A stretch of DNA of 31,042 nucleotides from positions 1-31,042 of IMG/VR virus record IMGVR_UViG_3300009605_000075; one strand, 5' to 3'. Under the pieces are notes generated by a model, which ran no database searches, had not been told where the DNA came from, and saw only the letters and a program-made list of their open reading frames with translations. Positions 1 through 31,042 of the stretch are shown here, piece by piece; the first letter of the stretch is position 1; the number at the start of each line of letters is the position of its first letter. This DNA comes from a virus. Made by a program: the position numbers and the translations under genes.

Positions 1-2045
1 GAATCAACTGGCGGTAACGATACCCCCAGCTCTTTCTCAATATCTCTTCTGTACTGGAAGGCCACATGTTCCGCTATGTGCGCGGTAAGGGCAGCCTGTT
101 TCATCTGGGCATCAGGGGCCAGATTAAGCAATTCGGCCAGTTTCGGATCGTTCATAGCCGATACATGCGCCTCTATATGGGCTGCATGATCCTGATATAT
201 AAAGGCTTTCACCGGCTCGCCAATCATCAAGTCCATGTTCTCCGAGATCGGATCGGTTGGCTTCATATCGTCCGTACTCGGCACGATCTTGTCTGCATCC
301 CTGATTCCAAGAACTTCCAGCATCTGGCGGTGCAAAAGGGGCAGGTCATACATCTGCGGAGCCTGTGCAGACAACTGAAGGGCTGCCTGATACTGCATAA
401 TCCGCTGCGCCATAGTCCCTGAATTGGGATCACTGACCGGAATGATGTCTATACGGTCATCAAAGTCCTCGGTAGTGATGGCGTTCTCTTCACTGCCGTA
501 GGGGTATTCATTAGGGCCGTGATCCTTGACAATACCGGACAGAATTTTAAGTTCTGTCTTCATTGCCGCGTGGACACGGGCCTGCACCGCGCTCAATACC
601 TTCATTTCGCGCTCAAGCAGCGCAAGAGTCGTGCCAACTGGCGCCTCTCCGTTGATATCAGCCGCTTTTACGTCGGCTGCGGAGGCAAAACGCCTGCCAT
701 CCTGCACAATTTCCTGCAACATCTGGTGAAGTACGGCAGATGGCTCTTTATAGGGTAAAAAGGTGATATTGTCGCGGATTACACCGCCGGGAACGTCCAC
801 ATCGCGGAATTCTCCGGGCATAATCGGCGAATCATCGCCCTTAATTCGTAATCCACGGGCTTTCAGGCCACCGGGAAGGTTAGCCAGCGTTCCTGCGTCA
901 ACTAATTGACGTAACAGGGAGGTTGCCGACTTGGTCAAGCCCCCAATCATGTGTACCAGACCGAATCCGTAGAAGCCAAGGCCCGGTAAGTACTGGTAAT
1001 GGACAAAATGTTGACGCTTTAGCTTTAATTCGTCATCTTCATGCCAGTTACGGCGGATCGCCAGCACCTGATTGGAGCTTTTGTCCACGGTAATGACATA
1101 AGGCAACCCGATTTTAGTCGGTTCGCCGTTATCCAAGTCCTCAAAACCGGGTAAATCCACGCTTACCATAATCTCAAGCAGCGTATGTCGTTGATCTACC
1201 TCGTAATTAGGGCTATCCCCAGTGAGTTTGCTGTACTTGGCCGCTATTTCAGTAGTATCAGGTGCTGGTGCAGGCAACTCAATGTCTGCATAGAACCCCA
1301 TCTGCTGTAATTTCAGTACCTCGTTAGGGGTTTTCTTCATTACATGGGTGGCACGCTCACAGGTTTCGAGGTCTGCCGCCCCATAACTAACTACAAAGTC
1401 CTCAGCCGGTACAAACATAGAGCAGGGTCGCCCCATATTAGGGTCGTAATAGACTTTCCTGAAAGCCGAACCTGCAATGGGTAAAGAGAAAAGAAGCTTT
1501 TCTGTTTCACCACGGTATTCAGTCATCTCTACCGTCATCAGGTAGTTTAGGTAATCCTGTACACGGTCTGCCTGCTTGGACTTCTTATCGGTAATCTCAC
1601 CAAGGATCGTGGTCTTGGCTGGGCCGCTGGCAGGGAATATCTCCATGATGGTTTGCGACTGGAACCTCACCACCGCCTCGGCAAGCAGTGGGTGAAAAAC
1701 CCCACATGCCCCGTCCCACGGGGTGGTTCTGTCTTCAAAGCGCATTCCCAGCAGGTCGAGTCCCTTGATATAGGACTCTTCCCAGTCATGACGGCTTTCC
1801 TTGTCTGCGTTATATAGGTTGACCAGCTCACTGCCGAGCTTCATCAGCTCGGTATGATCCATAAATTCAGCAAGGTTATCACCGTGTTCGGTGCTTACCT
1901 CATCAGCATTGGGGTCAAAATCCACAACAACGGAACCGTCTTCATCGGTAATGCTCACCGATTCAGGGTTCACTATCTCAATCTGGAGTTCGTCTTCCTC
2001 CGGTTCTTCCAGAGGATATACGCCTAGCGGTCGGTCTATTGCCAC
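1..2045 (-). CDS. phage portal protein (3' part outside window)
   Basis: Translating the minus strand from a GTG at 2045-2043 gives an open frame of about 681 codons with no stop before base 1, so the C-terminus lies off the left edge. The portal is the dodecameric ring at one capsid vertex through which DNA is packed and ejected. Visible hallmarks include an N-terminal acidic stretch, WDGACGVFHPL near residue 120, the SLLRQLVDAGTLANLPGG region, and GLRIKGDDSPIMPGEFRDV. The last two are typical of portals from uncultured podovirus-like phages. A helical Met/Gln-rich region (QRIMQYQAALQLS) follows. The GTG overlaps the upstream stop by one base (TAGTG), so translation is probably coupled. Gene order downstream of terL supports the call. 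Function from family similarity, not from a search. Confidence 0.85.
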   Translation of the reverse strand, partial: MAIDRPLGVYPLEEPEEDELQIEIVNPESVSITDEDGSVVVDFDPNADEVSTEHGDNLAEFMDHTELMKLGSELVNLYNADKESRHDWEESYIKGLDLLGMRFEDRTTPWDGACGVFHPLLAEAVVRFQSQTIMEIFPASGPAKTTILGEITDKKSKQADRVQDYLNYLMTVEMTEYRGETEKLLFSLPIAGSAFRKVYYDPNMGRPCSMFVPAEDFVVSYGAADLETCERATHVMKKTPNEVLKLQQMGFYADIELPAPAPDTTEIAAKYSKLTGDSPNYEVDQRHTLLEIMVSVDLPGFEDLDNGEPTKIGLPYVITVDKSSNQVLAIRRNWHEDDELKLKRQHFVHYQYLPGLGFYGFGLVHMIGGLTKSATSLLRQLVDAGTLANLPGGLKARGLRIKGDDSPIMPGEFRDVDVPGGVIRDNITFLPYKEPSAVLHQMLQEIVQDGRRFASAADVKAADINGEAPVGTTLALLEREMKVLSAVQARVHAAMKTELKILSGIVKDHGPNEYPYGSEENAITTEDFDDRIDIIPVSDPNSGTMAQRIMQYQAALQLSAQAPQMYDLPLLHRQMLEVLGIRDADKIVPSTDDMKPTDPISENMDLMIGEPVKAFIYQDHAAHIEAHVSAMNDPKLAELLNLAPDAQMKQAALTAHIAEHVAFQYRRDIEKELGVSLPPVD

Positions 2046-2473
2046 TACACAATTTCCCTGAACTGACCACCTCTGGTTGCCGCACCCATACCACGCGCTG
2101 TAATAGTCTTGGTCTTGGGTTCACCCATATTCAGATTAACGGCTGTAGGAGAAGGGGCGCGTCCCCCGGCTCTCCTCTTGACCCGCTTGTTGCCTTTATC
2201 CATCGTGCCGACAGCGGCATACTTGCGGCGACCACTGGCTTTCTCCATCCCTTCACTTTCCTTGCGACGGCCTGCCATTCCACCCTTGGCCTTCTTGATC
2301 ATCTTCCCAGTAAGGACATCCTCTCCCATCGCCATGCGTTTATGCTGGTTAATCTCAGGAGACAGCGTAGCCGACTTCTTGGTGGTGCGCTTGGTCTTGG
2401 AGCGAGACTTTTTCTTGCGGTTGCGTTCACCCAAAGACTCATCGAGTCTGGCGTTATAGCCCTGTTTCTTCAT
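2045..2473 (-). CDS. very basic small phage protein upstream of portal
   Basis: 142 aa, extremely Lys/Arg-rich. The N-terminus MKKQGYNARLDESLGERN and the block RRKESEGMEKASGRRKYAAVGTMDK look like a recurrent hypothetical protein found beside portal genes in uncultured phages. No catalytic motif or membrane segment is visible. The high positive charge suggests nucleic-acid or virion binding, which is inference. Its ATG overlaps the previous stop (ATGA) and its stop overlaps the portal GTG, so it sits inside a translationally coupled late operon. Exact role unknown. Confidence 0.75.
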   Translation of the reverse strand: MKKQGYNARLDESLGERNRKKKSRSKTKRTTKKSATLSPEINQHKRMAMGEDVLTGKMIKKAKGGMAGRRKESEGMEKASGRRKYAAVGTMDKGNKRVKRRAGGRAPSPTAVNLNMGEPKTKTITARGMGAATRGGQFREIV

Positions 2474-3126
2474 ATGAATTTCGCTCCTTTCTTACGAGGA
2501 ATCCTTCCGCCGGTTTTAAATCCAACACGACCACCGCTCGCCCAAGGCGCAACAGATGGTGGCACTAATCCGGCTCTATCAGGGCCACGGGGTGAGGTCG
2601 GATAACGTACCGCTGCTCTCCGATTAACGGCAGCAATCGCTGCCTGAATGGCGGCTGGGTCGACGTTTATAGATGGGCTAAATGCGGCAGCCTGTCTGCC
2701 GATAGCACCACCGTACTGATATCCTCTAGCCCTGCGATCTCCCAAATAGTGGCGCAATGAACGAAAGCGTTGGTTAGGATCATCGCCATGCGGAATCCGC
2801 CTTGCAATCGCTGGCCCCATCGCGGCAGCTTGCCGTCCTATAGCACCACCGTACTGGTAGCCTGCTGCCTCACGGCGCAGCCTGTGCATCTCGTCACGGG
2901 CATTACGCTCACGGGAACCAACCCGCGCTAACTGATCGCGTCTGTCCCTGCGTTCAGCCGCATCATGTGGCCTTCTGGCCCTGACCCGGCGCAGCTCATC
3001 GGCTGCATTATCCTGTACGCCAATAACTCTGGCTTCTTCATCCCGAAGGTTTCTACCGCCTCGGCGGTATCCCTTGCGTACTCCACCACCGGGTTTCTTG
3101 GCGGTGCTTTTGTAATAGGTTGGCAT
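2470..3126 (-). CDS. basic Gly/Arg-rich late protein with internal repeat
   Basis: 218 aa from the ATG at 3126 (MPTYYKSTAKKPGGG), preceded by AAAGG; an in-frame ATG 48 bases upstream would overlap the previous gene and has weaker support. The sequence is Arg-rich and probably disordered, with a helix of RRV-RARRP character. It carries two copies of GYQYGGAIGRQAAA near residues 88 and 133, each followed by a different tail (MGPAI or FSPSI). The C-terminus GGRVGFKTGGRIPRKKG resembles Gly-rich endings common in small virion-associated phage proteins. It overlaps the next gene by ATGA. A role as a minor structural or scaffold-like protein is inferred only from position. Confidence 0.7.
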   Translation of the reverse strand: MPTYYKSTAKKPGGGVRKGYRRGGRNLRDEEARVIGVQDNAADELRRVRARRPHDAAERRDRRDQLARVGSRERNARDEMHRLRREAAGYQYGGAIGRQAAAMGPAIARRIPHGDDPNQRFRSLRHYLGDRRARGYQYGGAIGRQAAAFSPSINVDPAAIQAAIAAVNRRAAVRYPTSPRGPDRAGLVPPSVAPWASGGRVGFKTGGRIPRKKGAKFI

Positions 3127-3145
3127 AATCTTGACCTTTAAATAA

Positions 3146-3892
3146 TTAGTGGGAGGTTGGCGGCGCTCCTTCATCGGCTCGCTGCTTCATATGATAACTA
3201 TGCTCTAAAGCATTAATAGCCTCCTGAACCTTCCGGTATATACCATCAAGGATCGCGGGAACCTCCTGACGAGGCCAGCTTTTCGGGGCTATCAGTCGTT
3301 TAGGATATTTCTTTCTATGCTCTCGGCTTAGAAATCTGGCTTCCTCTGCATCTAGCTCAAAACCAACAGTGGCTTCATTTGAGCTAAACGTTACCAAAAA
3401 TGTATCAATTCGCCTGTGTATTCTCTTTGGTTTGACAGGAGCAACAGTCTCTTCGTAGCGCTCCAGCGTGACATAGGGGAAACAGTTACTGTGGTATTTG
3501 TGATCATGCCTGAAGGTAAAGTTATTACGTTTCAGGTCATGGACGCACATATCAATGATTGCCCCCAGAATATCATCATTACCGGCAAGGGCTACACCAC
3601 AACTGGCTTGTTTCCTCTGGTCTTGTTCTCTTTCGTTATTCAGGGCTTGTTGAACTTCTTCTGGCAACGAATCAAAATCAACCTTCTCATAACCTGACGC
3701 ACTGAATATACCCACCTTATATGTATCTGCTGGGCCTTTCCCAAAGGTGATCTTTGGGTCGGCATCCTTGCGCTGATAAACCCTAGCTGACACACCATCA
3801 CCAAGGTCAGTGGTTTTAGCTTCCAGCTCACCTCCTTTAAGCATGGTTTTATCAAAATCTTTAATCCACTTCTCATACTCTTCGTCAGTCAT
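3146..3892 (-). CDS. hypothetical late-operon protein
   Basis: 248 aa, soluble and acidic at the N-terminus (MTDEEYEKWIKDFDKTM), with a Cys/His-containing centre (ASCGVALAG, MCVHDL, FRHDHKYHSNCF) and a C-terminal helix ending in His/Lys. The Cys and His residues around 97-135 could bind metal but do not form a motif I recognise. The start overlaps the preceding 52-aa gene by ATGA, which fixes the start codon. The position between terL and portal suggests a packaging- or virion-related role, which is inference. Confidence 0.7.
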   Translation of the reverse strand: MTDEEYEKWIKDFDKTMLKGGELEAKTTDLGDGVSARVYQRKDADPKITFGKGPADTYKVGIFSASGYEKVDFDSLPEEVQQALNNEREQDQRKQASCGVALAGNDDILGAIIDMCVHDLKRNNFTFRHDHKYHSNCFPYVTLERYEETVAPVKPKRIHRRIDTFLVTFSSNEATVGFELDAEEARFLSREHRKKYPKRLIAPKSWPRQEVPAILDGIYRKVQEAINALEHSYHMKQRADEGAPPTSH

Positions 3893-4047
3893 AGTGCTTC
3901 CCCTTCTAGACGCTCTAGCACAGCCAGAGCATTAGCAAGGTTTAACACCGCTTGCGAGGATTTCATGGAAGCATCTGATGACGGGGTCTTGTATGATTTT
4001 ATTTCTCTGGCTATTTCTTCTATGGCTTCTTTTATTTCACTCTTCAT
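3889..4047 (-). CDS. small acidic helical ORF after terL
   Basis: 52 aa, starting MKSEIKEAIEEIAREIKSY and ending LERLEGEAL. It has a good Shine-Dalgarno (AGGAG, about 10 bases before ATG), and its stop overlaps the next start as ATGA. The first 18 residues form an amphipathic charged helix, and a second helix follows. No family recognised. The overlap with the next gene and the strong ribosome-binding site are the reasons for calling it real despite its length. Confidence 0.65.
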   Translation of the reverse strand: MKSEIKEAIEEIAREIKSYKTPSSDASMKSSQAVLNLANALAVLERLEGEAL

Positions 4048-4081
4048 AGGGTTCTAACTCCTGTGATTAATGTTAGTGGGT

Positions 4082-4145
4082 GGGAGTGGCTACTTGCAGG
4101 GTTCCGATAGATTAACCCGTGGAATTGCACCACTATTACACTCCC
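4082..4145 (-). other. predicted three-helix RNA fold between terL and the 52-aa gene
   Basis: Read on the minus strand, GGGAGTG and CACTCCC close a 64-base segment (7 bp). It contains two further hairpins: GTGG/CCAC with a 7-base loop and GGGTT/AACCC with a 10-base loop. The element begins 7 bases after the terL stop and ends 35 bases before the next ATG. No U-tract follows, so it is not a typical terminator. It could be an RNase processing site or a 5' UTR element. Stems were paired by eye; no folding energy was computed. Confidence 0.4.
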
Positions 4146-4151
4146 GTAAAC

Positions 4152-5666
4152 CTAGTAGTAATCCCCCTTGCGGGTCAGTTTTGGCTCGTCATCTGCCTCG
4201 TCGCTGCCGAGACTTAGAAAGCCGCCCTGTCTGAATCTTAACAGCGCCTGGGTAGATGAATCGACGAGATCGTCATGCTCCCCTGCGGGGAATGCCGCAA
4301 ACTCGTTCATCACCTCTTCCGCGAAGCGGTGTTCAGGACACCACACCACCCCGGACGCAAACAGGTCTGCCACGGCGTTAACCCTGGCGATCTTGTCATT
4401 TCCCCGTGATGGAGTAAATTCGGAAACCGGAATGCCCATCGCCCTTAATTCAAAGATCAATGGCATGCCAGCCGCTTTCGCCTCGACAATAAACGCATCA
4501 GGTTGTACCTCCTGATACTTCTCATAGGCGGTTTTCTTGAGTTCTGGAAATTCAAGGCGCTCCTTGAATGCATCCAGCAGGATGATATTGGGTGTGGTTA
4601 TCCCCTCATCATTGGGTTTTGAGAAAACACCCCATGTGGTGCAGGCGGAATAGTCCGACCGCTGGGTCTTGAGAAATGCCGTGTCCCATGACTGGATAAC
4701 AAAATCACACTGTGGCGGGGAATCCGGTTCCCAGATGTTCCACCACTCACGCTTTACCAGCGCGCCTTCCTCTGCGGTAGGGTTCTGCTGATACTGGGCA
4801 GTCCACTTCGACGCAGGTAGCTCATTACGCAAAGAGATAAGCTCTTCAAGCCCCCAGAACTGGGGCCATAAAGCCTTTTCTTTTGGTTGGTTTTCGTACA
4901 TAATTGCAGGAAATTCAATGACTTCCCACTGATCGGTTCCTTCCCGCTGAGTAGAAGCCTTGATGATCTTTCCTGTCAGGTCGCGCATGTGCCACCGTGT
5001 CATAACGATGACAATTGCACCTCCTGGTTGTAAACGCTGGCGAGGGCCGGATGTATACCAGTCATAGGTTTTATCAAATACCGAGGGATCAGCGCTTTGA
5101 CCTTCCTGCTCACTATGAGGGTCGTCAATGATAAGCAGGTCTGCACCTTTACCGGTAACCGCACCACCAACACCGATAGCGAAGTATTCACCGCCTTTGT
5201 TGGTACTCCAGCGCCCAGCCGCTTTGGAGTCAGCCTGTAATGCCAGCTCTGGGAAAATTTTCTTGAAATCTACGTCATCGACGAGGTTACGAACCTTTCT
5301 GCCGAAACCAACTGATAACTCCGCGGTGTGGGCAGTCTGAATAACCTTCCTGTCAGGATACTGCCCCAGGAACCATGCAGGCAGAAGATAAGAGGCAAAC
5401 TCACTCTTGGTATGCCGCGGCGGCATATTAACAATCAACCGCTTCAACTCACCACGCGAAATACGCTCAAACGCATCCGCCATGATCTTGTGATGCTCAC
5501 CGTCTATGAACGCAGGCCACATCATCCTTACAAAATCAAGAAAACTGCCTCTGCCAGCCTCACGCCGGGTAGCGTCATCAAGCTCTTCAAGCAGCGCCAG
5601 AATCTCATGCTGATCAGGCAATGTCATATTATCAAGATCAGCAACCAGTTCCGGGCTTATGTTCAC
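4152..5666 (-). CDS. terL: terminase large subunit (ATPase and nuclease)
   Basis: 504 aa, the packaging motor that pumps DNA into the prohead through the portal and cuts the concatemer. The ATPase half has a deviant Walker A MPPRHTKS (81-88), Walker B DLLIIDDPH (176-184) and coupling motif MTRWH (222-226). The RNase-H-like nuclease half has the expected acidic residues: QSWDTA (Asp328), FIVEAKAAG (Glu395) and AGEHDDLVDS (Asp465/466). Length is normal and both halves look intact. The ATG is preceded by AGGA five bases upstream. Unusually, terS lies more than 500 bp upstream instead of abutting it. Confident call. Confidence 0.95.
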   Translation of the reverse strand: MNISPELVADLDNMTLPDQHEILALLEELDDATRREAGRGSFLDFVRMMWPAFIDGEHHKIMADAFERISRGELKRLIVNMPPRHTKSEFASYLLPAWFLGQYPDRKVIQTAHTAELSVGFGRKVRNLVDDVDFKKIFPELALQADSKAAGRWSTNKGGEYFAIGVGGAVTGKGADLLIIDDPHSEQEGQSADPSVFDKTYDWYTSGPRQRLQPGGAIVIVMTRWHMRDLTGKIIKASTQREGTDQWEVIEFPAIMYENQPKEKALWPQFWGLEELISLRNELPASKWTAQYQQNPTAEEGALVKREWWNIWEPDSPPQCDFVIQSWDTAFLKTQRSDYSACTTWGVFSKPNDEGITTPNIILLDAFKERLEFPELKKTAYEKYQEVQPDAFIVEAKAAGMPLIFELRAMGIPVSEFTPSRGNDKIARVNAVADLFASGVVWCPEHRFAEEVMNEFAAFPAGEHDDLVDSSTQALLRFRQGGFLSLGSDEADDEPKLTRKGDYY

Positions 5667-5698
5667 ATAGCATCCTGAGAGTTAAAACCATGCACACT

Positions 5699-5726
5699 CT
5701 AGTGTCACACTAGTAGTGTCACACCA
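5699..5726. repeat. tandem dyad upstream of terL
   Basis: CTAGTGT-C-ACACTAG is a perfect 7-1-7 inverted repeat at 5699-5713. It is followed at once by a second, imperfect copy (TAGTGT-C-ACACCA). The shared unit TAGTGTCACAC is repeated 14 bases apart. It lies 33 bases before the terL start, a position suiting an operator or a terminase-binding repeat. Confidence 0.5.
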
Positions 5727-5770
5727 GGTTAACATCATAAATAATAAAAAACCCTATAACATCATACTCA

Positions 5771-5798
5771 CGTTCACACACTATCGTTCACATACTAT
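5771..5798. repeat. 14-bp tandem direct repeat
   Basis: CGTTCACACACTAT is followed immediately by CGTTCACATACTAT, differing at one base. It lies in the terS-terL gap, about 105 bases before terL. Tandem repeats here could be small-terminase binding sites or an operator. No function can be read directly. Confidence 0.5.
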
Positions 5799-5860
5799 AC
5801 GATGGTGTACGGTAACATCCTCTCCACATAACTCTAACCAATTTTACCATATAGTGCCTA

Positions 5861-5879
5861 TTGACAAATTCACTGTCAA
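5861..5879. promoter_or_regulatory. TTGACA inverted repeat
   Basis: TTGACA and TGTCAA are separated by 7 bases, so each strand reads a perfect -35 hexamer. No well-spaced -10 was found on either strand: on the plus strand TATAAA follows after only 14 bases. It may be an operator dyad or a weak promoter. Low confidence as a functional promoter. Confidence 0.3.
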
Positions 5880-6180
5880 CTATAAAAACCTTCAAAAATT
5901 TGAAAATAATTTTGTTGGGCAGGGACTCCTATGCGTTTATTGACATAATAGGGGGGTAGTCAAAAATATAGAATCGTTTGTGGGGAACTATGTCTCCGTA
6001 GTTTGGTGGGTGTTTCCTGGCACAGGGGGGGGTGGGGGTATTGACCTGATGGCATGCTGGGAATTGAGAGGCTAGGGTTGTGGGCAGTGCTATGAATGTG
6101 GGACATGTGGCACTGTTGGGATCGTATGGTAGCAGGTAGCACACTTACTGCTGACCATCAGCTATTGTTGACCACTCGTT

Positions 6181-6666
6181 CTAGTGTACTTGATCAGTGT
6201 CAGTGTCCAATGCTTTGTTACGTTGTGCAATCTCACGCAACCTCACCTCAATCTGTGCTGCTATCTCTTCACTGCTACGTTCGTTACCTCGGACCTCGAC
6301 AACCTCGGTGAAGACTCCGCAACTTTTACCCAAGAGCTCCAGAGCTCGGATGCGATTGCTGTCCTTTGGCTCTGCATTAGTGGAATAGTGTTCCAATCGT
6401 TCAAGAACTTTCTGCTTGGTAGACAGTCCCTTCGAGAGCTGGGAGGCTTGTTCAGAAGCCATTCTCCTATCCCTTAGCTCGTTTATCATTGTGGCGATAG
6501 TGGGGTTAGCAGCTAGTCTGGTTGCTTCGCGTCTTATGGTAGAGGCTGCCATATTTTCACAGTCATAGGCGGAACGATATGCACTGGTGAGCTGGAGACC
6601 TTGACTACCCACTGCGATAGAGAACAAGCGCTGTTTATCTGTGAGCCCGTCGCGTCGTTTACCCAT
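6181..6666 (-). CDS. terS: terminase small subunit
   Basis: 161 aa from the ATG at 6666, which has GGAGT nine bases upstream. The longer frame upstream of it has no ribosome-binding site and odd composition. The protein begins MGKRRDGLTDKQRLFSIAV, the usual start of a DNA-binding small terminase with a helix-turn-helix-like N-terminus (TDKQ.. then AYRSAYDCENM, SAS/ASTIRREATRLAANP). A helical C-terminal half follows. TerS recognises the packaging site and hands DNA to TerL. The position upstream of terL on the same strand supports this, although the long gap between them is unusual. Confidence 0.8.
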   Translation of the reverse strand: MGKRRDGLTDKQRLFSIAVGSQGLQLTSAYRSAYDCENMAASTIRREATRLAANPTIATMINELRDRRMASEQASQLSKGLSTKQKVLERLEHYSTNAEPKDSNRIRALELLGKSCGVFTEVVEVRGNERSSEEIAAQIEVRLREIAQRNKALDTDTDQVH

Positions 6667-6842
6667 GCTGTGTTTACTCCAGCCTGATTCGATTGGAGTG
6701 AGGATACACTGCCGAGAGCCCCGCTGCAACGCGAGGGAAAACCGGACCGCCGCTGACGGCCTTCTGAGACCGTCCGCTAGACGATCCACTTGCCCTTAGC
6801 ACTACTATTAATTCTTTAACCATCATCAGCAGGAGTGATTGT

Positions 6843-6926
6843 GTGAAGGAAAATATCAGAGACCATATGCAAATAATCCAGTTATTAGGCGTGATAATTG
6901 TTGCGCTCATAGGCAATAGGGAGTAG
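6843..6926 (+). CDS. possible 27-aa membrane peptide at the start of the early region
   Basis: A GTG preceded by GGAG at good spacing opens a 27-codon frame. Its centre IIQLLGVIIVALIGN is a clean single hydrophobic helix flanked by charged residues (MKENIRDHM and RE). It lies just upstream of the Fur-like dyad in the divergent region between terS and the early operon. Too short to assign to a family, and it could be chance, but the ribosome-binding site plus the hydrophobic stretch is suggestive. Confidence 0.3.
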   Translation: MKENIRDHMQIIQLLGVIIVALIGNRE

Positions 6927-6955
6927 ACTTCCCTCAGTAGTTAATTTCAACCAAA

Positions 6956-6970
6956 TGAGAATGATTCTCA
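6956..6970. promoter_or_regulatory. Fur-box-like 7-1-7 dyad
   Basis: TGAGAAT-G-ATTCTCA is a perfect inverted repeat with the same 7-1-7 geometry as the Fur consensus TGATAAT-N-ATTATCA, matching 12 of 14 arm bases. It lies 60 bases before the first well-supported early gene (7030). Fur is the iron-responsive repressor of many bacteria. Binding here is inference. A phage-encoded repressor with a similar dyad is the alternative, but no such gene is visible. Confidence 0.5.
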
Positions 6971-7029
6971 ATAAGGAAAATGAGGCGAGGCGGACAGGGA
7001 TAGCCGCCAAACCTCAAAGGACCAACGAT

Positions 7030-7377
7030 ATGCCTACATCATCAACAGCCGAATTAGTGGCGACCCCCGCACAAGCCGAATCATGGGTAACAACCCAAGG
7101 TACTTTCCATCGTGGCAATCCCCGCGCATGGTTGCAGTTCAACCACACGCACCCCGCAGCTCAGGCTGGCTTCGTTGCCAACGCCCGCTACGACATCGAG
7201 TATCTGCCCGACTTCGTTATATTAACCCTCAAGCCAGAAGGCAAACGCAAGGTCAGCAATACCTCGCGTGGCGCTACTCTGGATATCAACTGCCGTGCAA
7301 CCAAGCAGTACGATTGGACCCGCGGTATCTACTGGCAAATCGAGCAGGGACTCATCATCATCCGCGCCGCTGTCTAG
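7030..7377 (+). CDS. small beta-rich protein, possibly AbrB/SymE-like
   Basis: 115 aa from an ATG carrying the recurrent early leader (AAAGGACCAACGAT before ATG). The longer frame from 6955 would begin inside the Fur-like dyad and is rejected. The pattern GNPRAWLQF ... AGFVANARYDIEYLPDFVILTL.PEGKRKVS ... WQIEQGLIII resembles small phage proteins with a swapped-hairpin beta-barrel, as in AbrB or SymE. That comparison is from memory and weak. It could be a DNA-binding early regulator. It is the first sizeable gene after the divergent promoter region. Confidence 0.65.
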   Translation: MPTSSTAELVATPAQAESWVTTQGTFHRGNPRAWLQFNHTHPAAQAGFVANARYDIEYLPDFVILTLKPEGKRKVSNTSRGATLDINCRATKQYDWTRGIYWQIEQGLIIIRAAV

Positions 7378-7403
7378 ATTCAATCCACCATAGCCGATCC
7401 AGA

Positions 7404-7430
7404 ACCCAGCCCAGCGCTGGGTTTCTGGGT
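7404..7430 (+). repeat. structured UTR hairpin, copy A
   Basis: Outer stem ACCCAG/CTGGGT encloses the palindrome CCCAGCGCTGGG and a TTT bulge. It is preceded by a conserved TCAATCCACCATAGC segment starting at 7379 and followed by GGTGA and then the ribosome-binding site of the 69-aa gene. Copy B (8197) is identical across about 34 bases. Copy C (8673) keeps the fold with changed bases. Confidence 0.6.
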
Positions 7431-7449
7431 GAGAGACACAGGAGAATAT

Positions 7450-7659
7450 ATGAATATCTTAATCGACATTGTTATTAAACGAGTGACCGGCAACGAATCT
7501 GGATTTGCCAACACACCAACTGGCTGGGGAATATTTCTGAATCACCACGGCCAATCTGAACTGGCCCACTTCTATGCCACGCAGCAACAGGCAACAGAAC
7601 AGGCCGAATACATTGTAGCGAAAGCTAGAAGGGGCGAGCTCACTATCGATTGCCGATAG
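7450..7659 (+). CDS. 69-aa early protein of unknown function
   Basis: Starts at ATG 7450 (MNILIDIVIKRVTG), which has AGGAG six to seven bases upstream; an in-frame ATG 21 bases earlier lacks one. Predicted fold is a beta-strand pair (GWGIFLNHHGQSELAHFYATQ) followed by a helix (QQATEQAEYIVAKARRG), a compact alpha/beta architecture common in small phage proteins. No metal or catalytic motif. It lies immediately downstream of hairpin copy A, so expression may depend on that element. Confidence 0.6.
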   Translation: MNILIDIVIKRVTGNESGFANTPTGWGIFLNHHGQSELAHFYATQQQATEQAEYIVAKARRGELTIDCR

Positions 7660-7693
7660 AGAGACCAACCCATCATCAACGAGGACTAACGAT

Positions 7694-7924
7694 ATGTTAC
7701 CAGCCCAATATTGTCGAATAGAGACCGCCGCCGGAGGCGTCGGATGTACTCATAGGGAATTCATCCGCGCATGCCACGGAGTGCTAAGTGCCAAAGGTAA
7801 ATCCAGAGGCAGCCGCACTTGGCGGCATGAATGGATTCGAGAGGGATTTACCCATCTCGAAAATTCTAGAAGACTTTTCTATAAGGTCGCGACCGGCTCA
7901 GCTTCTCGGTGCATCATCAATTAA
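7694..7924 (+). CDS. 76-aa basic early protein
   Basis: The ATG carries the early-gene leader CAACGAGGACTAACGAT, which selects this frame over an overlapping frame starting at 7788. The protein begins MLPAQYCRIETAAGG and has a basic helical centre (SAKGKSRGSRTWRHEWIREGF) and an Arg-rich end. Three or four Cys residues are present but not as paired CxxC. No family recognised. The overlapping frame stays open through to the 7947 gene, so a frameshifted ancestor cannot be excluded. Confidence 0.5.
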   Translation: MLPAQYCRIETAAGGVGCTHREFIRACHGVLSAKGKSRGSRTWRHEWIREGFTHLENSRRLFYKVATGSASRCIIN

Positions 7925-7946
7925 TCAACCAACGAGGACCAACGAT

Positions 7947-8159
7947 ATGACTGACACTTGCCCACTATGTAAAGAATCTGGACTAACTCCAGATGACTTT
8001 GAAAACCTGCCATTCCCTAGTGACTTTCTTCACACTAGATTTAACACGCCACAGACTCCAGCTAATACATTAGTGTGTATCGGTTGCGCGGAAGGCGAAT
8101 TTGAAAAGAAGTGCGATGAAGCTGCACAGCGTTATCTGGATGATTTGGTAGGCACTTAA
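7947..8159 (+). CDS. 70-aa zinc-ribbon-like early protein
   Basis: Starts at the ATG with leader CAACGAGGACCAACGAT. Two CxxC pairs, CPLC (5-8) and CIGC (44-47), frame an acidic, proline-containing middle, the usual layout of a small zinc ribbon. The C-terminus is a helix (FEKKCDEAAQRYLDDLVG). A structural zinc site and a protein-protein or nucleic-acid binding role are inferred. The start is independently supported because the same 33-base leader-plus-start sequence recurs at 8229-8261. Confidence 0.6.
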   Translation: MTDTCPLCKESGLTPDDFENLPFPSDFLHTRFNTPQTPANTLVCIGCAEGEFEKKCDEAAQRYLDDLVGT

Positions 8160-8196
8160 TATCAAATAACCTTCAATCCACATAGCACAAACCAGA

Positions 8197-8223
8197 ACCC
8201 AGCCCAGCGCTGGGTTTCTGGGT
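8197..8223 (+). repeat. structured UTR hairpin, copy B
   Basis: Identical hairpin to copy A: outer ACCCAG/CTGGGT around CCCAGCGCTGGG with a TTT bulge. It is preceded by TCAATCCACATAGC (from 8173) and followed by GGTGAAAG and the early leader of the 133-aa gene. It begins 37 bases after the previous stop. Confidence 0.6.
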
Positions 8224-8249
8224 GAAAGCAACCAACGAGGACCAACGAT

Positions 8250-8651
8250 ATGACTGACACTACCATTAGAAGGGACTGCCCCCCATTTGTCCCCTACCTG
8301 AGACTGCGTGTTGTTGCAGAACAATACAGAACAAGTTTAAGGGCGAATGACAATGACGAGGCTCCAAGTTACAGGGGCAGCGACGGAATCAGGCGAAGGA
8401 TTAATTCTGATTATTACGTTGTCGCGGAATTCTCGGACGGCCAATCATTTGCCGGACCAACGCGGTTCGGCACTCGAACTCAAGCTGATGCAATAGTCAA
8501 GTATCTCCGCAACCTTAACTATTTTTTCGATCCCAAGGACGCAGAGAAATTTAACTGGAAACCATACACCAGCTTGCCATCTGAGACTCTACACGAAGAG
8601 CTCCAGCGTAGGGGTTATCACCGACAATGGATAGGGGATAACAAGGACTAA
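8250..8651 (+). CDS. 133-aa early protein of unknown function
   Basis: Starts at the ATG preceded by CAACGAGGACCAACGAT. Has a predicted beta-sheet N-terminal half (YYVVAEFSDGQSFAGPTRFGTRTQADAIVKYL) resembling the small alpha/beta fold of the 69-aa neighbour (GWGIFLNHHGQSELAHFYATQQQATEQAEYIV), and a C-terminal part with TLHEELQRRGY. The first 25 residues are variable. The two may be distant paralogues. No enzymatic motif visible. It is flanked on both sides by copies of the UTR hairpin. Confidence 0.6.
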   Translation: MTDTTIRRDCPPFVPYLRLRVVAEQYRTSLRANDNDEAPSYRGSDGIRRRINSDYYVVAEFSDGQSFAGPTRFGTRTQADAIVKYLRNLNYFFDPKDAEKFNWKPYTSLPSETLHEELQRRGYHRQWIGDNKD

Positions 8652-8672
8652 CCCTCAACCCACATAGCCCAA

Positions 8673-8704
8673 ACCGAGCCCCGCTTAACTGCGGGTTCCT
8701 CGGT
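8673..8704 (+). repeat. structured UTR hairpin, copy C (diverged)
   Basis: Same architecture as copies A and B with compensated changes. The outer stem is ACCGAG/CTCGGT instead of ACCCAG/CTGGGT, the inner stem is CCCGC/GCGGG with loop TTAACT, and the bulge is TTC. The upstream TCAACCCACATAGC (from 8655) and downstream GGTGAAAG are conserved. Base-pair-preserving differences are evidence that the fold is selected. Confidence 0.6.
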
Positions 8705-8753
8705 GAAAGACATCGGTACAGGCTCTGCCTGGAACCGGGCAAAAAATAAATCC

Positions 8754-8778
8754 GTACACCGCAGTGGTTGGTGTACTT
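8754..8778 (+). repeat. dyad and 18-bp repeat also present at 14359-14376
   Basis: GTACACC and GGTGTAC form a 7-bp inverted repeat around a 9-base loop. The right part, GCAGTGGTTGGTGTACTT (8761-8778), occurs identically at 14359-14376 between two minus-strand genes. Here it lies 18 bases before the start of the 109-aa gene. It may be an operator or a recombination footprint. Confidence 0.45.
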
Positions 8779-8796
8779 CAACCGAGGACAAACATA

Positions 8797-9126
8797 ATGA
8801 CATACACAATTGATGACATCGAGAAGGGGTATTGCCAGATAGATGGCGGCACTGTCTATGAATGTTACTTTCCGAAAGAGCGCCAGTACTGGAACGGCTG
8901 GGCTGTCCCTGCCGGACTAACGGCAAAATCATTGTGCGATTTTATCGATGAATCGATGAGGTGTTACAGCCCGACAGATAACCCCGAAGACCACATAGCA
9001 CGGGATGAATGGTGCGTTGACTTGCTGACCAGCATTCGCCCCTATGAGTATGGCGGCCTCACCATCTACGCAGTTGGTGACGGCCTCATCTGGGATGAAG
9101 TGAATCAATCAGGAGAACCAATATGA
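8797..9126 (+). CDS. 109-aa acidic early protein
   Basis: Starts at ATG 8797 (MTYTIDDIEKGYCQ), after the leader CAACCGAGGACAAACATA; an in-frame ATG 33 bases upstream lies inside the repeat and is rejected. The protein is acidic and aromatic-rich (YWNGWAVPAGLTAKSLCDFI, RDEWCVDLL). The mix of strands and helices suggests a small globular fold. No known motif. Its stop overlaps the next start as ATGA. Confidence 0.6.
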   Translation: MTYTIDDIEKGYCQIDGGTVYECYFPKERQYWNGWAVPAGLTAKSLCDFIDESMRCYSPTDNPEDHIARDEWCVDLLTSIRPYEYGGLTIYAVGDGLIWDEVNQSGEPI

Positions 9127-9416
9127 GCATAGCAATAGGGGATGCCTTCCTAGTGAAAGGCGGTTGCAACAGCCACGGGGCTGGGACACAGCTAGCAGTG
9201 GTCCGAAAGATTACGAAGCAGGGGAACGTCTACTGTTTCAAAATCTCCAAGCGTACCGCCAGTGTCGTGGCACGCAACTATCGCTTGGATACAAACCATG
9301 TGATTGAAGCCGTTGACTTCAACAAATGGATTGCACATCAACAACATCCAAAGGGAGCTCGCCTTGTGCGACAGCTCGCAGAGATCACCGAAAATGAAAA
9401 ACAAGGAGATACATAA
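9123..9416 (+). CDS. 97-aa early protein with N-terminal beta-barrel look
   Basis: Start fixed by the ATGA overlap. The first 60 residues (IGDAFLVKGGCNSHGAGTQLAVVRKITKQGNVYCFKI) resemble a small SH3/KOW-like barrel, followed by a helix rich in basic residues. Resemblance is by pattern only. Its stop overlaps the next ATG by one base (TAATG), giving a coupled three-gene run. Confidence 0.55.
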   Translation: MSIAIGDAFLVKGGCNSHGAGTQLAVVRKITKQGNVYCFKISKRTASVVARNYRLDTNHVIEAVDFNKWIAHQQHPKGARLVRQLAEITENEKQGDT

Positions 9417-9937
9417 TGACTGACAGACTAACAGTTAAAAACGTGAAGCACAGCGAGTTCGCATCGCATGAAACTTACTGCTTTGAATGCTCGGTTTATT
9501 TCGACGGGATCAAGGTTGCCACAGCGGATAACGAGGGGCGTGGCGGCCAGACTTTTGTTTCCTTCACTGATCGGGATGCAGAGAAAAAAGTACGAGCATG
9601 GGAGAAGGAACAGCCCAAGATTGTCTCCGAGTACAAGAGCCATAAGGACGATGATGAATTCTTGAGCTACCCCTTCAGTTTGGAGAGTGCCATTGATCCA
9701 TTGGTAGGTGATTTTATTACTGAGCGCGACCTAAAACGAAAGCTGAAAACAAAGCTCCTCATTGCCGATGATGAATGCAGTAAGGGAGAATTTTATACTT
9801 GGACGCTGAATAAATTTGGTCAGCTACCCATTGATGAGGTAGCTAACATTGTCCTTTCTGGGAACAAGTTCAAAAATCCTGTGGTTCTTAATCTGCTGCC
9901 TTTCGAGGAAGCCCTGAAAAAATGGGGGAATAACTAA
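9416..9937 (+). CDS. 173-aa early protein of unknown function
   Basis: Begins MTDRLTVKNVKHSEFASHETYCFECSVYFDGIKVATADNEGRGG. The N-terminal half looks like a beta-sandwich with acidic and basic stretches. The middle is charged (SHKDDDEFL), and the C-terminal half has ITERDLKRKLKTKLLIADDE and a helix ending in KKWGNN. Similar two-part proteins occur in phage early regions as hypothetical proteins; I know no function. AAGGAG precedes the ATG. Confidence 0.6.
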   Translation: MTDRLTVKNVKHSEFASHETYCFECSVYFDGIKVATADNEGRGGQTFVSFTDRDAEKKVRAWEKEQPKIVSEYKSHKDDDEFLSYPFSLESAIDPLVGDFITERDLKRKLKTKLLIADDECSKGEFYTWTLNKFGQLPIDEVANIVLSGNKFKNPVVLNLLPFEEALKKWGNN

Positions 9938-9938
9938 C

Positions 9939-10478
9939 ATGCCATACATCAACTATAGCGGAGCGCCTTGCGGCCAATGCGGAAAGCATGGCGAGCACAA
10001 GACAACATGCCATCACTGCGGACGGGGCGAGCACATCGCCCAGCTTTCGTTCAAAGATTTCCAAGCGTCGAAACAATTCATTGAAGAGGATACCCCGTAT
10101 AACGAGTTCGAGGGAACTTACCGCGGGTATGTCTATCTCGTTGGGGAAAACATCGGGGAAGCCCGAACCAGCCATCTCAATGAGAAGGAGCGCTACGATC
10201 TGGAATATCGTTCTGCCTGGGGAGACGATGCACCAAGTCATCTGCTCCCCTACTTCCACATACTACAGGTGGATTCACCTTACGATGAGGACGAGGACAA
10301 GGGTCACTGGCTGCTCACGATTGAACAAGAGAGCCTGTATGGGGATCAGCTCGAAGCCCTCGAACACAAACTGTATGAATGGGTATGCGGCGAGTTGTTC
10401 CTAGACGAGATTGGCCGCGATGAATTTAATTATGGCCGCACCAAAACTCAACCACTGGAGGACAAAGAAGATGACTGA
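9939..10478 (+). CDS. 179-aa early protein with N-terminal zinc finger
   Basis: The N-terminus has two CxxC pairs, CGQC (11-14) and CHHC (24-27), separated by a His-rich spacer, a typical four-Cys zinc-finger layout. The rest is acidic (YDEDEDKGHW, PLEDKEDD) with no recognisable catalytic motif. The start is one base after the previous stop. It overlaps the next gene by eight bases. A host-protein or RNA-binding role is plausible but unproven. Confidence 0.6.
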   Translation: MPYINYSGAPCGQCGKHGEHKTTCHHCGRGEHIAQLSFKDFQASKQFIEEDTPYNEFEGTYRGYVYLVGENIGEARTSHLNEKERYDLEYRSAWGDDAPSHLLPYFHILQVDSPYDEDEDKGHWLLTIEQESLYGDQLEALEHKLYEWVCGELFLDEIGRDEFNYGRTKTQPLEDKEDD

Positions 10479-10629
10479 AATACTCCTTGCTTTTATGAGA
10501 GAAAAGTTGCGCGAGTCGGGTGACCCCCATCTTGTGCAACTTGAGAGCGAGTTGAATGACTCGCAGTTATTAACCGTCATCAAGGCTTTCAGCTCTGATG
10601 ACTCTACCGAGGCAGTGGATTCTGCCTAA
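10471..10629 (+). CDS. 52-aa small helical early protein
   Basis: Starts at ATG 10471 (MTEILLAFMREKLRESG) with the early leader CAACCACTGGAGGACAAAG, overlapping the end of the zinc-finger gene by eight bases. Mainly helical and acidic towards the C-terminus (FSSDDSTEAVDSA). No family recognised. The last gene before the 62-base hairpin. Confidence 0.5.
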   Translation: MTEILLAFMREKLRESGDPHLVQLESELNDSQLLTVIKAFSSDDSTEAVDSA

Positions 10630-10633
10630 CCCG

Positions 10634-10695
10634 ATGCCCCTCAACTCAGGCGCTGCATAACTTATATAACAAGGCAGGCGTGAGGCGAGGGGCAT
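10634..10695 (+). other. 62-base long imperfect stem-loop
   Basis: ATGCCCCTC pairs with GAGGGGCAT (9 bp). Inside lie CTCA/TGAG (4 bp), a short internal loop, and CTGC/GCAG (4 bp) around an AT-rich loop containing TTATATAA. It starts four bases after a stop codon and ends 21 bases before the next ATG. No U-tract follows, so a simple intrinsic terminator is unlikely. It could be an RNase III processing site or a transcript-stabilising or regulatory element. Confidence 0.5.
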
Positions 10696-10716
10696 AAACT
10701 CAACCACAGGACTAAT

Positions 10717-11115
10717 ATGAAATATTTATCGGACTACACCTCAGCAGCCCAAACCGAACTATTTAAATCTAGCGGAGTTATCTTTGCTTTCAGCCAACAA
10801 CAATTTGATGAGCAAAAAAAAGACGGCGTTAAATATGTGCTGGTAGGCGCTGGCCTGATCTGCCCGAAAGCGAACATAGACGAGTTGCACAATGGGCTGG
10901 ATTCAATACAGGCCGCTGGAGTGGCGGCAGACATCAGCGAGAACGGCGTGAAAGCAATCATTCACCGAGAACTGGCGAACCATGAAGCACAGATAAGTTG
11001 CAGTTGTAGCGACACTATAGAGGCGCTCGCAGATTATCCTAGTATCACGCCCGAAATGATACGCGCCGAATACCCAGCATACTTCGACCATTGCGTTAAA
11101 AATAACTTCTTCTGA
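10717..11115 (+). CDS. conserved phage/plasmid protein (possibly DUF7659)
   Basis: 132 aa with leader CAACCACAGGACTAAT. The core FKSSGVIFAFSQQQFDEQKKDGVKYVLVGAGLICPK, followed by ENGVKAIIHRELANHEAQI, is the conserved signature of a widespread mobile-element family. I believe this is Pfam DUF7659, recalled from memory and not checked. Function unknown; its members sit in accessory regions of phages and plasmids. Two Cys pairs (SCSC) replace a less conserved segment in this copy. Confidence 0.7.
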   Translation: MKYLSDYTSAAQTELFKSSGVIFAFSQQQFDEQKKDGVKYVLVGAGLICPKANIDELHNGLDSIQAAGVAADISENGVKAIIHRELANHEAQISCSCSDTIEALADYPSITPEMIRAEYPAYFDHCVKNNFF

Positions 11116-11140
11116 TATGAAGAGACTTGGGGGTTTTAAG

Positions 11141-11506
11141 ATGAAAACAATTGAACATCCGAAAGCAATCGCGCTGACAAGTTTGCCACGCAGTGAGGAA
11201 CACCCAACTTGGCAACCGCGCTTGGTTGCCAAAAAACAACATGGCCCCATCGCGTCCAGAAAGTACGAATACTTCTGGATGATCCGCGCCTACGGCGGTT
11301 TGTTTTTTGAAGGGAAGGAAGCCAATGCACTGCAAACAAGATTCCGAATTAAAAACCCGACAGTAAATTTACTGACGGTGAAAAGTAAAAGTGCAGTACT
11401 AAAACTTTTCAAAGAAGTAGATGTGGCACGATGCACATCAGCAATTCCCAAATCACTTTGGGGAAAATTTCACTTTAGCTCATCAACCAAAGGACAAGCC
11501 TCATGA
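11141..11506 (+). CDS. 121-aa basic early protein
   Basis: Starts at ATG 11141 (MKTIEHPKAIALTSLP), preceded by GGGGG; an in-frame ATG 24 bases earlier has no ribosome-binding site. The sequence is basic, with a beta-rich middle (YEYFWMIRAYGGLFFEGKEANAL) and a C-terminal segment TVKSKSAVLKLFKEVDVARC. No motif recognised. It overlaps the next start by ATGA. Confidence 0.55.
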   Translation: MKTIEHPKAIALTSLPRSEEHPTWQPRLVAKKQHGPIASRKYEYFWMIRAYGGLFFEGKEANALQTRFRIKNPTVNLLTVKSKSAVLKLFKEVDVARCTSAIPKSLWGKFHFSSSTKGQAS

Positions 11507-12018
11507 ATAAAGCTAACGTTACACTAACCGAATGGCAAGTGCATTACTTCGACAAGCCAGAAGGTGAACGCCACAGCCCGTCAGACTTCGGCGGTGAATA
11601 TGAATTTTTCTATGAAAAGGAAAGAGCTTTCACCTTCGCCATAAATCGCGCCGAAACTTGCTCCGACGTTAGCGTCACCAAACTGGAGGATACTGCTCCG
11701 GTGGCAGTGTGGCGCGGGGAGCGCTCATACGAATGGGTAGGAAATATCGAGCTGGCGGATGATGACAATCTCTACATGGTCAATTTCACCCAGCACGATG
11801 CCCCAGAAGACCGAGCAGAAACACTTGATGATGTTATGGACGCTGTCGATGATGTCGTCGTGTCAGGCTGGGGAAAATATGCAGGCAAGAAAGGATGGCA
11901 GTTATCCCCCAAATTACGCTCCGACGTTAATCAGTACATTAAGAAGTATCGCTCTATCAATATTGAGTTCTGGAATTCAAACCAAGTCTACAACCCAACC
12001 ACTGGAGAAACCTCATGA
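11503..12018 (+). CDS. 171-aa acidic early protein
   Basis: Start fixed by the ATGA overlap and leader CAACCAAAGGACAAGCC. The acidic centre (DDDNLYMVNFTQHDAPEDRAETLDDVMDAVDDVVVSGW) resembles the negatively charged surface of small phage proteins that mimic DNA or block host enzymes. That is inference from charge alone. The C-terminus is more basic. No enzyme motif visible. Confidence 0.55.
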   Translation: MNKANVTLTEWQVHYFDKPEGERHSPSDFGGEYEFFYEKERAFTFAINRAETCSDVSVTKLEDTAPVAVWRGERSYEWVGNIELADDDNLYMVNFTQHDAPEDRAETLDDVMDAVDDVVVSGWGKYAGKKGWQLSPKLRSDVNQYIKKYRSINIEFWNSNQVYNPTTGETS

Positions 12019-12206
12019 ATAACTATGCATTTGAGTTCAACAACAAGGTTATCACCTTGACTAAATTACTCACCGTACTGGGTATTGACTTCAAAGGTCA
12101 GCCCACTACCCGTGATCTTTTCAGCATCAAGGAAGAGATCGCTACCATATTCGAGCTTGAGCTCGATGACGTTGTGGTTACCAGCAACGGGAGCCCGCTT
12201 CTATGA
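12015..12206 (+). CDS. 63-aa early protein
   Basis: Leader CAACCACTGGAGAAACC and the ATGA overlap support the start. The sequence MNNYAFEFNNKVITLTKLLTVLG, followed by an acidic stretch (EIATIFELELDDVVVT), suggests a small alpha/beta fold. No family recognised. It overlaps the next gene by ATGA. Confidence 0.5.
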   Translation: MNNYAFEFNNKVITLTKLLTVLGIDFKGQPTTRDLFSIKEEIATIFELELDDVVVTSNGSPLL

Positions 12207-12409
12207 AACTGATAAAAGCTAGAAAAGCTGGTACTTGCCATCAATGCAAGCGCCCTATTAATAAGGGAGACCACTACGTCCGCCGGTCAAGTCGAATAGG
12301 TAGACCTCAGGATTCTCACATGAAAAATATTGATGGGATTCCTACGATGATTATGACGGGAATTACGATTGCCACCAAAGTATGTAAGCAATGCGTGGAG
12401 GGAGAATGA
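12203..12409 (+). CDS. 68-aa zinc-ribbon protein
   Basis: CxxC pairs CHQC (12-15) and CKQC (61-64) frame a basic segment with KGDHYVRRSS, the usual form of small phage treble-clef or ribbon proteins that begin KARK.G.C..C..PI.KG..Y. A zinc-binding role is well supported by the motif; the target is unknown. Start and stop both overlap neighbours by ATGA. Confidence 0.65.
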   Translation: MKLIKARKAGTCHQCKRPINKGDHYVRRSSRIGRPQDSHMKNIDGIPTMIMTGITIATKVCKQCVEGE

Positions 12410-12624
12410 ATCTATATCGAGCAATGCAAGTCGTGGAAGGCCTCTACGAGCCCGACTACGAAGATGAAATCACCGATGCTTGGCAGCATCTTCATGACAC
12501 GCGGGTAGCGTACAGCTTACAGGGCTGGTACGGGCGAACCTGTGTCCAGCTACTGGAAGCTGGGATAATCACCGACATAGGGGGGCGCTGGTCAGTGGAA
12601 GTCTCGCCTTCTGAACTTCACTAA
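12406..12624 (+). CDS. 72-aa conserved small phage protein
   Basis: Starts at ATG 12406 inside the previous stop (GGAGGGAGA upstream). The motif AWQHLHDTRVAYSLQGWYGRTCVQLLEAGII is the signature of a small phage family of unknown function, recalled as '...GW.GRTA..LIEAG'. Acidic N-terminal half and compact helical fold. No catalytic residues evident. Confidence 0.65.
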   Translation: MNLYRAMQVVEGLYEPDYEDEITDAWQHLHDTRVAYSLQGWYGRTCVQLLEAGIITDIGGRWSVEVSPSELH

Positions 12625-12644
12625 CAACCAACTGGAGAAAGATA

Positions 12645-12977
12645 ATGAAAGAAGTAATAAAGTGGGACGATGAAAAAACGATGGCCTACCAGCCAGCCGA
12701 TATTGAAAAGTTGCGGCCGGTGTTTGCTACGGCCACGGAGATTTGGTATCAAACATGGAAGGAACAGGGGGCCACCGACGAGGGGTCATGTTGCGGGGGC
12801 AAAGGTATCCAAGTCGTATACCTCGGCAAGCGCAAACGCAATTGGGAATGTAAAACAGTAGTGCTTTCACCCCCTGTGCAGGGGAATGTCTCAGCACACA
12901 GATCGGTAGGTCCGGCGCTTGAATATCTCAAGTCCGAAGGTGTGGACGCTACCTACTACGATGGTTGGATGGACTAA
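12645..12977 (+). CDS. 110-aa early protein
   Basis: Leader CAACCAACTGGAGAAAGATA. Mixed fold with an aromatic segment (EIWYQTWKEQG), a Gly/Cys loop (SCCGGKGIQVVYLGKRKRN) and an acidic end (YLKSEGVDATYYDGWMD). The Cys pair and Gly-rich turn could form a metal or nucleotide site, but no recognised motif fits. Function unknown. Confidence 0.55.
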   Translation: MKEVIKWDDEKTMAYQPADIEKLRPVFATATEIWYQTWKEQGATDEGSCCGGKGIQVVYLGKRKRNWECKTVVLSPPVQGNVSAHRSVGPALEYLKSEGVDATYYDGWMD

Positions 12978-12990
12978 GGGGAGATACATT

Positions 12991-13281
12991 ATGAGCAGTC
13001 AGGACACCATGAGATTGAGCACCGAGCTAATTGAACAGGCGAGACTTACCAAATTCAAGGTAAGCTGGCATGGTTGTTACGATGCCGAACCCAGAACCAA
13101 TACCCTGGATGAGATTATCGGTGACCTTTCGCCTTTCTTTGCAGATAGAGATGTTGGATTCTCTTTTGAGCCTGAGTTCATTTATGAGCTCTGTGATTTG
13201 AATATTGATGAAGAGGCTATCTGGTGCGACATGAGCGGTGAGGTGCGCTTCACTAAATTAACTCACGGCAAAAATGGATAG
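12991..13281 (+). CDS. 96-aa early protein
   Basis: Starts at ATG 12991 (MSSQDTMRLSTELIEQ) after AGGGGAGA; a longer in-frame start lies inside the preceding gene and has no ribosome-binding site. Acidic protein with aromatic-rich strands (FADRDVGFSFEPEFIYELCDL). No domain recognised. Confidence 0.5.
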   Translation: MSSQDTMRLSTELIEQARLTKFKVSWHGCYDAEPRTNTLDEIIGDLSPFFADRDVGFSFEPEFIYELCDLNIDEEAIWCDMSGEVRFTKLTHGKNG

Positions 13282-13293
13282 GGAGGCTGAAGA

Positions 13294-13560
13294 ATGACCA
13301 ACGCTAAGAAAGAAGCTACTAAACATATGGTGGAAGGCACTCCTGAGCACACTATGAAAAAATCTTATGCAGCTATGAGCCAAGCACTGGCGGCAGCGCA
13401 AGCAAAGGACAGTGAGCTGTTTGCTAAATATAAGTCAGAACTCGATGACATAAGAGTAGTGGCTGAGAAAAGGATAGGAGTGACCCTAACTGATGACCAG
13501 TGTCTAGCTTATGTTATGCACTGGTTCAGGGGGTATATGGCACAGGTAAAAAAACGATGA
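13294..13560 (+). CDS. 88-aa helical early protein
   Basis: Preceded by GGGAGGCT. Almost entirely alpha-helical, with an Ala/Gln-rich stretch (YAAMSQALAAAQAKDSELFAKYKSELDDIRV). The C-terminal part LTDDQCLAYVMHWFRGYM is amphipathic. It could form a coiled coil and a dimer. No family recognised. Confidence 0.5.
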   Translation: MTNAKKEATKHMVEGTPEHTMKKSYAAMSQALAAAQAKDSELFAKYKSELDDIRVVAEKRIGVTLTDDQCLAYVMHWFRGYMAQVKKR

Positions 13561-13571
13561 GGGGACACAAG

Positions 13572-13742
13572 ATGGATATACTGGAAGCATTAACGCGGAT
13601 ATGGAATGACCTTGACCGGACATGGAACGGGGATGAACGCCCCGACGATTGGGACACCACTTGCGAAGCAATGCACGCTATAATGGAAGAGGTTGGCGTG
13701 AGGTACGACGAGAACGGTGACTTGATCCCCGATGAGATTTAA
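13572..13742 (+). CDS. 56-aa acidic early protein, last of the block
   Basis: ATG 13572 has GAGGGGA upstream; an alternative ATG at 13557 overlaps the previous stop by ATGA. Sequence MDILEALTRIWNDLDRTWNGDERPDDWDTTCEAM is acidic and Trp-rich, predicted helical. No family recognised. Ends at the convergent spacer. Confidence 0.5.
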   Translation: MDILEALTRIWNDLDRTWNGDERPDDWDTTCEAMHAIMEEVGVRYDENGDLIPDEI

Positions 13743-13767
13743 AGGCGCGGGGTGGTTGAGCGGCGCT

Positions 13768-13842
13768 GGCGTGACGCCGTCAAAGGATGTTGGTTCCCCG
13801 CAATTCGCAGTCATGCGAACTCCGACTAGCATCCATCACGCC
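13768..13842 (+). other. nested stem structure in the convergent spacer
   Basis: Outer GGCGTGA/TCACGCC (7 bp) encloses GGATG/CATCC, then GTTGG/CCGAC with one wobble, then a perfect TTCGCA-GTCA-TGCGAA hairpin. Total length 75 bases. An alternative GCGGGG/CCCCGC pairing exists at the 5' side. It could terminate or protect the plus-strand early transcript. Confidence 0.45.
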
Positions 13843-13868
13843 ACTAATTCCGGTAAACACGCGCTTCT

Positions 13869-13934
13869 GCGTTACATTTCAGAAAGTTAGCAGGGTCATT
13901 GGGCGTGAAACGTAACGCTGCGTCGCCGTTTCAC
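13869..13934. terminator. competing stems at the convergent junction
   Basis: GCGTTACATTTCA (13869-13881) pairs with TGAAACGTAACGC (13906-13918) except for one A/C mismatch. The same middle segment also forms a perfect 8-bp stem with CGTTTCAC (13927-13934), which overlaps the stop of the nuclease gene. Two mutually exclusive folds at a convergent boundary suggest bidirectional termination or attenuation. No U-tract is present. Confidence 0.4.
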
Positions 13935-14338
13935 AACAACCCCTTCTCAACTAGCCGCTTTCGATTGATTTCATGAAGAGCCTTCACTGCACGTTTATGC
14001 TCGCCCGCGTAGGGAACAGCCAGTAATGATTTTACTAACAGATCATTTATGGTTCCACGCCTTCCACTTAATTTAATAGTCGCAAGGTATCTGCCAAACT
14101 TGCCCTTTGAATTGGTAGTGATCCGATAGACCTCACCCACTTTCAAATTTTTCTCAACACAGTTCTTGGCAAGGAAGCCATGTGCTTTGTGGGCCTTATC
14201 CCGGCTGCGAATTTCTGGGCAGTCGATACCGTACAATCTCACCCCCATCTTGATATGCGTATCGAACCCAACTGACATGAGTACCTCAATGGAGTCTCCG
14301 TCGATCACTCGTAAAATCTGACATTCGTATTGGTAGAT
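13931..14338 (-). CDS. staphylococcal-nuclease-like endonuclease with non-standard start
   Basis: SNase fold with the expected catalytic set: VIDGDSIEVL (metal Asp), RLYGIDCPE (Arg, Asp and Glu of the active site) and GKFGRYLATI (second Arg). Such enzymes cut DNA and RNA with calcium. The first beta-strand (TIYQYECQILRVIDGD) is only encoded if translation begins upstream of the GTG at 14308. In that region no ATG, GTG or TTG exists. AGGAGG lies seven bases before an ATC at 14338-14336, so an ATC start is the best fit, giving 135 aa. A GTG start would delete the first strand. The stop overlaps the competing-stem element. Confidence 0.75.
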   Translation of the reverse strand: MYQYECQILRVIDGDSIEVLMSVGFDTHIKMGVRLYGIDCPEIRSRDKAHKAHGFLAKNCVEKNLKVGEVYRITTNSKGKFGRYLATIKLSGRRGTINDLLVKSLLAVPYAGEHKRAVKALHEINRKRLVEKGLL

Positions 14339-14358
14339 GGTGGCTCCTCCTGTAGGTA

Positions 14359-14376
14359 GCAGTGGTTGGTGTACTT
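14359..14376 (+). repeat. second copy of the 18-bp repeat
   Basis: GCAGTGGTTGGTGTACTT is identical to 8761-8778. Here it lies between the 134-aa gene and the nuclease gene, overlapping the 134-aa gene's stop codon, and the flanking inverted repeat of the other copy is absent. Confidence 0.45.
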
Positions 14377-14779
14377 ACGCAGCTCGTCGCCCGCGTGCGG
14401 TCAAACGCATCTCGCTGATCAGGTTCAGTGCCTGTTTCAAAAGTTTCAGGCCAGTGCCTGGGTAGCTGTCCTCCACCACAACCTTATGCAGAACTTCAGA
14501 GTGTTCTGGGGACAGCCTGTCATTTATCATCTTGATGGTGTATGCGTAAGGAAAATAGTAAGTCTTGCCCCCTTTGGGGGAAGCATTGACTATCATAGGT
14601 TCAAAGCTATGACTGTGTATGAACACATCAGCTTTGCTGCACTGGCCCAGAAAAAATTCTGCGGCCTGATGCTGGCTAATGCTAAGCACCTTCACCATCA
14701 ACAGGACATCGATGACTGCCTGGTCACACGCCTTGATACGCGGGACTATCCCATGCTCAATGACGATAGCCCTCTTCAA
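14375..14779 (-). CDS. 134-aa hypothetical protein between primase and nuclease
   Basis: Starts at a TTG that overlaps the primase-helicase stop, with GGAG nine bases upstream. Sequence MKRAIVIEHGIVPRIKACDQ, middle QHQAAEFFLGQCSKADVF, C-terminus GTGLKLLKQALNLISEMRLTARGRR. The basic C-terminal helix could bind nucleic acid. Not recognised. Its TAA is followed in the same frame by the SNase coding region. Confidence 0.6.
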   Translation of the reverse strand: MKRAIVIEHGIVPRIKACDQAVIDVLLMVKVLSISQHQAAEFFLGQCSKADVFIHSHSFEPMIVNASPKGGKTYYFPYAYTIKMINDRLSPEHSEVLHKVVVEDSYPGTGLKLLKQALNLISEMRLTARGRRAA

Positions 14780-16491
14780 AAGTCATCACTCCAGTGACCG
14801 TCAGTCACACCGGAATAGCGCTTCTCGTCATAGTCCGAATACGTTCCGTGAGTTACATCATAGCTCAGTCGGGTAGACCCGTGCTGGCCTAGCCAGCGAA
14901 ACCGGCACTTCCAGCAATGTATTTCAACTGACTCCTCTGTGCGATGGACTGTGAGTCCGAGGTCGCTTTTTGCGAACCATGCTGCACTGCCGCTAATGTG
15001 GTTGCCGCCGACAACAGGATACTCACCTTTGTCATTGGGGTAGACCTTGGTCGGGTGAGCCACGAACCACACATGCAAGTCATGGGCTTTGGCGAAGGTG
15101 GTGATCTTGGTTAACATCGCACTGATCGACAGGTGTTCCTCACCTTCGCCCTGCTCGATAAAATTGTAGGGGTCTATGACAAGGCCGCGGCAGCCGGTTC
15201 TTAGAATGGCAGCCTTGGTGCGAGTGATAATAGAATCAATCGAGGAAGGCACGCCGTCCTTGTTATCGAGAAAAAGAAAATGCTCGTTGACAAATTCATA
15301 CGCCTCATCGAGCTGCGCTTTGGTGATCCGCTTCTCACCTCTGAAGGATTGTTTGGTGATTTTTTCTACGAGCTTGCTGATGTGGTAGTGCGGAGGATTT
15401 TCAAAACTTGCGATGGCGAACTTCCAGTTTTCATTTTTAGCAAGATTAACCATGAGCTGGTCAACGAACTCGGACTTGCCGCTACTCGGCAGTCCGGTTA
15501 TCACACTCAGTTGCCCAGGCGCGATCTTGAACAGGGGATCGAGCGAGGGAATTCCAGAGCTCACTCCACCATCGAGCCCCTTCTCGTACATGTCTTCGAC
15601 TGCACCCAGATACTCCGAGGCGGTGTAGATGCCCTTGAGCGGGAGCGGTGTAGGGTTGGCGATTATCTCCCTGAGCTTCTCAGGTCCATGCTTGAGCAGC
15701 ACATCGTTGCTGTCCTTGCATCCGCGTGGGTAATTCACCCTCCAGCACTTGGCTCGCCCGTCTGGGATACGCCTCGCGAGCTCCTCGGCCAAAGCTTCCC
15801 CGGCTGGGTCATCGTCGGTTGCCAGTATTATCTTCGGACACTCCAGCAGCTCACGCTCCTCCCAGAGATAGGTGAACTTTTTATCTTCATCTGGATGCAC
15901 TTTACGATTGCTGACTTTGCTCGGAGCCCCGTTCGGACATGACACTGCGGTGATGCCTGCGGTAGCCAGTGCCAGAACATCCATCTCGCCCTCGCAAATG
16001 ATCAGGGTATCTGGTTCCGGTGGAACGAACTCTATCCCATAGAAGGTACGAGCCGCTCCGCTCTGGGTCCACGCCTTGGTCTTCATGCTTCGCCACTTGA
16101 CCGCCCGCTCGTCGGTGTCCCTGTCATAAACAAAACCGATAGCGTCCTGTTCACCGTAGTCCCGAAAAAATTTCGGGGCGCAGGCCAGACCAAACTTAGT
16201 GGCCAGAGATTCATCAATCCCACGGGCCTTCAGCCACTCGGTCATAGGGCTGAGGTTGGTGCTTGCGGGAAGAGTGACGGGTACAGGCTTGCGCCTGGGA
16301 GGAGGGCTGTAAGGCTGGCGTTGAACGCCGCCCTCGCTCTCGCAGTGATGACACTTGTACAGTATGACATCGTTTTGGACGGTAACGGACAATGATTTTT
16401 CGTTCTTTTTCTTGCGTGTTTCGCTGCACATTGGGCAGCAGATACGGCAACTTTCGGTGAAGTTACCGATGACTTCTTCGACGACCCCCAT
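14776..16491 (-). CDS. T7-gp4-type primase-helicase
   Basis: 571 aa. The enzyme makes RNA primers and unwinds DNA at the replication fork. An N-terminal zinc ribbon with CPMC (19-22) and CHHC (47-50) recognises template sites. A TOPRIM domain has EGEMDVLA (168-175) and ATDDDPAGEA (224-233). A RecA-type helicase domain has Walker A GLPSSGKSEF (333-342), a segment ASFENPPHYH, Walker B RGLVIDPYNF, VAHPTK, and a C-terminal CRFRWLGQ that supplies the likely arginine finger. Length and domain order match T7 gp4. AGGAG precedes the ATG. Confident call. Confidence 0.93.
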   Translation of the reverse strand: MGVVEEVIGNFTESCRICCPMCSETRKKKNEKSLSVTVQNDVILYKCHHCESEGGVQRQPYSPPPRRKPVPVTLPASTNLSPMTEWLKARGIDESLATKFGLACAPKFFRDYGEQDAIGFVYDRDTDERAVKWRSMKTKAWTQSGAARTFYGIEFVPPEPDTLIICEGEMDVLALATAGITAVSCPNGAPSKVSNRKVHPDEDKKFTYLWEERELLECPKIILATDDDPAGEALAEELARRIPDGRAKCWRVNYPRGCKDSNDVLLKHGPEKLREIIANPTPLPLKGIYTASEYLGAVEDMYEKGLDGGVSSGIPSLDPLFKIAPGQLSVITGLPSSGKSEFVDQLMVNLAKNENWKFAIASFENPPHYHISKLVEKITKQSFRGEKRITKAQLDEAYEFVNEHFLFLDNKDGVPSSIDSIITRTKAAILRTGCRGLVIDPYNFIEQGEGEEHLSISAMLTKITTFAKAHDLHVWFVAHPTKVYPNDKGEYPVVGGNHISGSAAWFAKSDLGLTVHRTEESVEIHCWKCRFRWLGQHGSTRLSYDVTHGTYSDYDEKRYSGVTDGHWSDDF

Positions 16492-16502
16492 TAGGTGAAC
16501 TC

Positions 16503-16760
16503 CTATAGATTCTTGATTAGTGACATCCCTCGCATCTTGCTTTGTAATTCGTTCATGTCGGCCATCGCATCGATTTCGTGAAGAATTTCTAGGCGGTCAT
16601 AGCCGCAGATTTGACAGCACAGATTAAAATTTTTCGACAAGAAAAACAACAGCGCATTTTTCTTTTCTTGAGGTGATGACATGTCTCGAATAGACCTGAC
16701 AATAATTTTACGGCATAGTTCCTTTTGTGCATTATCGATAAGAACATCAGCTTTCTTCAT
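16503..16760 (-). CDS. 85-aa hypothetical protein between RusA and primase
   Basis: ATG with GGAG seven bases upstream. It overlaps the end of RusA by 14 bases. Mainly helical, with one CxxC (CCQIC), ending in LQSKMRGMSLIKNL. No family recognised. A replication or recombination accessory role is inferred from the operon. Confidence 0.6.
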   Translation of the reverse strand: MKKADVLIDNAQKELCRKIIVRSIRDMSSPQEKKNALLFFLSKNFNLCCQICGYDRLEILHEIDAMADMNELQSKMRGMSLIKNL

Positions 16761-17130
16761 CGGAAATCTCCAGAGGTGTCATCACAATTTCGGCACGCGG
16801 ATTTTCCCGATCCAGCCCCCACGTTATGATCTTCTTTTTTACCTGTCTGTCATTCTTAATCCAGAATCCCTGAAGGCAATCGAGGATGACACTCTCGTCC
16901 AGATCAGGCCGACGAGTGGCATAGTAGATTGTCATCGCGACACAAACATCTTCTGTCACCAGGGGATTGAGCTTATTGCACTGTCCACCAAATGCCTTCA
17001 CATAGTTGCGAGCCTTCATGGATTTGATGAACATCGGTTTTCCGCGGGAATAAACCAGTTGCCTTGAATTTGCCTTGGAAGCTGGCTCACCATAGATAGT
17101 GATCTGATGTAGAAATGAGGTTGTTGACAT
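16747..17130 (-). CDS. rusA: RusA-type Holliday junction resolvase
   Basis: 127 aa. RusA cuts four-way DNA junctions made during recombination and clears branched DNA before packaging. The sequence shows the family opening ITIYGEPASKANSRQ, the acidic motif RRPDLDES (Asp76 and Asp78), and KNDRQVKKK (Asp94 with the Lys). Length is normal for the family. No Shine-Dalgarno precedes the ATG, which lies directly beside a divergent promoter, so the mRNA may be leaderless or have a very short leader. It is divergently oriented to the recombination operon, and its function matches that operon. Confidence 0.88.
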   Translation of the reverse strand: MSTTSFLHQITIYGEPASKANSRQLVYSRGKPMFIKSMKARNYVKAFGGQCNKLNPLVTEDVCVAMTIYYATRRPDLDESVILDCLQGFWIKNDRQVKKKIITWGLDRENPRAEIVMTPLEISDEES

Positions 17131-17152
17131 AGAGTGGATACTACTATAGGAT
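17124..17152 (+). promoter_or_regulatory. candidate sigma-70 promoter of the recombination operon
   Basis: TTGACA (17124-17129), 17-base spacer, TAGGAT (17147-17152) on the plus strand. The -35 overlaps the RusA start codon on the other strand. A TATAGT element on the minus strand nearby (17142-17147) could be a -10 for rusA, giving overlapping divergent promoters. An AT-rich stretch (17153-17181) follows. Confidence 0.45.
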
Positions 17153-17259
17153 CAAATTTTTTAAAAGCGTTTAAAATTTTTATGAGCAAAATGAACGATT
17201 ACGTTATTGACCTGCATGAAAAAGGTCTAATATCCCTGGACACCAATGGAGATTACATC

Positions 17260-17559
17260 ATGAACAACGACCACTTCCCGCCTCAGCCTGAGCCGGTTGA
17301 GGAGAAACCCGCCTTCAAGATTGAGAAGGGTATTCCGATGCCAGCCAGCCTGCGCCACAAGGACCGATGGACACACCTTCCCTTCGACAAGATGGAGGTC
17401 GGGGATTCCTTTGTCGTTGACGATATGCACAGCAAAGAAGACGAGACCTCTCTGCGAGGGCGAGCCACCCGTGAGAACAATCGCGATGATGGTAAATTCT
17501 TCTCGGTGGTCAAGAACCCTGATCTGGCCAATAGCATGAGAGTCTTCCGTATCCAATGA
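17260..17559 (+). CDS. small conserved phage protein (GIPMP...FDKMEVGDSF family)
   Basis: 99 aa from ATG 17260, with GGAG eight bases upstream; longer in-frame starts at 17134 and 17182 lack a ribosome-binding site. The pattern KGIPMP ... LPFDKMEVGDSFVV ... GKFFSVVKNPD ... MRVFRIQ is a common small phage protein of unknown function, probably a beta-rich fold. It overlaps the nuclease gene by ATGA, so it is the first gene of the recombination operon. Confidence 0.65.
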   Translation: MNNDHFPPQPEPVEEKPAFKIEKGIPMPASLRHKDRWTHLPFDKMEVGDSFVVDDMHSKEDETSLRGRATRENNRDDGKFFSVVKNPDLANSMRVFRIQ

Positions 17560-18431
17560 AAGTCACCAACAAATTCAATCTGCCCCAGCCGGTCGTCACT
17601 GCCCTGAACAAGGACGACTACGACAGCGGTGGCAGTCACCGTAGCATCACCCAGTTGATTGACAGCCCTCGCGTATCGATTCTTCGCAAGGAATTTGACG
17701 AGGATCGCACTGAAGATGTCTCCGACAAGCTGTGGAGCGTGCTGGGAACAGCCGTTCACAAGATGTTCGAGGATACCGCCAGCGGTGATTACATTTCCGA
17801 GGAAAGAATCCACACCAAACATTCCAACTGGGACATCTCCGGTGCCATTGATCTTCAACTCATTGAACCGGACGGTGTTACCTTGATTGACTATAAATGC
17901 ACCTCGGTGTGGAGTGTCATCTTCGACAAACCGGAGTGGCATAACCAGTTGAACGCCTATGCGTGGCTTGTGAGGCGTTCTAGGGGGCTTTCCGTCAAGA
18001 CCTTGCAGATATGTGCAGTGCTGCGGGATTGGAAGCAGAGGGACGCTGAGAGCAAGCAGGACTATCCCAAAGCCCCGCTGGTCGTTATCGACATTCCTGT
18101 CTGGGATGACGAGAAACAGGATGAATATATGGATGGACGCATCAAGCTGCACAGTGAGGCAGAGTTCGCCCGTCTGACCGGAGAACGGCTGCCCCCGTGC
18201 AGTACGCAGGAGCGCTGGGGTCGTGACCCAACCTATGCTGTCAAGAAAGACGGCCGTAAGACCGCGGTAAGAGTCTTCAACTCCGACAACGAAGCCCGTG
18301 CCTATATAGGAACAATCACCAAAGACCAGAAGAAACACAGCGTGCAACACCGCCCAGGCGAAATGACACGTTGCAAACAGGATTGGTGCGGCGTTGCCAT
18401 GTGGTGCGATCAGTATCAGGGAGAGTCATGA
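17556..18431 (+). CDS. RecB/Cas4-type PD-(D/E)XK nuclease with Cys cluster
   Basis: 291 aa. The nuclease motifs are present: LGTAVHKMFE (His68), ISGAIDLQL (Asp99), LIDYKCTS (Asp112 and Lys114) and QLNAYAWL (Gln131). The C-terminal part has Cys215, Cys273, Cys278 and Cys284, a spacing resembling the Fe-S cluster of Cas4 and AddB nucleases. This phage type usually acts as an exonuclease partner of an annealing protein, encoded two genes downstream here. Iron-sulfur binding is inferred from spacing only. Start fixed by the ATGA overlap. Confidence 0.85.
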   Translation: MKVTNKFNLPQPVVTALNKDDYDSGGSHRSITQLIDSPRVSILRKEFDEDRTEDVSDKLWSVLGTAVHKMFEDTASGDYISEERIHTKHSNWDISGAIDLQLIEPDGVTLIDYKCTSVWSVIFDKPEWHNQLNAYAWLVRRSRGLSVKTLQICAVLRDWKQRDAESKQDYPKAPLVVIDIPVWDDEKQDEYMDGRIKLHSEAEFARLTGERLPPCSTQERWGRDPTYAVKKDGRKTAVRVFNSDNEARAYIGTITKDQKKHSVQHRPGEMTRCKQDWCGVAMWCDQYQGES

Positions 18432-18622
18432 ACCTAGCCGAAGACAAGGAAATATATGAAAAATGCATAGGCATTGCCCGCAGAGTAAACGGATTCAAAT
18501 GGTCTCTCAACGGAGACCGCATCATCCTCACCGGAAACGGACGGACCCGCAGCATTCCGCGTGAGATGTTTTTCAAATTAGATGCTAACGAAATTATAAA
18601 TTTACTGGAGAGAATTGTATGA
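18428..18622 (+). CDS. 64-aa protein between nuclease and annealing protein
   Basis: ATG 18428 with GGGAGAG; overlaps both neighbours by ATGA. Sequence MNLAEDKEIYEKCIGIARRVNGFKWSLNGDRIILTGNGRTRSIPREMFFKLD. Compact alpha/beta character. No family recognised. It may be a small subunit or regulator of the exonuclease-annealing pair. Confidence 0.55.
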   Translation: MNLAEDKEIYEKCIGIARRVNGFKWSLNGDRIILTGNGRTRSIPREMFFKLDANEIINLLERIV

Positions 18623-19560
18623 ACGAAGATAAGTGGGAACAAATCGAAGAGGAAGCCGACGCACGACGGGAACGTCTTGACGCCGCCCGTGAGATTTCGA
18701 GTTTTATGGACTCGGAAGAAGGGGAAAAATACCTCAACGATGTAGGGCAAGCCTATGCCGTTGTGTGGGCGCATCTTAGCAAGGTGGATGTCACAGTGCA
18801 TGTGCAACAGCGTAAAGGCTACGGTGACAAGAAGCTGGATTATATATCATGGGCCAGTTGCTGGGGCTTCCTGATGGAATTTTATCCAGACTTCCGCCGA
18901 GAGTTTGGCCCTAATGAAGTACATCCAGATGGTTCGGTGTTCGTTCATTGCACCCTGTGGATTCGCACCAACAGCATGGTGCTCTCTCAAAGTGAACGTC
19001 TTCCTGTTACGGACAACAGCAATAACGCCGTCGTGAATCCAGACTGCGACCTAATCAACACCGCCCAGCAAAGGTGCTTTGTGAAGTGTGCTGCCCTGTT
19101 CGGGCTAGGCCACCGCCTGTATCTGGGAAAAGAGGTTAGAGATCGTCTGGATAAAGCGGAAGGCAAAGAAGTTCCCCAACAGCCAGAACCCAAGGCAGCT
19201 CCCAAACCAGAGAAGCCTAAAGCAGTGCCGCCCAAGGCACAGCCCAAGCCGAAGCCAGCTCCCACACCGGAAGCTGTATCAGAACCAGAACTAGACGGCC
19301 ACCCTGTTGCTCCGGCCCTCACCGATGAGGACAAGACCAACATGGTCGCCAGCCTGATCAACATGGCGAGAGCTACCTGTCAGACCCCCGCCAGCTTGAT
19401 CGATTTCTGGAACACTAACAAGGGAGATATCAATCTCCTCGACCAAAAGAGCCCAGAATTCAAGCAACTTGTAGAGGGGTTCACTAAATTGAAAGAAGTT
19501 TTGGCTATCGCCAAACCACAAAAAAATGACTTTGATGAAGGAGTTGACAATGCCAAGTAA
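18619..19560 (+). CDS. Sak3/DUF1071-type single-strand annealing protein
   Basis: 313 aa. The core YISWASCWGFLMEFYP (75-90), ...EVHPDGSVFVHCTLWI..., NPDCDLINTAQQRCFVKCAALFGLGHRLYLG (140-170) is the conserved signature of the Sak3/DUF1071 branch of Rad52-like annealing proteins. These anneal complementary single strands and drive phage recombination. A Pro/Lys-rich linker (186-226) and a short C-terminal helical segment follow. Such proteins cooperate with an exonuclease and SSB, both encoded here. The overlap with the next gene is 11 bases. Confidence 0.85.
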   Translation: MNEDKWEQIEEEADARRERLDAAREISSFMDSEEGEKYLNDVGQAYAVVWAHLSKVDVTVHVQQRKGYGDKKLDYISWASCWGFLMEFYPDFRREFGPNEVHPDGSVFVHCTLWIRTNSMVLSQSERLPVTDNSNNAVVNPDCDLINTAQQRCFVKCAALFGLGHRLYLGKEVRDRLDKAEGKEVPQQPEPKAAPKPEKPKAVPPKAQPKPKPAPTPEAVSEPELDGHPVAPALTDEDKTNMVASLINMARATCQTPASLIDFWNTNKGDINLLDQKSPEFKQLVEGFTKLKEVLAIAKPQKNDFDEGVDNAK

Positions 19561-19897
19561 AGAATACGGACCAACCATCGCCGGAACTATCTGGCCCAAC
19601 GACTACAAAACAACGGCCGCACACCCAGCGTTCAAGACTTCAAACAAGTATCACCTGAAGGTGGATGAAGCATTCCTGAAGCACTTGGTCCAAGCTCTGC
19701 GAACCGAAGGAGCGGAGCCACGCATTGCAGTGGCCGTCTGGGAGAATGCCGAGGAAGGGAAGAACACCCTGTATGTCAAGCTCGAAGCGGTAGCCGGAAC
19801 TCCACAGGACACCCCTCAGCCTGAGCCTCAGCCGGAGCCTGAGCCAGAACCTGCCTCAAGTTTCCCGCCAGAAATACATGACGACATTCCCTTCTGA
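19550..19897 (+). CDS. phage single-stranded DNA-binding protein with DDIPF tail
   Basis: 115 aa from ATG 19550 with GAAGGAG seven bases upstream. The N-terminal OB-like part (IAGTIWPNDYKTTAAHPAFKTSNKYHLK...VKLE) is followed by a Pro/Glu repeat linker and the end HDDIPF. DDIPF is the same acidic tail used by bacterial SSB to recruit its partners. SSB coats single strands and loads the recombination proteins. OB fold is inferred from pattern and context; the tail is directly visible. Confidence 0.8.
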   Translation: MPSKEYGPTIAGTIWPNDYKTTAAHPAFKTSNKYHLKVDEAFLKHLVQALRTEGAEPRIAVAVWENAEEGKNTLYVKLEAVAGTPQDTPQPEPQPEPEPEPASSFPPEIHDDIPF

Positions 19898-20220
19898 TGC
19901 CAACCATCAGGAGTACCAAGCTTCTCACTGGAGCAGATGGCCAGCGATGTGTTAACTGCGGTGTCACGGATGGCACTGTGGTTGCCGCACACTACCAGGG
20001 GATACGCGCCCAGCTACTGGGCAAAGGGAAAGGGGCTAAACCCCACGACTTGTGCGTGGCTGACCTGTGCGCCGTATGTCATCGTAAGTTCGACAACTAC
20101 GAAGTAAGCGCCATGTCCACGAAATACCTGCGTCAGATCGATCAAAGCGAACAGTTTCTGTTCTGTATTATCCAGACCCTTCTGCGCCGTATCGAGCAGG
20201 GGGTAATCAAAGTTGACTAA
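19897..20220 (+). CDS. YbcO/DUF1364-like zinc HNH nuclease-type protein
   Basis: 107 aa. CVNC (18-21) and CAVCHRKFDNYE (58-69) frame GKGKGAKPHDLCVADLC, the signature of the YbcO/DUF1364 family that accompanies nin-region genes of lambdoid phages. Members have an HNH-like zinc fold and are thought to act on branched DNA. The start overlaps the SSB stop by one base. Family identity from motif memory. Confidence 0.75.
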   Translation: MPTIRSTKLLTGADGQRCVNCGVTDGTVVAAHYQGIRAQLLGKGKGAKPHDLCVADLCAVCHRKFDNYEVSAMSTKYLRQIDQSEQFLFCIIQTLLRRIEQGVIKVD

Positions 20221-20677
20221 AAAACTTCCAGCCACGGTCCTGACCATCGATCAGTTCTACCATGACAAGATGGCTGTCGCGCAGGCTAAGGAATATCTGC
20301 TCGCTCTGGCAGTCAAGACCCAACCCATCTCGGTGGATAACCTTGCCAAACTTCTATACTCTGATGACGGAGTCGAGGTAAAGGTAAGCTCACTCAAGAA
20401 GTCCCGCACCCGTCCGCAGGAAGCCTATTACAGGAAGTGGGCGAGGGAGTTCGGCAAGTTCTGCGGGCTGCTGCCTGACGAGATGCATGATGTCTTGTTA
20501 CGGGAGACATTCGGAACAGTTGAAGTGGAGACAAAATTCGGAGTGCGGCTGCGGCCTGACAAGCGCAGCGCAGGAACGACACGGGCGGAATACGGAGAAC
20601 TGATCGACACCACTATCCGGCTGGCAGCCGAGATGGGATTTAACATACCGCCCCCCCACAGAGATGAGGATGACTAG
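20213..20677 (+). CDS. NinB/Orf-like recombination protein (tentative)
   Basis: 154 aa from TTG 20213, overlapping the previous stop; an ATG at 20270 is the alternative. The pattern RTRPQEAYYRKWAREFGKFCG, a helix, then FGVRLRPDKRSAGTTRAEYGELIDTTIRLAAEMGFNIP resembles the arrangement of lambda NinB/Orf, a recombination mediator. Position after SSB, YbcO-like and annealing genes supports this. The similarity is pattern-level and needs a profile search. Confidence 0.55.
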   Translation: MTKKLPATVLTIDQFYHDKMAVAQAKEYLLALAVKTQPISVDNLAKLLYSDDGVEVKVSSLKKSRTRPQEAYYRKWAREFGKFCGLLPDEMHDVLLRETFGTVEVETKFGVRLRPDKRSAGTTRAEYGELIDTTIRLAAEMGFNIPPPHRDEDD

Positions 20678-20875
20678 ATGACACAGCGTCTTATATACAC
20701 GATTTCCCCAACGCAAAAAAAGCTCTACAAAAGTCTTGAGCTGTCCAAAAGTGAATATGTCAAGGCAGTCAAAGAGACACTGGAAGAAGAGATGAAAGGG
20801 ATGACCCTGGAGGAAATTTTAGAAGACCCTCGCTGGGATTCAGATGTTTACATGGAAGACGATCAAGGAGACTAG
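20678..20875 (+). CDS. 65-aa acidic protein
   Basis: Starts one base after the previous stop with GAGG upstream. Two-helix sequence (KSEYVKAVKETLEEEMKGM) and an acidic end (WDSDVYMEDDQGD). No family recognised; perhaps a small regulator or partner protein in the recombination operon. Confidence 0.5.
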   Translation: MTQRLIYTISPTQKKLYKSLELSKSEYVKAVKETLEEEMKGMTLEEILEDPRWDSDVYMEDDQGD

Positions 20876-20877
20876 AG

Positions 20878-21255
20878 ATGAACTATGAAGTAACGATAAG
20901 CCAGCTTCGCGATCAACTTGCTAAACGCAAGCATGAGTGGTGGCTGTGGCATCAAGCCAATCCGCTCATCTGGGAAAAGTTTGAAGAGTATACCCGCGAA
21001 GCAATCATGGCAGGCAAAAAATCCTATTCGCACTGGGCGATTGTCAATCGCATCCGCTGGCATTGCGAGGTCGAGACCAAAGGTGGTGCGTTTAAAATAT
21101 CAAACAACCACATTGCATTCTATGCACGGCTGTTCCATGCCTACCATCCTAACCATGCTGGATTCTTTAACGTAAAGCCGTTCAAGGAAGAGACCATGAT
21201 TGAAGAACTCTCCCAACGCAACGTCATCTACCTGGAGCAACGGAACGTCCATTGA
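20878..21255 (+). CDS. 125-aa conserved phage/bacterial protein of unknown function
   Basis: AGGAG precedes the ATG. The motif NPLIWEKFEEYTREAIMAGKKSYSHWAIVNRIRWHCEVET, followed by FKISNNHIAFYARLFHAYHPNHAGFFNVK, is a well conserved family in phages and prophages with no assigned function. The conserved HW.I..RIRW suggests a nucleic-acid-related fold. It overlaps the methyltransferase-like gene. Confidence 0.65.
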   Translation: MNYEVTISQLRDQLAKRKHEWWLWHQANPLIWEKFEEYTREAIMAGKKSYSHWAIVNRIRWHCEVETKGGAFKISNNHIAFYARLFHAYHPNHAGFFNVKPFKEETMIEELSQRNVIYLEQRNVH

Positions 21256-21950
21256 TCCTCATTGCTATGGAGACCAGCGGGGTTACGCGCCGTGCCTTCC
21301 AGCGCTATGCGAAAGCCCACAATCTGAAGTGGGAAGTATGGAGCTGTGATCTCCTCCCCGCGGACGACGACGAGACCGAACACCATCTGGTTAAGGATGC
21401 CATTGAAGTAATAGACTCACGCCAGTGGGATTTAATCCTTGCCCATCCTCCCTGTACGGCTATTGCCGTGAGCGGTAATGCCTGGTACGGGCGGGGAATG
21501 CCAAAGAATGATGAACGCATCGAGGCGATCCGGTGGACAACAGAGTTATGGGAGCTGATCAAGCGCCGCAGTAAACATGCGGTCATGGAGAATCCGGTAG
21601 GGGTTCTTCCCTTCAGGCCGGACCAGTATGTCCAGCCCTACCAGTTCGGACATCCCGAATCAAAGAAGACAGGACTGTGGTTGCACAACCTTCCCCTGCT
21701 GGAAGACACCAACAATGTCAAGGATGTGTTCGACAAGTTACCCAAGAACCAGCAGCAGAGACTGCATTATCTTTCACCTTCCAAGGATCGGTGGAAGCTG
21801 CGGTCACAGACTTACGAGGGGATAGGCGAGGCAATTGCCAATCAGTACGGGGACTACATCAATCCCCATCACGGTACAAGAATGATTATCCCCTTCTCCT
21901 CCGCATTCCTACCTCTTTGGAATGCATCTAGTCGCGATACACCGGACTGA
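21252..21950 (+). CDS. cytosine-C5-methyltransferase-like protein (single domain)
   Basis: 232 aa from TTG 21252, overlapping the previous stop. MILIAMETSGVTRRAF matches a Rossmann-type first strand. LAHPPCTAIAVSG (64-76) has the PPC motif with the catalytic-type Cys68, and MENPVGVLP (112-120) resembles the ENV motif of C5 methyltransferases. The motifs follow one another without a large target-recognition domain, and the length is typical of a compact phage subfamily usually annotated as DNA methyltransferase or hypothetical. The substrate could be DNA but is unproven. Its 3' end overlaps the giant gene's stop by 23 bases in convergent orientation. Confidence 0.65.
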   Translation: MILIAMETSGVTRRAFQRYAKAHNLKWEVWSCDLLPADDDETEHHLVKDAIEVIDSRQWDLILAHPPCTAIAVSGNAWYGRGMPKNDERIEAIRWTTELWELIKRRSKHAVMENPVGVLPFRPDQYVQPYQFGHPESKKTGLWLHNLPLLEDTNNVKDVFDKLPKNQQQRLHYLSPSKDRWKLRSQTYEGIGEAIANQYGDYINPHHGTRMIIPFSSAFLPLWNASSRDTPD

Positions 21951-24900
21951 GCGGACCCGCCTCAAACGCTGGCAGATCGGCAAGCTCTTTGATCAGAGGC
22001 ATCAGAGCCAGATGATCGTTAATGGCGGCATCGAGTCTGTCGATATATTCCCGCTTCTCTGAGGCCGGAATATTCATCTTCATAATTCCATCACGTTCAT
22101 TACGCCGCTTCGCCAGCCAACGGGACGTTTCATCCAGCTCACCCCCAAGATCAATCAGATGCTGGCGACCTACCATATAACGCAACAGTTCTTCACTTCT
22201 GCCGTCCTGATCCAGACTTCCCAGAGTACTGACTACCTTCCTCACTTCCTCATTGAGCTCGTAGAAATCTTCCACCAGCCCACGCCCCTCCGGCAGCGCA
22301 AAGAAGCGCTTCAATACCGGCGCGGTGGAGAGTGTCATGGATGGCATCTTCTTGCTCTGGTCACCCACAAAAGCCTCTGTCCGCATGATGTGGTCAAGCA
22401 AATCCAGACCATAGATACCAATGGTTCCTGCATACCCTTCTAGGACATGCTGTATTTTCATCGGGCTCATGTTGAGCGCCTTACCGATCATCGAGGCAAA
22501 TTCACTGGTGTTGAAACGAGCTTGTAAGCCCTCCTCAAACTGCTGGTCAATATAGAAGGGAACCACCGGACGACCCGTGTAGAAGTTATGATTCAGTGCA
22601 GCCTCGACAATCGGTGCAATAAGCTGAACACCGCCCAACGGATTGAATTCAAGAGTCGTCCCTACTCCACGCTGTATAGTCCCTTTGAGTTCACGCCGAG
22701 TGGTGTCACCGAAAGCCGTATCCAGCATTTTCTCCGGTATGGTCTTGAACAGAAGCCCGACTTCAAACGGCACAGGGATTTTAATCGTGGGTCCAAATGG
22801 ATTAGGGATCAGCCAGTTGTTGTCCTTCTCGTAGTCGTCCGCCTCTTCATAGTCTTCAGTGTCACTGACCATCGTCCAGTACGCCGCCGTCAGTGCCAGC
22901 AGGCTTAACCCGCGGAGAAAAAACCGCTTCTGGATTTGAGCCTTACTGGCCTCGGTGTTGGCCGAGTATCTTCCCCGTGCTGCGCGATAGAAAACATCCA
23001 GACCCTGTATTCTCGCATTGAGAAAAGGAATGGCAGTAGTGATCATACGCATAAGCTGATTGTTTCCACGCCTTCCGAAATTCAGAATCTCGATGGCCTG
23101 GTATATGGCTTCAGCCTGATTGCCGGTGCGTGCCAGTGTGTCGTCATAGACTGCCTTACGGGTAGCGGCATCCGAGCGTGTGGTCCCCTCTCCCAGCATG
23201 TCCCAAGCCCGCTGGAAAGTCTGGTTGAATATCTTGGAACCGGCTCCCGAATAATCCACCCCGCGCCTGCGGGCTTCCTTCTTGAGGAAATCACTGAGAT
23301 TGCCACGGTCATAGAGCTTGTCATAGCCGGTCACTATGCCCAGCTTCTCCATATTGGTGATATCCCCCACAAAATTCTTGAAGGTAGATACCACAGGGGT
23401 GAAGTCGGCCCCCGATGTGGTGTAGGCAGACAGGGAGTCACGCAACATATTAACTACCATGAAACCCGGATCACGGGTCACCATTTCCCGCAACACTTTG
23501 GCAGGAACGCCGGTAATATTATTTATAAGCGCTATCGGCCCGCTCTCAGGCATCGTTTTCATCGCCTCGAACAGGAGTGGATCGTCGATAATAAATCTTC
23601 TTCTTTTACCCGCCACACGGATATTGTAAACAGACTGGGCCACCGAGGCTGTCAGCTTTTTATTCAGTGGGATTTCCCGCGCCTGTCCCAGATATACCAA
23701 ATCCCTTATCAGCCTCTGGTCCGCCACGTTCTTCATTCCCATCTCGATGGCGGTGGTGTAGTTCCTCACAACAGAATCCAGCAACGGCACATCCATCTTG
23801 CGTTTGCTGCCCTTGAGCTTCTTGAGAGTAAGCTCACGTTGTTCAGAGGTCAGGCTGTCTGGAACCGAATCCATATTGGAAAACATATTGATGAAGTCTA
23901 TGTCCTCATTCCCCATCTCTTCCAGCTCGCCCCGCGCCTCACGATAGAAGGGATAATAAACCGCGTTATCACGCCAGATATTACCCTGCTCTTCGCTGAT
24001 GAGACCCGTGTCCTTCATGAATTCAATCACATGTTCGTTATATGCCTGGTACATGTCATACCATTCCCTGATGTACGACTCTCCGCTCTCAGGGTTAATA
24101 AAACTGTCCGCTGCGGCTTCAGCCTTTAGCAGCGCTGCATCAATCTCGTCAGGGGGGATCGGGGTATTGCGTCTTTGCTTGGGAGGCTTGTTCTTGTCCT
24201 CCTCTATGATCTGTTTCGAGCGAATGGCAACCGCATAAAACTTTGCCGGAGCTTCAAGATCACCGTGGATATTACCGCCCTTCCCCTGCGGGCTGGGCAT
24301 CAGAATAGACTGTACCTCGACCATTCCATCGACCTTATTGCCCTTATACATAAAATCCTTGACCTGAAATGTACCGTTCTTGTACTCCGCCTGGCCGTGA
24401 TTCATGGCAGCCGAGGAAAAAGCATCAGCGCGGTCTGCCATAACCTGAGCATACCTGTAGGCAGTATCTCCCAGCATCTGCACACCCTCTTTATCCAAGG
24501 TCTGTGCTTCGCGATCTGCGGTCACTGTCATTTTACGGGTGTGCTTATCCACCACACCCTGCCTTGTTTTGGTCAGCAGCTTGCCCCACCACTCACCTAC
24601 ACGGAACTGGGTGAACACCTCGACGTAGGAACGCTTCTCCTCCTTCTCATCGATATACTTGTCCATCGTTTCCTGAATGTCGGGAGCAAGCTCAGGGGTA
24701 TTGTTGCGGGAATATAAAAAGTCTTCATCCTCGGAAAGTTTGGCTCCGAGGTCGGGGTTACGGCCTACGGTCTGAGCGTCAGGGGAAGCCTTGACACTGT
24801 AAGGAGGAACAGAACCGGCAGGCGAATCCTCAACGTCCTTGAGATTAGCCTCAAGGGCTTCTTCTACCTTGGCTTCAGGAATAGGAGTGGGAGGGGGTCT

Positions 24901-27900
24901 GACAATAGGAGGAGGTATTAACTTCCTGCGAACAGGACGCTTCAGGTTTTTCGGGGTGAATCCGATCCTTTCCGCTTCTTGGAGGTAGTAGTCCCAGAAC
25001 GGTTCATAAAGCGTACTGTTGATGAGCCGGAGTAAACCGGATGGTCCGGTGGGGCCGGTTCTATCCCCCTCGATTTCTGTAAGTACTCTTCGATAGCTTT
25101 TATGTCCACGATACTTGCCTTGCTGACGATATGAGTTATAGACGTATTCTACAGATTGATCAAAAGAATTCAACACTTGATCTGCAAATTCCTCCCTCAT
25201 TTCCTCTGTGTAAGGAGCAACCGTATCGGTCATTGTCCTGCCGTCTATAAATCGTAAGACAGTGCCATTTTCACCGAGGGTAAAATTAAGACCATCCCAA
25301 TCATTCTCCGGGTTAGCTTTAGCCGCTACGGCCATAATCTCTTCCTGAGAAAACTTTGAACCGTCCGCTTTTGTAACCGCCATACCTAATTGACCGTCTT
25401 CAACGCCATAAGTAGGCCGCTCAATAGCCACCCCGTCTTGTAACAAGCCATCGCCAAGTACGATCCCAATAAACTCAGCCTGCTCAGGTGTGGCGTTTAA
25501 CAACGCAATCTGAATGTTAGGCTCTACTCCTTCATAGCTTCCAACCGCGGTCTCCACCGTGTGAGGGATACCCATCTTTCTGATGAAAGGTATTTGCCCA
25601 TCCTCGTCAGTGATAACATCCACCGCCCCGTCATTGAAGACAATCATATCTTCGAGGGTTACCGTCGCTGGAAAACCGTAATCCCTCTCATTCCCCGGCT
25701 GGGCCGAAGCAAGTACTAGCGGAGCCCGTCGTTTTGCCAGCTCGGTAAGCTCTTCGATTTGCAGATAATTAGTGTAGGGATGAGTTTTTACCTTGGTGGT
25801 GTTACGAGGCCGCACTCCTTTTTCCAGCGCCGGAGTCAGAGGGGTGTCCTTGTCAAACAACCCTTCCTTTACCTGTTCCTCTATGACCTTGATCTGCGGT
25901 GCGGCTGCGCTGCTCGCTGCCTTCCACGTTCCAGACCCTGCGCTCTTGCCTGGTTCCTTCGTCATCAGATTCTTTTTACCATAAAACCACAACGCGGCCT
26001 GCATCTGGTTAGGCGTTACACCAAATTCATCGGCCAGATAACTGGTAAGGTACTGAGCATAACGGTAGGCACGGTCAGTCGGAATCTGGGCGCTATCAGT
26101 TAACTTGCCTGTCTCCTTGTCCGCATCCTTGCGCCGCCACCCGAAAACCCGCGCCATGTGTATATCATGCACACTAAAAGGATTAAAAACATTATTCTGC
26201 CTGTCCTGAATGAGCTGCATGTAGGTGGTGGTTTTGAGTCCTCCTCCAACGAGCCCTGTGGTATACATCTTGGCAATGCGCTCAATCTGAGGCAGGCTGA
26301 TCATCATCCCTCGATCACCAGGCTTCTTCCGTTCTTGGACGGCCTTTATAAAGGCGGCCGTATCAGCAACCGGATCAACCTCTCTGGCTATCGCCATAAT
26401 ATGAAGCGTATCTTGTAAATTATCTGCCACCGGATTTTGGGCAGAAGTGATACCGAAGATCACAGACGCTTCCTCGATATTAGCCGCACCAACTATTTCC
26501 GTCAGCCCCTTAGCAAACTGGTCATACCATTGAAGATCATCAACCCCCTCCCTCAATCCTGTCTCAGCCATTTGTCTGAGTTCTGCCAGAGGAGTGGGTC
26601 TTACATTACCGTCACGCCTCATGTCTGGAATTTTCTTGCCCGCTTTGTTTGGAGTGGGACGCGGACGACGGGTTGGAGCGCCTGGAACCTTAGCCAGTTG
26701 CGCCGAAGTAGGGTTGCCTCCTGTGCGTTCCAGTAAAGCGGCTAAGGCTCTTTCCACCTCACCCATCGGAAGCACAGGGAGTTTTTCCTCCGGCCTAGGA
26801 ACACGCACCTCTTTTGAGGGGGGAGCGCGTCTAACCTCGGACACATCTTCCTCCTCTGATGCCGCCGCAGTTCTCGCTGCATAGTCCTCATTCAGCGCTC
26901 GGACAACAGCGAAGTTGGGTGGACTCTTCTCGAAAGAGATCATCACATCCCCAGACGCTGCCAGTGCCGCATCAAGCCATGAAGGCTTCGTGCCGGAACT
27001 TCCTCCTAATAAATAATATTTTACCCAGTCCGCGAATCGCTCATACAATGTTCTGCCACGATAAACCTGTTGCGACATCCACTGCTGCAACTCACCGCTA
27101 GTCAATGCCCTTACGAAAAACTCCTCTTGGCTGTCAGTCGCCTTCTCCAGTGCATTAAACAAGGCATTCTTATCCATACCCCCCATAGCCCGACGGGCAA
27201 TAGGTCTGAATTCCTCCCATACATTTTTGAACTGATCGATTGCCTCAGCCGCTTCCTGCGTAAGCAATTCATTTTCTTCCATGAATGCCCTGTTGAAAGA
27301 TGCCTCGGTTAAGGACTGATAACGCACCATTACATTGGCGTGCAGGCTTTCATGCAATAGCGTATCTATATCCATTCCCGCTTTACCGTACAATGCGAGA
27401 GTACCTGGCACTTCGAAGGCTGTCATCGATCCAGCCCAAGTCATGTCTTTCCGTTGTAGCACCAAGCGAATACCAGTGGACGGCAAGAAGGAAGCTATAT
27501 CTGCGGCCAGCGCCCGCACCTCTTCCGGCCCGTTAGCTGCGATATCCTCGATAGCCGCCCGCAGTGCTTGCGCTCCCCGCGTTCCGTCAGGATCATCTTC
27601 AACAACCGGATCATGCGGCGTTCCGGGCATAATCCGTGATTCGCCTGCCTCCAACAAAGTCATCTGGGAATCGGTAAGAGGGGTTTTAAGAATTTCAGGG
27701 CTTACCGGCTTGGCTCTTCCCAGCTCCGCTTCCTGTGCCTGGGTGTATGCCGCTCGTTGATAGGTAGCTATAGTGGCTGCGCTTCCCATGCCAACCCCAA
27801 GCATCTTGATGAAGCGCCGTCGTCCGCGAGTCTCCACTTCCTCTATGTCTTCTTCGATCCTCCCAACCTGACGCTGCAACTCACGATCAATCACCCCTAT

Positions 27901-30900
27901 CTCTCTGAAGCCCCTCCTGTAAAACCTCCTACGGTCCGAGCCATATCCACCATCCGTCTTGAGGGCGAGCATTTCAAGGAGACTCAGTGGATTCTCCACC
28001 AAGTCCGTTCCATGCAGAGCTCTTTCAAGAAGTGCAGGGTATTGGTCAGGGGCTTGCAACTCGGCAATGCGGGGAACCCAGAAGTCTCTCTGCTCAAGAT
28101 TACTATCGGCAGTGGCCCTTCCCCGTCTAACCTCGGACACCTCCTCTTCCTCGATCACAGGCGGCCGGAGCCTACCTTCGGCATCGCCACCGTACCCTAA
28201 CCAGTCACGCAATGTTCCTAAACGGGTTCCTTCTTTAAATGTTTTTTGGAAGGGTCGGTTTTTCCTTGTAAAGCGCTCTAATGAACCTAGACCTACTACT
28301 GTTATACCTGTGTCGGTATCTACGATATACCCCGGATCGCTCCCCGCTTCTCCGTTTATTACCGCCCTTCGGGCTTCCTCCACCGTATCTATTTCTATAT
28401 CACGCACATAGTCTTCATTTTCTAAAGCTCTGCCTATTTGAGCTAATGAAAGTTTTGTGGATAAAGGACCACCCTGTTCGGCAATTTCTTCTGCGGTTTT
28501 TCCTCGACCCCTTCTAGCCTCCGACACCTCCTCTTCCACTACCTCCGGCGGGGCATCAGCCATCTTGGCCGTGGGCCGCCAGTCAGGGTCCAAAGCCTGC
28601 ACCTCCAGCGTCCTCTGTTTCTTCCGTGTCTCTCTCAGGGTCCGTATCGGACCTACCTCCCGTGCGCCTATCTCGCCACTCTCAATAGCCTCGATGAGGC
28701 CGTTAAAATTTCTAAAGCCTGACCCACGCAGAAAGTTCATCATCGACTCAAAGAACGTCCTGATCCGGTTGATCAGGGTACGCGGCTTACCCCCGATACG
28801 ACGACCATCCCGAATCATGTCCGCAATAGCCTCTTCCATTACAGCCGTTGGTTTGTCTGCAAGGTCCGGGTAAAGGACAGCAGCTCTCTCTAGGAAGGTT
28901 TCATTTTCCCCCCGATACAAGGGGCTGCTCTTCGGAACCTTTGTCCTCCCCGCCGTGCGTTCCAGCAGAGCCCATTCATCAGCGGTCCACAAATCCAGCT
29001 CACGCATCGCATGAACCGTTTCATGATTGAGAAGGTCTTTGATCTCCTCCCAAATCTCATCAGGGGTCGCCCCCTTTTCCTTCATTGAAACAAGTTTGTC
29101 TATCCCGAAAAATATTTCATTAAGTCCGGCCTTGTAATAGCCCTGTGTTTCTTTCCCAACCTCCTTGGGAAGAAAGACAAGGTTACCTTCGCTGTCTCGA
29201 TTGAAGTGATACAGGGCTTCAACGATGGATATCTTGGTCTTGTCCAGACCGATCCGGTCAAGCTCCTTACGCGCCAGCGCCTCAAGGTCAGCCCTTAATT
29301 CAGCCTGATCATACTGCACGCCTGGGATATGAGTGGGAGCAGTCGCAGCGGGGGGCAACTCCAGTGGCTTTTCAAGGACGTCGTCGGTGATGCGGCCGCT
29401 CTCACGCAGGTCTTTAACAATTCTTTCAACCTTCTGAACGCGCCGTGGGTCCGCGGGATCAATGTTTGCGGCCTCGGCAACAAGATCAGCATCTAGCTCT
29501 CCGGTTCTTCCTCTGCCGCCAGCGCCCTCACCCTCATTAATATAGGCTTCAGCAGACTTGAACTGCGAGGTGGTATAGGAAGGAACCTGGAAGTTCGGTA
29601 GTCCCTGTTTGGTATGCAGCACCGGCAGTTTACGAATCTTCTGGTAGAGATATTTCATCTCCCCGGAATCCATGTCCTCAATACTTTCCTTGCCCACAAA
29701 CGCCTTGGCCATCGTCCTGATCGCCGGAGAATTCAGCTCATTGGTTATTCCCTTACGCTCCAGCAGGGTCTTGATCCGGTCCTTGCCGATTTCAATATTC
29801 TTAAAGACAAGCTCATCAACCGCCGAATCACGCTTACTGTTAAGGCGCTCGGCTATAGTGACGGCCTGTTCGGGAGTCTTTATCCTTCTCTTCTTCATGG
29901 GGAAGGTTCCGTCCCTCCTTACCTTTCCCCTTATCTCATAGGTATCAATAACCTCACCGGCTGAACTGACCACAATTGGCCTGCCTTTCCTTGTTCCACG
30001 CGGCTTGGTAGTGGTGGCCTCATAGGTCTCGGTTTCGAGTGTGGCTCCGGTTCCTATATCTCCCAGCTTTCCAAAATCCTTACCCAGAACATCCTTGGCT
30101 TCTTCAATGCTGAAAGTATTTGTTTCCGGTAATCCCTGAGCCAGCCTTTTCCGGTTGGCCCGTTGTGCCGCCGTGAGCTTTTGGACGAGCTCCGCTTCGG
30201 TCGCCACCCGACCCATCTGTTTGTTCATTGCCTGGTCGGCACTGAGTGTTTCGTCAAACCCTTTATCTATGGTGGTTTCAGCCGCCATATTGAGGGCATC
30301 GGTGGTTACCTCGTTAGCCCGCGGATTGATAATGCTGTCGCCGTAGATACCGAGCGTGGTTTCCGTGGGGATATCATAGTCTTCCGCCGACGTTACAATA
30401 ACCGTACTGGTTGCATTACGAGCAGCCTGATCTACGAGCTGGCTATTGAGCTCTCCAGCCACCACGGCTGCCTCTCCCTGTGTAGGCAGTGGAACCCCAT
30501 AGCTGACACCTTCTGAATCACGCACGCGGAAAACGGTCTTGGTGGTAGCCATTGGCTGCCCTGCGTTGGGACCGTAGTTTGGAGTTTCTGCCGCGAGTTC
30601 TTCAGGGGTGAGATCAACGGTGATCTCTTCTACATCAAAGGAAGTGGCACTGGGAAAGTCTGGACCGATGGTTCGGGCAAGTGTCTTGCCATAGACAACC
30701 ATGTCATCGGTTTCGGGGGGAATGGTAGAGGTATCTATTGGGGTTGTGGGTTCGGCTGTGGTGACTGGCGGACGGTCATACTGAGCCCTGCGAGCCGTAT
30801 TGGCTTCCTCTCGGTCAGCTCTGTCTGCGCGTTCTTTCTCCAGTTGGGAATCACTGAAGGTGCGGGTACGGCGTGCGCCTACACCGGCCAAGGCAAGGTC

Positions 30901-31042
30901 AGCCACAAAGCCTGCTGCACCACCTATGGTGAAGTTATCGAGAGCATCTTCCCCGTAATCATGGTCGGGGTTATAAATCTTTTGCTCCCCCAAGTCCTGC
31001 ATTAAGCCAGCGATCACTTCCTGTACGCCTTCTTTCCCCGCA
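21928..31042 (-). CDS. giant polyvalent virion-type protein, N-terminus outside window
   Basis: Visible frame of at least 3,037 codons; the 5' end is off the right edge, since the frame stays open past a GTG at 31017 (residue 1 below). In order: low-complexity N-terminal part with repeated basic/acidic modules; a zincin motif HETVH (665-669) with downstream EEAIADMIRD; a Tat-like RRRFIKMLGVGMG (about 1064); a second zincin HESLH (1222-1226) followed by DSQEEFFVRAL; a helical module (about 1490-1685, WYDQFAKG ... VTPNQMQAALWF); further unknown modules; and a long C-terminal region (about 2390-2960, NITGVPAKVLREMVTRDPGFM ... AIPFLNARIQG ... PIKIPVPF-type) that I recognise as large polyvalent protein-associated domain 38 (LPD38). 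One hydrophobic segment near 2700 (LSLLALTAAYWTMV). Such proteins are carried in the virion and ejected with DNA. Confidence 0.85.
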   Translation of the reverse strand, partial: AGKEGVQEVIAGLMQDLGEQKIYNPDHDYGEDALDNFTIGGAAGFVADLALAGVGARRTRTFSDSQLEKERADRADREEANTARRAQYDRPPVTTAEPTTPIDTSTIPPETDDMVVYGKTLARTIGPDFPSATSFDVEEITVDLTPEELAAETPNYGPNAGQPMATTKTVFRVRDSEGVSYGVPLPTQGEAAVVAGELNSQLVDQAARNATSTVIVTSAEDYDIPTETTLGIYGDSIINPRANEVTTDALNMAAETTIDKGFDETLSADQAMNKQMGRVATEAELVQKLTAAQRANRKRLAQGLPETNTFSIEEAKDVLGKDFGKLGDIGTGATLETETYEATTTKPRGTRKGRPIVVSSAGEVIDTYEIRGKVRRDGTFPMKKRRIKTPEQAVTIAERLNSKRDSAVDELVFKNIEIGKDRIKTLLERKGITNELNSPAIRTMAKAFVGKESIEDMDSGEMKYLYQKIRKLPVLHTKQGLPNFQVPSYTTSQFKSAEAYINEGEGAGGRGRTGELDADLVAEAANIDPADPRRVQKVERIVKDLRESGRITDDVLEKPLELPPAATAPTHIPGVQYDQAELRADLEALARKELDRIGLDKTKISIVEALYHFNRDSEGNLVFLPKEVGKETQGYYKAGLNEIFFGIDKLVSMKEKGATPDEIWEEIKDLLNHETVHAMRELDLWTADEWALLERTAGRTKVPKSSPLYRGENETFLERAAVLYPDLADKPTAVMEEAIADMIRDGRRIGGKPRTLINRIRTFFESMMNFLRGSGFRNFNGLIEAIESGEIGAREVGPIRTLRETRKKQRTLEVQALDPDWRPTAKMADAPPEVVEEEVSEARRGRGKTAEEIAEQGGPLSTKLSLAQIGRALENEDYVRDIEIDTVEEARRAVINGEAGSDPGYIVDTDTGITVVGLGSLERFTRKNRPFQKTFKEGTRLGTLRDWLGYGGDAEGRLRPPVIEEEEVSEVRRGRATADSNLEQRDFWVPRIAELQAPDQYPALLERALHGTDLVENPLSLLEMLALKTDGGYGSDRRRFYRRGFREIGVIDRELQRQVGRIEEDIEEVETRGRRRFIKMLGVGMGSAATIATYQRAAYTQAQEAELGRAKPVSPEILKTPLTDSQMTLLEAGESRIMPGTPHDPVVEDDPDGTRGAQALRAAIEDIAANGPEEVRALAADIASFLPSTGIRLVLQRKDMTWAGSMTAFEVPGTLALYGKAGMDIDTLLHESLHANVMVRYQSLTEASFNRAFMEENELLTQEAAEAIDQFKNVWEEFRPIARRAMGGMDKNALFNALEKATDSQEEFFVRALTSGELQQWMSQQVYRGRTLYERFADWVKYYLLGGSSGTKPSWLDAALAASGDVMISFEKSPPNFAVVRALNEDYAARTAAASEEEDVSEVRRAPPSKEVRVPRPEEKLPVLPMGEVERALAALLERTGGNPTSAQLAKVPGAPTRRPRPTPNKAGKKIPDMRRDGNVRPTPLAELRQMAETGLREGVDDLQWYDQFAKGLTEIVGAANIEEASVIFGITSAQNPVADNLQDTLHIMAIAREVDPVADTAAFIKAVQERKKPGDRGMMISLPQIERIAKMYTTGLVGGGLKTTTYMQLIQDRQNNVFNPFSVHDIHMARVFGWRRKDADKETGKLTDSAQIPTDRAYRYAQYLTSYLADEFGVTPNQMQAALWFYGKKNLMTKEPGKSAGSGTWKAASSAAAPQIKVIEEQVKEGLFDKDTPLTPALEKGVRPRNTTKVKTHPYTNYLQIEELTELAKRRAPLVLASAQPGNERDYGFPATVTLEDMIVFNDGAVDVITDEDGQIPFIRKMGIPHTVETAVGSYEGVEPNIQIALLNATPEQAEFIGIVLGDGLLQDGVAIERPTYGVEDGQLGMAVTKADGSKFSQEEIMAVAAKANPENDWDGLNFTLGENGTVLRFIDGRTMTDTVAPYTEEMREEFADQVLNSFDQSVEYVYNSYRQQGKYRGHKSYRRVLTEIEGDRTGPTGPSGLLRLINSTLYEPFWDYYLQEAERIGFTPKNLKRPVRRKLIPPPIVRPPPTPIPEAKVEEALEANLKDVEDSPAGSVPPYSVKASPDAQTVGRNPDLGAKLSEDEDFLYSRNNTPELAPDIQETMDKYIDEKEEKRSYVEVFTQFRVGEWWGKLLTKTRQGVVDKHTRKMTVTADREAQTLDKEGVQMLGDTAYRYAQVMADRADAFSSAAMNHGQAEYKNGTFQVKDFMYKGNKVDGMVEVQSILMPSPQGKGGNIHGDLEAPAKFYAVAIRSKQIIEEDKNKPPKQRRNTPIPPDEIDAALLKAEAAADSFINPESGESYIREWYDMYQAYNEHVIEFMKDTGLISEEQGNIWRDNAVYYPFYREARGELEEMGNEDIDFINMFSNMDSVPDSLTSEQRELTLKKLKGSKRKMDVPLLDSVVRNYTTAIEMGMKNVADQRLIRDLVYLGQAREIPLNKKLTASVAQSVYNIRVAGKRRRFIIDDPLLFEAMKTMPESGPIALINNITGVPAKVLREMVTRDPGFMVVNMLRDSLSAYTTSGADFTPVVSTFKNFVGDITNMEKLGIVTGYDKLYDRGNLSDFLKKEARRRGVDYSGAGSKIFNQTFQRAWDMLGEGTTRSDAATRKAVYDDTLARTGNQAEAIYQAIEILNFGRRGNNQLMRMITTAIPFLNARIQGLDVFYRAARGRYSANTEASKAQIQKRFFLRGLSLLALTAAYWTMVSDTEDYEEADDYEKDNNWLIPNPFGPTIKIPVPFEVGLLFKTIPEKMLDTAFGDTTRRELKGTIQRGVGTTLEFNPLGGVQLIAPIVEAALNHNFYTGRPVVPFYIDQQFEEGLQARFNTSEFASMIGKALNMSPMKIQHVLEGYAGTIGIYGLDLLDHIMRTEAFVGDQSKKMPSMTLSTAPVLKRFFALPEGRGLVEDFYELNEEVRKVVSTLGSLDQDGRSEELLRYMVGRQHLIDLGGELDETSRWLAKRRNERDGIMKMNIPASEKREYIDRLDAAINDHLALMPLIKELADLPAFEAGPLSPVYRD

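Follow-up and report, generated by a model that had tools for sequence, protein, structure and literature searches.

A three-copy intercistronic RNA element in the putative early operon of an uncultured marine phage, and other structured RNAs in comparable gaps of related phages

Introduction

Early mRNA of phage T7 contains bulged intercistronic RNase III hairpins between small early genes, with several of them per operon, and good RNase III substrates have a stem near two helical turns, i.e. about 20 bp. A different arrangement, consisting of a linear box and a hairpin in the early RNA, is found in the nut sites of phage lambda and the put sites of HK022; the order in nut sites is boxA-boxB-boxC. 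The T4-like phages harbor PeSL cassettes (Arbiol 2010, Comeau 2014, as cited in PMC4503421). In addition, intergenic hammerheads have been recorded in phages, and clustered hammerheads in native polycistronic RNAs cleave in vitro (PMC3088659). Here, we describe a repeated structured element of an uncultured phage, compare it with these systems, and show that other structured RNAs occupy the same kind of gap in related phages.

Results

The phage and its putative early operon

The window, i.e. the whole stretch of DNA that was analyzed, is a 31-kb piece of an uncultured virus genome. The product of its large terminase gene (4152-5666, - strand) shares 54-57% identity with its nearest relatives among phage records, which are phage 023Pt_psg01, Phage DSL-LC04 and the Pelagibacter phages HTVC023P/HTVC027P, and has dozens of relatives in IMG/VR, mostly with 75-88% identity. 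An operon of small + strand ORFans starts at position 7030, on the right-hand side of the terminase genes. The gene order suggests that this operon is an early one, and it is presumably transcribed as a single polycistronic RNA. No confident Pfam or PHROGs family could be assigned to any of the six genes around the three elements, named A, B and C, and protein relatives of the genes adjoining B and C were found only in the same phage. The features of this region are as follows.

7030-7377, + strand: ORFan of 115 aa without a confident family; its stop codon precedes element A
7379-7435, + strand: element A, with 5' box TTCAATCCACCATAGC, hairpin at 7399-7428 and tail GGTGAGAG
7450-7659, + strand: ORFan of 69 aa with SD AGGAG; follows element A
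7694-7924, + strand: ORFan of 76 aa; its flanking gaps lack the element
7923-7958, + strand: first copy of the 36-nt leader repeat (comprising SD, start codon and first codons), 97% identical to the second
7947-8159, + strand: ORFan of 70 aa; precedes element B and is missing together with B in contig L006
8172-8228, + strand: element B, with 5' box TTCAATCCACATAGC, hairpin at 8192-8221 (the same as in A) and tail GGTGAAAG
8226-8261, + strand: second copy of the 36-nt leader repeat, at the end of element B
8250-8651, + strand: ORFan of 133 aa, lying between B and C
8653-8709, + strand: element C, with 5' box CCTCAACCCACATAGC, diverged hairpin at 8674-8703 and tail GGTGAAAG
8753-8776, + strand: unrelated second hairpin (GTACACC...GGTGTAC), downstream of C and ahead of the following gene
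8797-9126, + strand: ORFan of 109 aa; follows element C

The region between the divergently oriented gene of the terminase small subunit and the early operon (6790-7030) holds the palindrome TGAGAATGATTCTCA, and tandem repeats of about 23 nt occur at the equivalent place in relatives. Elsewhere in the window, an ORF of 3029 aa (21928-31017, - strand) led us to consider N4-type hairpin promoters; close to its C-terminus, this ORF contains an LPD38 large polyvalent protein domain, and its identity as an RNA polymerase was not supported.

Three copies of a 57-nt element

A reading of this DNA from its letters alone (hereafter, the sequence-only reading) had pointed to three copies of an intergenic hairpin, and our analyses bear this out. 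The element is 57 nt long and its three copies, all on the + strand, each lie in a gap that separates a stop codon from the following start; they have in common the C-rich, G-poor 5' box TCAAyCCAc(C)ATAGC, a hairpin and the sequence GGTGArAG. The ungapped identity is 84% between A and B and 61% between C and A. In searches of the window, a profile of A and B recovers C at E = 7.6e-5, and C alone as query recovers B at E = 8.9e-5. The nine columns in which A and B differ are all outside the hairpin, and they correspond to fewer events because one insertion shifts several columns. Together, these data support the view that the untranslated gaps between the small early genes harbor a structured RNA present in duplicate, and the three copies probably arose by duplication.

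Predicted fold and paired changes

The predicted folds of A, B and C are more stable than expected, with z values of -3.3, -3.5 and -3.5, respectively, and none of the 200 dinucleotide shuffles made of the 62-nt stretch of each copy was as good. The outer stem of A and B is CCAGAA/TTCTGG (in A, 7399-7404 pairs with 7423-7428) and the inner stem is CCCAGC/GCTGGG, with a 5-nt loop (CCAGC) and a 1-nt 3' bulge (T); these hairpins of 12 bp are letter-for-letter identical. The hairpin of C has 10 bp, formed by the stems CCGAG/CTCGG (outer) and CCCGC/GCGGG (inner), with loop TTAACT and bulge TTC. Thus, it has diverged, yet occupies the same place and has a predicted stability equal to that of A and B. 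The outer stem originally proposed for A and B, ACCCAG/CTGGGT, shares bases with the inner stem, so that the two cannot coexist, and the three-base bulge ascribed to all copies is present in C only. An alternative, switch-like pairing of TTCAAyCCA with TGGGTGAA is weak (-7.1, -5.9 and -3.7 kcal/mol). With regard to the second hairpin at 8753-8776, the 91-nt stretch containing it does not clearly exceed shuffles in stability (z -1.2).

Comparison of B with C shows that each stem loses one A-T as a pair and that, in addition, one A-T is replaced by G-C; alternatively, when aligned without gaps, the outer stem contains three paired substitutions. The covariation rests on this single comparison because the hairpins of A and B are identical. 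When random changes of similar degree were introduced within the hairpin of B, the stability of C was reached in 0.34% of 5000 trials, and when they were introduced over the whole element B, this occurred in 4.7% of 3000 trials. Based on these trials, selection on pairing in A-C is likely, though not proven. Hence, the earlier proposal that pairing is kept while the sequence varies applies to C, and the identity of the A and B hairpins makes its support thin.

Position of the elements and nearby signals

The hairpin starts 21, 32 and 22 nt after the upstream stop codon in A, B and C, respectively, and ends 21, 28 and 93 nt before the next ATG, so that each copy sits between a stop codon and an SD-bearing start. 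Gaps of the same operon that lack the element measure 34 and 22 nt, and farther on the genes overlap or abut. In the predicted folds of A-C, the SD lies outside the stem and is free, and no pairing with the SD was found. Near A-C, the + strand contains no sigma-70-like promoter site, and there is no U-tract after the hairpin nor a terminator-like site at A-C on this strand, the stem being followed by GGTGA; the sole intrinsic-terminator match listed is a weak one on the - strand (8216-8196). The element had been taken for a 5' UTR element controlling the next gene. Considering that the hairpin is also close to the upstream stop and that the SD is uncovered, such control is only one possibility, and the data fit a 3'-UTR or intercistronic role just as well.

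Distribution of the element

Outside the window, all three copies were found only in contig 3300009413_000192, and A alone in contigs 3300008218_001263 and 3300025270_001903, all three contigs being nearly identical to the window. No match to the A-C covariance model (R1) was found among the terminase relatives, Rfam yielded only chance matches for A-C at both gathering and relaxed thresholds, and blastn of phage records gave no match to the element. Scans of viral and genome contigs for the box, the box plus tail, and the box plus spacer plus tail produced, besides the same phage, only hits that score as chance with R1, and the matches in the viral scan outside the same phage lack the hairpin; such exact pattern scans would miss strongly diverged copies. 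Thus, the outcome that the sequence-only reading had named as counting against its proposal, a lack of further homologues, was observed for this sequence family in each of the collections searched, the same phage species excepted. A-C are an ordinary kind of element with a new sequence family of their own, which is apparently limited to one phage species in these collections.

Structured RNAs in the gaps of related phages

Contig L042, one of the terminase relatives, contains two matches to the RAGATH-1 hammerhead (RF03152), both between small genes:

L042, 4691-4771, - strand: RAGATH-1 match of 30.0 bits
L042, 5313-5378, - strand: RAGATH-1 match of 26.3 bits

These scores are below the gathering score of 56.3, and correspond to E values of 0.009 and 0.06 in 1 kb. 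The structure at 5313-5378 has an intact core (CTGATGAG...CGAAA...GTC), whose TGA doubles as the stop codon of the upstream gene. The one at 4691-4771 has CCGACGAG instead, and its activity is doubtful because this departs from the hammerhead core consensus. The RNA is probably cut at this kind of intercistronic site in L042.

A different hairpin family, ATATCGAAG...CTTCTATTAT, with a fixed UC/UAU internal loop and a stem of 17 bp, is present in about a dozen contigs. Its carriers include L010, L012, L014, L018, L020/L045, L046 (two copies), L110 (two copies), L115 and L118, as well as the more distant L109/L112/L119/L120. The following members have been located:

L046, 2301-2361 and 3963-4024, - strand: ATATCGAAG hairpins
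L110, 3578-3639 and 3874-3935, + strand: ATATCGAAG hairpins
L010, 4050-4110, and L012, 3251-3313, - strand: ATATCGAAG hairpins
L018, 5080-5140, and L020, 5024-5084, - strand: ATATCGAAG hairpins
L115, 1078-1139, - strand: ATATCGAAG hairpin
L118, 3487-3549, + strand: ATATCGAAG hairpin

In an alignment of 11 sequences of this family, 98.4% of the cells pair, eight of the 17 pairs change on both sides, and the pairing score collapses once the partners are slid. Where an ORF could be called, the upstream stop is located 5-10 nt before the hairpin, and the next ATG follows 21-60 nt after it. The members of L018 and L045 have no Rfam match up to E 1. The model of this family (R2) did not match the window at E up to 1, and A-C are therefore not members of it. 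The parallel with the relatives is thus one of position only, because their elements are not homologous to A-C: these phages have in common the gap and its occupation by a stable or catalytic RNA, whose sequence differs.

Further structured elements were observed. An intergenic hairpin (CTCAACTCAGGCGCTGC...GCAGGCGTGAGGCGAG) at 10633-10696 of the window is very stable, and its internal loops are conserved; it has a homologue at L046:1518-1569 (- strand), and gave only chance miRNA matches in Rfam. At 13735-13814, there is a structured element of about 60 nt (GCGGGG...GGTTGAGCGG...CCCCGC) that is kept in relatives with paired changes in the end stem (L021:2687-2758, L045:527-598 and L018:459-521, all on the - strand); its 5' half is tRNA-like, yet ARAGORN made no call. 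Finally, the close relative L046 has a tRNA-Tyr (gta) within its early operon (2641-2723, - strand).

Discussion

We tentatively favor the view that A-C are intercistronic RNA elements that process or stabilize the polycistronic early mRNA. This view is favored by the existence of three stable copies, the pairing kept in C, the placement between a stop codon and an SD-bearing start, and the lack of a promoter, a U-tract and pairing with the SD at A-C, as well as by the other structured RNAs that relatives have in the same kind of gap. The hairpin would form 21-32 nt past each upstream stop in the operon RNA, where it could either serve as a cleavage site for a host RNase III-like double-strand nuclease, which would cut near the bulge, or block 3' exonucleases. 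The RNA would then be split into gene-sized units whose levels can differ, and the copies may, in addition, help small genes to be exchanged through homologous recombination. Since at least one occupant of this kind of site, a RAGATH-1-like structure of L042, is probably self-cleaving, the simplest function to propose is that the polycistronic early RNA is divided or protected. A-C themselves differ from RAGATH-1 in lacking both a hammerhead core and a ribozyme match. Provided that the operon is transcribed as presumed, A-C would resemble the RNase III sites of T7 in being bulged hairpins in intercistronic gaps, several per operon. On the other hand, their stem of 10-14 bp is shorter than about 20 bp, which counts against processing, and, unlike the T7 sites, they have a 5' box that is conserved in sequence. 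The stem differs between B and C, yet both conserve the 5' box and the GGTGAAAG tail; this retention of sequence suggests that a host or phage protein also reads the box and the tail. The conserved single-stranded 5' box counts against simple RNA protection, which leaves the box unexplained.

The conservation outside the stem (TCAAyCCACATAGC and the tail) as well as of the stem would also fit an operator hairpin, to which an RNA-binding protein of phage or host origin would attach so as to repress or activate translation of the following gene, and the hairpins of A and B end about 21-28 nt before the ATG. However, we consider this unlikely, as the SD is free in the predicted folds, the hairpin of C is 93 nt away from the start, and the loop varies (CCAGC versus TTAACT), unlike that of most operator hairpins. 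The order of linear box, hairpin and GGTG recalls nut sites, and like the lambda nut and HK022 put sites A-C have a linear box followed by a hairpin, the box being C-rich and G-poor. It is nevertheless rather improbable that A-C act at the level of transcription, be it as a nut/put-type antitermination site or as a pause or terminator site acting through the nascent RNA: no boxA-like sequence is apparent by eye, no N-like gene was identified and the neighboring genes are ORFans, the + strand has neither a U-tract nor a terminator-like site at A-C, and three copies within 1.3 kb of one operon exceed what nut/put sites need, their number and spacing being wrong. The possibility that A-C represent a novel ribozyme of the small self-cleaving kind, or are related to one, derives from the probable hammerheads in the analogous gaps of L042, and from the bulged two-part stem with conserved single-stranded flanks; this is very unlikely, since no Rfam ribozyme match was found even at E up to 10, inspection revealed no hammerhead core (CUGANGA with GAAA) in A-C, and known ribozymes require more than a single simple hairpin. 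CRISPR repeats can end in GAAAG/C, and the GTGAAAG that follows the hairpin in B and C resembles such ends. As solitary CRISPR repeat units are present in phage intergenic regions (PMC10651486), A-C might mimic a repeat and act as an RNA anti-CRISPR. We regard the chance of this as minimal, because a repeat is shorter than the conserved region of 57 nt, the long stem has a bulge, A has GAGAG at its end, the three copies are diverged and lie inside an operon, and no promoter was found upstream.

Another possibility is that A-C matter mainly as repeated DNA, as a PeSL-like recombination cassette for the swap or loss of small genes. A-C resemble the PeSL cassettes of T4-like phages in being a repeated stem-loop between early ORFans in a plastic region, with a possible role in gene swapping, and differ from them in having neither an early promoter after the hairpin nor a terminator U-tract, and in belonging to an unrelated phage group. 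Both the element and the 36-nt leader are duplicated, and the ORFan-rich block is absent from relatives. Moreover, in contig L006 position 7958 is joined directly to 8229 (up to repeat ambiguity), so that gene 7947-8159 and B are missing, and the join falls in the 33-nt exact part that the two leader repeats have in common. This arrangement is the expected product of recombination between the repeats, but it may also be an assembly effect, since only about 100 nt of this single contig lie beyond the join and another contig, L007, breaks inside the same repeat; a k-mer assembler could produce the same join. The mobility that had been suggested for the element thus finds weak support, in this one contig and in the shorter length (22-34 nt) of the gaps that lack the element. 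The promoter half of PeSL is missing, and A and B have no room for one because only 21-28 nt separate the hairpin from the ATG; the paired changes in C would also be left unexplained. We therefore consider a PeSL-like role to be of low probability. An integron attC site was likewise considered, as the hairpin comes right after the stop; its arms are not symmetrical.

Returning to the processing or stabilization of early mRNA, an extension of this idea, to which we attach little weight, is that, in the early operons of phages of this terminase clade, the post-stop gaps are a slot for interchangeable RNA-cutting modules, namely the hammerhead, the internal-loop hairpin and A-C, with A-C being a new catalytic or nuclease-recruiting class of RNA. 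The parallel in the related phages is a more interesting result than A-C themselves, which serve as a single worked example of the way in which early polycistronic RNA may be divided in uncultured marine phages. The positional parallel between simple hairpins and probable hammerheads offers a testable idea on the long-standing question of why phages keep self-cleaving RNAs between small genes, namely that such RNAs may be just one among several interchangeable means of cutting or protecting early mRNA.
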